Positions 1-64,000 of a stretch of DNA of 64,000 nucleotides are shown piece by piece (position 1 is the first letter of the stretch; each line of letters opens with the position of its first letter). Location of the stretch: assembly GCF_020524585.1 (NCBI RefSeq), contig NZ_JAIVLK010000001.1:434001-498000 (forward strand), in the 5' to 3' direction. The position numbers and the translations under genes were made by a program. This DNA comes from Celeribacter naphthalenivorans (lineage in GTDB: Bacteria; Pseudomonadota; Alphaproteobacteria; Rhodobacterales; Rhodobacteraceae). Below the pieces are notes generated by a model. The model saw only the letters and a list, made by a program, of their open reading frames with translations, had not been told where the DNA came from and ran no database searches.

Positions 1-56
1 TAGAGATCGACACGCTGGCGCGCTACGTGGCCCGTCTCCAAGAGTGGCAGGCATGA
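1..56 (+). CDS. ribE: Riboflavin synthase alpha subunit, 3' end only
   Basis: Only the last codons are inside the window. They read EIDTLARYVARLQEWQA followed by TGA at 54-56. The IDTLARYVARL stretch is typical of the C-terminus of riboflavin synthase (lumazine dismutation to riboflavin), and ribB and ribH follow directly. The stop overlaps the next start as ATGA, so the two genes are probably translationally coupled. The call rests on a short fragment plus context. Confidence 0.7.
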   Translation, partial: EIDTLARYVARLQEWQA

Positions 57-616
57 CGCCCCTCCATGGCGTCGGCCACAATGGCGGCCCGGCTCTCGAT
101 GGCGGGGTGAGCTATCGTCGCTATCTTTGGAAGAATGCGCGCAAGGGGTTGATGGGGGAGAGCCTGCCCATCGAGGTCATTCGTCGTCGGGTACGCCGCG
201 CCGAAGAGCTGGGTATGCCCTATAAATCCTACGCTTCTATCCGTGCCTGCACGGGCCGCGATGTGATCGGGTTTCTTTTTTCGTCCAATGCCTTACGCCT
301 CATTCGTCAGGGCGATCAAATGCCCCCGGCCTATGCCGACAAACTGGCGCAGGTGAAGGCCACGCGGCTGGTCGCCGCGCATCATCCGCTTGTGCCGGAC
401 CTGATCGAGGCCATGGAGGGCATCGACACAGCCGCCGCAGCCCCCGCGCCCTATGCGCCCTGGAGCACGCAGCGCGCCCGTCTGTCCGCACTTTTGGGGC
501 CGAAACTGCCGCGTGCGGGCGTAGTGCTGATTGCCGATGCGCCCTTTGAGGCGGATTGGCTGATGGCGGGCAAGCTCGGCGGCCAGATCGAGGCACCGGT
601 TTTCTTTGGCGCCTGA
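53..616 (+). CDS. Conserved hypothetical protein in the riboflavin operon
   Basis: I do not recognise a domain in this 187-residue protein. The ATG at 53 overlaps the ribE stop (ATGA); a GTG at 44 is possible but less likely. The N-terminus is Gly/His-rich (HGVGHNGGPALDGG), followed by a basic stretch with several Arg and Tyr residues and an Ala/Pro-rich middle around residues 125-150. There is no signal peptide or membrane segment. Its position between ribE and ribB suggests co-expression with riboflavin synthesis, but no function can be assigned. Confidence 0.75.
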   Translation: MTPLHGVGHNGGPALDGGVSYRRYLWKNARKGLMGESLPIEVIRRRVRRAEELGMPYKSYASIRACTGRDVIGFLFSSNALRLIRQGDQMPPAYADKLAQVKATRLVAAHHPLVPDLIEAMEGIDTAAAAPAPYAPWSTQRARLSALLGPKLPRAGVVLIADAPFEADWLMAGKLGGQIEAPVFFGA

Positions 617-767
617 GACTTTCGAGAGGGGTTTTCAAGGAGATGCCTGTCTTTTCGGACAGGGTGCATGAAACGACCGGCGCCTGTGCGTGTGATGAGG
701 CTGGCGTTTGGGCGCGCAAACCTGTACGCAAAGGCGACTGAATCCCCAGAAAGCCGCCGAAACGACC

Positions 768-1898
768 ATGCCGGAAATGCCAATGACTGAGACACTCAAG
801 ACCGATAGCGAAACCTATCACGCCGCCATTTCCCCCATCGAGGAAATCATCGAAGACGCCCGCAATGGCCGGATGTTCATCCTCGTGGATCATGAGGATC
901 GCGAAAACGAAGGCGATCTGGTGATCCCGTCGCAGATGGCGACGCCTGAGGCGATCAATTTTATGGCCACCTATGGGCGCGGGCTGATCTGTGTGACGTT
1001 GACTGGCGAACGGATCGACGCGTTGGGCCTGCCGATGATGGCCTCGAGCAATTCGTCGCGTCACGAAACCGCCTTTACCGTCTCCATCGAGGCAAAAGAG
1101 GGCGTGTCCACCGGTATTTCTGCGCACGACCGCGCACGCACCGTCGCCGTGGCGATCGACCCGTCGAAAACCTCCGCCGATATTGCCACGCCCGGACATA
1201 TTTTCCCGCTGCGCGCCCGTGATGGCGGTGTGCTTGTCCGCGCCGGTCACACCGAGGCCGGTGTCGATGTCGCGCGTCTTGCCGGGCTGATGCCCAGCTC
1301 GGTGATCTGTGAGATCATGAACGAAGACGGCACCATGTCGCGCCTGCCGGACCTGGTGGGCTTTGCGCAGTTGCACAATCTCAAGATCGGGACGATTTCC
1401 GATCTGATCGCCTATCGCCGCCGCCACGACAACCTCGTGACCAAGACCGAAGAGCGCAAAGTGAGCTCTGAATTCGGTGGCGATTGGAACATGCAGATTT
1501 ACACCGATGATTTGCACGGCGCAGAACATATCGTTCTGACCAAAGGCGATGTGACGGATGGCAAGCCGGCCTTGGTTCGGGTGCACAACCTCAACCCGCT
1601 CGAAGACGTCTTGGGCATTGGCAAGACCTCGCGCGAGATGGAAGGTGCGATGGAGCTGATCGCCGAAGAGGGCCGCGGTGTGGTCGTGCTGCTGCGCGAC
1701 ACGCGGATGAAACTCGCCGATGAGGACGAAGCCTCGCCGCAAACTCTGCGCCGCTACGGTCTTGGCGCTGAAATCCTCGCCGCTCTGGGCCTGCATGAGC
1801 TGATCCTCGTGACGGATAGCCCGAAACCGAAAGTGCCGGGGCTTGAGGCCTTTGGTCTCGAAATCGTTGGCACTCGTAAAATCACGGAAGGGGCATGA
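768..1898 (+). CDS. ribB: 3,4-dihydroxy-2-butanone 4-phosphate synthase with degenerate GTP cyclohydrolase II-like domain
   Basis: This 376-residue protein makes the four-carbon precursor of lumazine from ribulose 5-phosphate. The N-terminal half carries the DHBP synthase hallmarks: the acidic loop [10 protein letters not shown] (residues 41-50), RHETAFTVS (about 99-106), the RAGHTEAG segment with the conserved His near 161, and CEIMNEDG near 181-188. The C-terminal half (about 225-376) has the fold spacing of GTP cyclohydrolase II, but where that enzyme has its zinc-binding cysteines this one reads [14 protein letters not shown] with no cysteine. GTP cyclohydrolase II activity is therefore unlikely here. 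ATG starts at 768, 777 and 783 are all possible. ribH follows 3 bases after the stop. Confidence 0.93.
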
Positions 1899-1901
1899 GC
1901 C

Positions 1902-2438
1902 ATGGCCGCTGCTGAACAACATCACATTCTCGATCTGCCGACATTCGAAGAGCCGGTGAAACTGCTGATCGTCGTGGCGCCTTACTATAAGGACATTGCC
2001 GACGAGCTGGTCGCGGGCGCCAAATCCACCATCGAGGAGGCCGGTGGCACTTGGGATCTGGTCGAAGTGCCGGGCGCTTTGGAGGTTCCGACCGCGATTT
2101 CCATCGCCGACAAGCTCTCGAACTTCGACGGTTACGTCGCGCTGGGCTGTGTCATCCGGGGTGAAACCACGCATTACGAGACGGTCTGCAACGACAGCTC
2201 GCGCGCCATTCAGCTCATGGGCCTGCAAGGTCTCTGCATCGGCAACGGCATCCTGACCGTGGAAAACCGCGAGCAAGCCGTGGCGCGTGCCGAGAGCAAA
2301 GGCCAAAATAAAGGTGGCGGGGCTGCGGCTGCGGCCTTGCATCTGATCGCGCTTTCGCGCAAATGGGCCGCTCCGAGCAAGGGCGTGGGATTCCATGCGG
2401 ACGCGATCAAGCTTGCCGGTGACACCAAGCCAGCCTGA
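1902..2438 (+). CDS. ribH: 6,7-dimethyl-8-ribityllumazine synthase
   Basis: This 178-residue enzyme condenses the ribB product with the aminopyrimidine to form lumazine, the substrate of RibE. GALEVP (residues 58-63) and GCVIRGETTHYE (82-93, with the catalytic His at 91) are the family signatures; GNGILTVEN (114-122) replaces the more usual FGVLT segment. The length is slightly above the typical 150-160 residues because of N- and C-terminal extensions. It lies between ribB and nusB, a common alphaproteobacterial order. Confidence 0.96.
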   Translation: MAAAEQHHILDLPTFEEPVKLLIVVAPYYKDIADELVAGAKSTIEEAGGTWDLVEVPGALEVPTAISIADKLSNFDGYVALGCVIRGETTHYETVCNDSSRAIQLMGLQGLCIGNGILTVENREQAVARAESKGQNKGGGAAAAALHLIALSRKWAAPSKGVGFHADAIKLAGDTKPA

Positions 2439-2451
2439 TGGACGCAAAAGC

Positions 2452-2937
2452 ATGACCGAAGAGAACACCCATCTGAAACCGCCCACCAAGCGCGAGATGA
2501 AATCCGCCGCGCGGCTGTATTCCGTGCAGGCGCTGTTTCAAATGGAAGCCGCCGACATGACCGTCGACAAGGTGCGCCGTCAGTTCTACGACCATTTCTT
2601 TGGTCTCGAGACCGAGGAAGAGGGCACGTTCATCGACGGTGACAGCGATCTGTTTCACGAGATCACCGAGATCGCGGTGAACGATCAGGCCAAGATCGAC
2701 CAGATGACCGACCGGGCTCTGGTGGCGAAATGGCCGATCGCGCGGATCGACTCGACGCTCCGCGCATTGTTCCGTGCCGCAGGCGCCGAGCTGTTGTCCG
2801 ACCGCACACCGCCCAAGGTGGTGATCGTCGAATTCGTGGATGTCGCCAAAGCGTTTTACCCCGATGGTCGTGAGCCGAAATTCGTCAACGCGGTGCTGGA
2901 TCATATGGCCCGCGAGGCTCGACCGGAGGCCTTTTAA
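2452..2937 (+). CDS. nusB: Transcription antitermination factor NusB
   Basis: This 161-residue all-helical RNA-binding protein works with NusE/S10 in rRNA antitermination. The N-terminus KREMKSAARLYSVQALFQM and the C-terminal PPKVVIVEFVDVAKAF...FVNAVLDHMA match NusB. The ATG at 2452 follows the ribH stop by 13 bases. The ribH-nusB order is widespread. The stop codon lies inside a stem-loop (GGCCTT-TT-AAGGCC) that is duplicated about 56 bases downstream in slightly changed form. Confidence 0.95.
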   Translation: MTEENTHLKPPTKREMKSAARLYSVQALFQMEAADMTVDKVRRQFYDHFFGLETEEEGTFIDGDSDLFHEITEIAVNDQAKIDQMTDRALVAKWPIARIDSTLRALFRAAGAELLSDRTPPKVVIVEFVDVAKAFYPDGREPKFVNAVLDHMAREARPEAF

Positions 2938-2941
2938 GGCC
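2912..2941 (+). repeat. Copy 1 of a duplicated hairpin at the nusB stop
   Basis: A 30-base segment covering the last nusB codons and stop. It matches 2968-2997 at 27 of 30 positions. Its end forms GGCCTT-TT-AAGGCC. Confidence 0.8.
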
Positions 2942-2967
2942 GTAGGGAGAACGAGCAAATCAATCGT

Positions 2968-2997
2968 GCGAAGCTCGACCGGAGGCTTTTTAAAGCC
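2968..2997 (+). repeat. Copy 2 of the nusB 3' hairpin duplication
   Basis: Imperfect direct copy of 2912-2941. Its stem is GGCTTT-TT-AAAGCC: two of the three differences are a compensating C-to-T and G-to-A pair that keep the stem intact. Confidence 0.8.
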
Positions 2998-3028
2998 ATA
3001 TCTGGAGCCAAGCAGTTCTGTCATTTCC

Positions 3029-3059
3029 AAACCGGGCGCCCTCAAAAGCGTCCGGTTTT
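3029..3059. terminator. Bidirectional terminator between nusB and the acyltransferase gene
   Basis: The stem AAACCGG-G-CGC pairs with GCG-T-CCGGTTT, followed by T-rich sequence on the plus strand and preceded by A residues. It sits between convergent genes. Confidence 0.75.
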
Positions 3060-3062
3060 CCT

Positions 3063-4073
3063 TTACGCGCCCACAAGCTGACGGCTGTGATTGGGAAAGA
3101 CCCGGCGCAAGAGCGCAATGGAGCTCAGGCAGAGGGCGAAAAGCACCCCGGTCATGACCACGATATTCGCTAGAGGCGCAGCGAAGAGAGGCCGGTAACC
3201 TGCCTCAAGCAGCAGGTAAATCATCGGCGCGTGAAGGAAAAACACCCCGAAACTCGCTTCCGCAAGGGACTGGCTTGCCGCAATGGGGCGGTCGGCATAG
3301 CGCTCCAACAGGCCCAGAATCGCAAAAGACAGCGCCAGCTTTTGCGGCATCATCAGGTCGATCTCGCTCCAACGCAGGCTGAATCCTGTGTGATAATTGC
3401 CGTAGTGCCCCATCTGCGCGGCCAGCATCGCCAAGAGAACGGCGCTTAGAAGCAGTGGAAAACTCAGCCGTTTCAGGAGAGGGAGGGCCGCCGCGCGGTG
3501 CTGCATATAGGTCATGCCGGTGAGGTAGACGGGCGTGAAATAGATCACCGATTGCGGGATCACCATATCCTCGACCGAGCGCTGCACGATGTTGGACAGA
3601 AGGTAAAGCACGGCCAAGATGCTGAGCTGATGGTTCAGAGACAGGCGCTGATAGGCCATGTGCAAAGGCGACATCAGGAACATCACCAGAATGGCTGGCA
3701 CATACCAATAGGCGATCACCGTATTGCCGCTGAGCAAAAGATGCGCGCCATAAAGAACCTGCCCGCCGATCTCGCTCGAGGCCTCGCGCAGCACGACGAA
3801 CACCGTCAGAGGCAGCGCCAGCACGAGATAGGGCAGGGCGACATTGCGGAGCTTTGAACGCATGAAACGCCGAAACGTGTAGCGCGGCACAAAGACATGT
3901 TGGAACAGAATGCCGGAGATCAGCACAAAGAACGCGGTCGCGCCGGTCAGCAGGTTGATGAAAGTGCCCTGCGCCAGCGTCGGACTGTCGTAATGCGCGA
4001 GCAGGATACAGTGAGAGGCCACGACAAAGACAATCGCCAACGCGCGGAAATGGGTGATGGCATGGAGCGTCAT
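3063..4073 (-). CDS. Membrane acyltransferase 3 family protein
   Basis: A 336-residue polytopic inner-membrane protein of the acyltransferase 3 (OafA/NodX/YrhL) family, which transfers acyl groups to cell-surface carbohydrates or other acceptors. The N-terminus THFRALAIVFVVASHC contains the family's R-x10-H motif (Arg10, His21). About ten hydrophobic segments follow. The ATG at 4073 is preceded by GAGG at good spacing; an upstream in-frame start at 4217 has no such site and would add a non-membrane extension. No glycan cluster surrounds it, so the acceptor is unknown. Confidence 0.88.
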   Translation of the reverse strand: MTLHAITHFRALAIVFVVASHCILLAHYDSPTLAQGTFINLLTGATAFFVLISGILFQHVFVPRYTFRRFMRSKLRNVALPYLVLALPLTVFVVLREASSEIGGQVLYGAHLLLSGNTVIAYWYVPAILVMFLMSPLHMAYQRLSLNHQLSILAVLYLLSNIVQRSVEDMVIPQSVIYFTPVYLTGMTYMQHRAAALPLLKRLSFPLLLSAVLLAMLAAQMGHYGNYHTGFSLRWSEIDLMMPQKLALSFAILGLLERYADRPIAASQSLAEASFGVFFLHAPMIYLLLEAGYRPLFAAPLANIVVMTGVLFALCLSSIALLRRVFPNHSRQLVGA

Positions 4074-4289
4074 AGGGTCCTCTCGGTCGGCCAGATTTGC
4101 GGCGTGTGGTGCCGTGCACTTTTGAGCAGATAACAGGCCAATCATGGAGATTTTGAGGCTGGATCGGGGTCTTTCGATGCGCGGCATCGGGCGGGGACAG
4201 CCGCTACATCCTGTCACCTGTTGTCATATGCAGGATTTGATATAGATTCTGTGCTATAGAACTCAGAGTCTCATGTCGGGAGCGCTGCC

Positions 4290-4616
4290 ATGCCACAATC
4301 TGCCATGCCCAAATTGGTCAAACTCTACATCACCCAAGTGCTGATCGGTTTTGCCATCGCCGCCGCTTTTGTCGCGACGCTTCTCTATTTCAACGTCGCC
4401 AACCTCTGGCATCTGGTGACGCACAATGACGTCGGCATCATTGCTGTGATCGTCTTGTGGTTTGCCAATGGCATCGTCTTCTCCGGCGTGCAATTTGCCA
4501 TTTCGATCATGCGGATGGCCGAAAGCGAGGACGGTAATCAGGGCGGCAAACGCGATGATATTCCGCTCACCGCGCTCGAGCCGATCCCCGTGGAGGCGCA
4601 GTCCCGGCGCCGCTAA
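4290..4616 (+). CDS. Small two-TM membrane protein
   Basis: A 108-residue protein with two predicted transmembrane segments (about residues 14-36 and 48-72) and a charged, disordered C-terminal tail. The ATG at 4290 has GGGAG upstream; 4305 is an alternative. I do not recognise a family. It is followed by a strong terminator, so it is probably a single-gene unit. Confidence 0.75.
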   Translation: MPQSAMPKLVKLYITQVLIGFAIAAAFVATLLYFNVANLWHLVTHNDVGIIAVIVLWFANGIVFSGVQFAISIMRMAESEDGNQGGKRDDIPLTALEPIPVEAQSRRR

Positions 4617-4633
4617 CTTATAGACTTTCCAAT

Positions 4634-4663
4634 AAAAAACGCGCCCCGAGAGGCGCGTTTTTT
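4634..4663. terminator. Strong bidirectional terminator
   Basis: AAAAAACGCGCC-ccgaga-GGCGCGTTTTTT: a perfect stem with A-run and T-run. It serves the small membrane protein on the plus strand and the putative 6S-like RNA on the minus strand. Confidence 0.88.
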
Positions 4664-4667
4664 GTAA

Positions 4668-4840
4668 GGCGGCGGGGGACCACAGCATCCGTAGCGACGC
4701 TTTGCTCCCGATGCCTGATATATCAGGTGGGCGCCAGGTAACAAAACCAGGGTCTTGACAGAGCCAGCTCCCATTCGGTTGCGTAAGGCCTCCGGAGACT
4801 TGCGCCCATATGTACGAAACGAGCAGATCCCGCCTCAGCC
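4668..4840 (-). ncRNA. ssrS: Structured RNA candidate, 6S RNA-like
   Basis: No ORF explains this stretch. Read on the minus strand it can fold into a long rod. GGCGGG (4829-4834 region) pairs with CCCGCC near 4671, and TGCTC pairs with GAGCA. A large central bubble follows, whose 3' side holds a small hairpin (CCTGATATATCAGG, 4714-4727), then a stem GGGCGC/GCGCCC. A long rod with a central bubble and a small hairpin on the 3' side is how 6S RNA, the sigma-70 holoenzyme-binding regulator, is built. The strong terminator at 4634-4663 follows directly. The identity is inferred from structure only; the ends are approximate. Confidence 0.5.
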
Positions 4841-4916
4841 GAGATAGGGCGATCCACGGAAAAGGACAAGGGGCAGGGCGTTGAAATTCTCGCTCACTTG
4901 CGCCAGATAATCCCTC

Positions 4917-5384
4917 ATGCCCAATCCAACAGACATCACCCCCTATCAGCCCGGCCAACTTCTGGCACGCGGCGTCTCGCGCCACATGCGCAGCTATGAT
5001 TTCACCTGCGTCGAGGAACTCGTCCCCGCGCGCGGGCTGCGCGTCGATGTCATGGCCCTGGGACCCAAGGGCGAGGTCTGGGTGATCGAATGCAAATCCA
5101 GCCGCGCGGATTTCATGTCGGACAGCAAATGGCAGGGCTATCTGGACTGGTGCGACCGCTATTTCTTCGCGGTCGATGCCGAATTCCCGGTCGAGATCCT
5201 GCCAGAAGGCGCGGGCCTCATCCTCGCGGACGGCTACGGCGCCGAGATCGTGCGGATGCCCGATGAGGACAAACTGCCACCCGCCCGACGTAAGAAAATC
5301 CACATGATCTTCGCCCGCACCGCCGCTGCCCGTCTTCAGGCCTACCGCGATCCGGGCGTCGCCGGAATGTTCAAAGAAAAATAG
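4917..5384 (+). CDS. MmcB family DNA repair protein
   Basis: A 155-residue protein of the MmcB (DUF1052) family, named for mitomycin C sensitivity in Caulobacter. The core ends in VIECKSSRADF: Asp44, Glu58 and Lys60 form the D...ExK pattern of restriction-endonuclease-like nucleases. There is no signal peptide. The ATG at 4917 is the natural start. It appears to be a single gene; the convergent small gene at 5441 lies downstream. Confidence 0.88.
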   Translation: MPNPTDITPYQPGQLLARGVSRHMRSYDFTCVEELVPARGLRVDVMALGPKGEVWVIECKSSRADFMSDSKWQGYLDWCDRYFFAVDAEFPVEILPEGAGLILADGYGAEIVRMPDEDKLPPARRKKIHMIFARTAAARLQAYRDPGVAGMFKEK

Positions 5385-5407
5385 TCTTCTTCGTGGGGAA
5401 AATACTC
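5384..5407 (-). repeat. Post-stop motif copy A
   Basis: Minus strand reads GAGTATTTTCCCCACGAAGA and onward, downstream of the DUF6324-like gene. It matches 39952-39975 at 22 of 24 bases. See the finding on this motif family. Confidence 0.7.
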
Positions 5408-5440
5408 CCGCCGGAGGCAAACACCCCCTCAGGCGTGAGC

Positions 5441-5632
5441 TTACTTCGCCAATTTGCGCGCTTGTGCCGCCGCTGCGCGCAGCTCTTCGGCGATCTCTTC
5501 GGCCTCTTCCGGTTCGAAATCCATCGGAATCTCGATGCCACCCGTCGCCTCGATGAACATGCGCACCATGCCAAGCGTGGTCGGCCCGATCTGAAGATTG
5601 GCTTCGATGTCTTTTTCCGAATTGATACCCAT
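5441..5632 (-). CDS. DUF6324-like small protein
   Basis: A 63-residue acidic protein that starts MGINSEKDIEANLQIGPT and ends in an Ala/Lys/Arg-rich helix. The ATG at 5632 has a good AGGAG-type site upstream; the longer in-frame reading to 5788 has none and runs towards the tRNA. I recognise the family only as a conserved Rhodobacteraceae small protein (DUF6324). Function is unknown. Confidence 0.78.
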   Translation of the reverse strand: MGINSEKDIEANLQIGPTTLGMVRMFIEATGGIEIPMDFEPEEAEEIAEELRAAAAQARKLAK

Positions 5633-5821
5633 GATGGCTCCTTTGTGGATGAGAAAGGCGTTTACGCGTTTGAGGCAGATGAGGCAAGTCGGCTCTGGGC
5701 CCGCGCGGCCTTGCCCCTTTGCACAGAGAAGTGTTTTGCAAAAAATCTGCCTGTCAAAGCGCGGTTTTGTCCAAACTGCCTCTTGCATTCATCATCACAG
5801 GACAGTAAATCCCCCGACAGT

Positions 5822-5898
5822 GCCGCCTTAGCTCAGTTGGTTAGAGCGCCTGATTGTGGATCAGGAGGTCCCCCGTTCGAGCCGGGGAGGTGGTACCA
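5822..5898 (+). tRNA. tRNA-His (GTG)
   Basis: Full cloverleaf: acceptor GCCGCCT/AGGTGGT, D arm, anticodon stem CCTGA/TCAGG with loop TTGTGGA (anticodon GTG), T arm CCCCG-TTCGAGC-CGGGG, discriminator A73 and encoded CCA. Unlike most bacterial tRNA-His there is no G-1 opposite C73: the base before G1 is T and position 73 is A. Confidence 0.97.
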
Positions 5899-6296
5899 CT
5901 CCCCCCACACATATACACGACATGTTATGACACGACATGTTATGGTGCGCCGCAGATGGCTTCGGCCCGTGCACCGTTCCGCATCTCTATATTCTCCCCC
6001 AACAGCAGACCCGCGTGATCCGTCTTCTGACGCTTTCGGCCGTCACCCTTATCTGGTGATGGCGGAGGGTATTTCGGCTGGGATGGCGAGGCCGGGCGCG
6101 GTCTGTCACGCGAGATTCACGTGGTCTGGCCGACGGGACGTAAGCGCTGCGCATAGACCAAGGCGATGTGCGACGACATGGAGCGATTCATTCGCCTAAG
6201 TCTCGAACTTCAAGGCGAAATTTCCGGGTTGCATTGGGCTGCGACAAAATGTAGCAATTTGTGGAATTGCATGTTAGTCTTCCAATTAGGGAGGAC
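5899..6296. other. Intergenic region downstream of tRNA-His
   Basis: About 400 bases without a convincing gene. An open frame runs through it from before the tRNA, but it has no start signal or coding character. It begins with a tandem 15-base repeat (5915-5944) and ends with the promoter region of the small ORF at 6297. Confidence 0.6.
5915..5944. repeat. Tandem 15-bp direct repeat
   Basis: Two perfect adjacent copies of ACACGACATGTTATG (5915-5929 and 5930-5944), each containing the palindrome ACATGT, just after the tRNA-His gene. Confidence 0.85.
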
Positions 6297-6416
6297 ATGA
6301 TGCACCTTTATGTCGTAGGATTGGCCTATTCGGCCCTGGTCCTGCTTCCGGTCGCATTGTTCGCTTATGCAGCCTGTGAATGCTGCAAAGGTCGAACAGA
6401 CGACGGAGCAGTCTGA
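6297..6416 (+). CDS. Small single-TM membrane protein candidate
   Basis: A 39-residue ORF with a strong GGGAGG site 4-5 bases upstream. It has one hydrophobic segment (about residues 5-27) followed by a Cys-rich tail, CECCKGRTDDGAV. A clear terminator follows at 6473-6510, which makes this look like a real short transcription unit. I do not recognise a family. The alternative is that the transcript acts as an RNA. Confidence 0.55.
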   Translation: MMHLYVVGLAYSALVLLPVALFAYAACECCKGRTDDGAV

Positions 6417-6472
6417 CCTTAAAAGAACACTCCCGACTGTTGGCCTGTGATGGGCCTCATGTTCGGGGGGAG

Positions 6473-6510
6473 GAACGCGGCGCAGGGGAGGGCGCCGCGT
6501 TCTCTGTTTT
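6473..6510 (+). terminator. Terminator of the small-ORF transcript
   Basis: GAACGCGGCGC (6473-6483) pairs with GCGCCGCGTTC (6492-6502), followed by TCTGTTTT. Confidence 0.8.
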
Positions 6511-6546
6511 CAGAGGCGGCATTTATGAAAAAGAGATGTGTCGCGG

Positions 6547-6882
6547 TCAGTTCGACGGCGTTTCGACGGCAATCCGCTGGCGCAGCGCGCCGGTCGCGGC
6601 ATCGAAAATCAGAATCTCATCCCCGGCCACCACCGCAACCCAATCGGACCCGCGCGTCACCGCCTCGGGCGTCACACCTTCGGGCAGATCGAGCGTCTCG
6701 GGCCAGCTCAGCGCAGGTGCTGTATCTTCGAAATCCGGGAAGCGCGTGACAAGGAAGCCAATCAGCACTAGAAACCCGACAATCATCACCCCCAAAAGCC
6801 CGGTGACCAGCCGACGCAACAGCGTCAGCCCCGCCGCATCTTTCGGGTTCAATTCGAAGTCCTTACCTGCCGGATCATCCAT
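6547..6882 (-). CDS. DUF6476-like single-pass membrane protein
   Basis: A 111-residue protein with a short acidic N-terminus, one membrane helix (about residues 24-47) and a small beta-rich domain outside the cytoplasm ending in ALRQRIAVETPSN. Its ATG lies at 6882-6880, so it shares the tetranucleotide CATG with the divergent pseudouridine synthase start. Function is unknown; the family is seen next to rluD-like genes in this clade. Confidence 0.8.
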   Translation of the reverse strand: MDDPAGKDFELNPKDAAGLTLLRRLVTGLLGVMIVGFLVLIGFLVTRFPDFEDTAPALSWPETLDLPEGVTPEAVTRGSDWVAVVAGDEILIFDAATGALRQRIAVETPSN

Positions 6883-7897
6883 GACTGTCACCGTTTCTTT
6901 TACCATCGGGGAACACCCGCCCAAACGTCTTGATAAGGCGATTGCTCGCGATGTGCCAGAAGAAGCCATGCTGTCGCGCTCGCGGCTTGTGAAACTTTTG
7001 GCCGAGGGTGCCGTGAAGGTGAACGGCGTGGTCGTCACCGATCAAAAGGGCAAGGTCGAGGCGGGCGATCAGATCGAGATCGTGGTCGAAGAGGCCACTG
7101 AGATCGAACTCAGGGCCGAAGACATCCCACTCGACGTGATCTACGAGGATGACGATCTGATCGTCGTAAACAAACCCGTCGGCATGGTCGTCCACCCGGC
7201 GCCGGGCAGCCCCTCGGGCACGTTGGTCAACGCCTTGATGCATCATTGCGGCGAGAGTCTGTCGGGGATCGGCGGCGAAAAACGCCCCGGCATCGTGCAT
7301 CGGATCGACAAGGATACGTCTGGCATTCTGGTCGTCGCCAAATCCGACAAGGCACACCAAGGCCTTGCGAAACAATTCGAAAAACACACGGTCGAGCGCA
7401 AATATTTCGCGCTGGTCTACGGCGCGCCGGACCCGATGGACCCGCGGCTGCGCGGCGTCAAAGGCGTGAGTTTCGAGGGCTCGAACATTCTGCGCATCAC
7501 CACCATGTTGGGCCGTCATAAGACGGATCGGCAAAAGCAGGCCGTGTCCTTCACCGAGGGCCGCCACGCGATCACCCGGGCACGTGTGCTGGAGCTTTAC
7601 GGCACACCGCCGCAACTGGCGCTGGTGGAATGCTGGCTGGAGACCGGGCGCACGCACCAAATCCGCGTGCATATGGCCCATGCCGGGCACGGGTTGGTCG
7701 GCGATCAGACCTATGGCGGGCGGAGGAAACTCAACCATAAAGCGCTCTCCGAGGCGGCGCGCGATGCGGTCGATGCCTTCCCACGTCAGGCGCTTCATGC
7801 CGCTGTTTTGGGCTTTATCCATCCGGTGACGCGCGAAGAGATGCGGTTCGAGGCGCCTTTGCCCGAGGACATGCAGACGCTCCTCGACACGCTTTAA
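6881..7897 (+). CDS. rluD: RluA/RluD-type 23S rRNA pseudouridine synthase
   Basis: A 338-residue enzyme that isomerises uridine to pseudouridine in large-subunit rRNA (or tRNA). An S4 RNA-binding domain (about residues 10-75) precedes the catalytic domain with HRIDKDTSG, whose Asp143 is the nucleophile, and the ETGRTHQIRVHMAH segment near the end. The ATG at 6881 overlaps the divergent start by two bases. A longer frame to 6380 exists but is the opposite gene's shadow. The RluD label is by similarity to the RluD branch; RluC is less likely. rpoH lies downstream. Confidence 0.9.
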   Translation: MTVTVSFTIGEHPPKRLDKAIARDVPEEAMLSRSRLVKLLAEGAVKVNGVVVTDQKGKVEAGDQIEIVVEEATEIELRAEDIPLDVIYEDDDLIVVNKPVGMVVHPAPGSPSGTLVNALMHHCGESLSGIGGEKRPGIVHRIDKDTSGILVVAKSDKAHQGLAKQFEKHTVERKYFALVYGAPDPMDPRLRGVKGVSFEGSNILRITTMLGRHKTDRQKQAVSFTEGRHAITRARVLELYGTPPQLALVECWLETGRTHQIRVHMAHAGHGLVGDQTYGGRRKLNHKALSEAARDAVDAFPRQALHAAVLGFIHPVTREEMRFEAPLPEDMQTLLDTL

Positions 7898-8028
7898 GCG
7901 CCCGTTTTTTGTAACATGTGACCACATGGCCGTGAGCCGGGTGAAATCTTGACGGTTTCGCTTGGGGAACTTTGCGGCTTGGGTCATGGTTTGTTCAGAT
8001 CTTGGACATAGGAATATGCGCGCCGCCC

Positions 8029-8057
8029 CTTGAAAGCGCTAACAGGCCTTCCCAAAT
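8029..8057 (+). promoter_or_regulatory. Sigma-32-like promoter of rpoH
   Basis: CTTGAAA (8029-8035), a 15-base spacer, then CCCAAAT (8051-8057). This is close to the heat-shock consensus CTTGAAA-N13-15-CCCCATNT and lies about 50 bases before the rpoH start, which suggests autoregulation. Confidence 0.5.
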
Positions 8058-8106
8058 GGCATGTTAAGCCTTATAACATAGGCGTGACGCGGGAGAGATG
8101 TGAGAG

Positions 8107-9003
8107 ATGAGTAATTACGCCAATTTGCCGGCTCCGAGCCCCGAACAGGGTTTGAACCGCTATTTGCAGGAAATCCGCAAGTTCCCGATGCTGGAACCCG
8201 AGGAAGAATACATGCTGGCGAAACGCTGGGTGGATCATGAGGACGCCAATGCGGCGCATAAGCTCGTGACCTCGCACCTGCGTTTGGCCGCCAAAATCGC
8301 CATGGGCTATCGCGGCTACGGCTTGCCGCAGGCCGAGGTGGTGTCGGAGGCCAATGTGGGGCTGATGCAGGCGGTGAAACGCTTTGACCCGGAAAAGGGT
8401 TTCCGCCTCTCGACCTATGCGATGTGGTGGATTCGTGCGAGCATTCAGGAATATATCCTGCGCTCCTGGTCTCTGGTGAAACTCGGGACAACGTCTGCGC
8501 AAAAGAAACTGTTCTTTAACCTGCGCAAGGCCAAGGCCCGCATCGGTGCCTTTGAGGACGGCGATTTGCACCCGGACAACGTCAAACAGATCGCAACCGA
8601 TCTCGGCGTGACCGAGGACGAAGTGATCTCGATGAACCGGCGGATGTCGGGCGGGGATGCCTCCCTCAATGCCACCGTCGGCAATGATGAGGAAGGCTCT
8701 GCGCAATGGCAGGACTGGCTTGAGGACGAAAACGCCGATCAGGCCGCCGATTACGAGGCCCGCGACGAGATGGACACCCGCCGCCAGCTTTTGGTGCAGG
8801 CGATGGATGTGCTCAATGAGCGCGAAAAAGACATCCTGATGCAGCGCCGTCTCAAGGATCAGCCGGTGACGCTCGAAGAGCTGTCGAGCCAATATGAGGT
8901 CTCCCGTGAACGCATCCGCCAGATCGAGGTGCGCGCTTTTGAGAAGCTGCAGAAACGCATGCAGGAGCTGGCGAAGGAACAGGGCATCCTTGAAGGGGCC
9001 TGA
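8107..9003 (+). CDS. rpoH: RNA polymerase heat-shock sigma factor RpoH
   Basis: A 298-residue sigma-70 family protein that directs RNA polymerase to heat- and stress-response promoters. Regions 2.1-2.4 span about residues 50-125 (FDPEKGFRLSTYAMWWIRAS). The RpoH-specific box reads QKKLFFNLR (132-140). Region 4.2 is an HTH with VSRERIRQIEVRAFEKL near the end. The ATG at 8107 follows a GGGAGAG site. Rhodobacteraceae often carry two RpoH proteins; only this one is in the window. In Rhodobacter, Cuckoo RNA loci like the one at 57 kb are RpoH-controlled, so this factor may drive it. Confidence 0.96.
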   Translation: MSNYANLPAPSPEQGLNRYLQEIRKFPMLEPEEEYMLAKRWVDHEDANAAHKLVTSHLRLAAKIAMGYRGYGLPQAEVVSEANVGLMQAVKRFDPEKGFRLSTYAMWWIRASIQEYILRSWSLVKLGTTSAQKKLFFNLRKAKARIGAFEDGDLHPDNVKQIATDLGVTEDEVISMNRRMSGGDASLNATVGNDEEGSAQWQDWLEDENADQAADYEARDEMDTRRQLLVQAMDVLNEREKDILMQRRLKDQPVTLEELSSQYEVSRERIRQIEVRAFEKLQKRMQELAKEQGILEGA

Positions 9004-9026
9004 TGTGATCGTCGATTAAAATTTTC

Positions 9027-9056
9027 AAAGGGGTGGTCGCAGGGCTGCCCCTTTTT
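9027..9056 (+). terminator. Terminator of rpoH
   Basis: AAAGGGG ... CCCCTTTTT with a 14-base loop, 24 bases after the stop codon. Confidence 0.7.
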
Positions 9057-9110
9057 CTTTGCGCCACCATGACGCATGATGGCGGTAACATGATGGAAGG
9101 AGAACCTTAG

Positions 9111-10079
9111 ATGACACCTGTCCGCTTCGGCGTTTTGGGCGCTGCAAATTTTGCCCGCGAACATATGGCCCGCGCGATCCATGAGGCGGAGGGCGCCACT
9201 TTGGCGGCACTTGCCACCTCATCCGAGGACAAAGCCGCGCCGTTTCAGGCCTTTGCCCCCGATCTTGAGGTCTTCACCGATTACGACGCCATGCTGGCCT
9301 CCGACGAGATCGACGCGGTCTATATTCCGCTGCCCAATCACCTGCATATCGCATGGAGCCTCAAGGCGCTTGCGGCCGGAAAACATGTGCTTTGCGAGAA
9401 ACCAATCGCGATGAAAGCGGAGGAGATCGACGCGCTGATCGCCAAGCGTGATGAGACGGGACTTGTCTGTGCCGAGGCCTTCATGATCGTGCATCACCCG
9501 CAATGGGCACGGGTGCGGGACCTCTTGGCGGCGGGCGAGATCGGCGATCTGATCCGGGTCGAGGCGGCCTTTTCTTTCGACAATCCGGACGCGGACAACA
9601 TCCGCAACCGGCCAGAAACCGGCGGCGGGGCCTTGGGCGACATTGGCGTCTACGCCATGGGGTCGACACGCTTTGCGACCGGGGAAGAGCCGCTCAAAAT
9701 CACCCATGCCGAGATCATTCGCGAAAACGGCGTCGATGTCAGCGCCGAATTTTCCGCGCACTTCCCGAGCTTTGCCTATCACGCCTATGTCTCTATGCGC
9801 ATGGCGCCGTTTCAGGAGGTGCGCTTTCATGGTCGCAAAGGTCTGATCATCCTCAAAACGCCGTTTAACGCGGGCACGGCGGGGCTGGCAGAGATCGAAA
9901 TTCGCGACACCCAGGGCGGGCTGAAACTCGAACGCTTCCCCCGCGTGCGCCAATACGTCTGTCAGGTCGAAACCTTTGTCCGCGCGGTGCGGGACGGGGC
10001 GGACTATCCGTGGAGCTTGGAAAACGCGCGCGGCACGCAGGCGATGATCGACAGCGTATTTGATGCGGATCAAGGCTAA
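9111..10079 (+). CDS. Gfo/Idh/MocA family oxidoreductase
   Basis: A 322-residue NAD(P)-dependent dehydrogenase acting on a sugar, inositol or similar polyol. The N-terminal Rossmann fold starts RFGVLGAANFA; EKP (residues 96-98) is the family's cofactor/substrate motif, and GDIGVY (176-181) follows in the C-terminal domain. The ATG at 9111 has a GGAG site upstream. There is no neighbouring transport or catabolic cluster, so the substrate cannot be named. Confidence 0.9.
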   Translation: MTPVRFGVLGAANFAREHMARAIHEAEGATLAALATSSEDKAAPFQAFAPDLEVFTDYDAMLASDEIDAVYIPLPNHLHIAWSLKALAAGKHVLCEKPIAMKAEEIDALIAKRDETGLVCAEAFMIVHHPQWARVRDLLAAGEIGDLIRVEAAFSFDNPDADNIRNRPETGGGALGDIGVYAMGSTRFATGEEPLKITHAEIIRENGVDVSAEFSAHFPSFAYHAYVSMRMAPFQEVRFHGRKGLIILKTPFNAGTAGLAEIEIRDTQGGLKLERFPRVRQYVCQVETFVRAVRDGADYPWSLENARGTQAMIDSVFDADQG

Positions 10080-10132
10080 GCCCCGCGACTCGCGCTATTC
10101 TATAGATGTTGGAACGGCAAAAGGAGGATGAC

Positions 10133-10186
10133 ATGAGAATGTCCCGCATGACTGGCCAGAACAACATGGAGGATCCGCCGCAATAA
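10133..10186 (+). CDS. Possible 17-residue peptide
   Basis: The ORF reads MRMSRMTGQNNMEDPPQ with AAAGGAGG placed 6 bases upstream of the ATG. Four of 17 residues are Met. It could be a leader peptide or a small protein; it may also be chance. Confidence 0.35.
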   Translation: MRMSRMTGQNNMEDPPQ

Positions 10187-10431
10187 TCGGTGCCTCCGGC
10201 TTACGTGGTCGAATCCGTGGAGGGATGTTGGACCGCAGGGCAGGAGGTCAGGATTTGAAGGGTTCGATCACGGGTGCCGCCGATTGAGGCTTGTGACCCC
10301 GGATGAAGCGAGACGGAGGAGCATGTGCCCCCTCGCTCAAAGGGCCGACGCCTGTGATGACGAACCTGCCGAATGGATCGGTAAGCGGTGACAGCTGTTT
10401 GGCTGTGGTATCCTCAGGGAGAAACATGGAC

Positions 10432-10453
10432 GGGCGCCCACTGGGCGCCCTTT
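10432..10453 (+). terminator. Terminator-like hairpin
   Basis: GGGCGCCC-act-GGGCGCCC followed by TTTGCGTGTT. The U-run is short, so efficiency is uncertain. Confidence 0.55.
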
Positions 10454-10504
10454 GCGTGTTGTGCGCCCTTGTTTTGTCATGAGCCTTCGGCCATATGATC
10501 GCCC

Positions 10505-11281
10505 ATGAAGAGTTTGTTTTATGCCTTAGTTTTCGGTGGCTTGCCTCTGCCCTTGGCGGCGGAACACACGGCTGTTTCAGAGCCGCGCTGCGTGATCTTG
10601 CTGCATGGTTTGGCGCGCACCGATGCCTCCATGTTGGTGATGGAACACGCCCTGCAGGCGGCGGGGTACACGGTCGTCAATCAGGGCTACCCCTCGCGTG
10701 AGGCCCCCGTGGCGCTTCTGGCCGATCCGGCTCTACGCGCCGCGCGGGCGGGCTGTAGCGAGGGCATCACGCCCGATGTGGTGACCCACTCCATGGGCGC
10801 GATCCTCTTGCGCAGCTTTGCCGCCGATCACCCGGAGCTGGACTGGGGCCGCGTCGTGATGCTGGGCCCGCCGAACCATGGCTCCGAGATCATCGACACC
10901 TTCGGGGGCTTCGCGGCTTTTGAGACCGCCAATGGCCCGGCGGGGTTGCAGCTTGGCACAGGGAGCCTGCCCGAGAGCCTGCCGCCCGTGCCCTTTGAGA
11001 CCGGGGTGATCGCCGGAAGCCAGTCGCTGAACCCGATCCTCTCAGCCGTCGTTGAGGGCGAGGACGATGGCAAGGTCTCCATCGAGAGCACCAAGGTCGC
11101 GGGCATGACGGCGCATCTGACCCTGCCGGTGACGCACACCTTCATGATGCAAAACCCGCGCGTCATCGTGCAGACCCTGAGTTTTCTGAACACCGGCGGC
11201 TTTGAGCCGGAGCTGGGCGCGGGGGACGCGCTCAGCGAGCTGTGGGACTTGGGCGTCGAAAGCGTTTCTCAAAAACCTTGA
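10505..11281 (+). CDS. Secreted alpha/beta hydrolase (lipase-like)
   Basis: A 258-residue protein with a short signal peptide (about residues 1-19, cleaved near PLAAEH). VILLHGLARTDAS (30-42) is the oxyanion-hole strand and THSMG (94-98) holds the nucleophile Ser96. A His in PVTHTFMM near residue 215 could complete the triad. It resembles triacylglycerol lipase/esterase proteins exported to the periplasm. The 3' end is part of a long inverted repeat (11262-11303). Confidence 0.85.
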   Translation: MKSLFYALVFGGLPLPLAAEHTAVSEPRCVILLHGLARTDASMLVMEHALQAAGYTVVNQGYPSREAPVALLADPALRAARAGCSEGITPDVVTHSMGAILLRSFAADHPELDWGRVVMLGPPNHGSEIIDTFGGFAAFETANGPAGLQLGTGSLPESLPPVPFETGVIAGSQSLNPILSAVVEGEDDGKVSIESTKVAGMTAHLTLPVTHTFMMQNPRVIVQTLSFLNTGGFEPELGAGDALSELWDLGVESVSQKP

Positions 11282-11303
11282 GCCACTCAATTTTGAGAAA
11301 CGC
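11262..11303. repeat. Long stem-loop over the hydrolase stop codon
   Basis: GCGTTTCTCAAAA (11262-11274) pairs perfectly with TTTTGAGAAACGC (11291-11303). Inside, TTGAG-CCA-CTCAA gives a second stem. The stop codon lies within the structure. No T-run follows on the plus strand. Confidence 0.85.
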
Positions 11304-11377
11304 AGCAATATCAATTCAGTGTGGCAACGTTTTTCGCTCAATCTGAAACAGATTAAACGAAACACGCTTGAGTAGGC

Positions 11378-12547
11378 CTATTCGGGCAAGACCGCGCCCA
11401 GCACCCGCATCATATTGCCGCCCATGACGCCGACGATCTGATCCTCCGAGAGGCCTTGATCCATGAGCGCCTGCGTCAGCGCCGCCAATTCCGAGGTGTC
11501 GAATTCCACCGTCACCGAGCCATCGTAATCGGAGCCGAGCGCCACATGATCGGCGCCGACCAGATCGACCGCCGCCTTGATCGTTTTGGCAACGCCTGCG
11601 GGTGAGGCGTCACAGGTCACATCCGCCCAATAGCCGATGCCGATCACGCCGCCGGTCGCGGCGATCTGTTGCATCAACCCGTCCTCGAAATTGCGCTTCA
11701 CCGGGCAATGCGAATGGATGCCGGTGTGCGAGAGAACCAGCGGCTGGTCGGTCATCTCGATCACCTCGCGCGCCATCTGCGGTGAGGCGTGCGCGAGATC
11801 AATCACCATCTGTTTGGCGATCATCTCCTGTACCACGGCGCGGCCAAACTCGGTCAGGCCTGCGTTATCCTCACCATGCAGAGAACCGCCAAGCGCATTG
11901 TCGAAGAAATGCGTGAGCCCCATGAGGCGGTAACCCGCGTCATAAATCCGGTCCAGATTGGCGAGATCGCCCTCCAAAATATGCCCACCCTCTGCACCAA
12001 GGAGTGCGCCGGTCAGGGGCTGGCCTTCGGCGCGGGCGGCAAGCACCGCGTCGAGGTCAGATTTGGTGCGAATGATCCGCACCTGATCGGGGGCCTTCGC
12101 CTCATAGCCCTGCATCCGTTTCGCCATGTAAAGCCCGCGCTCGGTCAGATCCCCCCAGCTTTTCACGGGCCAAAGTTCCCCGATGGCCAAAAGCGTGATG
12201 TTGTCGCGCGCCTCCGCCGAATTGTGATCGTAATTCTGCCCGGCGGGGCTTTTGGTGACGGCGGTGAAGACCTGCACCGCGACATTGCCCTCGCGCAGAC
12301 GCGGGAAATCGACATGGCCGCGATTGCCGCGTTTCAATAGGTCGCGGTTCCACAGCAGGCTGTCGGCGTGAAGATCGCCGATCACGATCCGGTCGTGCAG
12401 CGCCTGTGCTTCGGCGGAGACAGAGTAGGGCGCGTGCTCGACCATGCCGTTCTGGCCCTTCTCGACGATGCCCGGCAAGAGGCCAAAGAAAAACGCAGCT
12501 CCTGCGACGATGACGACGCCAAGGCCGCGGCCAATCCATTTGATCAT
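11378..12547 (-). CDS. Membrane dipeptidase (peptidase family M19)
   Basis: A 389-residue zinc dipeptidase related to renal dipeptidase. A membrane anchor or uncleaved signal lies at residues 4-26. The zinc ligands are visible as GDLHAD (His60, Asp62), the LSHTGIHSHC segment and GSDYDGS with its conserved Asp. The ATG at 12547 has GGGAGG upstream; the longer reading to 12631 lacks a site. It likely cleaves dipeptides or small D-amino-acid compounds on the periplasmic side. Confidence 0.93.
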   Translation of the reverse strand: MIKWIGRGLGVVIVAGAAFFFGLLPGIVEKGQNGMVEHAPYSVSAEAQALHDRIVIGDLHADSLLWNRDLLKRGNRGHVDFPRLREGNVAVQVFTAVTKSPAGQNYDHNSAEARDNITLLAIGELWPVKSWGDLTERGLYMAKRMQGYEAKAPDQVRIIRTKSDLDAVLAARAEGQPLTGALLGAEGGHILEGDLANLDRIYDAGYRLMGLTHFFDNALGGSLHGEDNAGLTEFGRAVVQEMIAKQMVIDLAHASPQMAREVIEMTDQPLVLSHTGIHSHCPVKRNFEDGLMQQIAATGGVIGIGYWADVTCDASPAGVAKTIKAAVDLVGADHVALGSDYDGSVTVEFDTSELAALTQALMDQGLSEDQIVGVMGGNMMRVLGAVLPE

Positions 12548-12691
12548 TGAAAATCCTCCCGTTTTGTCGGTGACCCTAGGCGAGGTCGCAAAATCGCCCA
12601 AACGAAACCTCGCGTCACCTCTCCCGATCATGATGATTTTGGTCGTGCGGTCTTCGCGTTAAACTGCTGTCACAAAGCAAAGGAATCACCC

Positions 12692-13009
12692 ATGGCCGAC
12701 CCGCATGAATTCGATCACGTGATGCCCGATCTGGGCAGCAAGAAACCGGCGCGGCCCGAGGAAATCTCTGAAAACATCGGCGCGCGGATTTTGCATTCGA
12801 TCATCATCTGGGTGATGATGAGCTTTGCCTCGACCATCATCGGCGTGTTGGCGGTGTTGCAGGCGATCATCATGTTGATGAATGGCAAAAAACCCAATGA
12901 CCGCGTGGCGGATGCGGGCACCGATATTGGCATCTGGTTCGCCAAGGCGACGCGCTACATCACCGGCGACAGCGAGGTGAAGCCCTGGCCCTGGACGGAG
13001 CTCGACTGA
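12692..13009 (+). CDS. DUF4389-like membrane protein
   Basis: A 105-residue protein with one long hydrophobic region (about residues 35-65) and the C-terminal RYITGDSEVKPWPW segment that is typical of DUF4389 proteins. The next gene follows directly, so the pair is likely co-transcribed. Function is unknown. Confidence 0.85.
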   Translation: MADPHEFDHVMPDLGSKKPARPEEISENIGARILHSIIIWVMMSFASTIIGVLAVLQAIIMLMNGKKPNDRVADAGTDIGIWFAKATRYITGDSEVKPWPWTELD

Positions 13010-13010
13010 G

Positions 13011-13280
13011 ATGGCAGGCGGCTGGGCAAAAGACGGCGCTGTGAGCGAACAGATCGAGGCCTCGATCTCCGACGAATTGGCGCGGATGAAACAGACCCGC
13101 ACGCCTGTGGGCGAAAGTTTCACCGAATGCGCTGAATGTGGGGAGGACATCCCAGAGGCGCGGCGCAAGGCCATTCCGGGCGTGAAGCTTTGCATCGACT
13201 GCCAGCAGGAGCGTGATGGGGCCTATAAAGCGCGCGGCGGCATCAACCGGCGCGGGTCGAAAGACAGTCAGTTGAAATAA
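13011..13280 (+). CDS. DksA/TraR-like C4 zinc-finger protein
   Basis: An 89-residue protein with the four-cysteine zinc finger of the DksA/TraR family (Cys40, Cys43, Cys61, Cys64) but a much shorter N-terminal coiled coil than DksA. TraR-sized members bind RNA polymerase through the secondary channel. It starts one base after the DUF4389 stop, so the two are probably an operon. Confidence 0.88.
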   Translation: MAGGWAKDGAVSEQIEASISDELARMKQTRTPVGESFTECAECGEDIPEARRKAIPGVKLCIDCQQERDGAYKARGGINRRGSKDSQLK

Positions 13281-13760
13281 TCACCTGAGATCAAGCCGCA
13301 GAATGTGCTGCGGCCCCAATCCTCCGCCATGATAGAGCGCGCCGGTGTCGGTGAACCCGCCGTTCAGGTAAGCGTTGCGAGCATGGGGATTACGGCAATT
13401 CACCGTGAGGTAGCAGAGGCTACGCTCCGGGTAAGTCTTCGCCAGATAGGGTTTGAGCATCGCGCAGGCCGCGGAGGCAATCCCGCGTCCCTGCGCCTTG
13501 TGATCAATCAGAAACATCCGAAGACCAAGCGCGCCCGGCTCAGCAAACGCGTGGCTCTCGGCATAGCTTCGATCAATGGCGAAAAAGCCGACGGGCGTGC
13601 CACCTTCCTCAATCACATGACCGTCTCGATCCTCGGGCGCGTTGCCCATGGTCTTGGCGGGCAGGCCGGAAAACTGCGCCTGCTCCGGCGGCAAGGAAAA
13701 CCCCGCAACACGGTGCAACGCGCTGCGGGGCAGGGGATGTATTGTGAGGCCGGAGCTCAC
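13281..13760 (-). CDS. GNAT family N-acetyltransferase
   Basis: A 159-residue acetyl-CoA-dependent acetyltransferase. LGLRMFLIDHKAQGRGIAS includes the acetyl-CoA-binding QGRGIA (90-95), and NPHARNAYLNGGF is the C-terminal motif. It starts with GTG at 13760, overlapping the pepF stop as GTGA, which points to translational coupling. The substrate is unknown. Confidence 0.9.
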   Translation of the reverse strand: MSSGLTIHPLPRSALHRVAGFSLPPEQAQFSGLPAKTMGNAPEDRDGHVIEEGGTPVGFFAIDRSYAESHAFAEPGALGLRMFLIDHKAQGRGIASAACAMLKPYLAKTYPERSLCYLTVNCRNPHARNAYLNGGFTDTGALYHGGGLGPQHILRLDLR

Positions 13761-15592
13761 TCCATGGCTTCCAATTCGTCGATAAAGCCGGAGATCATCG
13801 ACAGGCCCTTGTCCCAGAATTTCGGGTCGGAAGCGTCCAAGCCAAAGGGCGCCAAAAGCTCCTTGTGGTGTTTCGATCCGCCCGCTTTGAGCATGTCGAA
13901 ATACTTGTCCTGAAAGCCCTCGGGTTGCTCCTGGTAGGCCGCGTAAAGCGCGTTCACCAGGCCGTCGCCAAAGGCATAGGCATAGACGTAAAACGGCGAA
14001 TGCACGAAATGCGGCACGTAGGACCAGTAGACCTCGTAGCCGTCCATGAATTCAAACGCCGGGCCGAGGCTTTCGCCCTGCACCGACATCCAGAGTTTGT
14101 TGATCTCATCGGAGGTCAACTCGCCGCCCTTGCGCGCGTTGTGGAGTTTGCATTCGAAGTCGTAAAACGCGATCTGGCGCACGACCGTGTTGAGCATGTC
14201 CTCGACCTTGCCCGCGAGCAAAACCTTGCGCTCGGCGGGCGTTTTGGCGTCTTTCAACAGCTTTTGGAAGGTCAGCATTTCGCCAAAAACCGAGGCGGTT
14301 TCGGCGAGCGTCAAAGGCGTGTTGGCCAGCAACTCGCCTTGGCCTGCGGCCAGAACCTGATGCACGCCGTGGCCCAATTCGTGGGCGAGGGTCATCACAT
14401 CGCGTTGTTTGCCAAGGTAGTTCAGCATCACGTAGGGGTGCGCGTCGGTGACGGTCGGATGGGCAAAGGCGCCCGGCGCCTTGCCCGGTTTCACGCCCGC
14501 GTCAATCCAGCCATCGGTGAAGAACGGTTTGGCGATTTCGGCCATTTTCGGCGCAAAGCCCGCGTAGGCCTCCATCACCGTGTTCTGCGCCTCGTCCCAA
14601 CCGATGGTGCGGCTTTCTTCGAGCGGAAGCGGTGCGTTGCGGTCCCAGACTTGCAATTTATCGAGGCCCAACCAGCCGCGTTTCAGCTCGTAATAGCGAT
14701 GCGACAGTTTCGGATAAGCGGCGACCACGGCGTCGCGCAGCGCCTCGACCACCTCGGGTTCGACGTCATTCGACAGGTGACGGCCCGTCTGCGGCGTCGG
14801 CATGCCGCGCCATTTGTCCTCGATGTCACCCATCTTGGCCAAGGTGTTGTGAACACGGGTGAAAATCTTGATGTTGTCGCCCAGAACCTTTGCCACTTCC
14901 TTGGCCGCCGCCTCGCGCACCGTGCGGTCGGGGTCGGACATGAGCGTGGTCGTCGCCTCTAGGCCCAAGGTCTCGCCATTCACCTCGAATTTGAGATCGG
15001 CGACGGTTTCGTCGAAGAGTTTGTTCCAAGCAGACGCGCCCACGACGGACATGTCGTGTTCGTAGCGCTCCAGCTCGTCAGAGAGCTGATAGGGCCGCAT
15101 CTTGCGCATCCGCTCAAAGATCGGCCGATAGCGCGACAGGCCCTCGTGTTTGAGCATGTCTTCGAGCGTTTCCTCGGGAATGCGGTTCACTTCGAGGGAG
15201 AAAAACACCAACGGCGCGGTGTAAGTCGTGATCTTATCCTGAATGTCGGAAAAGAACTTGGCGCGCTCGCCGTCGACCGTGTTCTGGTAATACAGGAGGC
15301 CCGCGAAAGAACCCAAACGCCCGGCGACCTGCGAAATGCGTTCGTCGCGCAGGATGCATTCATACATGCCCGCGCCGTCGAGATCGGCGAGCTTGCCCTC
15401 GTAATCTTCGGCAAAGCTGGCGCAATGTTCTTCGAGCCAGTCGAGATCGCGTTTCACCTCGGGCGCGTCAGTGGCGGGGTAAAGATCGGTCAGGTCCCAA
15501 TCCGGCAGGTCTCCGAACTTCTTCGCGCCGCCCTCGGCACTTGCATCGAAAACTCTATCTTGGCCTGTTTTTTGCCCTGTGGTGAACCGCAT
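13757..15592 (-). CDS. pepF: M3 family oligoendopeptidase F
   Basis: A 611-residue cytoplasmic zinc metallopeptidase that degrades short peptides. The zinc motif is AHELGH (HELGH at 404-408), with the downstream Glu in the LAETASVFGE segment. Length is typical of PepF/M3B. The ATG at 15592 has AGGAG upstream; the longer reading to 15649 does not. It is the first gene of a two-gene unit with the acetyltransferase. Confidence 0.94.
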   Translation of the reverse strand: MRFTTGQKTGQDRVFDASAEGGAKKFGDLPDWDLTDLYPATDAPEVKRDLDWLEEHCASFAEDYEGKLADLDGAGMYECILRDERISQVAGRLGSFAGLLYYQNTVDGERAKFFSDIQDKITTYTAPLVFFSLEVNRIPEETLEDMLKHEGLSRYRPIFERMRKMRPYQLSDELERYEHDMSVVGASAWNKLFDETVADLKFEVNGETLGLEATTTLMSDPDRTVREAAAKEVAKVLGDNIKIFTRVHNTLAKMGDIEDKWRGMPTPQTGRHLSNDVEPEVVEALRDAVVAAYPKLSHRYYELKRGWLGLDKLQVWDRNAPLPLEESRTIGWDEAQNTVMEAYAGFAPKMAEIAKPFFTDGWIDAGVKPGKAPGAFAHPTVTDAHPYVMLNYLGKQRDVMTLAHELGHGVHQVLAAGQGELLANTPLTLAETASVFGEMLTFQKLLKDAKTPAERKVLLAGKVEDMLNTVVRQIAFYDFECKLHNARKGGELTSDEINKLWMSVQGESLGPAFEFMDGYEVYWSYVPHFVHSPFYVYAYAFGDGLVNALYAAYQEQPEGFQDKYFDMLKAGGSKHHKELLAPFGLDASDPKFWDKGLSMISGFIDELEAME

Positions 15593-15664
15593 CGCATCAC
15601 TCCTAATCTCTTTGACACAAGAGATAGGCGCTCCGCACGGGGGATGCAAAGGGGATAGGGCGGT

Positions 15665-16618
15665 TTAGCCGCCGCTTTGCTCAAAAAGCGCGGCCAAACG
15701 GTCGTAGAACAGCGCGCGCGTGGCGGGCGTCTCCATCGGCACCTCGTGGCGGGCCCCCGGCACGATCACCAATTCGCAGGACGGCCAACGGGTCGCCAGC
15801 TCCTTCACCGCTTGGGTGTTCACGATCTTCTCGTCGCCGCCGAGAAAACACAAGACCGGCACATCCGGCAAAGCGTGCTCGAACGCCCAGTCGTTTTCGC
15901 GGATCGCCTCCGTGACCCAATGCGAGGACGGTCCGCCGAGGCCGAGATCGGGCTGGGCCACGACCTGATCGGTCATGTAATCGAACATCTCGCGATCCGA
16001 GGTCAAAAGATTATCCTTGAACCCGTGCCAGATCATGTAGGTCTCTGCCTTGGTCCCCGGCGCCCGCAGGTTTTGCAGGCCGAGCGCGTGCAGCACCGGA
16101 GAGACAAATCGCAGAAGCAGTTTCTGAACAGGCGTCAGGCCAATTCCCCACATCGGTGCGGAAAATCCGGCGGCCTGAAAGGGTTTGCCCTCAATGAGCG
16201 CCCGGATGCCAATCGCGCCACCCATCGAGTGGCCGATCAGGAACCAGGGTTTCGGCATGGCTTTTTCTTCGGCCAGCGCAATCACCGCATCGAGGTCTTT
16301 CTGGTAGTCCTGAAACTCCTCGACATGGCCGATGCGCCGGTCTTTCAACAGGCGATCTGCCAAGCCTTGCCCGCGCCAGTCGATGGCCAGGGAGGCAAAG
16401 CCACGGGCGGCAAAATCCGCCGCCGCGCGACCGTATTTCTCAACGCATTCGGTGCGCCCGGGCAGGATAAACACCGTGCCCTTCGCGCCAGCCTGCGTGG
16501 TCTGAAGGGGCCAGAGCCCGACACGAATGCGCACCCCGTCCGAGGTGGTCAGCCAATAGGCTTCGCCGCCCTCCGGCCCTTGGGCCAGATCGGCAAAATA
16601 GGGTGCGGTCTCGGTCAT
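15665..16618 (-). CDS. Alpha/beta hydrolase, lysophospholipase-like
   Basis: A 317-residue soluble hydrolase with the nucleophile elbow GHSMGG (Ser131), WRGQG near residue 81, an Asp in FLGGDEKIV and His in GARHE. This pattern fits PldB/monoacylglycerol lipase-type enzymes. It lies 6 bases downstream of the SCP2 gene stop region on the same strand, so the SCP2 protein and hydrolase may be neighbours in one transcript in either order of function; lipid handling is a plausible shared theme but is inferred. Confidence 0.88.
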   Translation of the reverse strand: MTETAPYFADLAQGPEGGEAYWLTTSDGVRIRVGLWPLQTTQAGAKGTVFILPGRTECVEKYGRAAADFAARGFASLAIDWRGQGLADRLLKDRRIGHVEEFQDYQKDLDAVIALAEEKAMPKPWFLIGHSMGGAIGIRALIEGKPFQAAGFSAPMWGIGLTPVQKLLLRFVSPVLHALGLQNLRAPGTKAETYMIWHGFKDNLLTSDREMFDYMTDQVVAQPDLGLGGPSSHWVTEAIRENDWAFEHALPDVPVLCFLGGDEKIVNTQAVKELATRWPSCELVIVPGARHEVPMETPATRALFYDRLAALFEQSGG

Positions 16619-16624
16619 CTGATC

Positions 16625-16915
16625 TTAGGCCAGAACAGAGCCCAGTTGCATCGCGAGGCCCATGTCGCCATCGACCGACAGTTTGCCCTGCATGAAGGCG
16701 GCGGTCGGGTTCACATCGCCCTCGATCATGCCCTGAAAGGTCTCGAGATCGGCGGTCAGGGTCACATCGGCCTCGTCGTCAGAGGCACGCGCGCCGTCGC
16801 TGTCGACCACGATGGCGCCTTCGCCCTCGATCACGAATTTCGCGACACCGGCGTCAAAACCGCCCTCCATCTTTTCGTTCAGGGCTTCGACGGCTTTGGT
16901 GATGAGATCGCTCAT
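16625..16915 (-). CDS. SCP2 sterol-binding domain protein
   Basis: A 96-residue single-domain protein of the SCP2 (sterol carrier) family. The segment GEGAIVVDSDG...DVTLTADLETFQGMIEGD and AFMQGKLSVDGDMGLAMQLGSVL are diagnostic. It probably binds a lipid or other hydrophobic ligand in the cytoplasm. It starts at ATG 16915 and is transcribed divergently from the TPR gene; the hydrolase at 16618 lies downstream on the same strand. Confidence 0.92.
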   Translation of the reverse strand: MSDLITKAVEALNEKMEGGFDAGVAKFVIEGEGAIVVDSDGARASDDEADVTLTADLETFQGMIEGDVNPTAAFMQGKLSVDGDMGLAMQLGSVLA

Positions 16916-17005
16916 GGGTTTTCCTTTGGTTGGTCTTTGCGGAGCATATAGGCACTCATTTGTGACTTTGAACATCCGCCTCAGAAAGCTACTATCGAAA
17001 GTGTT

Positions 17006-17575
17006 ATGAAAGCATTGCGACAAATTCTCAAATGTGCCGTTACGTTTCAGGCTCTGTTCTGGCTTCTTTTTGCCGGACAGCCGGGGTTTGCGGCGGATCA
17101 GGCGCGGCTTGATACGCTTTTTGCCGAATTGTCCAAGGCCGATCCCTACGGGGCGGGTCAGATCGAACAGGAAATCGCCATGGAGCTGGCGCGCTCTGGC
17201 TCTGACGCGATGGATTTGCTTTTGGAGCGTGGCCGCGCGGCGATGGAGGTCGGTGACATTCAGGGTGCGATTGGCCATCTGACCGCTTTGGTCGATCATG
17301 CGCCTGAGTTCACCGAAGGCTATAATGCCCGCGCGACAGCCTATTTCATGGCCGGGCTTTACGGGCCCGCGATTGCCGACATCGGTCAGGTTTTAGACCG
17401 CGAGCCGCGTCATTTCGGGGCTTTGTCGGGGCTGGCGCTGATCCTGGAAGAGATCGGGGATAACCCGCGCGCCATGGAAGTCCTCTTGCAAGTCCAGAAG
17501 ATTCACCCGCAAATGCAGGGGCTGTCGGATCGGATTGCGCGTCTGGAACTGGTCCTTCAGGGCACGGCGCTCTAA
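17006..17575 (+). CDS. Secreted tetratricopeptide repeat protein
   Basis: A 189-residue protein with a signal peptide (about residues 1-30, ending GFAADQ) and about three TPR-like helical pairs from residue 70 (ALTAL...EGYNARATAYFMAGLYGPAIADIGQVLDREP in pieces). It is probably a periplasmic scaffold. It precedes the RNA helicase by 34 bases. Confidence 0.85.
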   Translation: MKALRQILKCAVTFQALFWLLFAGQPGFAADQARLDTLFAELSKADPYGAGQIEQEIAMELARSGSDAMDLLLERGRAAMEVGDIQGAIGHLTALVDHAPEFTEGYNARATAYFMAGLYGPAIADIGQVLDREPRHFGALSGLALILEEIGDNPRAMEVLLQVQKIHPQMQGLSDRIARLELVLQGTAL

Positions 17576-17609
17576 AACAGCAGGCAGAGAGACCAAGAAG
17601 GCGAAATTC

Positions 17610-20492
17610 ATGACGGGCATGACCGGTCGGATCACGGCAGTGCTCGGCCCCACGAACACAGGCAAAACCCATTACGCCATCGAGCGTATGCTGTCCTATC
17701 GCACGGGCGTGATCGGCCTGCCTCTGCGGCTTTTGGCGCGTGAGGTTTACGACCGCATCGTCGCGGCGCGCGGGCCGTCGGTGGTGGCGCTTGTGACCGG
17801 CGAAGAGCGCATCGTGCCGCCCCGCACGCAATATTGGGTCTGCACGGTCGAGGCGATGCCCACCGGCATGGGGTCGGATTTCCTCGCTGTCGATGAGATT
17901 CAGCTGTGCGCCGATCCCGAGCGGGGTCATGTTTTCACCGACCGGCTTTTGAACGCCCGCGGCACCCATGAGACCCTGTTCATGGGGTCGGATTCGATGC
18001 GCTCTGTGATTGCGCAGCTGGTGCCCAAGGCGCAATTCATGCACCGCGACCGGTTTTCGCGCCTGACCTACGCAGGGTCGAAAAAGATAAGCCGCATGCC
18101 GCCGAGGGCCGCGATTGTCGGGTTTTCTGTGGATGATGTTTACGCCATTGCCGAGCTTTTGCGCCGGCAAAAGGGCGGGGCGGCGGTCGTCATGGGGGCG
18201 CTCAGTCCCCGGACACGGAACGCGCAGGTCGAGATGTATCAAAACGGCGATGTCGATTACCTCGTCGCCACGGATGCGATCGGCATGGGGCTCAATCTCG
18301 ACGTCACCCATGTGGCCTTTTCCTCGACCATGAAATTCGACGGGCGGCGGATGCGGCCCTTGATGCCCAACGAACTGGCCCAGATCGCGGGCCGCGCCGG
18401 GCGGTATCAGACCGACGGCACCTTTGGCGTGACGGGCGAGGCGCAGCCCTTTGACGAGGAGGTGATCGAGGCCATTGAGGAGCATCGCTTTACGCCTCAG
18501 AAAAAGCTCAACTGGCGCAACTCCCGGTTGGAATTCGGCACGGTCGACCGGCTGATCGGCTCTCTGGAAATGGCGCCGGATGATCCGTCTTTGGTGAAAG
18601 CCCGCGAGGCGGATGACCTACAGGCGCTGAAAACCCTGTCGGACCTGAAATCCGTGCGCCCGCGTCTGCGCGGCTCGAAGGATGTGCGGCTCTTGTGGGA
18701 CGTCTGTCGCATACCCGATTTCCGGGGAATCAGCCACGGCGAACACACCTCGCTTTTGGAGCGGATTTTCGAGTTTTTGCATGAATATGGGCGGGTTCCC
18801 GACGATTGGCTGGCCGGACAGATCAAACGCATTGACCGCACCGAGGGCAATATCGACACTCTGTCTAAAAGACTCGCCTATATTCGCACTTGGACCTATG
18901 TTGCCCAGCGTGAAAACTGGGTCGATGACGAAAGCCATTGGCGCGGCGCGACCCGCGCTGTAGAAGACCGATTGTCGGATGCGCTGCATGGTGCACTGAC
19001 GCAAAGATTTGTGGACCGGCGGACGAGCGTGCTCCTTCGGCGGCTCAAGCAAAAGGAGGGCCTTGTGGCCGACGTGAACGATAAAGGTGAAGTGACGGTT
19101 GAAGGCGAATTCGTCGGCCGTCTGGAAGGGTTCCGCTTTCAGCAGGACAAGGCGGCAACGCCCGATGAAGCCAAGACGCTGGCCCAGGCCGCGATGGCGG
19201 CATTGGCGCCGGAGTTCAGCCTGCGTGCTGACCGGTTCTACAACGCGCCCGACACGGAGATGGATTTCACCGAACAGGGTGGCCTGATGTGGGGTGAGCA
19301 CGCCGTGGGCAAACTGGTGCCCGGCGACGATGCGCTCAAACCGCGGGCTGTGGCCTTTGTCGACGACGGTGTCGCGCAAGACGTGGTGGAGAAAGTCCAG
19401 CGCCGGTTGCAGCATTTCATCGACCGCAAGATCGCGACCCTTTTCGAGCCGCTTCTGAACATGTCCCGCGACGAGGCCCTCACGGGTCTGGCGCGCGGCT
19501 TTGCCTTCCGTCTAGTCGAGAACCTCGGCGTCATCCCGCGCGAGCAGATCGCCCAAGAGGTCAAAGAGCTGGATCAGGACGCCCGTGGCGCGTTGCGCAA
19601 ACATGGCGTGCGCTTCGGTCAGTACACGATCTTCATGCCGCTTTTGCTGAAACCGGCGCCGACGCGTCTGCGTCTTTTGTTGTGGGCGTTGAACGCGAAA
19701 TTCGACACCTTCCCCGACAGCCCGCCGCCGGGTCTGGTGACCATCCCTGCCGTGGTGGACGCTCCCGAAGGCTATTATGCCATGTCCGGCTATCGCCTCT
19801 CCGGTCAGCGCGCGATCCGCATCGATATGCTGGAACGCCTCGCCGATCTGCTGCGCAGCCAGGACAGCCGTGGCGGGTTCGAAGCCAACCCGGATATGCT
19901 GTCGATCACCGGCATGACCTTGGAGCAATTCGCTGACCTGATGGGCGGCATGGGCTACAAGGCCGAGCAGGGCGAGCGCGTGAAGGTGAAAGCCGTCGAT
20001 CAGGTGATCGAGGCCGAATCTGCGCCGGCTGAAAACGCCGATGATGCGCCTGCCGATCTGTCCGGCGTCGCCGCCGAGATCCCCGACGAAGGCGAAGCAC
20101 CTTCTGCCGAGATCGCCGAACACGCGCCCGTCGAAGATGAGGCCGCAGAGTTTGCCGAGACCGAAGTGCCCGAAGGCGTGGCGGCTGACGCCGGTCTGCC
20201 GGAAGAGGAGAAGGAAGTCTTCTACACCTTCACCTGGGGTGGCAACCGGGGCGGCAACCGCAACGCTGGCCGTGGCCCGCGCCGTGAGGGCGGGGATCGT
20301 CCGCAGGGCAAAAAGGGTGGCAAGCCGCAGGGCAAAAAAGGTGGCAAGCCGCGTCGTGACGGTGGTCGTGATGGAGGAAAGGGTGGCAACCAGCCGCAGA
20401 CTTTCTCTTCCAAGCCGCCGCGCAAGGAAAAGCAGATCGACCCCGACAACCCCTTCGCCGCCGCGCTCATGGGGCTCAAGGACAAGAAGTAA
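17610..20492 (+). CDS. Suv3-like ATP-dependent RNA helicase
   Basis: A 960-residue superfamily 2 helicase resembling mitochondrial SUV3, the degradosome helicase. Walker A GPTNTGKT lies at 13-20, the DEIQ box at 95-98, ATDAIGMGLNLD around 220-231, and QIAGRAGR near 255. The C-terminal third is unlike SUV3: an acidic, Ala/Glu-rich segment (about 790-865) and then a Gly/Lys/Arg-rich basic tail with repeated KKGGKPQG units (about 885-940), probably an RNA-binding region. ATG 17610 is chosen; the longer reading to 17535 overlaps the TPR gene. The next gene starts directly after the stop. Confidence 0.92.
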   Translation: MTGMTGRITAVLGPTNTGKTHYAIERMLSYRTGVIGLPLRLLAREVYDRIVAARGPSVVALVTGEERIVPPRTQYWVCTVEAMPTGMGSDFLAVDEIQLCADPERGHVFTDRLLNARGTHETLFMGSDSMRSVIAQLVPKAQFMHRDRFSRLTYAGSKKISRMPPRAAIVGFSVDDVYAIAELLRRQKGGAAVVMGALSPRTRNAQVEMYQNGDVDYLVATDAIGMGLNLDVTHVAFSSTMKFDGRRMRPLMPNELAQIAGRAGRYQTDGTFGVTGEAQPFDEEVIEAIEEHRFTPQKKLNWRNSRLEFGTVDRLIGSLEMAPDDPSLVKAREADDLQALKTLSDLKSVRPRLRGSKDVRLLWDVCRIPDFRGISHGEHTSLLERIFEFLHEYGRVPDDWLAGQIKRIDRTEGNIDTLSKRLAYIRTWTYVAQRENWVDDESHWRGATRAVEDRLSDALHGALTQRFVDRRTSVLLRRLKQKEGLVADVNDKGEVTVEGEFVGRLEGFRFQQDKAATPDEAKTLAQAAMAALAPEFSLRADRFYNAPDTEMDFTEQGGLMWGEHAVGKLVPGDDALKPRAVAFVDDGVAQDVVEKVQRRLQHFIDRKIATLFEPLLNMSRDEALTGLARGFAFRLVENLGVIPREQIAQEVKELDQDARGALRKHGVRFGQYTIFMPLLLKPAPTRLRLLLWALNAKFDTFPDSPPPGLVTIPAVVDAPEGYYAMSGYRLSGQRAIRIDMLERLADLLRSQDSRGGFEANPDMLSITGMTLEQFADLMGGMGYKAEQGERVKVKAVDQVIEAESAPAENADDAPADLSGVAAEIPDEGEAPSAEIAEHAPVEDEAAEFAETEVPEGVAADAGLPEEEKEVFYTFTWGGNRGGNRNAGRGPRREGGDRPQGKKGGKPQGKKGGKPRRDGGRDGGKGGNQPQTFSSKPPRKEKQIDPDNPFAAALMGLKDKK

Positions 20493-20873
20493 ATGGAAAA
20501 GCGGGAGACCATTCGTCTCGACAAGTGGCTGTGGTATGCCCGCTTTTTCAAAACCCGCGGGCTGGCGGCCAAGACCGTCACCGGCGGGCACGTGCGGGTG
20601 AATTCCAACAAAGTGTCAAAGGCCTCGACCTCTGTGGGCGAGGGCGATGTTTTGACCTTTCCGCAGGCGCGCAACATTCGGGTGATCAAGATTGCCGCCT
20701 GTGGCACTCGGCGCGGCCCGGCGCCCGAAGCGCAAACCCTTTACGAAGACCTCAGCCCGCCCGTCGTCTCGAAGGACCCTGTTCCGTCTGTGCCACGGTT
20801 CGAGGGAAAAGGTCGTCCCACAAAGAAAGATCGTCGCATGACGGACCTTTCGCGCCCTGACATGCTTGATTGA
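20493..20873 (+). CDS. S4-domain RNA-binding protein (HslR-like)
   Basis: A 126-residue protein with an N-terminal S4 domain (RLDKWLWYARFFKTRGLAA, GGHVRVN) as in Hsp15/HslR, which binds stalled 50S-nascent chain complexes. The basic C-terminal tail is RPTKKDRRMT. The ATG abuts the helicase stop (TAAATG), indicating tight coupling with an RNA helicase. An RNA or ribosome role fits both. Confidence 0.9.
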   Translation: MEKRETIRLDKWLWYARFFKTRGLAAKTVTGGHVRVNSNKVSKASTSVGEGDVLTFPQARNIRVIKIAACGTRRGPAPEAQTLYEDLSPPVVSKDPVPSVPRFEGKGRPTKKDRRMTDLSRPDMLD

Positions 20874-20926
20874 TCCGGCACTTGGGGCTAGCAAAGGCGC
20901 AAATGATCAGATTTGGATGAGCCGCA

Positions 20927-21265
20927 ATGACCTATGTCGTGATTGATAACTGCATCGCCTGTAAATACACCGACTGTGTCGAAGTCTGCCCCGTGGATTG
21001 TTTCTACGAGGGGGAGAACATGCTGGTGATCCATCCTGACGAATGCATCGACTGTGGCGTCTGTGAGCCGGAATGTCCGGCCGACGCGATCCGCCCGGAC
21101 ACCGAGCCGGACATGGAGAAATGGGTCGAGCTGAACCGCAAATATGCCGAAGCCTGGCCCGTAATCCTTGAGAAGAAAGACCCGATGCCGGGCTATGAGG
21201 ACAAGGACGGCGAAGAGGGCAAGTTGGAGAAGTATTTCTCCGAGGCTCCCGGCGAGGGGTCCTGA
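20927..21265 (+). CDS. fdxA: Seven-iron ferredoxin FdxA
   Basis: A 112-residue ferredoxin with cysteines arranged for one 3Fe-4S and one 4Fe-4S cluster: [17 protein letters not shown] (9-25) and [12 protein letters not shown] (about 40-51). It is an electron carrier in the cytoplasm. The C-terminal extension after residue 60 is normal for this family. The S4-fdxA-carD order is conserved in Rhodobacteraceae. Confidence 0.96.
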
Positions 21266-21683
21266 TTCTGCGAATCTTCTCGAATCACGTGTATGATTCG
21301 CATATCCAAGGGTCCTGTTCTTCAGGGCCCTTTTTATATGCAGTCCTCGGTATAAGTCCTTGATTCATGGATAAGCCCCTGAAAACGGGGGGCTCTTGCT
21401 GCCGCTTCACTGAGCTGTGCTTTCTTTGGGGCGTTTTTTGTGCTATGATCACTCAACCACGTTAGGACATATCGACCTCAACCCCCTGAGCCGCGCTTTT
21501 ATGGGGATTGAGTTTTTCGCGCCTAAATCCGGCCCCTGACGCCATTCCGGCAGGGGACAGGTCACAGTTTGGTTTCGGGCTTTTGTGTGTGCTCGGACCT
21601 CATGTGATCCGGGGCGAGTGCGAAAGTGCGATGCGGCCGAAAAAGGTGGTGCCAACGGTCCCGTCTGAGGAAAAAACCTGCAA
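21266..21683 (+). other. fdxA-carD intergenic region
   Basis: 418 bases without a gene. It holds an inverted repeat TGCGAATC/GATTCGCA (21269-21302), the fdxA terminator, AGCCCC...GGGGCT (21374-21394), and CCCCTG/CAGGGG (21534-21556) in what would be the carD leader. A minus-strand open frame at 21449-21718 looks non-coding. Confidence 0.6.
21308..21335 (+). terminator. Terminator of fdxA
   Basis: AAGGGTCCTG-ttctt-CAGGGCCCTTTTT: stem with one mismatch and a T-run. Confidence 0.82.
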
Positions 21684-22193
21684 ATGAGCAAGACCAAGAA
21701 ATCCGAATTCCGCCCCAACGATTACGTTGTTTATCCGGCCCATGGCGTCGGTCAGATCATGTCGATCGAAGAACAGGAAATCGCGGGCATGTCCCTTGAA
21801 CTTTTCGTCATCGCCTTTGAAAAAGACAAGATGACGCTGCGCGTTCCGACCAACAAGGCCGTCGAATCCGGCCTGCGGTCGCTGTCGTCGCCGGAACTGA
21901 TTCAGGACGCGATGAAGACCCTGAAAGGCAAGGCCAAGGTCAAACGCGCCATGTGGTCCCGCCGTGCGCAGGAGTATGAGCAAAAGATCAACTCCGGCGA
22001 CCTGATCGCCATCGCCGAAGTGGTGCGCGACCTGCACCGCACCGACGACCAACGCGAGCAGAGCTACTCCGAGCGTCAGCTTTACGAAGCGGCTCTGGAT
22101 CGTCTGACCCGCGAAGTGGCCGCCGTCTCCGGCTCTGACGAGGCGGATGCGCAGAAGAAAGTCAGCGACGTGCTCGTGAGCCGCGCCGCCTGA
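21684..22193 (+). CDS. carD: CarD family transcriptional regulator
   Basis: A 169-residue protein with the CarD/TRCF RNA polymerase-interacting domain: FRPNDYVVYPAHGVGQI (about 8-24) and the helical DNA-contacting C-terminal domain. CarD stabilises open promoter complexes, especially at rRNA and housekeeping promoters. The length is close to that of the essential actinobacterial and alphaproteobacterial CarD proteins. A single-gene unit with its own terminator. Confidence 0.95.
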   Translation: MSKTKKSEFRPNDYVVYPAHGVGQIMSIEEQEIAGMSLELFVIAFEKDKMTLRVPTNKAVESGLRSLSSPELIQDAMKTLKGKAKVKRAMWSRRAQEYEQKINSGDLIAIAEVVRDLHRTDDQREQSYSERQLYEAALDRLTREVAAVSGSDEADAQKKVSDVLVSRAA

Positions 22194-22198
22194 TTTCT

Positions 22199-22221
22199 GA
22201 GTATTTCAAGCACAAAGGAAA
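22199..22221 (+). repeat. Post-stop motif copy B
   Basis: GAGTATTTCAAGCACAAAGG, starting 6 bases after the carD stop. A divergent member of the motif family. Confidence 0.5.
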
Positions 22222-22254
22222 CCGCCGGGAGGGAGACCTCACCGGCGGTTTTCT
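22220..22254 (+). terminator. Terminator of carD
   Basis: AACCGCCGG ... CCGGCGGTTTTC. Confidence 0.87.
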
Positions 22255-22542
22255 TTTGAGAGTGTGGCGCAGGCTCCTCGAACGGTCAGGGCCACTGTTC
22301 GAAGAGCCTGCGGTGTGAAGCGCGCATCACGGCACGCTTCTGTCGTCACTCCAAAGAGGCTTGGCCGTGACGCCGATGGCACGGCACAGGAGGGAGACAT
22401 TCAACTCGAACATACTCTTGACCCATCCCCCGCCCCCTCTTGCACCGTGCAATCGGCCTGTTTTCTCTACGAAAAGTCAGAGATTTCCACATTCCCCAGA
22501 TGGGGTAAGCGCATCAAAAAAGCGGTATGAGTGTGGAAATTT
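22255..22542. other. Intergenic region after carD
   Basis: With the carD terminator this makes about 350 gene-free bases. It includes a strong imperfect hairpin at 22269-22311. Frames here have no coding character. Confidence 0.55.
22269..22311. repeat. Extended inverted repeat downstream of carD
   Basis: GCAGGCTC/GAGCCTGC (8 bp), one mismatch, then TCGAAC/GTTCGA (6 bp). No T-run follows, so it is not a typical terminator. Confidence 0.75.
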
Positions 22543-24264
22543 TCACGCCATCCGGGTCAAATGTGCCAGTGCTTTGTCCCAAGCGCGGAAGAACACGAAG
22601 CGGCCCGCGTTCTCGACGGTCTCGATGTCGATCTCCGGGTAGCGCGCGGCATGTTGGGCCAGCATGTCTGGCGGGATTTCCGTGTCTTCGACACCTTGCA
22701 GGAACTGCACCGGCAGGCTTTGCGCCATGGCACGCAGATCCTGCGACCAATCCATCGTCATCTGTTCAATCGTGGTCCGGGTGAAAATATCCGCAGCGTT
22801 ATAGTCCTTCGACAGGGTAAAGTGGCTGCCCTCAAACAGCGCCTCACGTATGTCCGGATCGTCCAGCAAGGCCAGATCGCCCGGCGCATCGGCGAAAATA
22901 TTGCGGATAAAGGCGCCCTTGCCGGCCTTTTGCGCCAGCGCGAACCCGGCCTTGATCAAAAACGGCAAAAGCCGGGGCGTGTGGCGGGCGGTGGCCAGGA
23001 TCATGCGGTGCCATTTGTCCATGCAGGCGATCTGGTTGGGTTCGGTCACCGGAAAGACCGCGCCACAGCCGACGACGCCAGTGATGAGATGCGGAAAGAG
23101 GGCGGCGAATTTCGCAACGAACATCACATCGACGCCAAGCGCCAGATGCGGGCAGGGGCCGAGGTTGAGGTGTGCCACCAGCTCGGCCATGTCGCGGGCG
23201 TAATGCTCAGACAAGCTGCCCATCGCGGGGGGCGTGTCCGAGGGGCCGTAGCCTCCACGCAGAGGCAGGATCACGCGAAGCCCCAAAGTGCGGGCCTGTT
23301 CCTCCGCCGCCTGCGGCCAATGGGTAAAGCCGTAATCCATCGGCCAGACCAGCACCGGTTTGCCCGCAGGCGCTCCAAATTCGCGGTAATCCAACCGCCG
23401 CCCGTCGCTCAGCTCCATGCTTTGCCACTGAACCGCGGGTCTGGCCGTATCCTCACCGGGCTGCGTCTGTGATCCACCCGGTGCGGTCGCCATATGCATC
23501 ATCATCAACACGATGCGGATCAATTCGGCCTGTGAGCGGGTGTCGGTCTTGCTCAGGATGGTTTTCACCTGGGTGCGGATCGTATCGACGGAACGCCCAC
23601 GCGCGGCGGCGATTTCCTGAATGTTTTCGGATTTGATCAGACGTTGCATGACGGCGATCTCGGCGGGGGTCAAAGCAAAGGCGGCGGCCAGAACCGCATC
23701 GAAATCCTCGGGCCAGATCAGCTCGGAGGAGAGGATCAAAACCACCGGCCCGGCCTGAGGCAAGACCTCTGCGTGCAGTTTCAAAAGCGTTGGGCGGGAG
23801 TGGTCGTCCCTGTGCAATTCCAAAAGCGTGTCGGCTGCATCCTTGCCCACACCGCGCGGGTTCAGATGTTTCTTGACCAGAGCCAGCAGGGTCGCCCGTG
23901 TGTCCTCGGGGAGGGCGGCAGAGCCGAGCGGCGCTCCGGTCTCGACCCTGAACAGTGATGCTGCGGGGCCGTTGGCGGCCAGAACAATAAGCCGGGCGTC
24001 GACCAGAATGGCGGTGGATTGCGAAAACCGCGCCATGAGGGCGGCGATCTCATCGCCTTGCGGCTGTGCCGTGCTGCGGGCGAGGATTTCTTCGGCGCGA
24101 TGGAAATGTTTGAGCAAAGCATGCTCCGACAGACCGGCGGGCACCGTTTCGCGATCCATATGGGGCAGGAGGCGCGCATAGCGTTCCGGGCATTCGGGCG
24201 CGAGGGCCACGTCATAGATTGCGGACAGGATGTCATCCGGAGGGGAGATGCGGGTCTGGTTCAT
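22543..24264 (-). CDS. LuxR-type HTH protein fused to a degenerate alpha/beta hydrolase
   Basis: A 573-residue three-part protein. Residues 1-190 look like a PAS-type sensor region. Residues 198-255 are a LuxR/GerE HTH (LTPAEIAVMQRLIKSENIQEI in pieces, then SVDTIRTQVKTIL). From about 285 to the end is an alpha/beta hydrolase fold with VLVWPMDYG and LRGGYGPSD. The catalytic residues appear lost: the nucleophile elbow reads GVDVM (Asp379 in place of Ser), and the usual catalytic His is Arg555 in ENAGRFVFF. The hydrolase domain may therefore bind a ligand for a transcription factor. Its promoter region contains a palindrome at 24364-24387. Confidence 0.85.
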   Translation of the reverse strand: MNQTRISPPDDILSAIYDVALAPECPERYARLLPHMDRETVPAGLSEHALLKHFHRAEEILARSTAQPQGDEIAALMARFSQSTAILVDARLIVLAANGPAASLFRVETGAPLGSAALPEDTRATLLALVKKHLNPRGVGKDAADTLLELHRDDHSRPTLLKLHAEVLPQAGPVVLILSSELIWPEDFDAVLAAAFALTPAEIAVMQRLIKSENIQEIAAARGRSVDTIRTQVKTILSKTDTRSQAELIRIVLMMMHMATAPGGSQTQPGEDTARPAVQWQSMELSDGRRLDYREFGAPAGKPVLVWPMDYGFTHWPQAAEEQARTLGLRVILPLRGGYGPSDTPPAMGSLSEHYARDMAELVAHLNLGPCPHLALGVDVMFVAKFAALFPHLITGVVGCGAVFPVTEPNQIACMDKWHRMILATARHTPRLLPFLIKAGFALAQKAGKGAFIRNIFADAPGDLALLDDPDIREALFEGSHFTLSKDYNAADIFTRTTIEQMTMDWSQDLRAMAQSLPVQFLQGVEDTEIPPDMLAQHAARYPEIDIETVENAGRFVFFRAWDKALAHLTRMA

Positions 24265-24363
24265 TGCGCGCCGAGGGGGACGAGTGGAAATCTGCCCTCA
24301 GGATCGCTTGTGGATGGTGTTGGACAAAGGCTTTTCTGGCCGCATGGGAAAAGTCGATGATTT

Positions 24364-24387
24364 TTCCCCCTAAAATAGTAGGGGGAA
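24364..24387. promoter_or_regulatory. Palindrome upstream of the LuxR-hydrolase gene
   Basis: TTCCCCCTA-aaatag-TAGGGGGAA, 100 bases upstream of the start codon. Perfect 9-bp arms. A possible operator, perhaps for autoregulation. Confidence 0.45.
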
Positions 24388-24447
24388 CTGGAGTTTTCGT
24401 GACGAATCCTGCCTGAATGCTGTGCAAAACAGGCGGCTGCACATGTT

Positions 24448-25212
24448 TCAGGCGAGTGTCGCAAAGACCGTCAAGGCCATGATCTCCGCCACATTTTGCG
24501 TCGCGCCCAGCACATCGCCGGTCTGGCCGCCGATCTTCTGCTTGGCGATCCGAGCGGTGACAAAGGCGGTCACGGTGACGGCGGAGGCGGCCAATACCGT
24601 CGGCACAAAGCCGACCACGACCCAGGACAATATGAATGCCACGACAGCACCAAGGCTCGCGGCATCGCGCGGCGGGCGGCCGGTTTGCACCGACAGACCG
24701 TCGTGGCGCGCGGGCGGCAACAAGGCCATGAGATAGGGCAGGGGCGCGCGCGACAGCATGGCGCTGGCGATCACCGTTGTGACGATCACATCCTCATGCG
24801 CCAGCGTCGAGAGCGCGGTGAAGCGCAGCAACAGAGACAGGATCAACGCCAGAACTCCGTAAGCCCCAATGCGACTGTCGCGCATGATCTCAAGGCGCCG
24901 CGCGCGCTCAAATCCACCCCAAAAGCCATCGGCACAATCCGCCAAACCGTCTTCGTGCATGGCGCCCGTGACAATCACCAAAGTGGCCAAGGTGAACCCG
25001 GCGATCAGACCGGCCCCTAGGGTCAGCCAGCCCGCAATCGTGGCGACGGCCCCCGCGATCAGCCCGACGGCCAGCCCCGCGAGCGGAAAGGCCCATGTCG
25101 CCTCCGCCGTGCGCGAGAACCCGGCCCGGACCGGAATGCGGGTCAAAAGGGCAAGTGCTGTGACGACATCGCCGGGCATAGGTTGGAAACGCGGCGTGAA
25201 ACGGGGGATCAT
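24448..25212 (-). CDS. cobS: Adenosylcobinamide-GDP ribazoletransferase (cobalamin synthase)
   Basis: A 254-residue polytopic membrane enzyme that joins adenosylcobinamide-GDP and alpha-ribazole in the last steps of vitamin B12 assembly. MHEDGLADCADGFWGG (the family's DGLAD-type motif) and LLTRIPV are characteristic. The ATG at 25212 has AGGAG upstream; the longer reading to 25515 runs into the divergent cobT. I see no cobalamin riboswitch in the 73-base divergent gap. Confidence 0.93.
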   Translation of the reverse strand: MIPRFTPRFQPMPGDVVTALALLTRIPVRAGFSRTAEATWAFPLAGLAVGLIAGAVATIAGWLTLGAGLIAGFTLATLVIVTGAMHEDGLADCADGFWGGFERARRLEIMRDSRIGAYGVLALILSLLLRFTALSTLAHEDVIVTTVIASAMLSRAPLPYLMALLPPARHDGLSVQTGRPPRDAASLGAVVAFILSWVVVGFVPTVLAASAVTVTAFVTARIAKQKIGGQTGDVLGATQNVAEIMALTVFATLA

Positions 25213-25285
25213 GTGAAATCGCTCCTGTCCTTGTGGGTGCTCTCGGGATAAAACCCCGACACGACAAATACAATGAGGACGACCA

Positions 25286-26302
25286 ATGGTTTTCACCGGT
25301 GCTTTTTCCGATCTCGCTGGCTTTGAACATCTGTTGAAACAGGCCCCCGGCCCGGATTTGGCGGCAAAAGAGGCGGCGGAAGCGCGCAATGCGCAGCTCA
25401 CGAAACCGGCCGGGTCTTTGGGACGGCTCGAAGAGATCGGCATTTGGTATGCCAGTTGGCGCGGTGAGGGGCGGCCCAAGATCAGCCAGCCGCAGGTCGC
25501 GATCTTTGCCGGCAACCATGGCGTGACGGCGCGCGGGGTCTCGGCCTTTCCGGTGGAAGTGACCGTTCAGATGGTGGCGAATTTCCAACACGGCGGCGCG
25601 GCGATCAACCAACTGGCGCGCAACGCGGGCGCGTCGATGTCGGTGCATCCGATCGCCTTGGACCGCCCGACAGGGGATTTTACCGAAACCGTCGCCATGT
25701 CCGAGATGGACTGTGTCGAGGCGCTTTTGATAGGCTGGAACGCGGTCAACCCGCAGTCGGATTTGCTGGTCGTGGGCGAAATGGGCATCGGCAACACCAC
25801 GTCTGCTGCGGCCATCGCCAACGCCTTGTTTGGCGGTGCGGCGGCCGATTGGGTCGGGCGTGGCACGGGCGTCGATGACGCTGGGCTCAAGATCAAGGAA
25901 GAGGTCTGCGCCGCCGGTGTGGCGCGCCACGCAGGCAAAACGCCTCTGGAAATTTTGGCCGCCTTAGGTGGGCGCGAAGTGGCGGCGATGGCGGGCGCGA
26001 TTGCCCGCGCACGGCACCTGCGCATCCCTGTGGTGCTCGATGGCTTCATCTGCTGTGCGGCGGCGGCCACTTTGGAGCGCGCCGTGCCGGGCGCTTTGGA
26101 TCACTGCATCGCAGGCCATGTGTCGGACGAGTCCGCGCATCCGGCGGTGCTCAGCGCTTTGGGCAAAGAGCCTCTGGTCGCCTTGGGCCTGCGGTTGGGC
26201 GAGGGCTCAGGCGCGGGGCTTGTGATCCCGCTGGTGAAGGGCGCGGTCGAATGTCTGTCGGGCATGGCGACCTTCGCCGAAGCCGGTGTGTCGGACAAAT
26301 AA
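25286..26302 (+). CDS. cobT: Nicotinate-nucleotide-dimethylbenzimidazole phosphoribosyltransferase
   Basis: A 338-residue cytoplasmic enzyme that makes alpha-ribazole 5'-phosphate, which after dephosphorylation is used by Cob[30 protein letters not shown] and [13 protein letters not shown] are the family motifs; the catalytic Glu lies near the C-terminus (RLGEGSGAG). It is divergent from cobS, which supports joint nucleotide-loop assembly. Confidence 0.96.
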
Positions 26303-26331
26303 GCGGGCAGAGACACGAGGGGCGATGCAGT

Positions 26332-28218
26332 TCAGGCCGCATCGTCTTTCTCGCGTTTGCGTTCCAATTCCGTGACCAAAGCCGCCTCGAATTCCTTGTC
26401 GAGCGCCTGAGACCGCGCGACATAGGCGGTATTCTCCGACACCGGTTTGCTCGGGTCCCAAAGCTCGGCCAACGCCCGCATCGCTTCGCGGTCGTGTTGG
26501 TAATAGGCCTTTTCCGTGACGGCGGCGTCATATTCGGAAAAGCCCATTTCTTCCAACACATAGCGGCCAGCGCGCAGCGAGCTGTCGAACATCTCACGCA
26601 CGATCTTATCGGCGCCCGCCTTGTAAAGCTCATAGACGTGGATGCGGTCGCGCGCGCGCACGATGATAAACAGATCGGGCCGCAGGTTCCGGGCATATGT
26701 CACAAGCTGCGTCGCGGCCTTCGGGTCATCCAATGTGATCACCAGAATACGGGCGGTGTCGATGCCAGCGGCATGTAAAAGCTCGGGGCGGGTGGGGTCG
26801 CCAAAGAAACCCTTGAAGCCGAACTTGCGCATCAGCTGAATGGTTTTCAGGTCGTGATCCAGCACGGTGGTCTGAAAGCCAGAGGCCTGCACCAGCCGGT
26901 TCACCACCTGCCCAAACCGCCCGATGCCCGCGATGATGATCTTTTGCTGATCGTCGATCTCATCGGCCGGGGTGTCCTCGGCCCGGTCCGCGAGTCTCAT
27001 CCGCAGATAGTCCTGGAGCATGAAGAACAGCGGCGTGAACAAGAGCGACAAAGCGATGATCAACAGCACCCGCTCGCCCATGAAGGACGACAGAACGCCC
27101 TGTTGCAGCGAGAAGGTCGTCAGCACCATGCCGAACTCCCCGGCCTGCGCCAGAGACAATGTGAACAACCATTGCCCGCGTTGGCGCAGTTTGAAAATTC
27201 GCCCGATGACGTAGAGGATCAACCCTTTGGTGACCATCAGCGCGAAGGTCAGCCCGATCAAGGTGATCGGATCGTGGAACAAAATGGTGAAATTGATGCC
27301 CGCGCCGACCGCGATGAAAAACAGCCCCAACAACAGCCCCTTGAAGGGCTCGATGGAGCTTTCAAGCTCGTGGCGGAACTCGGAGTTCGCCAAAACCACA
27401 CCGGCGAGGAAAGTGCCCAAAGCCGGAGACAGGCCCACAGCGGTCATCAGCCAGGCAATGCCGATCACGATCAACAAAGCGACGGCGGTGTAAATCTCGC
27501 GCAGGTTGGCGGAATGGATGTAGCGAAACAGCGGGCGGGTCAGAAACACCCCCGCCAAAATGATCGCCGCGACGGCGCCCAGGGTCACCAAAGTGACGCC
27601 CCAGCCGGGCAGCCCCTCGACCAGAGTGGCACTGTGCCCGGCGGCGTTTTCGAGATCGATAGCGCGGCTGATCGAGCCGTCGGGGTTGATCGACAGGGCC
27701 GATCCCACGGCCAAAAGCGGCATCAGCGCCAGCATCGGGATCACTGCGATGTCCTGCGTCAGCAAAACGGAAAACGCCGCGCGCCCGCCGCCCGTGTGCA
27801 TCAGGTTCTTTTCCGACAGCGTCTGAAGCACCACCGCCGTTGAAGACAGCGACAGGATCATGCCAAGCGCCAGCCCCGTCTGCCATGTCTGCCCCGCCCA
27901 GATTGCGGCGCCCATGATGGCGGCCCCGGTCAAAACGATCTGCAATCCGCCCATGCCCAAAAGCTTGTTGCGCATTTCCCATAGTCCGCGCGGGTCCAAT
28001 TCGAGTCCGATGAGAAACAGCATCATCACCACGCCAAATTCGGCGTAATGCAGCAAATCTTCGCTCTCGTTGTGCTGAACCAGCCCCAAAAGCGGGCCGA
28101 CAATCATCCCGGCCAAGAGATAGCCTAAGACGGAGCCAAGCCCCAAGCGGCGCGCCAGAGGCACGGCGATGACCATGGCGGCGAGGTAGATGACGGCTTG
28201 GGCCAGAAGGCCTTGCAT
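26332..28218 (-). CDS. Kef-type monovalent cation/proton antiporter
   Basis: A 628-residue CPA2 family protein with about 12-13 membrane segments in the first 390 residues and a C-terminal RCK/TrkA-N domain beginning KIIIAGIGRFGQVV (about 408-421), with an NAD(H)-binding GxGxxG. It exchanges K+ or Na+ for H+ and resembles KefB/KefC, the glutathione-adduct-gated potassium efflux systems. No KefF/KefG ancillary gene lies beside it. Start at ATG 28218. Confidence 0.93.
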   Translation of the reverse strand: MQGLLAQAVIYLAAMVIAVPLARRLGLGSVLGYLLAGMIVGPLLGLVQHNESEDLLHYAEFGVVMMLFLIGLELDPRGLWEMRNKLLGMGGLQIVLTGAAIMGAAIWAGQTWQTGLALGMILSLSSTAVVLQTLSEKNLMHTGGGRAAFSVLLTQDIAVIPMLALMPLLAVGSALSINPDGSISRAIDLENAAGHSATLVEGLPGWGVTLVTLGAVAAIILAGVFLTRPLFRYIHSANLREIYTAVALLIVIGIAWLMTAVGLSPALGTFLAGVVLANSEFRHELESSIEPFKGLLLGLFFIAVGAGINFTILFHDPITLIGLTFALMVTKGLILYVIGRIFKLRQRGQWLFTLSLAQAGEFGMVLTTFSLQQGVLSSFMGERVLLIIALSLLFTPLFFMLQDYLRMRLADRAEDTPADEIDDQQKIIIAGIGRFGQVVNRLVQASGFQTTVLDHDLKTIQLMRKFGFKGFFGDPTRPELLHAAGIDTARILVITLDDPKAATQLVTYARNLRPDLFIIVRARDRIHVYELYKAGADKIVREMFDSSLRAGRYVLEEMGFSEYDAAVTEKAYYQHDREAMRALAELWDPSKPVSENTAYVARSQALDKEFEAALVTELERKREKDDAA

Positions 28219-28394
28219 GGGCGTGGTCCTTATCGGGATGTGCTGGATCGGGATGAGATGGGGCGGGTGAGGTCGTGAAACCTATATTCACGCCTCATTA
28301 CAGAGAGGTAAAGCCCCGCCGTCCCAGACAGAGGTATGGCAAGGGGGATGTGTGATTTTTCTCGGACGATTGCCTCACAAAGAATGAGGTCTCC

Positions 28395-28426
28395 GGGATG
28401 CAATGGCGCTTGCTCCGCTGCATCCC
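28395..28426. repeat. Inverted repeat near the end of the 1036-residue gene
   Basis: GGGATGCA/TGCATCCC with a 16-base loop, 13 bases past the stop. No T-run, so it may be an RNA 3'-end structure without being an intrinsic terminator. Confidence 0.55.
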
Positions 28427-28438
28427 GATGGGGCTGTG

Positions 28439-31400
28439 TTACCCTTGGATTTCAAGCGTCACAGAACGCCCGTTTTTGACATAAACGAGGCTGTCGGAGC
28501 CGATGGATTGCACCCGTCCACCATCCAGCTTGTCGCCGATTTTCACTTTCGCAAACCGGCCCGACGGCAGGCGCACAAGCGCGCGGCGATCAGAGCTTGA
28601 GCCGTAGACCCCCATCAGGTTCAGTTTGCGCAGAGAGATCGCATTCTTGACCGTCGCGGCGCGGGCCACATTGGCCGGGTCGGATTTCGGCAAGGGCGAA
28701 TCCGGCACGCGGGCGGTGACCTGCGTGGCGGCGGAGGTCTGGGTGGTGCCCGCCTCTGCGGCGGCCGCAGCGGCGGCTTCGGCGGCGCGCGCGGCGGCGG
28801 CGAGTTTCTCGAAATCCTGCGGGCGGGCTTTCGGGATCAAAGACACCGCGACCACCGGCGCCGTGCGCGGTTGCGCGTCTGGGGTTTCCGTGCGGGCATC
28901 TTCTTCGGCCAGCTCCTGCGCCGAGGCCGGGCGCAGCGTTGGGGCAAAACCGCCAAGCTCGGCCCGCGTCATGCCGCCCAGATTGGCCTTTTCAGTGTTC
29001 TCGACAAGGCTTTCGGGCCGCAGTTTCGGCTGGAACGCAGCAAGCGCCAGGCGCACGGGGTCGTTCTCATCAACCTGCGCAGGGGCCAGAGCCGCCTCGA
29101 CAGCCTCCTCCACCGCACTGCCGGGGCGGGGTTTGGAGACGATGTCCGGGCGACCGGCATAGACGACGGTGCCGTCCGGGGTGACCGTGCCCTCAGGCGT
29201 GGCGCGAATGAACCCGTCTTCGTCATAGTCATAGCGCGTGCCCGGAGGCGCCGGTTGTAGGGCGGCGCGCGGCGCGGGCTCGCCGATATGGCGCGCCGGG
29301 TCGGGCAGGGCGCCCGCGTCCTGCGAGGAAATTCGCGGGTCGATGGAGGCGGTGTACACCGCGTTGAGATCGTCCTCGCCGGTCTCCCCCGTGCCGTTGT
29401 TAGGTGCCAACGGCCAGATGCCGGTCGCCGCATATTGCGCATTCAACGCCTCGAGATCCGGTTCCGGAAGCTCATTTTGTACGCCCGGCGGCTCAGGCAG
29501 AGCGGCCTGTTCCAAAAGCTCGGGCGTCAGCTCCGGTTCGTCCTCGAGGGCGGCCTCATCTGTCGCGGCCTCAGAGCCATCGGCAAGGGCAGTGTCCGGG
29601 ATCACGACGGTTTCATCCGACAAATCCACCAAATCACCGGAGGTTTCATCGGCCTGTTCCAGCGCGCTGGTTTCTGCGCTGGTCTGTGTGCTCTCCGGTT
29701 GTGCATTGTCCTCGGGAAGCATCCCAACGACCAGCCCGATGAGCAAAAGTGCCACCACAAGAATGCCGGTCAGGATCAGCCCCATGCGCGGCGATCTGCG
29801 GTCCGTCCGGCTGCTGCGACGGGCACCAAAGACGGTCAGGGCTTCGGCCTCGTCGAGCGTGTTTTCCACCCGGTCGAGACCGGCGGCCCGGTCGGACATG
29901 GGCGCCATGTCGGGTGCGATCCCGGTATTTGTCGCGTTTTGCAGGCTCAGCGTCGCGGCCTTGTCCGCCGCTTCTTTTTTCGCCTCTTCCTTTTTGGCCC
30001 TGTCGTCCTTGGCCTTGTCCATGCGCGTCTTGGCCGCAGTCGAGAGCCCCGACAGGGATTTCAGCGCCCCCTTGGCGGCCTGTTTGGCCGCCGTTTTGGG
30101 CGCTTTCTTGTCGGGCTGGGTGCCAGACAGGGGGCCAGGCAGGGTGCCGGACTGGGGGCTTGTCAGCGCGCGCGGCTCGGGGACAAGCGGGCTTGCGGGC
30201 ATGGGCGGCGGTTCCGGCAAGGGCGCGGATTTGCCCGGACGCGGGGCCTTGGGTTTGGGGGCCTCGTCCAGTTCCTCCACCGGCAGATCGCCAGAGGTCA
30301 CCGCCACATGCGGATGTTCTTGGACAGGCTTCTGGACCGACTGAGGGCCCTCAGCAGATGTGTCTTGCGTGTTGCCCGACGTGGGGGCGGGGGCGGCAGG
30401 GCCAAGCGGCTTGTGCGCGGGCGTGTCGTCTTCGGAGACGGCTGAGAACCGGGCCGGGCGCGCCGACAGGCGTGGTGCGGCAGTTGCATCGGCTTCGGAA
30501 GCTGCCTCGGTGGCCGTCAGACGGCGGCTTTGGAACCCGGAGGGTGCGGGCGCTTCGGGCGGTGTGTCCTCTGTCGGCGCGATCTCGGCTTTGGTGAGCT
30601 CAGCTTCGGTGACCTCAGATTCAGTACTCTCCGCGTCTTTCGCGGTGTCGGTCTGCGGCTCCGCCGGGATTTCGTCCTGTTTCTCGTCCTGCGTTTCGCT
30701 CAGTGGCGCGTCCGGTGCCTCGCCAAGTGGTTCGTCGGCCGCATCGTCTCCGAGCTCTGCCTCCTTGCGGTCCGGCAGGTCTTGCGCCGTTCCCTCATCC
30801 TCTTGGGGGGGCTGCTCCAGAAGAAGTTCCTTTTGCGGGGCGTCCTCTGGTTCGTCCGCAGGCAAGTCTTCTGGCAAGCCCTCAGGCACATTCGAGCGAA
30901 CTTCGAGGGGGGCCTCTTCGACCGAAGTCTCGGCAGGCGGTTCGACCAGCGTCTCGAGCGGCTCGGCAACGGGCACCATCGGATCAACCGGCGGAGGCGG
31001 CAGTTTGCGTTTGGGCAGGATGTGGATCGCGCTTTCGTCCGGCTCGACCTTTGTGCCGGCACCGATCAGCGCATCGGCGGCTTTGGCGCGGCCGAAAAAC
31101 GGCTCGCCCGCGTAGGTTTCAGCCTCGGGCAGGGCGACGAAAGAGACCGGGTTGAAGCGATGCTCGGTGGCGAAACTTTCCGCCTCTTCAAGGGTTTCGC
31201 GAGCAATCACCGCGACTTGCACCTGGCCGTTCGTGACCGTGCTGTCCCAGACCAGTTCGTCCACAGCATAGGGTGTCGCGCCATCGAGGGCGGCGCGGAT
31301 CGCGGCATCGCGGCTGGCTTCGCCCGGATCGGGGAGGCTGCGATAGAGGATTTGGCTGTTCGGAATCACCAGTTTGGTGGCAAGCCCCGAGGTCGAGACA

Positions 31401-31549
31401 GAGGTGGCGAGCTTGCGCAGCTCTGCCAGTTCTGCGGCCATATCGGGCGCGTCCAGCGCCACCTCGCCCATTTGATGCCAGCCGCTCGATGCGCGGTGCA
31501 ATAAAACGATGCCGTCATGGCTCAGGTTGAGGGCAAAATTCGGTTTCAT
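28439..31549 (-). CDS. Large single-TM protein with GspL-like and GspC/PilP-like ends
   Basis: A 1036-residue protein of unknown function. The N-terminus (about 1-160) looks like the actin-like cytoplasmic domain of GspL/PilM: LSHDGIVLLHR, SQILYRSLPDPG, AALDGATPYAVDELVWD. A very long acidic, Pro/Ala/Glu-rich linker (about 165-560) follows, then a lone TM (LILTGILVVALLLIGLVVGML, about 590-610) and a second low-complexity region. The C-terminal 65 residues (LRKLNLMGVYG...ALVRLPSGRFAKVKIGDKLDGGRV in pieces) match the small periplasmic HR/PilP-type domain of GspC. No other secretion or pilus gene is nearby. It could also be a divergent cell-envelope scaffold. Confidence 0.8.
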   Translation of the reverse strand: MKPNFALNLSHDGIVLLHRASSGWHQMGEVALDAPDMAAELAELRKLATSVSTSGLATKLVIPNSQILYRSLPDPGEASRDAAIRAALDGATPYAVDELVWDSTVTNGQVQVAVIARETLEEAESFATEHRFNPVSFVALPEAETYAGEPFFGRAKAADALIGAGTKVEPDESAIHILPKRKLPPPPVDPMVPVAEPLETLVEPPAETSVEEAPLEVRSNVPEGLPEDLPADEPEDAPQKELLLEQPPQEDEGTAQDLPDRKEAELGDDAADEPLGEAPDAPLSETQDEKQDEIPAEPQTDTAKDAESTESEVTEAELTKAEIAPTEDTPPEAPAPSGFQSRRLTATEAASEADATAAPRLSARPARFSAVSEDDTPAHKPLGPAAPAPTSGNTQDTSAEGPQSVQKPVQEHPHVAVTSGDLPVEELDEAPKPKAPRPGKSAPLPEPPPMPASPLVPEPRALTSPQSGTLPGPLSGTQPDKKAPKTAAKQAAKGALKSLSGLSTAAKTRMDKAKDDRAKKEEAKKEAADKAATLSLQNATNTGIAPDMAPMSDRAAGLDRVENTLDEAEALTVFGARRSSRTDRRSPRMGLILTGILVVALLLIGLVVGMLPEDNAQPESTQTSAETSALEQADETSGDLVDLSDETVVIPDTALADGSEAATDEAALEDEPELTPELLEQAALPEPPGVQNELPEPDLEALNAQYAATGIWPLAPNNGTGETGEDDLNAVYTASIDPRISSQDAGALPDPARHIGEPAPRAALQPAPPGTRYDYDEDGFIRATPEGTVTPDGTVVYAGRPDIVSKPRPGSAVEEAVEAALAPAQVDENDPVRLALAAFQPKLRPESLVENTEKANLGGMTRAELGGFAPTLRPASAQELAEEDARTETPDAQPRTAPVVAVSLIPKARPQDFEKLAAAARAAEAAAAAAAEAGTTQTSAATQVTARVPDSPLPKSDPANVARAATVKNAISLRKLNLMGVYGSSSDRRALVRLPSGRFAKVKIGDKLDGGRVQSIGSDSLVYVKNGRSVTLEIQG

Positions 31550-31715
31550 TTCCGCAGGCTGGCTCGATTATTGGGTCTGAATTCTGAATGTCGTGGCACC
31601 CTAACGCAGCTTTGGGAGCGGGCCAAGGAAAACCCGAGCGCCTTGCCGCAGATGTGAGCGGCGATGGCGGAACCTTGCCGGGTGGATCAGAGGGCTGTCA
31701 GTGCGAGACGCGCGC

Positions 31716-32720
31716 TTATCGCATCCAAAGCCCGGCCTTCTTGATCTGATTGCGGATCATCTTTTCGCGTCGAGGCAGGTGGTCGCGGTCGAACATCGCC
31801 CGGATTTTATCGCCCTTCGGCTGATAGACGAGGCGTTTGATCGGCTCATAGTCCTTGAGCGCCTTTTTGATCCAATTCGGGCTTGAAACCTCGCGCAGTA
31901 CCTCGACCACGCGGTCGCTTTCGCGCGCAAACAACAGTGGGAAGGTGCGGTAATGGCACGAGATTTTTCCATCTAGCGTGTCTTCGGGAAGGGTCTGACG
32001 CGCGCCGCCAAAAGAGTGGATCACCAGCGGCAAAGCGACTTGGTCGAGCCAGGGATCAAAGACCTGAAGGCTCGCCACCTCTGGCGGGTTGTCCCGAATT
32101 TCCAAGGCGTATTCGAGGAACCGTTCGCCGAATTTGCGCGGGCATTCATAGAAAAAGAAGCCCGCGTTGAAGTAGAGATAGCGCTTCCAATATTCGTCCG
32201 GCTGGTCGAGATCGAGGGTGCTCTCGAACTCCAATCCAAAGCGATCGTAGAGCGATTTCCAAATCTCGGTGTAGCCCGGCCCGTAAAGTTCGATCTGCGG
32301 CCATGTGCCCTCGACCTTTTGGGACGCACAGGGGCGCGTGAAATCGAAGGGCACCGAAGACACAGGGCCGGTGATCAGCGTATCGCTGTCGAAAAACACA
32401 AAAGGCTCCCCCTCGGGCAGCGCCAGAAGCGCCTCGATTTTATTGCCATAGGGGTAGCTCTGGCCGAAATGCCGGCTCTCGAAAGGCAGAATTTCCGCCC
32501 CCAGCCGTTTGAAGGCACTCAGTACATCGGCCTGTTTCATCCGCGGATCGTTGTGCCATGTCTCGCCCGGCTGCGGCTCGGCGATGAAAAGGCGGCCCTT
32601 GAAATCCGGGTCCATCGCGCGCAGCGAGGCCGCGAACAACAGCGCCTCATACATCAGTCGCCCGTCCTGTCCGATGACGACAATGTTGAACGGGGCTTGG
32701 TTTTGAGGCTTACTGGACAT
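31716..32720 (-). CDS. Glycosyltransferase-like protein with DxD motif
   Basis: A 334-residue protein resembling a GT-A glycosyltransferase. It starts FNIVVIGQDGRLMYEALLFAASL and has VFFDSDTLITG (DSD at 111-113, the expected metal/nucleotide-sugar site), plus YLYFNAGFFFYECP. I cannot name the family or sugar. The ATG at 32720 is chosen; a start at 32804 is possible and neither has a strong ribosome-binding site. No signal peptide. Confidence 0.72.
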   Translation of the reverse strand: MSSKPQNQAPFNIVVIGQDGRLMYEALLFAASLRAMDPDFKGRLFIAEPQPGETWHNDPRMKQADVLSAFKRLGAEILPFESRHFGQSYPYGNKIEALLALPEGEPFVFFDSDTLITGPVSSVPFDFTRPCASQKVEGTWPQIELYGPGYTEIWKSLYDRFGLEFESTLDLDQPDEYWKRYLYFNAGFFFYECPRKFGERFLEYALEIRDNPPEVASLQVFDPWLDQVALPLVIHSFGGARQTLPEDTLDGKISCHYRTFPLLFARESDRVVEVLREVSSPNWIKKALKDYEPIKRLVYQPKGDKIRAMFDRDHLPRREKMIRNQIKKAGLWMR

Positions 32721-32852
32721 GTGAACTCTAAAGGGCAACTCGAATGGAAATCGGGGGAGGCGGGAGATCTCAGGGTGGTTCGAGCCGACTATAGGACGGA
32801 TCATCGTTTATCAAAAGCCGTTAATTCCCCTGTAGTTAAAAGGATTGTTTCC

Positions 32853-33278
32853 ATGGTATCCGGAACGACACGCACAGGTCTGACGACGCTTTTCTGCCTC
32901 ATGGCGACAGGCGTCACGGCAGAGAATTTCACCACCGCCGCAGAGGTCAAACCCATCCTGCAAGCGACCAAGCCGCAATGGATCGCGGTGCGCAATTACG
33001 ATGGGCAGGACCTTTTGTATTTCACCAATCTCCTGAGCTGGCGCTGCGGGTTGACCGAGGTTTTCTACGGTGTGAACGGGGGAGAGATGGTGCCGCTCAA
33101 GATGGAGCCCTGCTACCTCGACACGGCGCAACCCAATGCGCTGAAGGTCGAAAGCTTGGACGCGATCCTCGTGAGCTTTCCGACGGGGACCATCGAGACT
33201 GTCGATCTCAACGTGACTTTTGACGACGGCACGGCGGAGCAGGCGCATTACGAGCGCAAGGCCGTGGAGATTCAGTGA
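32853..33278 (+). CDS. Secreted hypothetical protein
   Basis: A 141-residue protein with a signal peptide (about residues 1-23, cleaved near VTA/ENF) and two Cys residues (in WRCG and EPCYL) that could form a disulfide. It is beta-rich with no recognised family. The ATG at 32853 has AAGGA upstream at longer spacing. It is divergent from the glycosyltransferase gene. Confidence 0.7.
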   Translation: MVSGTTRTGLTTLFCLMATGVTAENFTTAAEVKPILQATKPQWIAVRNYDGQDLLYFTNLLSWRCGLTEVFYGVNGGEMVPLKMEPCYLDTAQPNALKVESLDAILVSFPTGTIETVDLNVTFDDGTAEQAHYERKAVEIQ

Positions 33279-33281
33279 GCG

Positions 33282-34016
33282 TTAGCGCAGCACTTCCGCC
33301 AGAAAATCCACCAGCGCGCGCCAGCTTCGCGCCGTCGCTTTGACATTGAATCCGAACCCGGGCTGCGCACCCGGTTTGGCGGCGGGGTTGGTAAAGGCGT
33401 GGCCGGTGTTGCCATAGGCGTGGAGCTGCCATTTTGCGCCGCGCTCCGTCATTTCCTGACCAAAGGCCAGCACGCTGTCGGGACGCGCGAGCGGGTCGTC
33501 CCAGCCGTGCATCACCAAAACCTCAGAGACAATTTTCATGTCAGGCGCTGTGGCTGCCCGGTCGAGAATGCCGTGAAAGGTTGCGACGCCGCCAATCTCG
33601 ACACCCTCGCGCGCCAGATCGAGCACCGCCTTGCCGCCAAAGCAATAGCCGATGGCGGCGGTGCGTTCGACGTCCACGAGCTCATGCGCTTTCAACGCCT
33701 CCAGCGCGGCCACCATGCGCGCGGCGAGCGTGGCGCGGTCGTTGTCGAGTTTATCCTTGGCGGCATGCGCCGCGGCGGCATCCGTGGTGGTCCAGCCCTG
33801 TCCGTAATAGTCGATGGCGAATCCAACATAGCCCAAAGCGGCCAACTCCTGCGCGCGGGATTCTTCGAACTCCGAGCGACCTCGAAACGCAGGCGCGACC
33901 ATGACGCCGGGGCGGGGGCCGTCTATCGCCGCATCCCAATGCAGCGTGCCGATGAACGGGCCGCCAATGTCGCCCGTGCCGCCATCGTAGCGAATTTCCA
34001 TGCTGCGCAGATCCAT
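33282..34016 (-). CDS. Dienelactone hydrolase family protein
   Basis: A 244-residue alpha/beta hydrolase. GYCFGG (Cys125 as nucleophile), an Asp in MHGWDDPLA and His in GNTGHAF form the dienelactone hydrolase triad. The ATG at 34016 is favoured because GGAAGGAA precedes it; the frame runs to 34244 without a better start. No aromatic-degradation cluster is nearby, so it may hydrolyse other small esters or lactones. Confidence 0.88.
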   Translation of the reverse strand: MDLRSMEIRYDGGTGDIGGPFIGTLHWDAAIDGPRPGVMVAPAFRGRSEFEESRAQELAALGYVGFAIDYYGQGWTTTDAAAAHAAKDKLDNDRATLAARMVAALEALKAHELVDVERTAAIGYCFGGKAVLDLAREGVEIGGVATFHGILDRAATAPDMKIVSEVLVMHGWDDPLARPDSVLAFGQEMTERGAKWQLHAYGNTGHAFTNPAAKPGAQPGFGFNVKATARSWRALVDFLAEVLR

Positions 34017-34248
34017 GCCCATTCCTTCCATAATGCCGGTGCCGCAGATAAGTCTGAGGCTTTTGTCTCGGGTTTCAAGCCTCATTCGGCGCATGCAGAG
34101 AATGTCGCATGCGCATGTCATGAATGGGCGTTCAGAAAGAGTAGGGCGGAGCAGGACGAAGATTGGCTTCAACAGGGACGTGAATGTGATTGCTTGCGGG
34201 GGAAAAGGGATGGAGAAGAGGGTGAGGCCGATTGATAGGGGCAAGGGG

Positions 34249-34833
34249 ATGGAGGACGATGTGAGCCTTGGCGACCGTCCGGCGGCTTATGCGGCGTCAG
34301 GAGACCGGATCGCCTTCGATGGCGATGCGATTGTCTATTGCAGCCGGTTTCCCTTTTGGCTGCGGCCTCTGGCGGCCTTGGGGGCGATCCCCGCGATCTG
34401 GGGCGTTTTGTATTACATCGGTGCCTTGCGCCAAACCGATTGGTCCGATCCGCCGTGGGGCGACATTCTTTTGGGCACGCTGCTGTTTCTCATGCTGCCG
34501 CTTCTGGTTGGCGGCATTTTCATTGGGGCCGCTCTGTTTGGACATTCGGTCGATCTGCGGCTCGATCCTGTGGCGGGCGAGGCGGTTTTGCGGCGCAAGA
34601 GACCGTTTCGCAATCGCGTTTGGCGCTATCCATTGGGCGATGTGGTGATTGCCAAGGTTGAGCTGACGGCGGATCACCCGGCCTATGACACTCCTGTTGT
34701 GGTTTTGCGTATGCCCGATGGCCGGAGGGTCCGGATGGGGAGTTTCTTTCGCGATCAGGATGCGAAAACTTGGGTTGCCCAGATGCGGCAACTGATCGGA
34801 TCATATGTAGAGCATGCAAGAAAAGCACCGTGA
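34249..34833 (+). CDS. Two-TM membrane protein
   Basis: A 194-residue protein (starting at ATG 34249; GTG 34261 and ATG 34210 are alternatives) with two membrane segments (about residues 42-60 and 78-100) and a C-terminal cytoplasmic domain (RFRNRVWRYPLGDVVIAKVE in pieces, MGSFFRDQDAKTWV). I do not recognise the family. It ends just before tRNA-Tyr, which reads the other way. Confidence 0.68.
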   Translation: MEDDVSLGDRPAAYAASGDRIAFDGDAIVYCSRFPFWLRPLAALGAIPAIWGVLYYIGALRQTDWSDPPWGDILLGTLLFLMLPLLVGGIFIGAALFGHSVDLRLDPVAGEAVLRRKRPFRNRVWRYPLGDVVIAKVELTADHPAYDTPVVVLRMPDGRRVRMGSFFRDQDAKTWVAQMRQLIGSYVEHARKAP

Positions 34834-34882
34834 TCGGCCAGTATCCGCCGTATCTTGAAGCATGTCTTTATTTGGGAGGAAG

Positions 34883-34968
34883 TGGTGGGCGACCCTGGAA
34901 TCGAACCAGGCATGAGTCTCCTCGGCGGAGTTACAGTCCGCTGCCGCACCTTGCAGCCCGTCGCCCAC
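34883..34968 (-). tRNA. tRNA-Tyr (GTA)
   Basis: On the minus strand GTGGGCGA ... TCGCCCAC acceptor, anticodon stem GCGGA/TCCGC with loop CTGTAAC (GTA), a long variable arm (type II tRNA) and encoded CCA at 34885-34883. Confidence 0.96.
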
Positions 34969-35121
34969 TTTCACGCTGATCTGTGATCTCTCACCGACCG
35001 TTTGCGTTCGTGTGGGCGGTGGATACATTTGGGGGCGGGGGGCGTCAACAGGAAAATTGCTTGTTCTTAGAGATTGCCTGCGCCAAGAAGGGCCAGCCAC
35101 AAAAAGCGGGACACCAAAGCC

Positions 35122-35919
35122 ATGAAAAAACCCAAATGGGTCGTCGAAAAAGAGCAAGCCAAGCGCAAAGCCGCGCAGGAAACCGTCTGGCTCTTTGGCC
35201 TGCATGCGGTGCGCGATGCGCTGGCGAATCCGGCGCGGGAGAAATTGCGGCTTTTGGTGACGAAAAACGCGATGTCCAAACTTGAGGCGGAAATCGCCGC
35301 CTCTGGCATCGTTCCCGAAGAGATCGACCCGCGCAAATTCCACGATCCGCGCAAGTTCGACATTCCTGTCGATCCGACTTCCGTGCATCAGGGCGCGCTT
35401 TTGGAGGTCAAACCGCTGAGCTGGGGCTCGGTCGAGGAGGTCTGTCTTGCGAAAGGCGAGGGGCTGCCTTTGGTCGTGCTGCTCGATCAGGTGACCGACC
35501 CGCATAACGTCGGTGCGATTCTGCGCTCGGCCGAAGTGTTCGGCGCCGAAGCCGTCATCGCCACCGCGCGTCATGCCGCGCCCGAGACCGGCGCTTTGGC
35601 GAAAACCGCCTCTGGCGCGCTGGAACGCCAACCCTATCTGCGGGTGCGCAACCTGTCGGAGACCATCGTGAAGCTGCAAGAGCTGGGCTTTACCTGTCTG
35701 GGCCTCGATGGCGAGGCGGACGAGACCATCGACGAGGCGCTGGCGTCGCTGTCGGATCGCCCCGTCGCCTTGGTGATGGGGGCCGAGGGGCCGGGCTTGC
35801 GGGAAAAGACCAAGGAAACCGTCGATAAATTGGTGAAAATCCCCTTCGCGCGCGGCTTTGGCTCGCTCAATGTCTCGAACGCCGCTGCTGTCGGGCTTTA
35901 CGCCGCTTCGCAGAGGTAA
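35122..35919 (+). CDS. rlmB: 23S rRNA (guanosine-2'-O-)-methyltransferase RlmB-like (TrmH/SpoU family)
   Basis: A 265-residue SPOUT methyltransferase that methylates the 2'-OH of a 23S rRNA guanosine (G2251 in E. coli). An N-terminal substrate-binding domain (TVWLFGLHAVRDAL) is followed by the trefoil-knot motifs LLDQVTDPHNVGAILRSAEV, LVMGAEGPGLR and SLNVSNAAAVGLY. The ATG at 35122 is chosen; upstream sequence to 35074 lacks coding character. RlmB versus another TrmH-family target is inferred. Confidence 0.9.
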   Translation: MKKPKWVVEKEQAKRKAAQETVWLFGLHAVRDALANPAREKLRLLVTKNAMSKLEAEIAASGIVPEEIDPRKFHDPRKFDIPVDPTSVHQGALLEVKPLSWGSVEEVCLAKGEGLPLVVLLDQVTDPHNVGAILRSAEVFGAEAVIATARHAAPETGALAKTASGALERQPYLRVRNLSETIVKLQELGFTCLGLDGEADETIDEALASLSDRPVALVMGAEGPGLREKTKETVDKLVKIPFARGFGSLNVSNAAAVGLYAASQR

Positions 35920-35959
35920 AGCGGGGCAGCGATACAGAGGGTAAGGCGCGCGTGATTCA

Positions 35960-36116
35960 CGATGCGTTCACGTTTTTCTTACAATCTCTTCCATATCGAG
36001 AGTCTCTCCCTATCTCTTCAGGTGAGACGCGCAAACTGGAACACGCGCGTAGCTCTCACTGTCCCTCGTTCCATACCTTCGCCCGGGTTTCTGATCGTCA
36101 GAGCCCGGGCTTTTTT
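35960..36116 (+). ncRNA. Candidate sRNA between rlmB and the CoA-binding gene
   Basis: No ORF. A pyrimidine-rich stretch (CTCTTCC, CTCTCCCTATCTC) leads to a hairpin GTGAG-ACGCGC ... GCGCGT-agct-CTCAC (36022-36059) and then a strong terminator at 36081-36116. This is the plan of an Hfq-type sRNA with a C/U-rich seed and a U-run 3' end. The 5' end is a guess. Confidence 0.42.
36081..36116 (+). terminator. Terminator of the candidate sRNA (or rlmB)
   Basis: GCCCGGG-tt-TCTG-atcgt-CAGA-G-CCCGGGC followed by TTTTTT. Confidence 0.88.
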
Positions 36117-36139
36117 CTTTTTGAAAATGCGCTACCTTC

Positions 36140-36577
36140 ATGCTCATGACATATGTAGACCAACTGACCGACGCCGACATCGCCCGCATCCTTGGCGACA
36201 CGAAAGTGATCGCCCTCGTGGGGGCCTCCCCGAAACCGGACCGCCCGTCTCACAGGGTCGGCACATTTCTGGCCGCGCGTGGCTATAAGGTGATCCCGGT
36301 CAATCCGGGGCAGGCGGGCAAGGAGCTGTTCGGCCAGACCTGTGTCGCGGCGCTTTCAGACATCACCGAACCGGTCGATATGATCGATATTTTCCGCAGG
36401 TCCGAAGAGGTCGAACATGTGGTCGATGATGCGCTACATGCGCTTCAAGGGTTGAAATACATCTGGATGCAGCTCGACATCGTCAACGAGAAAGCCGCCG
36501 CTTTGGCGCGCGCGCAGGGCGCCGAGGTGGTGATGGATCGCTGTCCGGCAATTGAGATCCCGCGGCTGGGGCTTTGA
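36140..36577 (+). CDS. CoA-binding protein (YccU-like)
   Basis: A 145-residue single-domain Rossmann-type protein of the CoA_binding_2 family: VIALVGASPKPDRPSHRVG (about 23-41), VIPVNPG and GLKYIWMQLDIVNEKA are the family segments. Such domains bind CoA; the cellular role is unknown. ATG 36146 is an alternative start. Confidence 0.92.
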   Translation: MLMTYVDQLTDADIARILGDTKVIALVGASPKPDRPSHRVGTFLAARGYKVIPVNPGQAGKELFGQTCVAALSDITEPVDMIDIFRRSEEVEHVVDDALHALQGLKYIWMQLDIVNEKAAALARAQGAEVVMDRCPAIEIPRLGL

Positions 36578-36586
36578 ACGCTGTTT

Positions 36587-36608
36587 GAGTATTTAAGCCA
36601 AGAAAAAG
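36587..36608 (+). repeat. Post-stop motif copy C
   Basis: GAGTATTTAAGCCAAGAAAA, 9 bases after the CoA-binding gene stop. Confidence 0.6.
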
Positions 36609-36623
36609 CCGAGGGGGGCTTTA
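36604..36623 (-). terminator. Terminator of the hisE transcript
   Basis: On the minus strand AAAGCC-cccctc-GGCTTTTTC, starting at the hisE stop codon. Confidence 0.7.
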
Positions 36624-36932
36624 GGACCGCGAAGCTTTCTCCGCAATCCCCGAAAGCCCCTGACGGCGGGCCAGTTCATCCAGCACATCGTCCAGCGCCA
36701 CATCGCGCGCGGCCAGCATGACCAGCATGTGATAGAGCACATCGGCGGCCTCATAGGTGAGGTTCTCGCGGTCGTTCTTCACTGCTGCGATGATGGCCTC
36801 CACGGCCTCTTCACCGAATTTCTCGGCGCATTTTTCCGGACCTTTGGCGAGGAGTTTCGCGGTCCATGAGGTTTCCGGATCGGCGCCTTTGCGGGACAGG
36901 ATCACTTGTTCGAGTTCGTTGAGAACGGACAT
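36621..36932 (-). CDS. hisE: Phosphoribosyl-ATP diphosphatase
   Basis: A 103-residue all-helical enzyme of the MazG-like fold that converts phosphoribosyl-ATP to phosphoribosyl-AMP in histidine synthesis. SWTAKLLAKG, EKFGEEAVEAIIAAVKND and ENLTYEAADVLYHMLVML include the metal-binding Glu/Asp residues. It is the last gene of the leftward his set, 21 bases after hisF. Confidence 0.96.
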   Translation of the reverse strand: MSVLNELEQVILSRKGADPETSWTAKLLAKGPEKCAEKFGEEAVEAIIAAVKNDRENLTYEAADVLYHMLVMLAARDVALDDVLDELARRQGLSGIAEKASRS

Positions 36933-36953
36933 GAGCAGTTCCTTGATTCAGTA

Positions 36954-37751
36954 TCAGTTGAGGCGCATGGGGATGCCCTTGGAGGCCATATATTCCTTGG
37001 CCTCCTGGATCGTGTAATCCCCGAAGTGAAAGATGGAGGCGGCCAGAACGGCGCTGGCGTGGCCTTCGGTGACGCCTTCGACGAGGTGGTCGAGATTGCC
37101 GACCCCGCCCGAGGCGATGACCGGGATATTCACGGCATCGGCAATGGTGCGGGTCATGGCGATGTTGAACCCCGCGCGGGTGCCGTCGCGGTCCATTGAG
37201 GTCAGGAGGATCTCGCCTGCGCCTTTGCTTTCGATGAGCTTGGCAAATTCCACGGCATCAATCGGATGGCCATCTTTGTCGAGCGCGGCCTTGCGCCCGC
37301 CGTGGGTGAAGATGGCCCATTTGATCGGGTTGCCAGCTTCGTCCCATTCGATGGTTTTCGCATCAATCGCACAGACGATGCATTGGCTGCCGAAGTGATC
37401 GGCGGCACGCGCGATGACGTCCGGGTCGGCCACAGCCGCCGAGTTGAAGGACACTTTGTCCGCACCAGCAAGGAGCAGGTTGCGCACATCTTCCGTGGTG
37501 CGCACGCCGCCACCGATGGTCAGCGGCATAAAGCATTGTTCGGCGGTGCGGGTGGCGAGATCGTACATCGTGCCACGGTTCTCATGGGTGGCGTGGATGT
37601 CCAGAAAACACAGCTCATCCGCACCCGCCGCGTCATAGGCCCGCGCGCTCTCGACCGGATCGCCCGCGTCGATCAGGTCCACGAAGTTCACGCCTTTCAC
37701 CACACGGCCATCGGCCACGTCGAGGCAGGGGATGATGCGGGTCTTGAGCAT
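36954..37751 (-). CDS. hisF: Imidazole glycerol phosphate synthase cyclase subunit
   Basis: A 265-residue TIM barrel that with HisH makes imidazole glycerol phosphate and AICAR from [24 protein letters not shown] holds the first catalytic Asp (residue 11); the second half has [15 protein letters not shown] with the second Asp. The HisH partner is encoded at 39981. Confidence 0.97.
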
Positions 37752-37811
37752 GGGGCGCGCCTTTTTGTCACTTGCCCGAGTCTTTAAAGCGCAAGGGGGG
37801 CGGATGCAATG

Positions 37812-38273
37812 TCAGGCGCCAGGATTTGCTCGCGCGATCCGGCGCATGGCGTCCCGCACGATCAGCACGTGAAACGGTTTGACCACCATCAGATAGGCCC
37901 GCCCCAGCGCATTGTTGCGATGCACCCAGGTTGCCATATGGATGCGGCCCGCGTCCTGACGGATGCAAATGCGGAAATTCAGATGGCTGTCGTCGGTGCC
38001 GATGATCAGCTCGTCCGCGCCTTCATACTCCACCGGAAAAATCGCCCCCTCGCCGCTGTCTGCGGTCTCTGTTTTCAGGCCAAGAGGCTTCACGATCCGA
38101 TTGCGCAGGTTTAAGAGCGCATCGGCCCAGCCGGGCATGGTCAGGCCGATATTGGCCGCCTCTCGCGGGGACAGTGCGCTTTGCACCGCGTAGCCGTCGA
38201 TGAAATCGCCGTTTTGCACTTTCGTCCAGAGACGCGAAGTGGAGGGGAGGGGGGAGTGTTGAACCTGTGCCAT
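37812..38273 (-). CDS. DUF2867-like protein
   Basis: A 153-residue cytoplasmic protein with the DUF2867 features LGLKTETADSGEGAIFPV and HRNNALGRAYLMVVKPFH. The ATG at 38273 is preferred to a GTG at 38306. It lies inside the his gene set between hisF and hisA but has no known histidine role. A CGTGAT-N4-ATCACG palindrome lies just upstream (38286-38301). Confidence 0.85.
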   Translation of the reverse strand: MAQVQHSPLPSTSRLWTKVQNGDFIDGYAVQSALSPREAANIGLTMPGWADALLNLRNRIVKPLGLKTETADSGEGAIFPVEYEGADELIIGTDDSHLNFRICIRQDAGRIHMATWVHRNNALGRAYLMVVKPFHVLIVRDAMRRIARANPGA

Positions 38274-38285
38274 CGGAACTCTCTG

Positions 38286-38301
38286 CGTGATGTTAATCAC
38301 G
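38286..38301. promoter_or_regulatory. FNR/CRP-like palindrome
   Basis: CGTGAT-gtta-ATCACG, with half-sites like those of CRP/FNR family regulators (consensus TTGAT-N4-ATCAA for FNR). It lies about 15 bases upstream of the DUF2867-like start. Confidence 0.4.
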
Positions 38302-38352
38302 TTCACTTAACGGCGAACCATGGCGCAAGGAAAGGGACAGCTTGACGCAGGG

Positions 38353-38640
38353 TTATTTTCGGCGGGCGCGTCGGATCAGATCCACGACAATCAGGATCAT
38401 AAGTGCGAGGCCCAAAAGGGTGGCGAGCGGCAAGGTCAAGATCAAGAGCCAGCCTGTCATGAACACCCCGCCAAGCGTGCTGCCCCAGTCATGCCCGTTG
38501 ACGACGCAAGGATAAACGCCCGCCTCATCGACACGGCAACCATGGCGCTCTGCGAACCACGACACCCAGATCAACGCCGGGATCGGGGCAAGGCAGAGCG
38601 CGATGCCGAGGGTGAGGAGGGCGTAGAGTGCCTTTTTCAA
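38353..38640 (-). CDS. Small two-TM membrane protein in the his region
   Basis: A 95-residue protein with two membrane helices (about residues 5-28 and 60-86) and a periplasmic loop with two Cys (in RHGCRV and YPCVV) that may form a disulfide. The start is TTG at 38640, overlapping the hisA stop as TTGA. The translational overlap supports the unusual start. No family recognised. Confidence 0.72.
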
Positions 38641-39359
38641 GCCTTCATCACCTTGAGCGCTTCCGCCAGATCAATCGCCCCATCGTAAAGCGCGCGGCCG
38701 GAGATGGCCCCGTTCAAGGGCGCACCGCAAGCCTTGAGGTTTTCCAGATCGGCAATCGAGGACACGCCGCCCGAGGCAATGACCGGGATCGACACGGCAT
38801 TGGCGAGTGCTGCGGTTTCCTCAATGTTCGGGCCTTGCATGGCGCCGTCGCGGTTGATGTCGGTGTAGATGATCGCGGAGACGCCCGCGTCTTCGAACGA
38901 CTTGGCCAGATCGGTGGCGTTCACATTGGTCTCTTCGGCCCAGCCCTTGGTCGCGACCATACCTTTGCGCGCGTCGATGCCGACGGCGACGTGACCGGGA
39001 AAGGTGCGCGCCGCTTCGCGCACCAGATCGGGGTTCTCGACCGCGACAGTACCGAGAATCACACGCTCCAGCCCTTTGGACAGCCACATCTCGATCGTCG
39101 CCATGTCGCGAATGCCGCCACCCAGCTGCGCGGGCACTTTGCACTGTTTGAGAATCTCTTCCACCGGCGCCGCGTTCACCGGCTCGCCGGCAAAAGCGCC
39201 GTTCAGATCGACCAGATGCAACCACTCACAGCCCGCTGCGACAAACTCCAGCGCCTGCGCTGCCGGGTTCTCGTTGAACACGGTCGCTTTCTCCATCTCG
39301 CCTTTGTAAAGCCGCACGGCGTTGCCGTCTTTCAGGTCGATGGCGGGGTAGAGGATCAT
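38637..39359 (-). CDS. hisA: 1-(5-phosphoribosyl)-5-[(5-phosphoribosylamino)methylideneamino]imidazole-4-carboxamide isomerase
   Basis: A 240-residue TIM-barrel isomerase of histidine biosynthesis, a paralogue of His[19 protein letters not shown] contains the first catalytic Asp (residue 8), and [16 protein letters not shown] the second. The ATG at 39359 has AGGAG upstream; the longer reading to 39422 does not. Confidence 0.96.
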
Positions 39360-39513
39360 GGCGCGAGGCTCCTGTCGTGAAATCGTTGCGCTCCCTTTGG
39401 CATGATTGCGCAGGAATTGCAAAACCCGCTTTGAGTTGCATGTGCCGCTGCGTTAATCTTGCCTCAAAGCGCCGAACCCGCTCAGGGTAGGGGCATATTT
39501 GGGAGGATATAGA

Positions 39514-39897
39514 ATGAAACATGTGATGTTTGCGGCGATTGCCGCGCTTGGTCTCGCAGCACCCGCCTTTGCCGATCCGGTCGAAGGCGTCTGGCAGACC
39601 CAAGTCGATGACGGCGCCTATGCGCATATCACCATCGCGCCCTGCGGTGACAAGATGTGCGGCACGATCAGCCGGACCTTCAACGACAGCGGCGAATACA
39701 ACTCCGCCAACAAAGGCAAGCCTATCGTTTGGGACATGGTCGCACAGGGCGGTGGTGACTATAAGAACGGCAAGATTTGGCAGCCCTCGACAGGCAAGGT
39801 CTACAACTCGAAAATGGCGCTCTCCGGCAATACGCTGAAGGTCTCCGGCTGCGTCGGTCCGATCTGCAAAGGCCAGACTTGGAGCCGCGTGCAGTAA
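39514..39897 (+). CDS. DUF2147-like secreted protein
   Basis: A 127-residue periplasmic protein with a signal peptide (residues 1-20, cleaved near AFA/DPVEG) and the DUF2147 pattern EGVWQTQVDDGAYAHITIAPCG with a Cys pair, and MALSGNTLKVSGCVGPICKGQTW at the end. GGGAGGAT precedes the ATG. It is transcribed against the his genes between hisA and hisH; its role is unknown. Confidence 0.9.
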   Translation: MKHVMFAAIAALGLAAPAFADPVEGVWQTQVDDGAYAHITIAPCGDKMCGTISRTFNDSGEYNSANKGKPIVWDMVAQGGGDYKNGKIWQPSTGKVYNSKMALSGNTLKVSGCVGPICKGQTWSRVQ

Positions 39898-39920
39898 GAC
39901 CTTTCCGCTTCCACTCAAAC

Positions 39921-39948
39921 AAAAGGGGCCTCAATCGGGCCCCTTTTT
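39921..39948. terminator. Bidirectional terminator between the DUF2147 gene and hisH
   Basis: AAAAGGGGCC-tcaatc-GGGCCCCTTTTT, usable from both sides. Confidence 0.87.
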
Positions 39949-39951
39949 CAC

Positions 39952-39975
39952 GTCTTCTTCGTGGTAAAAATACTC
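39952..39975 (-). repeat. Post-stop motif copy D
   Basis: Minus strand GAGTATTTTTACCACGAAGA and onward, just after the hisH stop. Near-identical to the copy at 5384-5407. Confidence 0.7.
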
Positions 39976-39980
39976 ACATC

Positions 39981-40619
39981 CTACGGTGCCCAGCCGAGGA
40001 AGTTCGACACGATGCGCAGCCCCGCGTGCTGGCTTTTCTCCGGGTGGAATTGCATGCCGATCATATTGTCGCGCGCCACGATGGCGGTGACCTCCTCGCC
40101 ATAGTCCACATGCGCCAGACGGTGCGCGGGGGTTGCGACCTTGAAATGGTAGGAATGTACGAAATAGGCATGATCGCCGCTCGAAATGCCGTCCAGAACC
40201 GGGTGTGTGTTCGATATGTGCAAGTCGTTCCACCCCATATGCGGCACTTTCAGCGCCGGGTCTGAGGGCTCGATCTTCACCACCTCGCCGCCGATCCAGT
40301 CGAAGCCCTTGGTCTCTTCATACTCGAGGCCGCGGGTTGCGAGCATCTGCATGCCGATGCAAATCCCCATGAACGGACGGCCTTTTTGAGTGACCGCCTC
40401 AGAGATCGCTTCGAACAGACCGGTGTAATCGAACAGCTGTTTCTTGCAGGCCGGAAAGGCGCCGTCGCCCGGCAAGACGATGCGGTCGGCCTTGGCCACC
40501 ACATCGGGTTCCGAGGTCACCACGATGGTGCCGGAGCCACGCTCGCGCGCCATGCGCTCAAAGGCTTTATGGGCGGAATGCAGGTTTCCGCTGTCGTAAT
40601 CGACGAGTGCTGTCAGCAT
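39981..40619 (-). CDS. hisH: Imidazole glycerol phosphate synthase glutamine amidotransferase subunit
   Basis: A 212-residue class I glutamine amidotransferase that supplies ammonia to HisF. The nucleophile Cys87 lies in MGICIGMQML and the His/Glu pair in QFHPEKS near residue 196. LVDYDSGNLHSAHKAFE is the N-terminal signature. It lies 20 bases downstream of hisB. Confidence 0.97.
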   Translation of the reverse strand: MLTALVDYDSGNLHSAHKAFERMARERGSGTIVVTSEPDVVAKADRIVLPGDGAFPACKKQLFDYTGLFEAISEAVTQKGRPFMGICIGMQMLATRGLEYEETKGFDWIGGEVVKIEPSDPALKVPHMGWNDLHISNTHPVLDGISSGDHAYFVHSYHFKVATPAHRLAHVDYGEEVTAIVARDNMIGMQFHPEKSQHAGLRIVSNFLGWAP

Positions 40620-40639
40620 GTCAGTCTCTCTTCAAAACC

Positions 40640-41227
40640 TTAAAGCGCGCCCTTGGTCGACGGCAGGCCGTCGGCCATGCGCGGGTCGATCTCAAGCGCC
40701 ATGCGCAGCGCGCGGGCGACGGATTTGAACGCCGCCTCGGCGATGTGGTGCGAATTGATGCCATGCAATTTGTCGATGTGCAGCGTGATGCCGCCATGGG
40801 TCGAAAGCGCCTGAAAGAACTCGCGCACCAATTCGGTGTCAAACGTGCCGATCTTGTCGGTCGGAAACTCGACATTCCACACGAGAAACGGCCGCGCCGA
40901 GAGATCGAGCGCGCAGGCGACCTGCGTGTCGTCCATGGCAAGCGCAAAGTGGCCGTAACGATAGATGCCTTTTTTGTCGCCCACCGCTTTGACCAGAGCC
41001 TGACCGATGGCAATGCCGGTGTCCTCGACGGTGTGGTGATCGTCGATATGCGTGTCACCCTTGGCGCGGATCGTCATGTCGATGAGGGAGTGGCGCGACA
41101 GCTGGTCGAGCATGTGGTCGAAAAAGCCCACGCCCGTCTGGTTGTCGTAAATGCCGGTCCCGTCGAGGTTGATTTCGACCGTGATCTCGGTTTCCGCAGT
41201 CTTGCGGGTGATGCTCGCCTTACGCAT
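40640..41227 (-). CDS. hisB: Imidazoleglycerol-phosphate dehydratase
   Basis: A 195-residue monofunctional dehydratase with metal-binding HxxxH-type clusters: [17 protein letters not shown] and [11 protein letters not shown], and near the end [15 protein letters not shown]. It is the promoter-proximal gene of the leftward his set seen here. E. coli's HisB phosphatase domain is absent, as is usual for alphaproteobacteria. Confidence 0.97.
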
Positions 41228-41330
41228 GGAGGCCTCTTGGTTCTGGGTGCTGCGCCCTTATAGGCGCGGGGGCGGGGATTTGTCGAGAAAGCAGTCGCGC
41301 ACCCCGTGTTTCACCCCATATTGCGCAGCC

Positions 41331-43127
41331 TCACGGCAGGAAATTGTAATAGACGGGATAGAGCGTTCCCGATGCGTCGCGTTTCGTGCCAGCCACATGG
41401 AGCTTTTCGTCGTCGGCAAAAACGATGTCGCTGATCTCCACATCGTCGAAGGTGGCGTGGGCGTAGGGCAGCCCTTCCGAATCGATAAAGGCGATGGCGC
41501 TATAGCGGCTGTTGTTGCCCCAGTTCCGGATCAAAAGCGCAAAGCGGTCGCCTGTGGTCAGGACCGCCTCCGTGACCTGGGCGCCATCTGAGGCGTCGAT
41601 ATCATCACGCGCCAGAAAGACCGTGCGTTCGCGTTGCTGACTGTCGTCAGCCCTGCCTCGGGTCCAAGTGTAGAAAGCGTCGCCGGAGTAGCTGCCGTCG
41701 CTCTTGCGCTGGCCCTTGAGGCCCGCCAGAGCGCCCGCCACCAGATAGGTCTCACCCTCGCCAAGCGCGAAGGCCGTGGTGACCATGCCGCGTTTTTCGC
41801 GGTCTGCCTGGTCGTAGTCGCTCGCCGAGGCGTCATCCATCAGCGACAGCGCGTCACGCCATTCGCCCCAGCCTTCACGGTAGTCATAGCCGCCGTCCAC
41901 GCGATCATAGGTCTCTTTGATCCAGTAGCTGACGGGGTCGGTGACCGTGCCGCCGCCGTCCTGCATCCCTCCGGCCATCATGGTCAGACTCGAGTCGCGG
42001 TCGAGGCGCAGCGAGAGGGTCGAAAGCTCGCGCCTCGGCTTGCCCTCGGGTGTGTTGTCAAACGTATAGCCGCTCCAATCCCCGGAAATCCCGTCGAACA
42101 TCACGACTTCTTTCTCTTCCGTGAGACCGAAAGGTGTGAACTCGCCCGACGCGAGCCATGCGACGGCGGCGCCTGAGCGGGCCGTTGCGAGGATAAAACG
42201 GTCCTCGTTGATGTCGACACTGTTGCCCAGCTGACCGTCCTTCTCGAGGAGGTAGACAAAGGGCCAAACCGCCTCGTCGTCATAGGTGGCGAAGGCGGCG
42301 AAAGATATTCCACGTCCCCTCGCGTCCATCAGCACATGGGCCGTTTTGACCTTGGTCACCGTGCGCGCAGGGGTGGTGTAGCTGTTGGCGGTGGTGTCAA
42401 AACGGGTGACGAAACCGTGGTCGTCGTTATCGATCCCCGCAAAAAGCACTTTGCCCTGCCCGGAGGTGTCGAGGCTTGTAAAGCGGACGCCCTCGAAGGG
42501 GGTGAAGGTGATGGATTTTTCGGCGCGCCGCTCGGGCGTGTTAAGCCAAGCCAGATCGGAGGAGGAGGGGAAGTTGCGGCTTTTCGTGTCGACATCCGCA
42601 ATCCAGACATAGGCCCCGGTGGCGATCATGCCGATCATGCATAGCGCGATGAAGCGGTCCTTCATGGTCCAGCCAGAGGCGTTTGCGGGTTTGGTGCGTT
42701 TGCGCTTCGGCTTGGGGTCGGTCTTCGGTTCGCTTTTAGGCTTTGGCTCTGGCTCTGGCTTTTGTTGTGCGGCGGGCTCCGCTTTTGTCTTCGATTTCGT
42801 GGTCTCTTTCGGCTTGGAAGCACCTTCGCGGGCTGCCGCGCCTGATGCGGCCCCAGAGGTGGCGCCCGCAGCACCTGTCGCAGCCTCTTCGAAGGTCTCG
42901 ATCACCAAAAGCATCTGCCTCCGGTCGAGAATGGCGTTGACCGGCGGGATTTGGATCACGCGACCGGTTTCTCCCGCCTTGATGCCGATGCGCTTGCCCG
43001 TAGCCGTTTCCGCGACGATCACCCGTGTCTCCGCCTCGACCATCGCGCCGATCGTGGTCAGCACCTCCTTGACGCGAATGGGATAGAGCTGCGCCGCTTT
43101 CGGCGACATGACGGTTTTGATGGCCAT
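41331..43127 (-). CDS. Membrane protein with biotinyl-like N-terminus and large C-terminal domain
   Basis: A 598-residue protein of unknown function. Residues 1-75 look like a biotinyl/lipoyl barrel (VKEVLTTIGAMVEAETRVIV) but have no modifiable MKM-type lysine. A Pro/Lys/Glu-rich linker (about 100-150) follows, then one TM helix (IALCMIGMIATGAYVWI, about 158-176) and a 420-residue domain that would be periplasmic and contains repeated FDxxxN/SGDWSGY-type beta segments, perhaps a propeller. I cannot assign a function. It lies beside the his genes and upstream of two tRNA-Gly genes. Confidence 0.75.
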   Translation of the reverse strand: MAIKTVMSPKAAQLYPIRVKEVLTTIGAMVEAETRVIVAETATGKRIGIKAGETGRVIQIPPVNAILDRRQMLLVIETFEEAATGAAGATSGAASGAAAREGASKPKETTKSKTKAEPAAQQKPEPEPKPKSEPKTDPKPKRKRTKPANASGWTMKDRFIALCMIGMIATGAYVWIADVDTKSRNFPSSSDLAWLNTPERRAEKSITFTPFEGVRFTSLDTSGQGKVLFAGIDNDDHGFVTRFDTTANSYTTPARTVTKVKTAHVLMDARGRGISFAAFATYDDEAVWPFVYLLEKDGQLGNSVDINEDRFILATARSGAAVAWLASGEFTPFGLTEEKEVVMFDGISGDWSGYTFDNTPEGKPRRELSTLSLRLDRDSSLTMMAGGMQDGGGTVTDPVSYWIKETYDRVDGGYDYREGWGEWRDALSLMDDASASDYDQADREKRGMVTTAFALGEGETYLVAGALAGLKGQRKSDGSYSGDAFYTWTRGRADDSQQRERTVFLARDDIDASDGAQVTEAVLTTGDRFALLIRNWGNNSRYSAIAFIDSEGLPYAHATFDDVEISDIVFADDEKLHVAGTKRDASGTLYPVYYNFLP

Positions 43128-43353
43128 TCGGGGGAACCCTGTTCTTTCGAGCGCTGAAACTGTTGGCGTGCTAAATGCGAGGCATCTTTACACAGAGCAG
43201 TGTTCTGTATGGCTTCCCTCGGGTCAAGCGTGTGGTCAGATTTAGACAGAAAAATATGAGTAAAATGGCAGGTTTGCCGGGCGCGGCCGATTTTGTAGCC
43301 GGGGAAGGGGGGCGGTCGAAGAGGTAGCTGACCGACGGCAAAAAGCGGTGACC

Positions 43354-43371
43354 CCATTCCATAAGGAATGG
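43354..43371. repeat. Short hairpin downstream of tRNA-Gly
   Basis: CCATTCC-ataa-GGAATGG. It may close the tRNA transcript on the minus strand, though the nearest T-run is 12 bases further on. Confidence 0.45.
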
Positions 43372-43402
43372 CGTTTCGCAATCTGCAGTCTTGAAGAAAA
43401 AT

Positions 43403-43477
43403 TGGAGCGGGCGAGGCGATTCGAACGCCCGACCCTAACCTTGGCAAGGTTATGCTCTACCCCTGAGCTACGCCCGC
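43403..43477 (-). tRNA. tRNA-Gly (GCC), copy 1
   Basis: Minus strand GCGGGCG acceptor, anticodon stem TAACC/GGTTA with loop TTGCCAA (GCC), T arm with TTCGAAT, encoded CCA. The sequence is identical to the copy at 43594-43668. Confidence 0.97.
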
Positions 43478-43593
43478 TCGCGTCCAGCCTGTGCGTCGGC
43501 TCGGTTACGTGAGGCGGCCGGGTGTGCCGTCTCTACCCTAAATCCTCCTTGGGGATGGTCCTGCGATCAGATCGCGTGACCTCGGAGGATATT

Positions 43594-43668
43594 TGGAGCG
43601 GGCGAGGCGATTCGAACGCCCGACCCTAACCTTGGCAAGGTTATGCTCTACCCCTGAGCTACGCCCGC
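43594..43668 (-). tRNA. tRNA-Gly (GCC), copy 2
   Basis: An identical 75-base copy of the downstream tRNA-Gly, 116 bases apart and likely in one transcript. Confidence 0.97.
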
Positions 43669-43815
43669 TTCCTTGGGTGAGCCGTGAGATATGAAATCCC
43701 GCACCGGGCTGCAAGAGGAAAATTGGATTTGTCGCGATTTTTTCTACAAAGGCGCCGGGCGGCGGTGAAAAACTGAGGGCAAAAACTGAGGAGAGGGAGC
43801 GCTCCTCCCCCAAGT

Positions 43816-44202
43816 TTAAAAGAGCGCCAAGCCGATATTGGCGAGAGACAGGACCAGCAGCAAAGCGAAGGTGGAGAGGATGCCGTATTTGCGGCCCCAT
43901 TCCTTATCACCGCCCTGCATCCCGTAGGCGTGTAGCCCGCGTGAGACGATCAGAGCGATTCCCGCGAGATGGACCAAAAGCGCAGGCGCGCCCTGAGCCT
44001 CGAAACCCGCGATCAGCACGAGGGTCAGTGGCGCGTATTCGTTGAAATTGCCATGCGCGCGAATGCGGCGGGTAAGCGTGTCGTCGCCACCATCGCCGAG
44101 GCCTTGGCCGATGTTCAGGCGTTGTTTGATCACATAGATCGACATGTAGAGATACATGAGGCCAGCGAGGCCCGCGTAGAGGGCAGTCAGTGTCAGGGTC
44201 AT
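43816..44202 (-). CDS. MAPEG family membrane protein
   Basis: A 128-residue protein with four membrane helices of the MAPEG family (membrane-associated eicosanoid/glutathione metabolism). RIRAHGNFNEYAPLTLVLI is the family signature with the conserved Asn/Glu; VSRGLHAYGM is the later motif. It may be a glutathione S-transferase-like enzyme. Confidence 0.92.
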   Translation of the reverse strand: MTLTLTALYAGLAGLMYLYMSIYVIKQRLNIGQGLGDGGDDTLTRRIRAHGNFNEYAPLTLVLIAGFEAQGAPALLVHLAGIALIVSRGLHAYGMQGGDKEWGRKYGILSTFALLLVLSLANIGLALF

Positions 44203-44343
44203 AATGTGTGTCTTTTGTTATGAGGGGGGGGAGCGTGCGCCGGTTCTAAAAGAAACACATTCAAAAATCATTTTTTGAAGTCGCACAGTCGTCGCACAGC
44301 CCATGCGCGCCGGACCCGATGCGACCTGTCGCCGCGCAAGGCC

Positions 44344-44880
44344 TCAGATGCGGGGATAATGCATGGTGTTGTGGAAGAGTGCAGGATTCTCGGTCGGATT
44401 GCGGTAGCTGTGCGGTTGATCCGCCGCGAATCGCACTGCCGCGCCCGCACTGTAGCGTGTCCATGTTTCTCCCAGTTGCAGCTCCAACGTGCCCTCGGTG
44501 ACGAAAATATCCTCGACCACACCCGCGTCATGCGGATGCGAAATATGGGTCTGACCGGGGGCGAGGGTGATCAGAAAGCTTTCCGAGCCCAAGGTGGGAT
44601 CAAAGGCGAAAAGCGTGCGAAAGCGGATGCTTTCGGGGAAGTTGACCGCCGGGGGTGTTGTCGCCGCGCCTTCGAGAAAGGCGGTGAGCGGCAGGTGAAA
44701 CCCCTTCGCCAGCTTCCAAAGGGTCACCAGAGTGGGGGAGGATTCGCCGCGCTCGATCTGGCCCAGCATCGCTTTGCTGACGCCGGTGATTTCGGCCGTC
44801 TGCGCAAGGCTGAGACCGGCCTCGCTGCGAATGGCCCTGAGCGCGATCTTGGGCATTTCTGCCGGCTCGTTTTGCATCAT
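44344..44880 (-). CDS. XRE family regulator with cupin sensor domain
   Basis: A 178-residue transcription factor. An N-terminal helix-turn-helix (about 12-65: AGLSLAQTAEITGVSKAMLGQIERGESSPT in pieces) is followed by a C-terminal cupin (about 95-172, with SHPHDAGVVEDIFVTEGTLELQ). It is divergent from the BenE transporter, with three near-identical palindromes in the gap, so it probably controls that gene and itself in response to a small ligand. Confidence 0.93.
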   Translation of the reverse strand: MMQNEPAEMPKIALRAIRSEAGLSLAQTAEITGVSKAMLGQIERGESSPTLVTLWKLAKGFHLPLTAFLEGAATTPPAVNFPESIRFRTLFAFDPTLGSESFLITLAPGQTHISHPHDAGVVEDIFVTEGTLELQLGETWTRYSAGAAVRFAADQPHSYRNPTENPALFHNTMHYPRI

Positions 44881-44900
44881 CTGTCCTCAATTCCACTCTT

Positions 44901-44950
44901 GTGCGTTATAGCGTCCGTGCGCTATAGCGGTCATGTCCGTTATAACGCAC
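44901..44950. promoter_or_regulatory. Triple operator between the XRE-cupin and BenE genes
   Basis: Three 10-base near-palindromes CGYTATARCG at 44904-44913, 44920-44929 and 44938-44947. The outer two are parts of a perfect inverted repeat GTGCGTTATA (44901-44910) / TATAACGCAC (44941-44950). Confidence 0.72.
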
Positions 44951-44992
44951 AAAGCGTCTCCGGTTCAATTCCCGTCTCAGAAAGGCCCCTCC

Positions 44993-46150
44993 ATGTTCGG
45001 TCTGAAACTCTCTCATCTCGTTGCGGGCGCCGTCGCCGTCCTTTTGGGCTACACCAGCAGCGTCGCGATCATCTTTCAGGCCATTGACGTGCTGGGCGCG
45101 ACGCAGGCGCAGGCCAACAGCTGGATGCTGGCGCTGGGCCTCGGCATGGGGATCAGCGGGTTGATCCTGTCGCTGCGCTACAAAATGCCGATCCTCACCG
45201 CCTGGTCCACACCTGGTGCCGCGCTTTTGGTCATCAGCCTCGACGGCGTGCCCATGGGGCAGGCGATCGGGGCCTTTGTCTTTTGTGCGGTGCTTTTGAC
45301 GCTCACCGGCCTCACCGGCTGGTTCGAGAAACTGTCGCATCTGATCCCGGACGCGCTGGGCAATGCGATGTTGGCGGGGATTCTCTTTCGTTTCGGTTTG
45401 GAGATTTTCACCTCCATGGAGGACAATTTGATCCTCGTGGCGCTGATGTGCGCGACCTACCTCGCTGGGCGCCGCTTTTTCGCCCGTTTCGCCATTCCGA
45501 TGGTCCTACTCATCGGCATCGTCTTTTGCGCTTTCACCGGCGCCTTTGACACCACCCAGCACGTGAATTTCGAGATCGCCAAGCCGGTCTTTGTCATGCC
45601 CGAATTCACGCTGGCGACGCTGATCGGCATCGGTCTGCCGCTTTATATTGTCACCATGACCTCGCAAAACGTCCCCGGCGTGGTGACGCTCAAGGCGGCG
45701 GGCTATGAGCCGCCGGTCTCCTCCGCGATCACCGTCACCGGCCTTACCTCACTGATCCTCGCGCCCTTCGGGGGCTACGCCTTCAACCTCGCGGCGATCA
45801 CGGCGGCGATCTGTGCGGGGCCCGAGGCGGACGAGAACCCGGCGACGCGCTACAAGGCCGTGGTCGTCGCGGGCCTGCTCTATTCCATCGTCGGGCTTTT
45901 GGGCGCGGCTGTCATCAGCCTCTTCGTGATCGCGCCGAAAGCTTTGGTGGTGACGGTCGCGGGGCTGGCGCTTTTGAACACCATCGCGACGAGCCTCACC
46001 GGCGCGTTGAAAGACCAGGACCAACGCGAGGCGGGGCTTGTGACTTTCATGACCACCGTCTCCGGCATCAGCTTTTTCGGCATCGGCGCGCCGCTGTGGG
46101 CGTTGGTGTTCGGCGGGCTGACCGCCTTGGTGCTCAGCCGCAAAGCATGA
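44993..46150 (+). CDS. BenE family transporter
   Basis: A 385-residue membrane protein with about 12 helices of the benzoate:H+ symporter BenE family: YTSSVAIIFQA, STPGAALLVISL, FGLEIFTSMEDN, LYIVTMTSQNVPG and FGGYAFNLAAITAAIC. The ATG at 44993 has AAAGG upstream; 44933 would add an unlikely leader overlapping the operator. No benzoate catabolic gene is nearby, so the substrate may differ. Confidence 0.92.
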   Translation: MFGLKLSHLVAGAVAVLLGYTSSVAIIFQAIDVLGATQAQANSWMLALGLGMGISGLILSLRYKMPILTAWSTPGAALLVISLDGVPMGQAIGAFVFCAVLLTLTGLTGWFEKLSHLIPDALGNAMLAGILFRFGLEIFTSMEDNLILVALMCATYLAGRRFFARFAIPMVLLIGIVFCAFTGAFDTTQHVNFEIAKPVFVMPEFTLATLIGIGLPLYIVTMTSQNVPGVVTLKAAGYEPPVSSAITVTGLTSLILAPFGGYAFNLAAITAAICAGPEADENPATRYKAVVVAGLLYSIVGLLGAAVISLFVIAPKALVVTVAGLALLNTIATSLTGALKDQDQREAGLVTFMTTVSGISFFGIGAPLWALVFGGLTALVLSRKA

Positions 46151-46176
46151 AAAAGGGCGCCATAAAGCGCCCTTTC
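46151..46176. terminator. Bidirectional terminator between BenE and the OMP gene
   Basis: AAAGGGCGC-cataaa-GCGCCCTTT, with T-rich flank on both strands. Confidence 0.87.
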
Positions 46177-46194
46177 AATGCCCTGTGTGGCGGC

Positions 46195-46938
46195 TCAGAA
46201 GTGATAGTTCACGCCGAACCGCAGAAGGTTTGCCTCAATGTCCGTCGCGCCGCAGGCGGAGCTACACAGGCCATTGCCGACCTCGACGAGATCATCGTTT
46301 GTGAAAATGTGAAGCACCTCGAATTTCAGCGAGATATTCTCAGTCGCCATATACTCTACGCCCAGACCGATCACCGGGCTGACAATGATGTCCTTGCTGC
46401 GAGAGGCGGGGTCAATGTTGGGCAGACCCACCTCGACCTGCATCGCACCGACGCCTGCGGTGGCATAGGGCAACCATTTGTCGTGCGCGTAGCCCACACG
46501 TCCGCGCAATGTGGCCATGGCAAGGATGTCAGTCTGGCAATCATTTGAGCCGCAGCCGAAATAGGCCGTATCCTCCGCGCTGCCATCTGCATAAGCCTGA
46601 GAGATATCTGCCTCGAAGCCATAGACGAGGTGACCGCTTTGCCAGGCATAGCCGCCGGTGAGGCCGAAGACCCCGCCTTCGGGCTGGGGCTCTGGCAGGG
46701 GGATGTTGGAGGCGTTGCCATCGCATGAATCGACAAAGTTCATCGAGCAGTAGGTCGAGGTGCCAGCCACATAGCCCGCCGTCGCGCCAAGGTAGAAACC
46801 GGACCAGTCGACAGCGAGAGGCGCCGCCATGTTTTCGGCGCTCTCTCTGGTCTGCGCCATGGGTTCTGCGATTGCAGTGTGAGTCGAAACCAAACCCGCC
46901 GCGACCAGCGCGCCGAGCGCGTAATGTTTGAAATGCAT
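46195..46938 (-). CDS. Outer-membrane beta-barrel protein
   Basis: A 247-residue protein with a signal peptide (about 1-24, cleaved near AIA/EPMAQ), an OmpA-like beta-barrel pattern starting VDWSGFYLGATAGYVAG, and a C-terminal Phe (GVNYHF) as needed for BAM-dependent insertion. Four Cys in the early part could form disulfides. It resembles the Omp25/Omp31-type family of alphaproteobacteria. Start ATG 46938. Confidence 0.88.
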   Translation of the reverse strand: MHFKHYALGALVAAGLVSTHTAIAEPMAQTRESAENMAAPLAVDWSGFYLGATAGYVAGTSTYCSMNFVDSCDGNASNIPLPEPQPEGGVFGLTGGYAWQSGHLVYGFEADISQAYADGSAEDTAYFGCGSNDCQTDILAMATLRGRVGYAHDKWLPYATAGVGAMQVEVGLPNIDPASRSKDIIVSPVIGLGVEYMATENISLKFEVLHIFTNDDLVEVGNGLCSSACGATDIEANLLRFGVNYHF

Positions 46939-47057
46939 GGGGGGCCTTCCTTGATCCGTGACGGGCATCGGTGTGATGCTTGCGCTGATCAGGAGGACTA
47001 GGCTGTCTGATAGGGGCACGCTGTGCCGGACAGCACAGAGGCCGTCGCCTTAAATGG

Positions 47058-47082
47058 AAAGGCGCCCGCAAGGGGCGCCTTT
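47058..47082 (-). terminator. Terminator of pyruvate carboxylase
   Basis: AAAGGCGCC-cgcaag-GGCGCCTTT, just after the pyc stop on the minus strand. The U-run is short. Confidence 0.6.
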
Positions 47083-47086
47083 GCTT

Positions 47087-50000
47087 TTATTCGAATTCGA
47101 CCAGCAAATCCTTGGCGTCGATCTGAGCGCCCGGGCTGACATGCGCGGCTTTGACCGTGCCGTCCTGATCGGCGGTGATCGAGGTTTCCATTTTCATCGC
47201 CTCGATGGTCAAAAGCACATCGCCTTTCTTCACCGACTGCCCGGCCACGACTGCGACGGTCGCGACCACACCCGGCATCGGCGCGCCGACGTGTTTCGGG
47301 TTGCCAAGTTCCGCCTTTGCGTTGGCGACCACCGAAGAGGCGGCGGAGCGGTCTTTGACGCGCACAGTGCGCGGCTGACCGTTCAGCTCGAAGAAGACTT
47401 TGACCTCGCCCATTTCATTAGGCTCCGACACCGCCTGACAGCGGATCTCAAGCGTCACGCCCGGATCAATCGAGGCAGAGATTTCTTCGCCGGTTTCCAT
47501 GCCGTAGAAGAAGTTCCGCGTCGGAAGTGTGCGCACCGGCCCGTATTGCTCGTGGCGGGTGACGTAATCGGTGAAGACCTTCGGATACATCAGGTAGCCG
47601 TTGAAATCCTCGTCATCGAACTCCTCATCGGGGAATTTCGCCGCCAGCTCCGCACGCAGCGCCGCAAAATCCGCCGGCGGCAGGTGTTTGCCGGGGCGTT
47701 CGGTGTTGGGTTTTTCCTTGCCCAGCACCTTTTTGATGATCTTGTCGGGGAAACCACCCGGCGGTTGACCGAGGTTGCCGCGCATCATGTCCACGACAGA
47801 GTCCGGGAAGGCCACGTCATGTTTCGGGTCCTCGACCTGATCGCGGGTGAGGCCTTGGGAGACCATCATCAGAGCCATGTCGCCGACCACTTTCGACGAC
47901 GGCGTCACTTTGACGATGTCGCCGAACATCATGTTCACGTCCGCGTATGACTGCGCCACCTCATGCCAACGCTCCTCCAAGCCCAAGGAGCGGGCCTGCG
48001 CTTTGAGGTTGGTGAACTGACCGCCCGGCATCTCGTGCAGGTAGACCTCGGAGGCAGGGGCCGCGAGGCCGCTCTCAAACGCCTTGTACTGGCCGCGCAC
48101 GGCTTCCCAGTAGTTCGACATTTCGCGGATCGCCTCGATGTCGAGACCCGTGTCGCGCTCGGTGAACCGCGTGGCCTCAACGATGGAGCCCAGACAGGCC
48201 TGCGACGTACCGCCAGAGAAGGCATCCATCGCCGCATCCACCGCATCCACGCCCGCGTCAGCGGCGGCGAGGATCGTGGCGGCAGCTGCGCCCGAGGTGT
48301 CATGGGTGTGGAAATGGATCGGCAGGCCGACCTCTTCCTTCAGCGCCTTCACGAGTTGCCGCGCCTGCGCCGGTTTCAACAGACCCGCCATGTCCTTGAG
48401 CCCCAGCACATGCGCGCCTGCGGCTTTCAGGTCCTGACCCATTTTGACGTAATATTTCAGATCGTATTTCGAACGTGCCGGATCGAACAAATCCCCAGTG
48501 TAACAGATCGTGCCTTCGCAGACCTTGCCGCTTTCAATCACCGCATCCATCGCGACGCGCATGTTCTCGACCCAGTTGAGGCTGTCGAAGACACGGAACA
48601 CATCGACGCCGGTCTCGGCGGCCTGGCGCACGAATTCCTGCACCACATTGTCCGGGTAGTTGGTGTAGCCAACGCCGTTCGAGGCGCGCAGAAGCATCTG
48701 CGTCATGATGTTGGGCATGCGCTCACGAATGTCGCGCAGACGTTGCCACGGGCATTCCTGCAAGAAACGGTAAGCCACGTCAAAGGTCGCGCCACCCCAG
48801 CATTCCACTGAGAAGAGGCTCGACAGGTTCGCGGCATAGGCCGGCGCCGCGTTGATCATGTCGATGGACCGCATGCGCGTCGCGAGCAGGGACTGGTGAC
48901 CGTCGCGCATCGTGGTGTCGGTGATCAAAAGCTGTTTCTGTGCCAGCATCCAATCGGCCACCGCCTGCGCGCCTTCGTTCTCAAGCAACTGACGCGTGCC
49001 AGCGGGTGCGGTTTCCACCTTGAGCTTCGGCACCACAGGTTTGCGCGCATCTGCGGCGGGTTTCGCGCGTCCGATTGTCTCCGGGTGGCCGTTCACCGTG
49101 ATGTCGGCCAAATAGGTCAGGATTTTCGTCGCACGGTCGCGGCGCGGTTTGAAATCGAACAGCTCCGGCGTCGTGTCGATGAACTTCGTGGTGTATTCAT
49201 TCGACAGGAAGGTCGGGTGTTTCAGCAGGTTTTCGACAAAGGCGATGTTGGTTTGAACGCCGCGGATGCGGAATTCGCGCAGCGCCCGGTCCATCCGTGC
49301 AATCGCGGCCTCGGGCGTGCGGGCCCAAGCGGTCACTTTCGTCAGCAAGCTGTCATAGTAGCGCGTGATCACCGCGCCCGAATAGGCGGTGCCACCATCG
49401 AGACGGATGCCCATGCCGGTGGCCGAACGATAGGTGGTGATGCGGCCATAGTCGGGAATGAAATTGTTGGTCGGGTCCTCGGTCGTCACGCGGGTCTGAA
49501 GCGCGTGGCCGTCGAGTTTCACATCATATTGGCTGGCCACCCCGGTGGCTTCCATGAGGCTCTTGCCCTCGGCGATCAGGATCTGTGCGCGGACGATGTC
49601 GATGCCGGTGACTTCCTCGGTGACGGTGTGCTCCACCTGCACGCGGGGGTTCACCTCGATGAAGTAGAACTTGCCGCTTTCCATATCCATCAGGAATTCG
49701 ACGGTCCCGGCGCATTCGTAATTCACATGCTCACAGATGCGTTTGCCCAGATGACACAGCTCTTCGCGCTGCGCAGGCGAGAGGAAGGGGGCAGGGGCGC
49801 GTTCCACGACCTTCTGGTTGCGGCGCTGGACGGAACAGTCACGCTCGTAGAGGTGGTAGATGTTGCCATGCTGGTCACCGAGGATTTGCACCTCGACGTG
49901 ACGCGCCTTGATGATCATCTTCTCGAGGTAGCCCTCGCCATTGCCGAACGCGGCTTCGGCTTCGCGGCGGCCCTCTTTGACCTTTTCTTCGAGCTCTTCG

Positions 50001-50530
50001 ACGTTGTTGATCGGACGCATCCCGCGCCCGCCGCCGCCCCAAGACGCCTTGAGCATCAGCGGGAAACCGATTTCGGTGGCTTCCTTGCGGATCGCGTCAA
50101 AATCGTCGCCCAAGACCTCAGTGGCCGGGATCACCGGCACGTCGGCCTCAATCGCCACTTTGCGCGCGGAGGCCTTGTCGCCCAGCTGGCGCATGGTCTT
50201 GGCTTTCGGGCCGATAAAGGTGATGCCCGCCGCCGTGCAGGCGTCAACGAAATCGGGGTTCTCGGACAAGAGACCATAGCCCGGGTGGATCGCATCGGCG
50301 CCACATTCCTTGGCGACGCGGATGATCTCGGGGATCGACAGATAGGCCGCCACCGGCCCCATGCCCTCGCCGATCTTATAGGCTTCATCCGCCTTGAAGC
50401 GGTGCAGCGAAAGCTTGTCCTCTTCGGCATAGATCGCGACGGTGCGTTTCCCCATTTCGTTGGCGGCACGCATCACGCGGATCGCAATTTCGCCCCGGTT
50501 CGCGATGAGCACTTTTTTGAAATCAGCCAT
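47087..50530 (-). CDS. pyc: Pyruvate carboxylase
   Basis: A 1147-residue biotin enzyme that carboxylates pyruvate to oxaloacetate (anaplerosis). Domains in order: biotin carboxylase (about 1-450; LIANRGEIAIRVMRA, KASWGGGGRGMR, EVNPRVQVEHTVTEE), carboxyltransferase (about 540-800; ITDTTMRDGHQSLLATR, HFHTHDTSG), and biotin carrier (about 1075-1147; EAMKMET with Lys1113). Length is normal. It is a single-gene unit. Confidence 0.97.
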   Translation of the reverse strand: MADFKKVLIANRGEIAIRVMRAANEMGKRTVAIYAEEDKLSLHRFKADEAYKIGEGMGPVAAYLSIPEIIRVAKECGADAIHPGYGLLSENPDFVDACTAAGITFIGPKAKTMRQLGDKASARKVAIEADVPVIPATEVLGDDFDAIRKEATEIGFPLMLKASWGGGGRGMRPINNVEELEEKVKEGRREAEAAFGNGEGYLEKMIIKARHVEVQILGDQHGNIYHLYERDCSVQRRNQKVVERAPAPFLSPAQREELCHLGKRICEHVNYECAGTVEFLMDMESGKFYFIEVNPRVQVEHTVTEEVTGIDIVRAQILIAEGKSLMEATGVASQYDVKLDGHALQTRVTTEDPTNNFIPDYGRITTYRSATGMGIRLDGGTAYSGAVITRYYDSLLTKVTAWARTPEAAIARMDRALREFRIRGVQTNIAFVENLLKHPTFLSNEYTTKFIDTTPELFDFKPRRDRATKILTYLADITVNGHPETIGRAKPAADARKPVVPKLKVETAPAGTRQLLENEGAQAVADWMLAQKQLLITDTTMRDGHQSLLATRMRSIDMINAAPAYAANLSSLFSVECWGGATFDVAYRFLQECPWQRLRDIRERMPNIMTQMLLRASNGVGYTNYPDNVVQEFVRQAAETGVDVFRVFDSLNWVENMRVAMDAVIESGKVCEGTICYTGDLFDPARSKYDLKYYVKMGQDLKAAGAHVLGLKDMAGLLKPAQARQLVKALKEEVGLPIHFHTHDTSGAAAATILAAADAGVDAVDAAMDAFSGGTSQACLGSIVEATRFTERDTGLDIEAIREMSNYWEAVRGQYKAFESGLAAPASEVYLHEMPGGQFTNLKAQARSLGLEERWHEVAQSYADVNMMFGDIVKVTPSSKVVGDMALMMVSQGLTRDQVEDPKHDVAFPDSVVDMMRGNLGQPPGGFPDKIIKKVLGKEKPNTERPGKHLPPADFAALRAELAAKFPDEEFDDEDFNGYLMYPKVFTDYVTRHEQYGPVRTLPTRNFFYGMETGEEISASIDPGVTLEIRCQAVSEPNEMGEVKVFFELNGQPRTVRVKDRSAASSVVANAKAELGNPKHVGAPMPGVVATVAVVAGQSVKKGDVLLTIEAMKMETSITADQDGTVKAAHVSPGAQIDAKDLLVEFE

Positions 50531-50712
50531 GGCAAGCTTCCCCTCTTGCTGTTTTTCCTAGCAGGTTAGTGATTTCTGCACTGCAGTAAATCCCCTTACC
50601 CTGCCGGACAGGAGCGTGGCAGAAGATTTGCGACGCCTGGCCGCGATTTTTGATGTGCTAGGGGCGGGAAATGGCCGGGTTTGCAATTTTTGCAGAAAAA
50701 TATGGGGGATTA

Positions 50713-50745
50713 GCAAAGGCCCGATCTGTGAAAGCCGGACCTTTG
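50713..50745. repeat. Hairpin downstream of the EmrB-type gene
   Basis: GCAAAGG ... CCTTTGC with CCG/CGG inside. It may end the exporter transcript; a T-run occurs only about 11 bases later on the minus strand. Confidence 0.45.
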
Positions 50746-50780
50746 CAAAGCGATTTCGCTGGAATCAGAGGGGCAGGGCG

Positions 50781-52331
50781 TCAGCTTTCCCGCGACCGAA
50801 GCGGGATTTCGCGCAAGAACACCGCCATGATCAACCCGACCAGCGCAAGGCCTGCGGCGATCCAGTAGATCGGGTGCAGGGCGACGGAAATCGTCTGCCC
50901 GATCAGATCGCGCGTGGCCTCCGGAAGTTGCGCCAGCATCTGAGGCCCAAGTTCGGCGACATTGGCCAAGCCCCCCGCCGGGCCATCCACCGAGGCGTCG
51001 ACATTGGCTTCGGCCATCATGGTCGCCATGCGGCTGGCAAAAAGCGCACCAAAGAGCGCGACGGCGATGGAGCCGCCGACCTGACGGAACATCAACCCTG
51101 CCGCCGTGGCGGTGCCGATCTGTTCACGCGGCACGGCGTTTTGCACGGCGGTGGTCACAACCGGGAAAATACAGCCCATGCCCAGGCCAAGCCCCACCAG
51201 TGACAGCCAGAGCGACCAGGAGTGCATCTCCGGCGACAGCCGTGTGAGCGAGACAAGCGCCACCGTGGCGATGCTCAGCCCGATCACCGGCAAGAGGCGA
51301 TAGCGCCCGGTGCGGCTCATATATTGGCCGGATATGGTCGAGGCGGTGAGGATGCCGAAGGTCATCGGGATGAGTTGCAGGCCGGATTGCGTGGCGCTCG
51401 CGCCCTTTGCCATTTGCAAGAATACCGGGATAAAGGTCAGCGCCCCGAACATCAGCGCCCCGGAGACGAAAGAGATCGCCGAGGTGATGGAGAAGACATT
51501 CATCTTGAACAGGCCGATCGGCAGGATTGGCTCCGACGCCTTTTGCTCGATTGCAATGAAGCCAAGGGTTGAGATGAGAAACAGCGCCATGAGCGACAGG
51601 CCGATGGGGGAGGTGAGGCCGAATTCCTTGCCGCCCAAAGCGGTCAAAAGCACGATGGAGGAGAGCGACAGCGTGAGCGCCACGGCGCCCGCATAGTCGA
51701 TTTTGTGCTGCACGCGGTTGCCCAAGGGTTTGAAGCCAAAGACAAAGCCAGCCAGTGCCAGCGCGCCGAAGGGGAGGTTGATGTAGAAAATCCAGTGCCA
51801 GGACAGGGTGTCGACGAACCAGCCACCTAACAGAGGCCCGGCGACAGAAGAGACGCCGAAGACGCCCGCGAAGACGCCTTGGATGCGGCCGCGTTCCTTG
51901 GGCGGGATCACGTCGCCGATGATGGAGAGCGCCAGAACGAAGAGGCCGCCACCACCAAGCCCCTGAAGCGCACGGGCCGCGATGAGAAAGCCCATGGAAT
52001 TCGCCAGACCACAGAGAACGGAGCCGGTCAGGAACAGCGTCACCGAAAAGATCACCACATTGCGGCGTCCGTAAAGGTCGCCGAGCTTACCATAAAGCGG
52101 CGCGACCACGGTGGAGGCGAGGATATAGGCGGTGACCACCCAAGAGAGGTGCTCCAACCCGCCGAGATCGGCGACGATGGTCGGCAGTGCCGTGGAGACG
52201 ATGGTCTGATCGAGCGCGGCCAACAACATGAGGACGGCGACGGAGCCGATCACCAGCCCGACGGAGGTATGCTCTTTGGGGCGTTCGGATGTGGCCTCAT
52301 CGGGCCGGGGGGATGTGTGCGTTTGTGTCAT
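50781..52331 (-). CDS. EmrB/QacA-type MFS drug exporter (DHA2 family)
   Basis: A 516-residue transporter with 14 predicted membrane helices. DHA2 motifs are visible: LDQTIVSTALPTI in helix 1, GKLGDLYGRRNV (motif A), ALQGLGGGGLFVLALSIIGD (motif B/C area). The ATG at 52331 has AAGGAG upstream. It is divergent from a MarR regulator with palindromes between them, the usual arrangement for a ligand-inducible efflux pump. Substrate unknown. Confidence 0.94.
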   Translation of the reverse strand: MTQTHTSPRPDEATSERPKEHTSVGLVIGSVAVLMLLAALDQTIVSTALPTIVADLGGLEHLSWVVTAYILASTVVAPLYGKLGDLYGRRNVVIFSVTLFLTGSVLCGLANSMGFLIAARALQGLGGGGLFVLALSIIGDVIPPKERGRIQGVFAGVFGVSSVAGPLLGGWFVDTLSWHWIFYINLPFGALALAGFVFGFKPLGNRVQHKIDYAGAVALTLSLSSIVLLTALGGKEFGLTSPIGLSLMALFLISTLGFIAIEQKASEPILPIGLFKMNVFSITSAISFVSGALMFGALTFIPVFLQMAKGASATQSGLQLIPMTFGILTASTISGQYMSRTGRYRLLPVIGLSIATVALVSLTRLSPEMHSWSLWLSLVGLGLGMGCIFPVVTTAVQNAVPREQIGTATAAGLMFRQVGGSIAVALFGALFASRMATMMAEANVDASVDGPAGGLANVAELGPQMLAQLPEATRDLIGQTISVALHPIYWIAAGLALVGLIMAVFLREIPLRSRES

Positions 52332-52419
52332 AAGAACTCCTTTTTGCCCGTCCGTACTCCGGTACGTCGGGCGCGCCTCGGGCTGGGCGTTTTGGAGGAC
52401 AGATAGCGCTAAATTCATA

Positions 52420-52438
52420 TATGTGTCAATAGCACATA
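52420..52438. promoter_or_regulatory. Operator-like inverted repeat 1
   Basis: TATGTG-tcaatag-CACATA between the EmrB and MarR genes. Confidence 0.55.
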
Positions 52439-52446
52439 AATGTTAC

Positions 52447-52462
52447 TGTCACATAATTGACA
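52447..52462. promoter_or_regulatory. Operator-like inverted repeat 2
   Basis: TGTCA-cataat-TGACA, 30 bases before the MarR start codon. Confidence 0.55.
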
Positions 52463-52491
52463 TTGGCACACATTCATGCGACCTCATCGCC

Positions 52492-53109
52492 ATGACCCAA
52501 GATCACGCTCCAGATATGATGCCCCATCCTGACGATGCCCCGGCAAAACGCCCGGCTGATCCGCGCGTGCACGCCGGTGTGCCAGAGTTTTTGAGCGAGG
52601 AAGGGTTTTCCGATCCCGCCGTCATGGCGCTTCTCGATCTCGACCTGTCGCTGTTTCAATGGCGGCGCATGGCGGAAAAGGGCGAATTCAAGGGCAAGGT
52701 GATCGCGGGTATGTCCGAGGCGCTGGAGCCCGCGCTGTTGCAGGGGCTTTTGTCCGTCGCGCAGATCACCGCCGGTCTCGGGCGCGACCGTCCGGAGCCG
52801 CCGACCATCGGCATGGTGGCCGAAGTCATGGCTGTCGATCCGTCGCGCGCCTCGCGCATCGTCTCCGAACTGGTTTCGCGCGGCTATCTGGCCCGACAAG
52901 CGGTTCAGGAAGACGCGCGCAAATCCGTTCTGGTCATGACGCCGAAATCGAAGACCCTTTTGGGCGAATTCACCCTATCGAAATGGCGCATCATGGCGCA
53001 GGTCTTCGCGGGGTGGTCGGGGGACGACATCTCCGACTTCTCGCGGCTCTTCGCGCGCTATGTGTCGGGGTTGGTTGAGGCCGTCTCTGAGCCTTCTGAG
53101 AAACCTTGA
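52492..53109 (+). CDS. MarR family transcriptional regulator
   Basis: A 205-residue winged-helix protein. The DNA-binding core (about 95-155) includes PTIGMVAEVMAVDPSRASRIVSELVSRG in pieces and the wing VQEDARKSVLVMTPKSK. An extra N-terminal stretch of about 60 residues precedes it. It probably represses the divergent EmrB-type pump and itself. Confidence 0.92.
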   Translation: MTQDHAPDMMPHPDDAPAKRPADPRVHAGVPEFLSEEGFSDPAVMALLDLDLSLFQWRRMAEKGEFKGKVIAGMSEALEPALLQGLLSVAQITAGLGRDRPEPPTIGMVAEVMAVDPSRASRIVSELVSRGYLARQAVQEDARKSVLVMTPKSKTLLGEFTLSKWRIMAQVFAGWSGDDISDFSRLFARYVSGLVEAVSEPSEKP

Positions 53110-53192
53110 TCTGGCATTTTTCTGCGCAATGCGTGTGAGAACAATAGAAGAACGCACTTTTCCTCGGCGCGGCTCTTCTGTATCCTGCCCCC

Positions 53193-55685
53193 ATGAGCAG
53201 TTTCAATGAAGACGACGCCTTCGAGGCGGCGGTGCAGCCACAACGTCCCTCCCTCTCCCAACTCGCGATGCAAGGCGCGCGCGAGGCCGCCTTTGGCGCG
53301 CCCGACACGTCTTATCTCGACACGCTGAACGACGCGCAGCGCGAGGCGGTGGAGACCCTCGACGGTCCCGTCCTGATGCTCGCAGGGGCGGGGACGGGCA
53401 AAACCAAGGCGCTGACCGCGCGGATTGCGCATCTCTTGAATACTGGTCGTGCGCAGCCGCGCGAAATCCTTGCCGTGACCTTCACCAACAAGGCTGCGCG
53501 CGAGATGAAGAGCCGTGTGGCCGGGCTGATGGGGATGGAGCTTGAGGGCATGCCCTGGCTCGGCACGTTTCACTCGGTCTGCGTCAAGCTGTTGCGCCGC
53601 CACGCCGAGCTTGTCGGGCTCAAGTCGAACTTCACCATTCTGGACACGGATGACTCGATCCGATTGCTCAAACAGCTGATCTCAGCGGCGGGCATCGACG
53701 AGAAGCGCTGGCCCGCGCGCCAGCTCTCCGGCATGATCGACAATTGGAAAAACCGCGCCCTCACGCCCTCTGCCGTGTCCGGTGGAGAAGGCAGTGAATT
53801 CAATGGCATGGGCGTCAAGCTTTATGCACAATATCAAGAGCGTCTGACGACGCTGAACGCCGTCGATTTCGGCGATCTCCTGCTGCATATGGTGGTGATT
53901 TTCCAGAAACACCCGGACCTCTTGGAGCAGTATCAGCGCTGGTTCAAATACATCCTCGTGGACGAGTATCAGGACACGAACGTCGCGCAATATCTCTGGC
54001 TCAGGCTGCTTGCGGGCGGGCATAAGAACATCTGTTGCGTCGGCGATGACGACCAGTCGATCTACGGCTGGCGCGGCGCTGAAGTGGGCAACATCCTGCG
54101 GTTCGAAAAGGATTTCCCCGGCGCCAAAGTCGTGCGCCTTGAGCAGAATTACCGCTCCACGCCCCACATCCTCGCCGCCGCCTCGTCGGTGATTGCGGGC
54201 AACCGGGATCGTCTCGGCAAGGAGCTTTGGACCTCTGAAACCGAGGGCGAATTGGTGCGTCTCATCGGCCATTGGGATGGCGAGGAAGAGGCGCGTTGGG
54301 TCGGCGAAGAGATCGAAGCGCTGCATGGCGGCACGCGGTCGCGTCTTCGCAAATATTCCCTCGATGACATGGCCATTCTGGTCCGCGCCTCGCATCAAAT
54401 GCGCGCCTTCGAGGATCGGTTCCTCTCCATCGGGCTGCCGTATCGCGTGATCGGGGGCCCGCGGTTTTACGAGCGGATGGAGATCCGCGATGCCATGGCC
54501 TATTTCCGCATCGTCACCCAGCCGGAAGACGATCTGGCCTTCGAGCGGATCATCAACACGCCGAAACGCGGGGTGGGCGACAAGGCGCTGCAAGAGATTC
54601 AGATGTGCGCGCGCCGCCATGGCGTGCCGCTTTTGGAAGCGGCGGGAATTGCCGTGGAAGAGGGGCTTTTGAAGGGCAAGGCCAAGTCGGGTGTCGCGCA
54701 ACTTGTGGCGGACATTGAACGGTGGTCGTCGCTCAACGTCCAGCAGATTCGTTATGGGGTCGAGGACGAAGACGCGCTGGTCGAAGACGTCGCCTATGAC
54801 CCCGCCGAGATCGGCCATATCGAATTGGCGGAGAAAATCCTCGACGAGAGCGGCTACACCACCATGTGGCAGAACGACAAGACGCCTGAGGCGCCGGGGC
54901 GGCTCGAGAACCTTAAGGAACTCGTCAAGGCACTGGAGCAATTCGACAATCTCGCCGGTTTCCTCGAACACGTTGCGCTGATCATGGACAATGACAGCGG
55001 CGAAGACGGTGAGAAGGTCACGATCATGACGCTGCACGGCGCCAAGGGGCTTGAGTTCCCGGTGGTCTTCCTGCCCGGCTGGGAAGAGGGGCTGTTCCCG
55101 TCACAGCGTTCGATGGATGAAAACGGCACCAAGGGTCTCGAGGAAGAGCGCCGTCTGGCCTATGTCGGCATCACCCGCGCCGAGGAGCTTTGCACGATTT
55201 CCTTTGCTGCCAACCGTCGCGTTTATGGCCAATGGCAATCACAGCTCGCCTCGCGGTTCATTGATGAGCTGCCGCCCGAGCATGTCGATATCCTGACACC
55301 CAACGGCCTTTACGGGGCGCAGGGGGGCATGGGCGGCGGCATGGGCGCGGGGCGTGATCGTGCGCTTGATGACTATGCACAGAGTTCCGCTACCCGCTTT
55401 AATGAACGCGCGTCCAAAGCCGATGTCTACAATTCGCCGGGCTGGAAACGGATGCAGGAACGCACCCAAAGGGCGGGCACGCCGCGCGCCCCTGTCACGC
55501 TCGATCTGAAAGCCAGTGCGTCCTTTACGTTGGGCGATCGGGTGTTCCACAAGAAATTCGGCTATGGCGAAGTGATGGAAATCGAAGGCGAAAACCTCAC
55601 GGTGGAATTCGATCATTCGGGGACGAAAAAGCTCAAGGCAGGGTTCGTGATGCCCGCCGACCAAGCGGGCGACGTGCCATTCTGA
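53193..55685 (+). CDS. uvrD: ATP-dependent DNA helicase UvrD/PcrA type
   Basis: An 830-residue superfamily 1A helicase for nucleotide-excision and mismatch repair. Q motif LNDAQREAVE, Walker A AGAGTGKT (64-71), VDEYQDTN (motif II), GDDDQSIYGWRGAE (III), and LHGAKGLEFPVVFLPG and EEERRLAYVGITRA (V-VI). The C-terminus has the RNA polymerase-binding Tudor-like end FTLGDRVFHKKFGYGEVMEIEG. The uvrD symbol follows common usage; PcrA is equally apt. Confidence 0.95.
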   Translation: MSSFNEDDAFEAAVQPQRPSLSQLAMQGAREAAFGAPDTSYLDTLNDAQREAVETLDGPVLMLAGAGTGKTKALTARIAHLLNTGRAQPREILAVTFTNKAAREMKSRVAGLMGMELEGMPWLGTFHSVCVKLLRRHAELVGLKSNFTILDTDDSIRLLKQLISAAGIDEKRWPARQLSGMIDNWKNRALTPSAVSGGEGSEFNGMGVKLYAQYQERLTTLNAVDFGDLLLHMVVIFQKHPDLLEQYQRWFKYILVDEYQDTNVAQYLWLRLLAGGHKNICCVGDDDQSIYGWRGAEVGNILRFEKDFPGAKVVRLEQNYRSTPHILAAASSVIAGNRDRLGKELWTSETEGELVRLIGHWDGEEEARWVGEEIEALHGGTRSRLRKYSLDDMAILVRASHQMRAFEDRFLSIGLPYRVIGGPRFYERMEIRDAMAYFRIVTQPEDDLAFERIINTPKRGVGDKALQEIQMCARRHGVPLLEAAGIAVEEGLLKGKAKSGVAQLVADIERWSSLNVQQIRYGVEDEDALVEDVAYDPAEIGHIELAEKILDESGYTTMWQNDKTPEAPGRLENLKELVKALEQFDNLAGFLEHVALIMDNDSGEDGEKVTIMTLHGAKGLEFPVVFLPGWEEGLFPSQRSMDENGTKGLEEERRLAYVGITRAEELCTISFAANRRVYGQWQSQLASRFIDELPPEHVDILTPNGLYGAQGGMGGGMGAGRDRALDDYAQSSATRFNERASKADVYNSPGWKRMQERTQRAGTPRAPVTLDLKASASFTLGDRVFHKKFGYGEVMEIEGENLTVEFDHSGTKKLKAGFVMPADQAGDVPF

Positions 55686-55766
55686 CGCAGGTTTGTCAGG
55701 CTTTACGGGCGGTTAAGGAGTTTTGGCTAGGCTCAGGCACGTTTGAAACCCTGAGTATATGTCCCC

Positions 55767-56924
55767 ATGGCCCTGAGAATCGAAGCTATCGACAGTCAGT
55801 TCGCGGCCTCGACCGGCTCGAATGTGAATTCGGGGCCGGGGACGTCGCAATTCGACTACCCGCCGACCTCGACACATACTCTGATCATCGAATCTCAGCC
55901 CGGAGACGACAGCCCCTATATCTTTTCGCCGGGCGACACCTATACGCTGACCTTCGCGGGTCAGGGCGGCGATACGATTGAAAACGCCACGGTGGTACGC
56001 TCCGATTATATCGATATCAACGGTGATTCTGGCTATGCGGTGGTCTTCGAGGGCTACGACAGCAATGGCGAATTGGTGCAGGTCGTCTGGACCCCAGAGT
56101 TCGACCTCGAAGCCTGGTATTGGGACAATTTCAGCGGCGGGCAGCCGCCGGGATTTTACAACACTGACCAATCCGCCGCGACCACCTATCAGGCCGTGTG
56201 TTTCGAGGCCTCTATGCCGATTGAAACCCCCTCGGGCCCGCACGCCATTGGCGATCTGAGGCCCGGCGATCCGGTGGTAACCCTCGATCACGGGGTGCAG
56301 CCGATCCGCTGGATGGCATCGCGGCAGGTGCGCGGATGGGGCCGGCATGCGCCGGTGATCTTTGCTCCAGGCAGTTTTGACAATCCGGAACCCGTGGTGT
56401 TGAGCCAACAACACCGCATCTTGCTGGACTTACCGGAGGGGGAAATGCATCCGGCGGGGCGTCAACTTTTGGTCCCGGCGGTGTCCTTTGTCGATGGGAA
56501 AAACGTCCGGGTGCGGCCGCGCGATGAGATCACCTATGTGCATCTCTTGCTCGAAGATCACGGGTTGGTCTCTTGCCATGGTGTCGCCTGTGAAAGCCTC
56601 TATCTGGGGCAGGTGGCGCGCGATGTTTTGGGCGTGGTCGAGAGCTATGCGCCGGGCGGGAGTGCCGCCGGGTCGATTGAAAGCTTTTTGGATCTCTTTG
56701 CAGGGCAGAAAGCGCAACACCCCGCGCGGCCCTTCCTGACGCCGCGTGAGGGACAGGCTTTGCTGCACCGTCTGGCCGGACTGCCGGAGCGCAAACCCGC
56801 CATGCTCATGAAGCGAGGGCGGCAAGGCCAACAGCCTTATCATCTCGATGCGATGAAATATCCCGGTGCGCCCGGGCTGCGCGGCCTTCCGGCCTTTGAA
56901 CGCATTCTTGAGCTTGCGGCCTGA
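55767..56924 (+). CDS. Hint-domain protein
   Basis: A 385-residue protein with an N-terminal beta-rich region (about 1-140) and a Hint (hedgehog/intein) domain beginning CFEASMPIETPSGPHAIGDL (Cys145) and continuing GDPVVTL, VLSQQHRILL (His near 217) and CHGVACESLYL. Such proteins are common in Rhodobacteraceae, and the Hint domain may self-process. No neighbouring effector or secretion genes are present. The stop lies in a 13-base tandem repeat. Confidence 0.9.
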   Translation: MALRIEAIDSQFAASTGSNVNSGPGTSQFDYPPTSTHTLIIESQPGDDSPYIFSPGDTYTLTFAGQGGDTIENATVVRSDYIDINGDSGYAVVFEGYDSNGELVQVVWTPEFDLEAWYWDNFSGGQPPGFYNTDQSAATTYQAVCFEASMPIETPSGPHAIGDLRPGDPVVTLDHGVQPIRWMASRQVRGWGRHAPVIFAPGSFDNPEPVVLSQQHRILLDLPEGEMHPAGRQLLVPAVSFVDGKNVRVRPRDEITYVHLLLEDHGLVSCHGVACESLYLGQVARDVLGVVESYAPGGSAAGSIESFLDLFAGQKAQHPARPFLTPREGQALLHRLAGLPERKPAMLMKRGRQGQQPYHLDAMKYPGAPGLRGLPAFERILELAA

Positions 56925-56956
56925 GTATCCAACCTGAGTATCCAGCCTGAGTGCCA
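56919..56956 (+). repeat. 13-bp tandem repeat over the Hint gene stop
   Basis: Three adjacent copies of roughly GCCTGAGTATCCA; the first contains the stop codon TGA. Confidence 0.7.
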
Positions 56957-57043
56957 GCTCAGCCTTCCCCTCTGACCTCTGTGAAAGACCTCCGTCCAAA
57001 ACGCCGCAGCTCCGGCGCGATGTCTCATGCCTGAACAAAAAAA

Positions 57044-57078
57044 CACCCGCGTCCAGGGAGGAGGAGAGGACGCGGGTG
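57044..57078 (-). ncRNA. CcsR-like hairpin 8 with terminator
   Basis: Perfect 11-bp stem CACCCGCGTCC/GGACGCGGGTG, loop with CCTCCTCCC, followed on the minus strand by TTTTTTT. It is the last of the array and doubles as its intrinsic terminator. Confidence 0.85.
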
Positions 57079-57087
57079 CTCTTGCAT

Positions 57088-57116
57088 CGGACCACGAGGG
57101 AGGAGGAGTGGGTCCG
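57088..57116 (-). ncRNA. CcsR-like hairpin 7
   Basis: Stem CGGACC(C)AC/GTGGTCCG with one bulged base and CCTCCTCCC in the loop. Confidence 0.78.
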
Positions 57117-57131
57117 TATCTGTAAAGAAAT

Positions 57132-57165
57132 GCGGCGGTGTCAGGGAGGAGGAAGACACCGCCGC
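57132..57165 (-). ncRNA. CcsR-like hairpin 6
   Basis: Perfect stem GCGGCGGTGTC/GACACCGCCGC, loop with CCTCCTCCC. Confidence 0.85.
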
Positions 57166-57174
57166 CTTCAGTCA

Positions 57175-57204
57175 CGATCCCTCAGGGAGGAGGAAGAGAG
57201 ATCG
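57175..57204 (-). ncRNA. CcsR-like hairpin 5
   Basis: Stem CGATC-CTC/GAG-GATCG with a mismatch, loop with CCTCCTCCC. Followed downstream of hairpin 4 by a small GGGGC/GCCCC hairpin (57211-57223) in the wider spacer. Confidence 0.78.
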
Positions 57205-57232
57205 CATCTCTGGGGCGAGGCCCCGTATTGGT

Positions 57233-57265
57233 GCGACGATGCAAGGGAGGAGGAAGCATCGTCGC
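57233..57265 (-). ncRNA. CcsR-like hairpin 4
   Basis: Perfect stem GCGACGATGC/GCATCGTCGC, loop with CCTCCTCCC. Confidence 0.85.
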
Positions 57266-57277
57266 TCTGGTCTTCAA

Positions 57278-57303
57278 GGCCCCAGGGAGGAGGAGAGGGA
57301 CCC
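57278..57303 (-). ncRNA. CcsR-like hairpin 3
   Basis: Stem GGUCCC/GGGGCC with one G-U pair, loop with CCTCCTCCC. The weakest stem of the array. Confidence 0.7.
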
Positions 57304-57320
57304 CGAATTCCGGTATCTGG

Positions 57321-57357
57321 TGCGGCAGCGCCAGGGAGGAGGAGAGGCGCCGCCGCA
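57321..57357 (-). ncRNA. CcsR-like hairpin 2
   Basis: Stem TGCGGC-GGCGCC/GGCGC-GCCGCA with one mismatch, loop with CCTCCTCCC. Confidence 0.82.
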
Positions 57358-57360
57358 GGT

Positions 57361-57394
57361 ATCAGGGCCTCAGGGAGGAGGAGGAGGCCGTGAT
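57361..57394 (-). ncRNA. CcsR-like hairpin 1
   Basis: Stem ATCA-GGCCTC/GAGGCC-TGAT with a one-base mismatch, loop with CCTCCTCCTCCC. It is 9 bases after the DUF1127 stop. Confidence 0.82.
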
Positions 57395-57402
57395 GAGAAT
57401 TC

Positions 57403-57618
57403 TTATTTGCCGTATGCGGCCTCGTGGGCCACAGCGTTGATGGACGCGCGGGACATGCCCAGATCGCGCAGGTCGCGGTCGCTCAGGCTGGAAAGCTCCA
57501 GCATCGTTTCACGGTAAACGCGGTAACGGGCGAAGCGTTCCCCGAGTGCTTTGAACAGACCGCCAAAAGATGCGGAGGAGGCCGTTGCGGCACTGTTGAT
57601 GTCGTTTACGTAAGCCAT
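57403..57618 (-). CDS. DUF1127 protein, CcaF1-like
   Basis: A 71-residue small basic protein of the DUF1127 family, with the C-terminal YRETMLELSSLSDRDLRDLGM signature (about 36-56) and SRASI. In R. sphaeroides the homologous CcaF1 is an RNA-binding protein that takes part in maturation of the linked CcsR sRNAs and RNA turnover. The position directly upstream of the eight-hairpin array supports that assignment. AAGGTGA precedes the start codon. Confidence 0.88.
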   Translation of the reverse strand: MAYVNDINSAATASSASFGGLFKALGERFARYRVYRETMLELSSLSDRDLRDLGMSRASINAVAHEAAYGK

Positions 57619-57993
57619 GTGACTTTCACCTTAGATATGCGTTCGGACCGATGTCCGCAGGATGCGCCGCCGCTTACTCCCTTCGGGCTTCTGCCGGTCT
57701 TCGAGTGAACCATCTGGTTTTTCGAAGCGAACCGCTTTGCTGCGGTCGAAGGTGCATGCCTTGGCTGCTGTTGAACCTAATATTGTGGAATTGCTGCGAT
57801 TGCACAATCCGTCCTCTTGGCATTGCCGCTATGCAGAATATGCATGAGTCGTACTGACCTATTTTGCATAGCTCCCCGATTTCGCCCAAAGGGGCAGGGC
57901 GCGCGCCGGATTGAGCGCTGGAAATAGGTCAGTAAACCCCCTATTTCATGGGGAAAGGCGACAAAGCCGCCGAAAACTGAAAGAGGGGACCCA
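57619..57993. other. Divergent intergenic region of the DUF1127 and mrp genes
   Basis: 375 bases without a gene. It should hold the DUF1127-array promoter and the mrp leader. A 13-bp inverted repeat (57852-57934) and TGCA/CACAAT palindromes are visible; short frames are non-coding. I could not place a sigma-32 promoter with confidence. Confidence 0.6.
57852..57934. repeat. Long-range inverted repeat in the mrp leader
   Basis: TACTGACCTATTT (57852-57864) pairs perfectly with AAATAGGTCAGTA (57922-57934) across a 57-base loop, 60 bases upstream of mrp. Confidence 0.72.
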
Positions 57994-59097
57994 ATGTCCG
58001 TCACGCAAGATCAAATCATGGCTGAACTGCGCAAAGTGGCGCTGCCCGGGGGCTCGAACTTGGTGGAATCCGACCTTGTGCGGGCTTTGACCCTACGTCA
58101 GGGAACGGTCAGTTTCGTGATCGAGGCGCCGGATGCGGCCACGGCTCAGGCTTGGGGGCAGGTCGAATCGCAGGCAAAAGCCGTGCTTGAGGCCTTGGAT
58201 GGCGTGGAAAAGGTCTCCATCGTCATGACGGCACATGGTCCGTCATCGGGGTCGTCCGCGCCGAAACCGGCGCCAGCCGCCGGAGGCGAGCCGCCGAGCC
58301 TCAAGATCGGCCGCCATCCGACCCCGCAACAGGGCAAGCAAGGCGTGCCGGGCGTCAAGCACATCATCGCCATCGCGTCGGGCAAGGGCGGCGTGGGCAA
58401 ATCCACCGTCTCCGCCAATCTCGCCGTGGCGCTGGCGCGTCAGGGGCGCAAGGTCGGCCTCTTGGATGCCGACATCTACGGCCCGTCGCAGCCGCGCATG
58501 ATGGGGATCAACAAACGCCCCGCCTCGCCAGATGGTCAGACCATCGAGCCGTTGCACGCCCATGGCGTCACGCTCATGTCCATCGGCTTTATGATCCCCG
58601 ATGGCGAAGCGGTCGTTTGGCGCGGGCCGATGTTGATGGGCGCGATGCAACAGATGCTGGGGCAGGTGGCCTGGGGCGAGCTGGATGTGCTTTTGATCGA
58701 TATGCCGCCGGGCACGGGGGATGTGCAACTCACGCTGGGGCAAAAGACCGAACTCACCGGCGCGCTGGTGGTCTCGACGCCGCAGGACGTGGCGCTGATT
58801 GACGCGCGGCGCGGCATTTCGATGTTCGAAAAGCTGAAAGTGCCGGTGCTGGGCCTCATTGAGAACATGTCCACCTATGTCTGTCCGAACTGTGGTCACG
58901 AAGATCACATCTTTGGCCATGGCGGCGTGGCGCAGGAGGCGGATAAGCTCGGCGTGCCGCTTTTGGCCGAACTGCCGCTGGCGATCGAGGCGCGGCTTGC
59001 GGGCGACAATGGCACGCCCGTGGCGGTCGGCGACGGACCGCTGGCGGCGCCTTATATGGCACTCGCTGAGCGTCTGGTGAAAGACGGCGTGGCCTGA
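57994..59097 (+). CDS. mrp: Mrp/NBP35 family iron-sulfur carrier ATPase
   Basis: A 367-residue P-loop ATPase (ApbC/Mrp) that binds and delivers Fe-S clusters. An N-terminal DUF59/MIP18-like domain (about 1-90) precedes SGKGGVGKST (129-138), IDMPPGTGDVQLT and CPNC (Cys297, Cys300), the bridging Fe-S ligand pair. The start codon follows GAGGGG. Confidence 0.94.
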   Translation: MSVTQDQIMAELRKVALPGGSNLVESDLVRALTLRQGTVSFVIEAPDAATAQAWGQVESQAKAVLEALDGVEKVSIVMTAHGPSSGSSAPKPAPAAGGEPPSLKIGRHPTPQQGKQGVPGVKHIIAIASGKGGVGKSTVSANLAVALARQGRKVGLLDADIYGPSQPRMMGINKRPASPDGQTIEPLHAHGVTLMSIGFMIPDGEAVVWRGPMLMGAMQQMLGQVAWGELDVLLIDMPPGTGDVQLTLGQKTELTGALVVSTPQDVALIDARRGISMFEKLKVPVLGLIENMSTYVCPNCGHEDHIFGHGGVAQEADKLGVPLLAELPLAIEARLAGDNGTPVAVGDGPLAAPYMALAERLVKDGVA

Positions 59098-59144
59098 GTG
59101 ACGCCTCTGGCACTCTCCTAAATCCTAGGTTTTACACGAGATTT

Positions 59145-59170
59145 AGCGCCCCCTTTTTCGGGGGCGCTTT
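59145..59170 (+). terminator. Terminator of mrp
   Basis: AGCGCCCCC-tttttc-GGGGGCGCTTT. Confidence 0.82.
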
Positions 59171-59343
59171 GCATTTCAAGTGGCGTAAATTTGCCAATTG
59201 GGCGCTTTGGGTCTATAGTTGACGGGCTGAAAAGCATCTTGCCACGATGTGGAACACTGCTGCGCATCGCTCACCTGCGATGCGTCTTGCCGAAAGGATA
59301 TCGACGGGCCGGCAAGCCCGCTAAAACTCTCCGGAAGGACAAC

Positions 59344-59760
59344 ATGTTTACCAAAATTATGGTCCCTGTGGACCTCGCACATGTGGATAAGCTGACCCGC
59401 GCTCTGGATGCGGCCGCTGATCTCGCATTGCATTATGGTGCCTCCGTCACCTATGTCGGTGTCACAGCGGAAACCCCCGGCTCCTTGGGGCACAACCCGC
59501 ATGAATATGCAGAACGTCTCGCGCAATTCGCGCAAGATCAGGGCAAACGACACGGTTTTGCGGCCGAAACCCGCGCTGTGGTCAGTCACGATCCCGCCGT
59601 CGATCTCGAAAAATCTTTGGCCAAGGCGGTCAAGGAAGCGGGCGCCGATCTGGTCGTCATGGCCACCCATGTCCCGAATGTCGCAGATCACTTCTGGCCG
59701 TCGCATGGCGGCAAGCTGGCAACGCACACCGACGCCTCTGTCTTTCTTGTGCGCGGCTGA
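59344..59760 (+). CDS. Universal stress protein (UspA family)
   Basis: A 138-residue single-domain protein: MFTKIMVPVDLAHVDKLTRA, AEAGADLVVMATHV-type strand and ATHTDASVFLVRG. The strict ATP-binding G-x2-G-x9-G(S/T) motif is not present, so it looks like the UspA rather than the ATP-binding type. The ATG at 59344 is chosen. The BCCT transporter follows; a functional link is possible but unproven. Confidence 0.93.
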   Translation: MFTKIMVPVDLAHVDKLTRALDAAADLALHYGASVTYVGVTAETPGSLGHNPHEYAERLAQFAQDQGKRHGFAAETRAVVSHDPAVDLEKSLAKAVKEAGADLVVMATHVPNVADHFWPSHGGKLATHTDASVFLVRG

Positions 59761-59846
59761 TCCGACCTGACGCCGGTTTTGCCCCTCTGGACGCGCTGGT
59801 TCGGAGGGCAGGGCGTATCTTATTTAAATCTCCAAGGAGTATTCCC

Positions 59847-61460
59847 ATGAGCGATGACGGCATTCCCGCCCCAGAGGGCGAGGCCGCTTTGATCGAGACC
59901 GATTACGAAATCGGTCAGGACAATATCACCACAAGTGTCGGGCCAGTCGGCCTTGATATTCACAACCCGGTTTTCCTGATTTCCGGGCTCTCCATCCTGA
60001 TTTTCGTCCTCGTGACGCTGGCCTTTCAAGAAGAGGCCGGGACGATTTTCACCCATCTGCGCGATTGGCTGACCTCGACTTTCGATTGGTTCTTCCTGTT
60101 GGCGGGCAATATTTTCGTGCTGTTCTGCTTTTTCCTGATCCTGTCGCCTTACGGCAAGGTGCGGATCGGCGGCATGGAGGCCACGCCCGACTATTCGTAT
60201 AGCGGCTGGTTCGCGATGCTCTTTGCGGCGGGCATGGGCATCGGTTTGATGTTCTATGGCGTCTCCGAGCCGATCTCGCATTTCTCCTCGTCTTTCGCCG
60301 ACACCGCAGGCACGCCCGATAGCTGGGCGCCTTTGGCAGGCGCGCCGGGCGATGCCGAGGCTGCACGTCGTCTGGGCATGGCGGCGACGATTTTCCATTG
60401 GGCGCTTCACCCTTGGGCGATTTACGCGGTTGTGGCGCTCTCTCTGGCGTTGTTCTCCTTTAACAAGGGGCTGCCCCTGACAGTGCGCTCGGTGTTCTAT
60501 CCGATTTTTGGTGAACGCATCTGGGGCTGGCCGGGTCATATCATCGACATTCTTGCGGTCTTCGCGACGCTTTTCGGGCTGGCGACTTCGCTGGGCTTTG
60601 GGGCGGAACAGGCCAATGCGGGGCTCAACCACCTCTTCGGCATTCCAGTCAACGATGTCTCGAAAGTCATCCTGATCGCCATCATCACCGGCTTTGCGCT
60701 TTTGTCCGTGGTGGCGGGGCTCGATGCGGGGGTCAAACGCCTCTCCGAGATCAACATGGGGCTTGCGGCGCTGTTGTTGTTGTTCGTGATCATTGTTGGG
60801 CCGACGGTGGCGATCCTGACCGGGTTTTTCGCCAATCTGAAAGCCTATGTTATTGATCTTCCCGCGCTTTCCAATCCGTTCGGGCGCACGGACGACAATT
60901 TCCGCCAAGGCTGGACCGCCTTCTACTGGGCGTGGTGGATTTCCTGGTCCCCGTTTGTGGGCATGTTCATCGCCCGCGTGTCGCGGGGCCGGACCGTGCG
61001 CGAATTCCTGGTCGCTGTGCTGATCGTGCCGATGCTGGTCTCTGTCCTCTGGATGACGGCCTTTGGTGGCACTGCGATCAGCCAGATCGTCAATGACGGC
61101 TACACGGCGGTGACCGATGCGGCGCTTGAGTTGAAACTCTTCGCCATGCTGGAGGCTCTGCCGCTCAAAGGCATCACCTCCTTCATCGCGATCATTCTGG
61201 TCATCGTGTTCTTTGTCACCTCGTCGGACTCCGGCTCGCTGGTGATCGACACGATCACGGCGGGCGGCAAGGTCGATGCGCCGGTGCCGCAGCGTGTGTT
61301 CTGGGCGGGCTTCGAAGGCCTCGTCGCGATTGCGCTTTTGCTGGGCGGTGGCCTCGGTGCGCTTCAGGCGATGGCCGTCTCGACCGGTTTCCCGTTCACC
61401 ATCGTGCTGTTGCTGGCCTGCTACGCCACATGGCGGGGCCTGCACGCAGAGCCGCGATAA
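59847..61460 (+). CDS. BCCT family betaine/choline/carnitine transporter
   Basis: A 537-residue transporter with 12 membrane helices. FAAGMGIGLMFYGVSEPISHF and WAWWISWSPFVGMFIARVSRGRTVREF are the BCCT signatures; the ion-coupling GMGIG motif lies near residue 130. Sodium- or proton-coupled uptake of a quaternary amine such as glycine betaine is expected, for osmoprotection or nutrition. Long acidic N-terminus, no C-terminal osmosensor extension. AAGGAG precedes the start. Confidence 0.94.
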   Translation: MSDDGIPAPEGEAALIETDYEIGQDNITTSVGPVGLDIHNPVFLISGLSILIFVLVTLAFQEEAGTIFTHLRDWLTSTFDWFFLLAGNIFVLFCFFLILSPYGKVRIGGMEATPDYSYSGWFAMLFAAGMGIGLMFYGVSEPISHFSSSFADTAGTPDSWAPLAGAPGDAEAARRLGMAATIFHWALHPWAIYAVVALSLALFSFNKGLPLTVRSVFYPIFGERIWGWPGHIIDILAVFATLFGLATSLGFGAEQANAGLNHLFGIPVNDVSKVILIAIITGFALLSVVAGLDAGVKRLSEINMGLAALLLLFVIIVGPTVAILTGFFANLKAYVIDLPALSNPFGRTDDNFRQGWTAFYWAWWISWSPFVGMFIARVSRGRTVREFLVAVLIVPMLVSVLWMTAFGGTAISQIVNDGYTAVTDAALELKLFAMLEALPLKGITSFIAIILVIVFFVTSSDSGSLVIDTITAGGKVDAPVPQRVFWAGFEGLVAIALLLGGGLGALQAMAVSTGFPFTIVLLLACYATWRGLHAEPR

Positions 61461-61507
61461 GCGCAAAACGGGCGCCGCTTGTGAGACAGGCGGCGCATGC
61501 AAAAAAC

Positions 61508-61536
61508 AACCCCGCCGGCGTGGTTCGGCGGGGTTT
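61508..61536 (+). terminator. Terminator of the BCCT gene
   Basis: AACCCCGCC ... CGGCGGGGTTT. Confidence 0.85.
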
Positions 61537-61728
61537 CTTATACCTTACTGTTTTTATTTGTTAATTTGGATTTTCTGAAGGTGGTGAAGGCATTTCCTTT
61601 CTGATGATTGGAAAATTCATTTTATTACAATGATATAAATTCCTGACAAAAATACTTGTGATTCTTCCCTTGGTCGCGTAGCTGCGCAGAAAATACACAG
61701 CAAAGTGTAGTGAGAGAGGGGATAATTT

Positions 61729-63675
61729 ATGAAGATGTCGCGTGTTGTGGCGTTGTGTGGCGTGTCTCACGTTGCCTTCGCGTCTGCGGGTGTTGCTCAG
61801 GAAATCCATGTCCTCGACACGATTGTCGTGTCGCTGGTCGAGGAGGGGCAGGAGAACATCGAGGCCACCGGCGGTGCCGTGATTTCCGAAGAGGACATTC
61901 AGGCGCTCAGCCCGAAAAACGTCAGCGAATTGTTCGCGCGTGAATCTGCGGTCACGGTCGCGGGCGGGGCAGGTCCGGCCCGCCGTATTCACGTCTTTGG
62001 CATGGAGCAATCCAACCTCGCCGTCACCATCGACGGCACGCCTCAGGCGGCCACAAGTTGGCACCACACCGGTTCGTCCGTCTTCGATCCGGCCTTTCTG
62101 AAATCCGTCGAGGTCGAAGCAGGTGCGGCCGCCGCCGACAGTGGGTTCGCCGCCGCCGCCGGTGCGGTGCGCTATGAGACTGTGTCGGCCTACGATCTTT
62201 TGGAGCCGGGCGACGCAATCGGCGGGCGCGCAAGTTTGAGCTACGGCGACAATGGTCAGGGCCTATCTGGCAGCCTCGCGGGCTTTGGCGCCTACAACGG
62301 CTTCGATTGGCTTTTGATGGTCAGCAAACAGGACGGCGACGATTACGAGACCGGCGATGGCGAAGAGGTTCTTGGCTCTGCGCCGGGCGCGGGCGGCGTT
62401 CTCGCAAAGCTCGGGTATGAATTCGCGGAACATCGCATTGAGTTGAACTACGCTCATGACGAAGACAAAGAGGACCGCACCGTCAAGATGAACCTCTATC
62501 AGAGCACCGATGCGCTCTACCCGATGGAGGTGACCCGCGACACGATTTCTGTGAAATACACCACGACCGCGCCGACGGATCAGTGGGACCCCGAAGTGTC
62601 CCTCTATTTCTCTGAAAACGATTACTGGCGTCCGAACTATGACCATGACGGTCGCTTGACCAATGGCGATATGGCGCTCGAAGAGGATCAATTCGGCGGC
62701 AAGGTCCAGAACGTCTTCACTTTGGACAGCGGCACGGTCACGGCGGGTCTCGATTTCAATCAGCACGATTTCTCCGTCGATGCTTATGGCGACAACGGGG
62801 CCGGGCTGCGCAATTTCTCAACCACGCAGATCGGGCTTTTCACACAGGCGCGGCTTGAGTTCGGCCGGTTCGATCTCTCGACCGGCGCGCGCTATGATTT
62901 CCATCGTTTCGACGACTGGAATGGCGAGCGTTTCTCCGACAGCGGCGCAAGCGCCAATGCCACTCTGTCCTATGAGGTGGTCGATGGCGTCGAGATCTTT
63001 GCTGGCGCGTCCGAAACCTGGCTTGGCTATGTGATCGGCGATTACGCCTATCTGCATGCCCGTGCCGAGCCCTATATCACCGATCCCGATTTCGCAGCGG
63101 GCAAGTCGCAAAACGTCAAAGTCGGTTTCAACGCCAACTTCGGGGCGTTTCAGGGTGGTTTGACCTATTTTAAGACCACGGTTGAGGGGCGTCCGAACTA
63201 TGGCGCCAGCGCTTTGACCAATGACGCCGATTACGAGAGCGAAGGGTATACGGTCAATGCGGCCTATAGCTGGGGCACGGGGCGCGTGGGCGTGAATTAC
63301 ACCGATGTCGATACCTCTTATGATGGCGAGGACATTGAGCCCAATGGCAGCACCTTCATGCCGGTGGGCGATACGGCGGCGCTCTATGTCGATCAAGAGT
63401 TTGCGGAGTATAACCTGAAGGTTGGTGGCACTGTCGAATGGGCCGGGTCCATCGATTATGCCGGAGACTACCAATCGCAAAGCGACTATACCCTTGTGAA
63501 CGCCTATGCCGAATGGCAACCGCAAGCCCTTCAGGGCACGACCCTGCGTCTCGGTGTCGATAACCTCTTTGATGAAACTTACTACGAACGCTCCAGTTTC
63601 GGCAACGGCACGCGCGCCACGGCGATCTATGCGCCGGGCCGCACGGTCAGCCTGACGGCGACGCTCGACTTCTGA
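61729..63675 (+). CDS. TonB-dependent outer-membrane receptor
   Basis: A 648-residue protein with a signal peptide (about 1-23), a plug domain (EGQENIEATGGAVISEEDI, RRIHVFGMEQSNLAVTIDGT; about 40-145) and a 22-strand beta-barrel that ends in Phe (LTATLDF) with the typical VDNLFDETYYERSSF near the C-terminus. Ligand unknown: heme, siderophore and copper are all possible. The 188-bp upstream region is AT-rich, as for metal-regulated genes, but I see no certain operator. No TonB or ABC genes are nearby. Confidence 0.92.
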   Translation: MKMSRVVALCGVSHVAFASAGVAQEIHVLDTIVVSLVEEGQENIEATGGAVISEEDIQALSPKNVSELFARESAVTVAGGAGPARRIHVFGMEQSNLAVTIDGTPQAATSWHHTGSSVFDPAFLKSVEVEAGAAAADSGFAAAAGAVRYETVSAYDLLEPGDAIGGRASLSYGDNGQGLSGSLAGFGAYNGFDWLLMVSKQDGDDYETGDGEEVLGSAPGAGGVLAKLGYEFAEHRIELNYAHDEDKEDRTVKMNLYQSTDALYPMEVTRDTISVKYTTTAPTDQWDPEVSLYFSENDYWRPNYDHDGRLTNGDMALEEDQFGGKVQNVFTLDSGTVTAGLDFNQHDFSVDAYGDNGAGLRNFSTTQIGLFTQARLEFGRFDLSTGARYDFHRFDDWNGERFSDSGASANATLSYEVVDGVEIFAGASETWLGYVIGDYAYLHARAEPYITDPDFAAGKSQNVKVGFNANFGAFQGGLTYFKTTVEGRPNYGASALTNDADYESEGYTVNAAYSWGTGRVGVNYTDVDTSYDGEDIEPNGSTFMPVGDTAALYVDQEFAEYNLKVGGTVEWAGSIDYAGDYQSQSDYTLVNAYAEWQPQALQGTTLRLGVDNLFDETYYERSSFGNGTRATAIYAPGRTVSLTATLDF

Positions 63676-63697
63676 ACCAAGTTCCAACTCGTGGACG

Positions 63698-63722
63698 AAA
63701 AGGGGCCTTCGGGCCCCTTTTT
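63698..63722 (+). terminator. Terminator of the TonB-dependent receptor gene
   Basis: AAAAGGGGCC-ttc-GGGCCCCTTTTT. Confidence 0.87.
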
Positions 63723-64000
63723 GCGTCTTTGGTGAACGGGATGTCACGCCTCTGGGATTTCATGGGACGCGATGAACTTTGGCCCACGGGACTTCATGGG
63801 AATTCTGGGAATTCATGGTTTCTCAGTGGTCTCTGACTCTGTGGGCGAATCACTTTTGCGCACAAGCCTGTGGATAACTCCGTGGATTTCTGTGTGTTTG
63901 AGGCTGTATATAAATTTTTTCTGGGAATGTGCCTTTGCGGAGGGAGGGGGGGTTGATCACTAAATGTGGTTAAGTTTTCTCCATATTTATCTATATATGC
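63723..64000. other. AT-rich terminal region with DnaA-box-like sites
   Basis: Following the receptor terminator, the last 280 bases hold no convincing gene. There is a perfect DnaA box TGTGGATAA (63869-63877), a one-mismatch box TGTGGTTAA (63965-63973), an AT-rich tract (63906-63922 and 63985-64000), and three short repeats GGGAYTTCATGGGA-like (63754, 63788, 63808). This could be part of a replication origin or only a promoter region; the window ends before it can be decided. Confidence 0.35.
63754..63819 (+). repeat. Three short direct repeats
   Basis: GGGATTTCATGGGA (63754-63767), GGGACTTCATGGGA (63788-63801) and GGGAATTCATGG (63808-63819). Confidence 0.6.

Follow-up and report, generated by a model that had tools for sequence, protein, structure and literature searches.

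The window, meaning the whole 64-kb stretch of DNA analysed here, very probably carries a ccaF1-ccsR operon with the layout of the CIN1 locus. Such an operon would be expressed as one RpoH-type transcript and give rise to four CcsR-like sRNAs, the loops of which would mask Shine-Dalgarno sequences. That DUF1127 genes go together with CcsR-like RNAs in alphaproteobacteria has been published before (CIN1 locus; PMC10253847; here and below, published work is cited from excerpts of the papers), and the array itself is not new. What is new is the analysis of its units and a conserved LysR-type box upstream. The gene and the array are placed as follows.

57403-57618, minus strand: DUF1127 (CcaF1-like) gene, 71 aa (open reading frame; PF06568, 44.6 bits, cut-off 23.3)
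57039-57394, minus strand: hairpin-RNA array of eight CCTCCTCCC hairpins, 3' of the DUF1127 gene, with a U-tract at its end

The DUF1127 gene and the hairpin array

The first-pass annotation, made from the letters alone, had read the locus as a Cuckoo/CcsR-type array that follows a CcaF1-like DUF1127 gene, and the PF06568 match, the hairpins and matches to the Rfam CcsR1 model (below) bear this out. The short DUF1127 gene is directly upstream of the array on the same strand, as in the CIN1 layout, and a DUF1127 match (E <= 0.001) is present in all 20 genomes of the window's genus. Of 30 loci, 23 have the first motif 20-38 nt past the DUF1127 stop codon and five have it 51-87 nt past; the remaining two have none. 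The neighbouring genes in the window encode an Mrp/ApbC-type ATPase (57994-59097), divergent from the DUF1127 gene, and a Hint-domain protein (PF13403; 55767-56924), convergent with the array.

There are eight exact copies of CCTCCTCCC in the window, all on the minus strand (57056-57381), compared with a mean of 0.63 and a maximum of 2 in 100 dinucleotide shuffles. Genome-wide the motif is not enriched: counted over the two strands it has 33 matches, 8 of them inside the array, and the reversed pattern has 31. Read 5' to 3', the motifs are 39, 49, 40, 60, 41, 46 and 42 nt apart, in agreement with the annotated spacing of 39-60 bases. The 371-nt stretch of the array folds at -173.8 kcal/mol, whereas 100 shuffles average -116.3 (sd 5.1) and none is as good (z -11.2). 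The eight motifs all fall in loops, which measure 12-13 nt and close on stems of 8-16 pairs, so that the eight minus-strand stem-loops with the motif in each loop are recovered as annotated, as is the run of TTTTTTT that directly follows the last hairpin (H8). A simple scan for sigma-70 promoters and terminators found neither, the terminator rule admitting loops of 3-8 nt only.

We aligned the array across 13 of the 21 loci of the genus, the window and 12 congeners (alignment A2; L116, L119-L124 and L125 were left out), and scored it on the window's own fold. Standard pairs make up 95.2% of stem cells. Both sides have changed in 19 of the 99 stem pairs. Column shuffles give 9.4 on average and slid controls 1-6, the comparison with slid versions favouring the window fold because the structure was derived from that very fold. 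Further pair types are no higher than in the control (55 against 55.3, same alignment). Five of the 99 pairs belong to a small hairpin that lacks the motif and stands between H4 and H5; one part of it pairs poorly (34.6%). Taken together, the hairpins look real and under selection.

Conservation is uneven among them: invariant positions over the 13 sequences amount to 91% in H6 and 82% in H4, and to 38-71% in the rest, with H7 at 38%. This suggests copy-specific constraint, a claim that stops short of differing targets, and the annotated idea that individual copies could specialise finds indirect support only, from the difference between H6 and H7.

Four probable RNAs of two hairpins each

A covariance-model search with the Rfam CcsR1 model (83 positions) gave four full-length matches in the window. 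Each spans a pair of hairpins end to end and together they tile the array.

57317-57401, minus strand: CcsR-like unit 1 (H1 57361-57394, H2 57321-57357); RF02791 CcsR1 1-83/83, 53.2 bits, E 5.4e-12; fold
57228-57310, minus strand: CcsR-like unit 2 (H3 57269-57311, H4 57233-57265); RF02791 1-83/83, 33.5 bits, E 3.8e-6; fold
57127-57208, minus strand: CcsR-like unit 3 (H5 57174-57205, H6 57127-57169); RF02791 1-83/83, 37.7 bits, E 2.1e-7
57038-57126, minus strand: CcsR-like unit 4 (H7 57088-57116, H8 57039-57083); RF02791 1-83/83, 39.6 bits, E 5.6e-8; fold

None of the four units reaches the RF02791 gathering score of 65.3, so we do not file them as members of RF02791. Two matches to RF02344 (ar14), of 52.2 and 48.1 bits, are likewise below gathering (58.8) in the window and run across unit borders. 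At gathering scores the Rfam scan of the window returns three tRNAs only, CcsR1 being seen only in the E-value scan; two minus-strand tRNA genes (43406-43477 and 43597-43668) have equal Rfam scores and are perhaps a tandem duplicate.

The motifs are also paired by position. Over 110 loci (a set that leaves out L099-L102, L104, L105 and L125-L134) the spacing is bimodal (peaks at 36-47 and 60-71 nt). Second hairpins mostly have CGGYR or CGACR ahead of the motif (235 of 267), unlike first hairpins (46 of 273). In one-per-genus arrays of at least six motifs, 293 of 326 gap triples zigzag, a share of 0.90 compared with 0.60 when shuffled. Because the spacing alternates and the CcsR1 model covers each pair, the window most likely holds four CcsR-like RNAs with two hairpins apiece.

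The first-pass annotation had instead called the locus an expanded version with eight sRNAs, and we rejected such an expansion. RS0680a (CcsR1) of R. sphaeroides has two stem loops (PMC3927594). The 23-mer printed as the Northern probe for RSs0680a (CcsR1) of R. sphaeroides 2.4.1 (PMC3688512) has exact matches in Cereibacter (Luteovulum) azotoformans (L103) and in C. johrii (L104 and L105, one assembly). Both L103 and L104 have a DUF1127 gene and eight motifs, which their spacing groups into four pairs (39/66/38/76/40/73/40 in L103). Since loci that carry the CcsR1 probe also have eight motifs, eight hairpins are no expansion of CcsR1-4. Low scores are also found beside a CcsR1 of high score: in L142 (G051:C4:691300-692900) there are seven two-hairpin units, five of them nearly identical, and one matches CcsR1 at 106.2 bits while the six others score 39.4-47.3 bits, leaving 6 of 7 under gathering. 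Should L142 belong to R. sphaeroides 2.4.1, the four units published for that strain may be an undercount. An array of eight separate single-hairpin sRNAs, twice the R. sphaeroides set, would agree with the stable hairpin that each motif has to itself and with the nearly even spacing of some arrays in the family, such as L036 (15 motifs). We nevertheless think it very improbable, as the spacing alternates, first and second hairpins are unlike, the CcsR1 model fits pairs rather than single hairpins and the named Cereibacter CcsR loci have eight motifs too. The counting unit is thereby corrected: a hairpin is not an sRNA, eight hairpins make four CcsR RNAs and, with the two-hairpin unit, arrays become comparable across genera.

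Array size across the family

At least one tight motif pair is present in 105 of 148 family genomes (one per genus), compared with 21 of 148 for a reversed control pattern, matches to which can overlap the arrays themselves. For array size we counted [CT][CT]TCCTCCC in the largest cluster of each locus; a DUF1127 match was found in 136 of 149 genomes, the best-scoring match of 89 was taken and the count leaves out L052, which is the second locus from its genome. A genus that counts low may therefore hold its array at another DUF1127 gene, as in G127, which has no motif at L098 and motif pairs elsewhere. The comparison of copy number across the family puts the window's eight at the commonest size (17 of the 89 one-per-genus loci) in a range of 0-17; eight or more motifs are present in 40 of the 89 and more than eight in 23. 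The eight-hairpin array is a common layout in the family and is not enlarged.

Within the window's genus 19 of 21 loci show 6-9 exact motifs, some counting one that lies apart, and the layout is mostly paired; L111, with seven motifs, has the same paired layout. In L124 there are four motifs at 44, 111 and 63 nt and the paired layout is lost. In the congeners L120-L123 the array goes on with hairpins that bear a shortened loop motif, ATCCTCCC, perhaps decaying copies. Along most of the 17-motif array of L031 (G050:C41) the gaps recur in a cycle of three (about 43, 45 and 52), which suggests growth by three-hairpin modules. Arrays appear to grow by two-hairpin modules and, in this one case, by three-hairpin modules.

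The upstream region

There are two elements upstream of the DUF1127 gene.

57779-57807, minus strand: promoter-like region, TTGTGCANNYGCAGCA (57792-57807) and -10-like CCACAATATT (57779-57788)
57821-57845, minus strand: LysR-type box, palindrome ATGCATATTCTGCAT (57831-57845) and TGCATAGCGGCAATG (57821-57835)

We compared 90 upstream regions, all from loci that have two or more motifs and in which the start codon was recognised: 70 loci of other genera (the window counted among them), 19 congeners and L103. The evidence for a promoter consists of conserved TTG and -10-like elements. TTGTGCA is kept in 85 of the 90 regions. TTGTGCANNYGCAGMA is kept in 84, and in 50 a -10-like element comes after it; TTGTGCANNYGCAGCA occurs once in this genome. 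The region is compatible with a promoter for RpoHI/RpoHII, from which a start site may be placed.

A box within three mismatches of CAATGCAGCCATGCA, the VtlR site quoted in PMC12595884, is present in 84 of the 90 loci, compared with 52 of 1800 shuffles, and in 82 its start is 27 or 28 nt ahead of TTGTGCA. Conservation of the box is partly raised by shared descent because the loci are homologous. When the congeners and L103 are set aside, 65 of 70 loci carry it within three mismatches, and on this ground we rejected a chance match as the origin of the upstream block. The box of the window, taken alone, is not significant (one match with three mismatches, 2.83 expected). The palindrome ATGC-N7-GCAT is found in 79 of the 90 regions. 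The VtlR consensus GCAT-N3-TG-N3-T (PMC7486931) is present in its strict form in only seven of the 90, and the relaxed GCAT-N4-G-N3-T stands at a fixed place in 82. The T by which the two forms differ is replaced by A or G in 77 of the 82 registered boxes, and the window has GG instead of TG. The box is presumed to lie some 65 nt ahead of the start proposed above, its second half-site overlapping -35, and sites of LysR activators are classically placed in this way. The conserved LysR-type box is a testable candidate for a switch of the operon besides RpoH, and it may link the operon to a second stress sRNA.

Proposed mode of action

Expression, processing and targets of CcsR RNAs are known from R. 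sphaeroides (PMC10253847, PMC8625941, PMC7866481, PMC8307010, PMC3320616), and for the window we rely mostly on that model. There, the gene and the sRNAs are co-transcribed from an RpoHI/II promoter (PMC3320616). By analogy, a single minus-strand transcript would start at the RpoH-type promoter, about 150-190 nt upstream of the DUF1127 gene, and transcription is probably helped by a LysR-type activator that binds some 65 nt ahead of that start. The transcript would run through ccaF1 and the four two-hairpin units and stop at the eighth hairpin and its U-tract, H8 with TTTTTTT probably doubling as the terminator. RNase E and CcaF1 act in CcsR maturation in R. sphaeroides (PMC10253847, PMC8625941), and in the window RNase E, with the CcaF1-like protein, may cut the spacers between pairs to release four CcsR-like sRNAs. 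These spacers hold short AU stretches such as ATTTCTTT, which are compatible with cutting by RNase E.

Every sRNA would then display CCUCCUCCC in two rigid loops. There is a CCUCC in CCUCCUCCC and in GGATCACCTCCTTTCT, which is taken as the 3' end of 16S rRNA and occurs once in the genome. CCUCCUCCC should pair with purine-rich Shine-Dalgarno regions, and translation of selected mRNAs would be lowered under oxidative or heat stress. In R. sphaeroides the FlhR mRNA is a target of CcsR1-4 (PMC8307010). An exact 9-nt complement 3-11 nt before an ATG is found at eight places in the genome, compared with one for the reversed control, and one of the eight is the array's own antisense. Three of the seven other places have an open frame of at least 75 codons at the ATG (an ABC transporter ATPase of 362 aa, a GAF/Fis-type regulator of 318 aa and a 75-aa protein without a Pfam match) and the remaining four have frames of 10 codons or fewer. 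These three are candidate targets, and the exact-9-mer prediction is weak.

Two other roles for the hairpins have to be weighed, and either may coexist with the operon of four trans-acting sRNAs. The array may be a sink, in which the anti-Shine-Dalgarno-like loops titrate an RNA-binding protein (the CcaF1-like protein or Hfq) or Shine-Dalgarno-rich mRNA generally. This would sit well with a loop that stays constant while arrays range from 0 to 17 motifs and with the many RNAs that CcaF1 affects in R. sphaeroides (PMC10253847), but copies that are conserved as unequally as H6, H4 and H7 suggest copy-specific constraint, and we consider a sink unlikely. The hairpins may otherwise act mainly in cis, with little activity in trans, by forming a structured 3'UTR through which the ccaF1 mRNA is protected or terminated. 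The likeness of the last hairpin to a terminator and the short distance from the DUF1127 stop codon to the first motif in most loci speak for this role. If the stems served for protection, however, there would be no need for all eight hairpins, and those of other genera too, to keep the same CCTCCTCCC loop as their stems diverge, and CcsR1-4 do target an mRNA in R. sphaeroides (PMC8307010), so that a role mainly in cis seems highly unlikely.

A possible LysR-plus-RpoH regulon

The box TGCATRGCNGCAWTG has one exact match in the genome, upstream of ccaF1, and ten matches with one mismatch; the reversed control has none. One of the ten, the other nine of which were inspected as 91-nt stretches, lies directly after a LysR-type gene and in front of an sRNA-like sequence. 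The row of gene, box and sRNA-like sequence is at L149 (G000:C5:327668, minus strand) and L163. It is the sRNA-like sequence that the Rfam SorY model matches end to end with 63.8 bits (gathering 111; E 9e-12). SorX (41.4 bits) and mmgR (33.6 bits) match the same sequence, below gathering, and it sits behind a promoter-like CTTGAAC..CCCCTAAAT.

The LysR-type gene has PF00126 and PF03466 and is classed by these domains only; its best solved relative, 9hh1, is named as LysR family only, and none of the 25 NCBIfam matches listed for it reaches its cut-off. Nearly all family genomes (144 of 148) have a match to the regulator with E <= 1e-60. Among the 30 best of these loci ATGC-N7-GCAT is found 3' of the gene in 23, compared with 10 of 3000 shuffles; the stricter box, within three mismatches, is found in only 8 of the 30 (9 of 1500 shuffles). 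A SorY match is present in seven of eight such regulator loci, the eighth (L170) having neither a SorY nor a SorX match. The sRNA is best called SorY/SorX-like because SorY never reaches gathering and SorX passes it in three loci, at the same place. Additionally, a DUF1127 paralogue (L161, G000:C10:232750-232854) has the palindrome ATGCATTTTGTGCAT upstream, with no CCTCCTCCC within the stretch examined. The only trxB above cut-off (G000:C1:94214-95122) is not beside the LysR-type regulator, and the 621-aa frame that follows this trxB is read as a putative ATP-sulfurylase/APS-kinase fusion.

These data make a LysR-plus-RpoH stress-sRNA regulon plausible. We propose, tentatively and with somewhat more doubt than confidence, that family-wide one VtlR/LsrB-like LysR regulator, together with RpoH, drives the ccaF1-ccsR array, the SorY/SorX-like sRNA and the second DUF1127 gene. 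If true, a LysR regulator with DUF1127 and anti-Shine-Dalgarno sRNAs would form a circuit of long standing in alphaproteobacteria, with the number of two-hairpin units as its evolving dial. In a set of 14 papers compared by term counts, those that mention CcsR all count zero for VtlR and LsrB, and the link may still be published.

Comparison with known systems

The locus can be compared with the VtlR/LsrB circuit of the Rhizobiales, in which a LysR regulator acts on DUF1127 genes and AbcR sRNAs. As in that circuit, there is a CAATGCAGCCATGCA-like box before the DUF1127 gene and a LysR-type gene beside an sRNA-like sequence with a similar box. In contrast with it, the T of the box is changed in most loci and trxB is not next to the regulator. 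The neighbouring sRNA matches SorY and SorX models and the sRNA of the VtlR circuit is AbcR; we do not claim that the two are identical.

The array shares an ultraconserved loop motif and variable stems with ar14, NfeR1, SmelA075 and SmelA099 (RF02344; PMC10746234, PMC3927594). The RNAs of this group, unlike the units of the window, are described in the excerpts with three or four hairpins, and the ar14 matches of the window are below gathering.

The Cuckoo RNA family was reportedly defined by Reinkensmeier and Giegerich in 2015 with two to four hairpins per RNA. As in that family and the CIN1 locus, the window has adjacent hairpins with CCUCCUCCC in their loops and variable stems beside a short DUF1127 gene, and the hairpins form CcsR-type two-hairpin units by spacing and by below-gathering CcsR1 matches. 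We found no difference that would exclude the array from this family, the window array exceeding two to four hairpins only when counted as a whole.

The closest likeness is to ccaF1-CcsR1-4 of R. sphaeroides (RSs0680a-d; RF02791), where a DUF1127 gene is likewise followed by pairs of CCTCCTCCC motifs. The stem sequences differ from those of CcsR1 and all four scores are under gathering, but the CcsR1 model matches each pair of the window end to end. Consistent with this, the window has eight motifs, 38-42 nt apart within pairs, as do the Cereibacter loci that carry the CcsR1 probe; between pairs the distance is 46-60 nt in the window and 66-76 nt in L103.
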